Notes under the pieces: model-generated
What the model saw: only the letters and a program-made list of their open reading frames with translations
The model's database searches: none
Told to the model about the DNA's origin: nothing
Assembly: GCA_902789835.1 (NCBI GenBank)
Contig: CADAPN010000144.1
Location: 1 to 5,432 of the forward strand
From: Oscillospiraceae bacterium
GTDB lineage: Bacteria > Bacillota_A > Clostridia > Oscillospirales > Oscillospiraceae
Length of the DNA stretch: 5,432 nt
Direction: 5' to 3'
In this document: positions 1-5,432 of the stretch, piece by piece
Layout of the letters: each line of letters begins with the position of its first letter
Numbering within the stretch: position 1 is the first letter of the stretch
Made by a program: the position numbers and the translations under genes

Positions 1-63
1 ATCTATCACGGTCGTGTCCAGGCTCTGGCCGAGGGCGCGCGTGAAGCCGGTCTGAAGTTCTGA
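1..63 (+). CDS. rplR: Large ribosomal subunit protein L18, C-terminal 20 residues (partial)
   Basis: The window opens inside a reading frame that encodes [20 protein letters not shown] and ends at TGA. This is the standard C-terminus of bacterial L18 (YHGRVxALAxxAREAGLxF). L18 binds 5S rRNA and helps place it in the central protuberance of the 50S subunit. Only the tail is present and the rest lies upstream of the window. It is followed after 17 nt by rpsE, the usual spc-operon order (L18-S5-L30-L15), and the rpsE ribosome binding site begins just after the stop codon. The identification is firm despite the short length because both the motif and the context agree. Confidence 0.93.
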
Positions 64-80
64 GGAAGGGGGAAAAAAGA

Positions 81-608
81 ATGGCTTACAACAATGACAG
101 AAGAGAGCGCCGCAACAGAGAAGAGGCTCCCTCCGAATTTATTGAAAAGGTAGTTTCCCTCAACCGCGTCAGCAAGACCGTCAAGGGCGGCCGTGTCGCA
201 AAGTTCGCCGCACTCTGCGTTGTCGGTGACGGCAAGGGCCGTGTCGGCTTCGGCATGGGCAAGGCGAGTGAAGTCTCCGAGGCAATCCGCAAGGGCCTCG
301 AGGATGCCAAGAAGAACATCGTGACCATCACGCTCAGCGGAACCACCATTCCTCACGAAGTGCTCGGCTGCTTCGGCGCCGGCCGCGTGCTGCTCAAGCC
401 CGCACCCGAAGGCACCGGCGTTATCGCCGGCGGCGCGGTCCGTGCGGTTGTGGAAGCAGCCGGAATCAAAAACATCCGTACCAAGTGCCTGCGCACCAAC
501 AACCCCGCGAACGTTGTCGCAGCCACGATGGAGGGTCTGAAGTCCCTGCGCGACGCGACCCAGGTCGCCGCCGTCAGAGGCAAGAACCCGGAAGAAGTTC
601 AGGGTTAA
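81..608 (+). CDS. rpsE: Small ribosomal subunit protein S5
   Basis: S5 is a 30S protein at the back of the body near the mRNA entry side. It contributes to decoding accuracy and is the classical site of spectinomycin-resistance and ram mutations. The 175-residue product is slightly longer than the usual ~166. It has the S5 N-terminal double-stranded-RNA-binding-like domain (about residues 20-83), including the spectinomycin-loop region [12 protein letters not shown] (28-38) and [15 protein letters not shown] (48-62). The C-terminal domain (about 93-165) carries [17 protein letters not shown] and [13 protein letters not shown]. The extra length lies in a charged N-terminus rich in Arg and Glu and a short C-terminal tail. 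The ATG at 81 is preceded by AAGGGGG at 66-72 with 8 nt spacing. Nothing suggests a resistance mutation, but I did not compare it position by position with a reference. Confidence 0.98.
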
Positions 609-621
609 GGGGGACAGGAGA

Positions 622-801
622 ATGGCGAATCTGAAAATCAAGCTGGTCAAGAGCCTCAACGGCCGTCTTGACAGCCATGTCGCAACGGCACAGTCCCTCG
701 GTCTGCACAAGATCGGCAACGAGACCGTTCAGCCCGACAATCCCCAGACCCGCGGCAAGATTGCCAAGATCGGCTATCTGCTGAAGGTTACCGAAGAATA
801 A
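622..801 (+). CDS. rpmD: Large ribosomal subunit protein L30
   Basis: This 59-residue protein begins [20 protein letters not shown] and ends GYLLKVTEE, the full length of short bacterial L30. The KIKLVKS strand, the conserved '[27 protein letters not shown]' block (given here as positions 21-47, key residues L26-G27-L28, K30 and N40-P41) and the closing LLKV strand match the L30/L7 ferredoxin-like fold. L30 is a small 50S protein. It sits 13 nt after rpsE and 13 nt before rplO, its expected place. The AGGAG at 616-620 is only 1 nt from the ATG, so the G-rich run at 609-613 probably serves as the ribosome binding site. The gene is too short for many ORF callers but is clearly real. Confidence 0.97.
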
Positions 802-814
802 GGAGGGCGCAGAT

Positions 815-1255
815 ATGCAAATTCATGAACTTTCTCCCATGCCCGGCTCCACCCATGTGGACAAGCGCAAGGGCAGAGGTCACGCCACCGGTAACGGCAA
901 GACCGCAGGCCGCGGCCACAAGGGTCAGAAGGCCCGCAGCGGCGGCGGAGTCCGTGTCGGATTTGAAGGCGGCCAGATGCCTCTGGCACGCCGCATCCCG
1001 AAGCGCGGCTTCAACAATATCTTTGCAAAGCCCCTGGAGGCAGTGAATGTCTCCGTTCTGGAGCAGTTTGCAGACGGCGACGTCGTCGATGCACAGGCTC
1101 TCCTCACCAAGGGGATCCTTTCCAAGTGCAGATACGGTGTCAAGTTCCTGGGCGAGGGTGAACTCACCAGGAAGCTCACGGTAAAGGCTGCTGCTTTCTC
1201 CGCAACCGCGAAAGAAAAGATCGAAGCGGCCGGCGGAAAGGCAGAGGTGGTCTAA
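815..1255 (+). CDS. rplO: Large ribosomal subunit protein L15
   Basis: L15 is a 50S assembly protein with a long basic N-terminal extension that threads into 23S rRNA and a globular C-terminal domain. The 146-residue product shows the diagnostic N-terminal region: an IHELSP start, [20 protein letters not shown] (19-38), [18 protein letters not shown] (40-57), and RRIPKRGF (59-66). The C-terminal part ends [12 protein letters not shown], as expected for the L15/L18e-like domain. The length equals that of typical bacterial L15. The start is set by AGGAGGG at 801-807, which overlaps the rpmD stop and lies 7 nt before the ATG. The stop codon directly abuts the GTG start of secY, so the two are probably translationally coupled, a joint conserved in many spc operons. 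Confidence 0.98.
1243..1250 (+). promoter_or_regulatory. Ribosome binding site of secY inside the rplO 3' end
   Basis: AGAGGTGG lies within the last rplO codons and ends 5 nt before the GTG at 1256. It is the only purine-rich stretch at the right distance. It supports a GTG start for secY rather than an internal ATG, because the first in-frame ATG (1439) lies well past TM1. Confidence 0.6.
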
Positions 1256-2545
1256 GTGCTTGAGACGCTGAAAAATGCGTGGAAGATCGAGGAACTGCGC
1301 AAGAAGATCCTCTTCACGGTCCTGATCATCCTTCTGTACAGACTCGGCAATGCGGTCCCGGTACCGTTTGTCAATGTAACAGCACTTCAGTATTACTTCC
1401 AGCAGCTGCAGAACACGGTCCTGGGCCTGTATAACGTCATGTCCGGCGGCGCGTTCTCCACCGCTACCATCTTCGCACTGAGCATCCAGCCCTACATCAA
1501 CGCCAGCATCATTATTCAGCTTCTCTGCATTGCCATCCCCGCTCTCGAGCGGATGAGCAAGGAAGAGGGCGAAGAAGGACGCAAAAAGATTGCTTCCATC
1601 ACCCGTTATGCCACCGTGGGCATCGGCCTTCTCATGGGCTTTGCCTACTACATGCTGATGCGCAACAACAGCTTACTCGCCGCCGGCACGGAAAAGAACG
1701 TCTGGGTCGCCATCGTCGTGATCCTGACCTTTACCTCCGGCTCTGCGCTGATCATGTGGCTCGGTGAGCAGATTACCGAGTTCGGTATCGGAAACGGAAT
1801 CTCCATGATCCTGTTTGCGAGCATCGTCTCCCGCCTCCCGCGGAGCATTGTGACCTCCATCCAGAACGTCATAAACGGCTCTCTGAAGTGGTGGGCGGCG
1901 GTTCTGGTCTTCCTCGGCGCCCTGGCCCTGATCGTCCTGATCGTGTTTGTCAACGATGCCGAGCGCCGCATCCCGGTCCAGTACGCCAAGCGCGTCGTCG
2001 GCCGGAAGATGTACGGCGGCCAGAGCACCTACCTCCCGATGAAGGTCAACATGTCCGGCGTTATGCCCATCATCTTCGCACAGAGCATCGCAATGCTCCC
2101 CGCGACGATCGCGGCCATGACCGGCGCCAAGTCCGACGGCTGGTTTATGAAGCTGTTTGACTCGACCTCCATCACCTATGCAGTGATCTACTTCCTGTTG
2201 ATCCTGTTCTTCGCATACTTCTATTCCACCATTCAGTTCAACCCCATTGAAGTTGCCAACAACCTGAAGAAGAACGGCGGCTACATTCCGGGCTTCCGTC
2301 CCGGCAAGCCGACCAGCGAGTTCATCCAGCGTGTTCTGAACAAGATCACCCTCTTCGGCGCGATCTATCTGGGCATCATCGCCTGCGTGCCGATTCTGGT
2401 CTCGCACTTCTCCAACGCGGAAGCACTCACCGGGCTGAGCCTCGGCGGAACCTCCATTATCATCGCCGTCGGCGTCGCACTGGAAACCGTGCGTGCGCTG
2501 GAAGCTCAGATGATGATGCGCAACTATAAGGGCTTCCTGGATTAA
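1256..2545 (+). CDS. secY: Preprotein translocase channel subunit SecY
   Basis: SecY is the membrane channel of the Sec translocon. With SecE and SecG, and with SecA or the ribosome, it exports or inserts unfolded proteins. The 429-residue product has ten hydrophobic segments, at roughly 18-35, 66-90, 117-136, 150-168, 175-194, 212-232, 268-288, 306-326, 364-383 and 397-413. Signature 1 with the plug/TM2 reads SGGAFSTATIFALSIQPYI (63-81). Signature 2 reads MWLGEQITEFGIGNGIS (167-183). The cytosolic loops carry ERRIPVQYAKRVVGRKMYGG (236-255) and NPIEVANNLKKNGGYIPGFR (329-348), which contact SecA or the ribosome, and the C-terminus ends MMMRNYKGFLD. Length and topology are normal. Translation starts on GTG with no gap after rplO. 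Placement inside the spc operon links translocon supply to ribosome synthesis. Confidence 0.98.
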   Translation: MLETLKNAWKIEELRKKILFTVLIILLYRLGNAVPVPFVNVTALQYYFQQLQNTVLGLYNVMSGGAFSTATIFALSIQPYINASIIIQLLCIAIPALERMSKEEGEEGRKKIASITRYATVGIGLLMGFAYYMLMRNNSLLAAGTEKNVWVAIVVILTFTSGSALIMWLGEQITEFGIGNGISMILFASIVSRLPRSIVTSIQNVINGSLKWWAAVLVFLGALALIVLIVFVNDAERRIPVQYAKRVVGRKMYGGQSTYLPMKVNMSGVMPIIFAQSIAMLPATIAAMTGAKSDGWFMKLFDSTSITYAVIYFLLILFFAYFYSTIQFNPIEVANNLKKNGGYIPGFRPGKPTSEFIQRVLNKITLFGAIYLGIIACVPILVSHFSNAEALTGLSLGGTSIIIAVGVALETVRALEAQMMMRNYKGFLD

Positions 2546-2563
2546 TCCACGGAGGATGAAGTC

Positions 2564-3196
2564 ATGAAACTGATTCTTCTCGGAGCGCCGGGCGCCGGCA
2601 AGGGCACCCAGGCGGAGATCCTTTCGAAGCATCTGAACATCCCGACCATCTCCACCGGAAACATCCTGCGGGCGGCCATCAAAAACGGCACGCCCGTGGG
2701 CCTGGAGGCCAAGTCCTACATTGAAGCAGGGCAGCTTGTCCCCGATGCCGTGATCATCGGCATCATCCGGGATCGCCTTGCCGAGCCGGACTGCGCAGGC
2801 GGCTACATCCTTGACGGTGTGCCCCGGACCATCCCGCAGGCGGAAGCCATGGAGGCCATGGGCATTGACATCGACACGGCGCTCAGCATTGAGGTTGACG
2901 ACGATGTGATCGTGGAAAGAATGTCCGGAAGACGGACCTGCCCCCAGTGCGGCGGAACCTACCATGTGGTAAACAATCCGCCGAAACAGGAAGGCATCTG
3001 CGACAGCTGCGGCAGCGCGCTCACCATCCGCAAGGACGACGCCCCCGAAACCGTGAAAGCGCGCCTCGTGACCTATCACAAGGAGACCGAGCCCCTGAAG
3101 GTCTTCTACGAAGCCCGACAGAAGCTCGTCAAGGTTGACAACCGTCCCACCATCGAAGCAACCACGGATGCCATCCGGGAAGCGCTTGGAATCTGA
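2564..3196 (+). CDS. adk: Adenylate kinase, zinc-type LID
   Basis: Adenylate kinase catalyses ATP + AMP = 2 ADP in the cytoplasm and sets adenylate energy charge. The 210-residue product has the P-loop GAPGAGKGT (7-15), the AMP-site TG...R (T31, R36), and the catalytic arginines R88, R119, R123, R156 and R167, which keep E. coli numbering. The LID (about 122-159) carries CPQC (126-129) and CDSC (146-149), the four-cysteine zinc knuckle common in Gram-positive Adk. It also has the RKDD hinge (156-159). One odd point is that the near-universal DGFPRT motif reads DGVPRT (84-89), with Val at 86. GGAGG at 2551-2555 lies 8 nt before the ATG. The gene follows secY by 18 nt and its stop is 1 nt from map, so co-expression with both is likely. 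Confidence 0.98.
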   Translation: MKLILLGAPGAGKGTQAEILSKHLNIPTISTGNILRAAIKNGTPVGLEAKSYIEAGQLVPDAVIIGIIRDRLAEPDCAGGYILDGVPRTIPQAEAMEAMGIDIDTALSIEVDDDVIVERMSGRRTCPQCGGTYHVVNNPPKQEGICDSCGSALTIRKDDAPETVKARLVTYHKETEPLKVFYEARQKLVKVDNRPTIEATTDAIREALGI

Positions 3197-3197
3197 A

Positions 3198-3968
3198 ATG
3201 TCTGAAAGCATCTATATCAAGTCACCCCGTGAAATCGAGATCATGCGTCAGGCCGCGAAAATCGCGGCCGGCGCAAGGTCCGCGGGGCGTCAGGCCATCC
3301 GGGACGGATTGACGACCAGGCAGATCAACAAGGCCGTACATGAGTACATCGTAAAAAACGGCGCAAAGCCGAGCTGCCTTGGCTATGAAGGATTCCCGGC
3401 CGCGGCCTGTGTATCGGTGAACGATGAAGTGATTCACGGAATCCCCGGGAGGCGTGTGGTTCACAACGGAGACATTGTTTCCATCGACCTCTGCGCAACC
3501 TATCGCGGTTTCGTCGGCGACTGCGCCGGGACCTGGGCGGTCGGAGAGGTCAGCGAGGAAGCAAAGAGACTGATCGAAGCGACACGGCAGGCCTTCTTTG
3601 AAGGAATCAAGTTCGCCAAGGTCGGCTACCGCATCAACGACATCAGCGCCGCAGTACAGGACTGCGTGGAAAGTCACGGATTTTCCGTCGTACGGGATTT
3701 TGTCGGTCACGGCATCGGACGGGGAATGCATGAGGCACCCGAGGTGCCGAACTACCGTCCGGAACGGGGACATCCGAATCCGAGGCTGGTTAAGGGCATG
3801 ACGATCTGCATCGAGCCGATGGTCTGTGCCGGCGACTGGCATGTGGAAATCCTGAAGGACGGCTGGACCGTGGTTTCGGCGGATCACTCGCTCACGGCAC
3901 ACTATGAGAACACAATTCTCATCACGGACGGAGAGCCAGAGATCCTGACAATGGCAGACGACATGTGA
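3198..3968 (+). CDS. map: Methionine aminopeptidase, type I
   Basis: This enzyme removes the initiator methionine from nascent proteins when the second residue is small. It works at the ribosome exit tunnel after deformylation. The 256-residue product has no N-terminal zinc-finger extension, which is the short type Ia form. All five metal ligands are present at D97, D108, H171, E206 and E237. H80 and H178, near the active site, are also present. Motifs include [10 protein letters not shown] (75-84), SIDL (95-98), [17 protein letters not shown] (170-186) and IEPM (205-208). I chose the ATG at 3198, where [17 protein letters not shown] matches the family start. A longer in-frame reading from 3135 would overlap adk by 62 nt and adds no conserved sequence. 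There is only a weak GGA upstream and the adk stop is 1 nt away, so termination-reinitiation is probable. Confidence 0.97.
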
Positions 3969-3980
3969 CATACCGGTTTT

Positions 3981-3985
3981 GGAGG
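3981..3985 (+). promoter_or_regulatory. Ribosome binding site that fixes the TTG start of infA
   Basis: GGAGG lies 9 nt before the TTG at 3995 in the short map-infA gap. It falls inside the longer in-frame reading that would begin at a GTG at 3965, so that longer reading has no ribosome binding site of its own. The site therefore decides for the TTG start. Confidence 0.8.
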
Positions 3986-3994
3986 TTAATCACT

Positions 3995-4213
3995 TTGGCA
4001 AAAGACGATGTAATTGAGCTCGAGGGCACGGTGGTAGAGTCCCTGCCCAACACGATGTTCCAGGTGGATATCGGAAACGGACACATCATCCTCGCGCATA
4101 TTTCCGGTAAGCTCCGGATGAATTTTATCCGCATTCTTCCCGGCGACAAAGTCACGGTTCAGATGTCACCCTATGACCTGACACGCGGCCGCATCACCTG
4201 GAGAAGCAAGTAA
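3995..4213 (+). CDS. infA: Translation initiation factor IF-1 (TTG start)
   Basis: IF-1 is a single OB-fold protein that occupies the 30S A site during initiation and assists IF-2 and IF-3. The 72-residue product equals the family length exactly. It reads [19 protein letters not shown] at its start, followed by [20 protein letters not shown] (29-48), [20 protein letters not shown] (48-67) and WRSK. Every core IF-1 motif is present. The start codon is TTG at 3995, because no ATG precedes the conserved AKDDVIE segment and the GGAGG at 3981-3985 fits this start. An upstream GTG at 3965, overlapping the map stop, would add ten residues not found in the family. Many Clostridia have a small KOW-domain gene between map and infA, and none fits in the 26-nt gap here. 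Confidence 0.97.
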
Positions 4214-4236
4214 AGAAGCATTTCAAGGAGGCAGAA

Positions 4237-4350
4237 ATGAAAGTAAGACCTTCCGTTAAGCCCATGTGCGAAAAGTGCAAGATCATCAAGCGCAAGGGCA
4301 AAGTTATGGTGATCTGCGAGAACCCCAAGCACAAGCAGAGACAAGGCTGA
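4237..4350 (+). CDS. rpmJ: Large ribosomal subunit protein L36, zinc-binding form
   Basis: This 37-residue protein begins [19 protein letters not shown] and ends NPKHKQRQG, a full-length bacterial L36. The zinc ligands C11, C14, C27 and H32 are all present (C-X2-C-X12-C-X4-H), so this is the zinc-binding C+ paralogue rather than the ligand-free form made under zinc starvation. L36 is the smallest 50S protein and helps organise 23S rRNA domains. An AAGGAGG at 4225-4231 precedes the ATG by 5 nt. It follows infA by 23 nt, as in most Bacillota. Its stop codon touches the base of a perfect hairpin that opens the unusual 240-nt spacer before rpsM. Confidence 0.97.
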
Positions 4351-4372
4351 GAAACTGCGAAGCAGTTTCTTG
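4348..4372 (+). repeat. Perfect hairpin starting at the rpmJ stop codon
   Basis: GAAACTGC (4351-4358) and GCAGTTTC (4362-4369) are exact inverted repeats around a GAA triloop. The stem gains one A-T pair and two G-U pairs outward, which brings in the rpmJ TGA and gives 11 pairs. It has the shape of a terminator stem, but the next bases (4370-4380) are A/G-rich rather than a U-tract. Rho-independent termination is therefore unlikely. It could protect the 3' end of an upstream processed mRNA or be the edge of a repeat element. Confidence 0.8.
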
Positions 4373-4379
4373 AAACAAG

Positions 4380-4405
4380 ATCCTTCGCCAGCAATGGCTT
4401 TGGAT
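4380..4405 (+). repeat. Small hairpin with a GCAA (GNRA) tetraloop
   Basis: GCCA (4387-4390) pairs with TGGC (4395-4398) around GCAA, a GNRA-class tetraloop. After a symmetric 3x3 internal loop (4384-4386 against 4399-4401), ATCC (4380-4383) pairs with GGAT (4402-4405). Eight pairs are weak alone, but the GNRA cap and symmetric internal loop are typical of structured RNA. Confidence 0.5.
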
Positions 4406-4422
4406 AAAAGACGCCCTGAAAA

Positions 4423-4457
4423 CCAAATCGAAGCCCAGTGGAACGGGTTCGATTTGG
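4423..4457 (+). repeat. Long hairpin, 13 bp with one bulged G
   Basis: CCAAATCGAA (4423-4432) and TTCGATTTGG (4448-4457) are perfect inverted repeats. Past a single bulged G (4433), CCC (4434-4436) pairs with GGG (4445-4447), leaving an 8-nt loop. This is the strongest secondary structure in the window, and it looks the same from either strand, as expected for a palindromic repeat element. The GGTTCGATT within it resembles a tRNA T-arm, but no tRNA can be folded around it. Confidence 0.85.
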
Positions 4458-4481
4458 AGAGGACGAGCAGCGCAGCGAGCG

Positions 4482-4559
4482 AGCTTTCCCGACGCTTCGA
4501 GGAAGCGAGACGATGCGAAGCTTGTGAGGACGTCGGCTCCCCTCCGGCGGGAATAAGCT
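4482..4559 (+). repeat. Long-range stem enclosing an inner hairpin
   Basis: AGCTTTCCCG (4482-4491) pairs with CGGGA (4548-4552) and AAGCT (4555-4559), giving ten pairs with a 2-nt AT bulge. Inside it, CGCTTC (4493-4498) and GAAGCG (4502-4507) form a perfect 6-bp hairpin with a GAG triloop. The segment GCTTCG (4494-4499) can instead pair with CGAAGC (4516-4521), so two mutually exclusive folds are possible. The stem closes just before the A-run and the rpsM ribosome binding site. Confidence 0.6.
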
Positions 4560-4590
4560 AAAAAAACAAATCTGAAAGGAAGAAACACCT

Positions 4591-4959
4591 ATGGCACGTA
4601 TAGCCGGCGTTGACCTGCCGAAAGACAAGAGAATCGAAATCGGTCTCACCTATGTCTACGGAATCGGCAGAACCAGCGCACTGAAAATCCTGGAAGCGAC
4701 CGGGATCAACCCCGACACCCGCGTCAAAGATCTGACCGACGAAGAAGAGTCCAAGCTGCGTGAGTGCATCGACCACGGTTACATCGTGGAAGGCGACCTC
4801 CGCCGTCAGACCGCGCTTGACATCAAGCGTCTGACCGAGATCGGCTGCTATCGCGGACTGCGCCATCGCCGCGGTCTTCCCGTGCGCGGCCAGAGAAGCA
4901 AGACCAACGCCCGTACCCGCAAGGGTCCGAAACGCACCATCGCGAACAAGAAAAAGTAA
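4591..4959 (+). CDS. rpsM: Small ribosomal subunit protein S13
   Basis: S13 sits in the head of the 30S subunit. It contacts the P-site tRNA through its C-terminal tail and forms intersubunit bridges with the 50S subunit. The 122-residue product has the expected start [20 protein letters not shown], the helix-two-turn-helix region with [10 protein letters not shown] (21-30), and the S13 signature region [20 protein letters not shown] (85-104), followed by TNARTRKGP. It ends in a lysine-rich tail. The length is normal. The ribosome binding site AAGGA at 4576-4580 is 10 nt from the ATG. The gene is the first of the alpha-operon group (rpsM-rpsK-rpsD) and follows the 240-nt structured spacer, so it may have its own level of expression relative to rpmJ. 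rpsK begins 16 nt downstream. Confidence 0.98.
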
Positions 4960-4960
4960 A

Positions 4961-4966
4961 GGAGGG
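4961..4966 (+). promoter_or_regulatory. Ribosome binding site of rpsK
   Basis: GGAGGG lies 9 nt before the ATG at 4976. An earlier ATG at 4969 is only 2 nt from it and opens a six-codon frame, so the site supports the 4976 start. Confidence 0.75.
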
Positions 4967-4975
4967 ATATGAAAC

Positions 4976-5334
4976 ATGGCAGCTGCTAACAATAAGAAGA
5001 AAGTTCGTACGCGCCGCAGAGAGCGCAAGAATATTGAAAAGGGCCAGGTTCATATCAGCTCTTCTTTCAATAACACCATGGTCACCTGCACCGACACGGC
5101 CGGAAACGCCATTTCCTGGGCTTCCTCGCCGCGCAGACCGCGGCGGAGACGGCCGCAAAGGCTGCAATGGAGCATGGTCTGAAGACGGTTGAAGTCTTCG
5201 TCAAGGGACCCGGCTCCGGCCGTGAAGCCGCCATCCGCGCCCTGCAGACGGCAGGACTTGAAGTGACGATGATCAAGGATGTTACGCCCATCCCCCACAA
5301 CGGATGCCGTCCTCCGAAACGTCGCCGCGTATAA
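4976..5334 (+). pseudogene. rpsK: Small ribosomal subunit protein S11, broken by an internal ~43-nt deletion and frameshift
   Basis: S11 lies on the 30S platform and lines the mRNA exit region with S7. Codons 1-50 (4976-5125) read as normal S11, from [20 protein letters not shown] to [10 protein letters not shown]. The frame then goes out of register and stops at TGA 5180-5182 after 68 codons. The rest of S11 continues in another frame from GCC at 5128 to TAA at 5332-5334 (68 residues: [53 protein letters not shown]). The family has about 15 residues here (AGxLGFRGSRKSTPF), and only two nucleotides remain. The missing length is 43 nt, and restoring it gives 402 nt or 133 residues, the normal size. 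Both halves are otherwise well conserved, so the event is recent or artefactual. S11 is essential, so assembly error is the leading explanation. Confidence 0.93.
5128..5144 (+). repeat. GC-rich hairpin at the rpsK deletion junction
   Basis: GCCGCG (5128-5133) and CGCGGC (5139-5144) are perfect inverted repeats around CAGAC. The 5' arm begins exactly where the normal S11 frame resumes. A stem of six G-C pairs at the breakpoint is a plausible cause of polymerase slippage, either in the cell or during amplification and sequencing. It may also be chance, since the Ala-rich S11 segment is naturally GC-rich. Confidence 0.6.
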
Positions 5335-5352
5335 GAGAAGGAGGGAAATCTT

Positions 5353-5432
5353 ATGGCAAAGAATACCCAGCCGATTGCCAAGCGCTGCAAGGCACTCGGA
5401 ATCAGCCCCGCAGTGATGGGCTACAATAAGAA
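5353..5432 (+). CDS. rpsD: Small ribosomal subunit protein S4, N-terminal 26 residues (partial)
   Basis: S4 binds 16S rRNA early in 30S assembly and in several bacteria represses its own operon. The window ends after 26 codons plus two bases. They encode MAKNTQPIAKRCKALGISPA then VMGYNK. This matches the N-terminus I remember for S4 in Ruminococcaceae and Lachnospiraceae-type Clostridia. It has a single cysteine (C12), so the zinc-binding N-terminal cysteine cluster of B. subtilis-like S4 is absent. AAGGAGGG at 5338-5345 lies 7 nt before the ATG, and rpsK ends 18 nt upstream. Placement beside rpsK, rather than as a solitary gene as in B. subtilis, makes feedback by S4 on this operon possible. 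The call depends on the short N-terminus plus context. Confidence 0.9.
   Translation, partial: MAKNTQPIAKRCKALGISPAVMGYNK

Follow-up and report, generated by a model that had tools for sequence, protein, structure and literature searches.

A 43-nt gap in the ribosomal protein gene rpsK of an Oscillospiraceae-like contig: most likely a data artefact

INTRODUCTION

Has a bacterium of the Oscillospiraceae lost a core segment of ribosomal protein uS11, or was the segment lost only in the data? The question is raised by a stretch of 5,432 nt (the window), which is probably a complete metagenome contig of an Oscillospiraceae-like bacterium and carries the spc operon from rpsE to rpsD. In both E. 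coli and B. subtilis, S11 is an essential protein. An earlier note on this DNA had described an rpsK gene that lacks ~43 nt and is out of frame, and had left three readings: an assembly or sequencing error, a second intact copy elsewhere, or a minority variant. Here, we compare the locus with its relatives and weigh these readings.

RESULTS

The rpsK lesion

On the + strand, the window encodes, in this order, rpsE, rpmD, rplO, secY, adk, map, infA, rpmJ, rpsM, rpsK and the start of rpsD, the names being assigned by reading the translations. The nine complete genes upstream of rpsK run uninterrupted from start to stop. A near-mode search for a phage record containing the DNA of positions 4590 to 5432 found none. 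The features around the lesion are compiled in Table 1.

Table 1. Features of the rpsK region in the window
Feature	Position	Strand	Basis or remark
rpsM (S13), intact	4591..4959	+	10 synonymous, 0 nonsynonymous differences from G001
rpsK (uS11), 5' part, codons 1-50, in frame	4976..5125	+	ORF list; ends ...AISWAS
Junction, 43 nt of the relatives missing	5125..5126	+	Alignment to L111 (G001) and L112 (G016)
Two orphan nt (TC, 5126-5127) and rpsK 3' part, last 68 codons and stop, in another frame	5126..5334	+	
Perfect 7-bp hairpin with 5-nt loop	5127-5133/5139-5145		DNA fold and hairpin scan; one base past the junction
Premature TGA after the frame shift, 68-aa product	5180..5182	+	ORF list
rpsD (S4) start, truncated by the window end	5353..5432	+	First 30 letters the same as in the 199-codon rpsD of L111

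The 43 nt are absent from the given letters. Both retained parts match S11 (PF00411), and the gene order rpmJ-rpsM-rpsK-rpsD is kept. Indeed, the 50 codons before and the 68 codons after the junction align without indel to G001, the nearest genome compared, and both end portions of the domain, N- and C-terminal, are thus retained; from 5128 to 5334, the codons GCC GCG CAG and those following read AAQTAAE...KRRRV, followed by the stop. In contrast to uS11, the window lacks 15 residues (less two nt), no single open frame spans the whole domain because of the frame shift after codon 50, and no whole S11 is encoded. The missing residues, 51 to 65, form the conserved block that reads AGGLGFRGSKKSTPF in G001. 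The earlier note had correctly seen that this block is lost, but it had given R at a position where G001 has K. Its estimate of the loss proved exact: the alignment to G001 gives 43 nt, with two nt between the 50 and the 68 codons.

Comparison with relatives

G001 (also present in our set as locus L111) has 50% of the sampled 31-letter words in common with the window. The best-matching named loci are metagenome-assembled genomes of Oscillospiraceae, Ruminococcaceae and Clostridiales, many of them from ruminant guts (the best 80 of 570 confirmed places, picked by rpsM similarity). A MAFFT alignment of the window with G001 comprises 5275 paired bases with 256 mismatches (95.15% identity), and the window's loss of 43 nt after 5125 is the only indel in a coding region; three further gaps lie between rpmJ and rpsM, one of which the aligner set at the stop codon of rpmJ. 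The rpsK gene of G001 is intact and encodes 133 aa. The 43 nt are likewise present at the junction in the more distant G016 (L112; 81.43% identity), and among 115 intact relatives (counted after dropping the duplicate loci L111 and L112; 104 parsed, 11 unparsed), exactly 43 nt lie between the break points in all 104 parsed ones, a count that is not fully independent, as some loci of the two genome collections look like one genome (e.g., L007 and L042). The alignment to close relatives, which had been proposed as a check, hence bears out the loss. Furthermore, S11 aligns over its full length in one frame in 117 of 122 loci, and 141 distinct sequences from solved structures match intact S11; in the one alignment shown, chain K of 7o5b pairs gaplessly with residues 8 to 133 of the G001 protein, and the block is near-identical.

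Compared with G001, the part of rpsK before the junction has 2 synonymous differences and 3 in nonsynonymous codons, whereas in the 69 codons after it, counting the stop, all 6 differences are synonymous. The orphaned half thus shows no decay, which indicates that selection for S11 acted on it until very recently, or still does, and that the lesion is too young for decay to be seen. Programmed frameshifting, already dismissed in the earlier note, was also rejected here, as was recoding: with 43 nt absent, nothing encodes these residues, and the block is present in all 104 parsed relatives. A programmed frameshift gene would carry all its residues in two frames and keep this arrangement in relatives; the window's rpsK does neither.

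The junction and its hairpin

In G001, the two break points have 0 nt in common, and if the same points were used in the 104 parsed relatives, the shared sequence would be 0 nt in 61, 1 nt in 17, 2 nt in 23, 3 nt in 2 and 4 nt in 1. Repeat-mediated slippage was therefore discarded as the leading mechanism. The earlier note had favoured slippage on account of a perfect 6-bp GC hairpin that was said to start exactly at the break point. A perfect hairpin does adjoin the junction, but it has 7 bp, spans 5127 to 5145 and lies one base off; the step from hairpin to slippage is poorly supported, given the lack of shared sequence and the presence of the hairpin in 30 of the 104 intact relatives, where a stem of at least 5 bp occupies the same place (at least 6 bp in 10 of 104). 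No other hairpin in rpsK has a stem of 7 bp or more, and the whole window has five that long, this one included. Counting stems from 6 bp upwards, the window has 16 hairpins, and 2.8% of positions are at most 2 nt from the edge of one, so that the coincidence of hairpin and junction is only suggestive. As a sufficient cause, the hairpin was ruled out, since intact relatives own it without the deletion; it may help a polymerase to skip, but would not by itself cause the loss. DNA folding gave z = −1.5 for the window region and z = −0.9 and −1.1 for the intact G001 region, neither of which is unusual.

Gaps in ribosomal genes of sister assemblies

Among 120 loci (122 less the two duplicates), rpsK is complete in 115; of the other five, three have it truncated by a contig end, one lacks it, and one, L039, has it broken. 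With a lenient coverage cut, the same loci gave 2 flags in rplO, 1 in rpmJ and 14 in rpsD, while rpsE, rpmD, secY, adk, map, infA and rpsM had none. As many as 53 of the 120 loci had no match for the upstream genes, and the lack of rpsM flags is biased, as 80 loci were fetched by this gene. Three cases were inspected, each, like that of the window, in assembled sequence. Locus L039 (titled Oscillospiraceae) has a private 49-nt deletion in rpsK at 6228; L044 (titled Ruminococcaceae) has a private 61-nt deletion in rpsD at 5926, and outside the gap it agrees with the intact L046 at 240 of 241 bases; and L041 (titled Clostridiales) has, in comparison with L036, a private 132-nt deletion in rplO at 2259 that includes the start. 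These gaps resemble the window's in that tens of nt or more are missing that the nearest relative retains, with 0 to 1 nt in common at the junctions as judged by comparison with the nearest relatives, but they differ from it in place and size. That three public assemblies each have a private gap in a ribosomal gene, a different one each time, is better explained by a technical cause than by three independent losses. At the same time, a single broken rpsK in 120 loci indicates that such breaks are rare among binned genomes. The other 13 rpsD flags begin at residues 35 to 39, with 59 to 65% identity, and to judge from the alignments look like N-terminal divergence.

Short S11 forms in protein data

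In a search of ~5.8 billion proteins, the 68-aa junction protein was represented, among the listed matches, by one sequence, the window's own, on one contig of 5432 nt, which is exactly as long as the window; in this search, the junction was thus seen in one assembly only. Intact S11 as the query retrieved at least 8000 scored proteins. Short S11-like proteins were retrieved in 344 cases, and as this set was selected by length (37 to 119 aa), it shows that such forms exist and not how frequent they are. Among the best 120 of the 344, 39, among them the window's own, have an end translated from S11 DNA in frame +1, and in 17 the end is in frame +2 (56 shifted); 22 reach the S11 C-terminus in frame with internal residues missing, 12 keep the frame but stop early, and the remaining 30 have a tail that is non-S11 or too short to tell; a looser sorting of the same 120 gave 54 in frame 1, 20 in frame 2, 34 in frame to the end and 12 unrelated, and the stricter sorting is used here. 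Tails in 6 of the 120 match patterns that we take to be translated adapter sequence. Short S11 forms thus recur in public sequence data.

One of them, P0005 (on a 20,071-nt contig), has the first 39 residues of the window's protein and nearly the same shifted tail. Its residues 37 to 79 align to frame +1 of intact S11 with no length difference, which means that this close relative has the 43-nt block and that its rpsK breaks earlier. Three other proteins (P0009, P0054 and P0103) seemingly lost ~19 nt between two GGGCTTCC-like copies (the WAS and LGF codons); judged from protein letters, they form a possible repeat-mediated class, unlike the window's case. In addition, P0121, P0123, P0124, P0129 and P0151 are S11 database proteins with tandem duplications of ~4 to 17 residues; these may be the same kind of data error in the form of insertions.

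A structured repeat between rpmJ and rpsM

Apart from rpsK, the gap between rpmJ and rpsM contains a structured repeat of ~110 nt (4420 to 4533; RNA fold of 4418 to 4536, −45 kcal/mol, z = −3.1). It is dispersed in relatives: 12 of the 25 genomes searched have matches, for instance G016 with 26 and G001 with 9, counting one that is merely the flank of G001's own rpmJ-rpsM gap. The gap of G001 lacks 156 nt of the window's. Directly 3' of the rpmJ stop codon, a perfect 8-bp hairpin with a 3-nt loop (4351 to 4369) sits in a 71-nt stretch missing from the gap of G001. No Rfam match at the gathering threshold was found in the window, the repeat included.

DISCUSSION

In sum, the rpsK gap is not a novelty, and it is most likely an artefact of the data and not biology. 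Of the three readings left by the earlier note, the evidence favours the artefact, with the reservation that the slippage proposed there is not well supported. The artefact is supported by one private gap in an otherwise intact operon, the undecayed orphan half, the lack of recurrence of the junction in the protein search, the frame-shifted or internally shortened S11 forms among database proteins and the gaps of 49 to 132 nt in sister assemblies. Judging from these comparisons, we consider it probable that a chimeric read or an assembly error produced the 43-nt gap. In our model, rpsK would have lost the 43 nt in the data, with the living lineage unaffected; the source of the junction may have been a chimeric or deleted library molecule, or else a misjoin during assembly in conserved ribosomal sequence common to related strains. 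The ends have no common repeat, and therefore at least one junction-bearing read is likelier than a pure collapse of k-mers. The hairpin adjoining the junction could have promoted a deleted or chimeric molecule. Library preparation is reported, in a study on human DNA, to make chimeric artefact reads at inverted repeats (PMC10908179). A literature search, aimed only in part at such an artefact, found no paper on this exact one.

Some points speak against the artefact. Breaks of this kind are rare in assembled relatives, with one broken rpsK in 120 loci. Error-free reads in a de Bruijn assembler do not yield a repeat-less junction, and therefore a deleted molecule probably existed and could be real. 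It is conceivable, if rather unlikely, that the 43-nt deletion was present in a minority of cells or in the DNA of dead cells, as a (near-)lethal null allele that was sampled by chance and assembled; the repeat-less junction, which needs a molecule bearing it, and the undecayed orphan half, as expected of a very new mutation, are both consistent with this. However, an allele that abolishes an essential gene should hardly be common enough to dominate a contig, and the comparable gaps found in rpsD and rplO elsewhere suggest that all have one technical cause. Likewise, 52 of 55 ribosomal proteins were scored essential in C. difficile, most of them being essential in B. subtilis as well (PMC12548448); S11 or rpsK is not mentioned by name in the main text of that paper. 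On the other hand, in a Tn-seq study of Thermus, more than 40% of the genes for rRNA and ribosomal proteins fell into the intermediate or highly permissive classes for insertions (PMC13140390), which tells against a simple view of ribosomal gene essentiality.

The remaining explanations that keep the deletion in living cells fare worse. An intact second rpsK elsewhere in the same genome would make the window's copy dispensable, and two S11 matches were indeed read from the table for 6 of the 336 S11-bearing genomes in a family survey (400 genomes; among the matches listed, the whole model was covered, without stops). But the other 330 have one match, as has the nearest genome, G001, and a duplicate elsewhere would free the copy in the operon to decay, of which nothing is seen; a second S11 copy is uncommon in the family, and this explanation is very improbable. 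Weak S11 matches were recorded in five genomes (G218, G260, G366, G394 and G423). Least credible of all is a functional broken rpsK whose halves are made separately, giving a ribosome with S11 minus residues 51 to 78. An ATG at 5167 does open the C-terminal 55 codons in the original frame, but the lost block is retained in 104 of 104 parsed relatives, and the listed matches of the protein search include no second contig with the junction.

With a chimeric read or misassembly as the preferred explanation, the gap serves mainly as a warning: public assemblies do contain short gaps that break the frame of universal ribosomal genes, and when seen without reads, these are not to be taken for lost or recoded genes. 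A deletion that was real and fixed would leave the organism with a ribosome lacking a core part of uS11, a very surprising outcome. It is scarcely to be expected that rumen-type Oscillospiraceae really carry repeat-less deletions of 43 to 132 nt in essential ribosomal genes; if they did, the deletions would reflect a measurable load of cells or DNA with broken genes, arising via end joining without homology.
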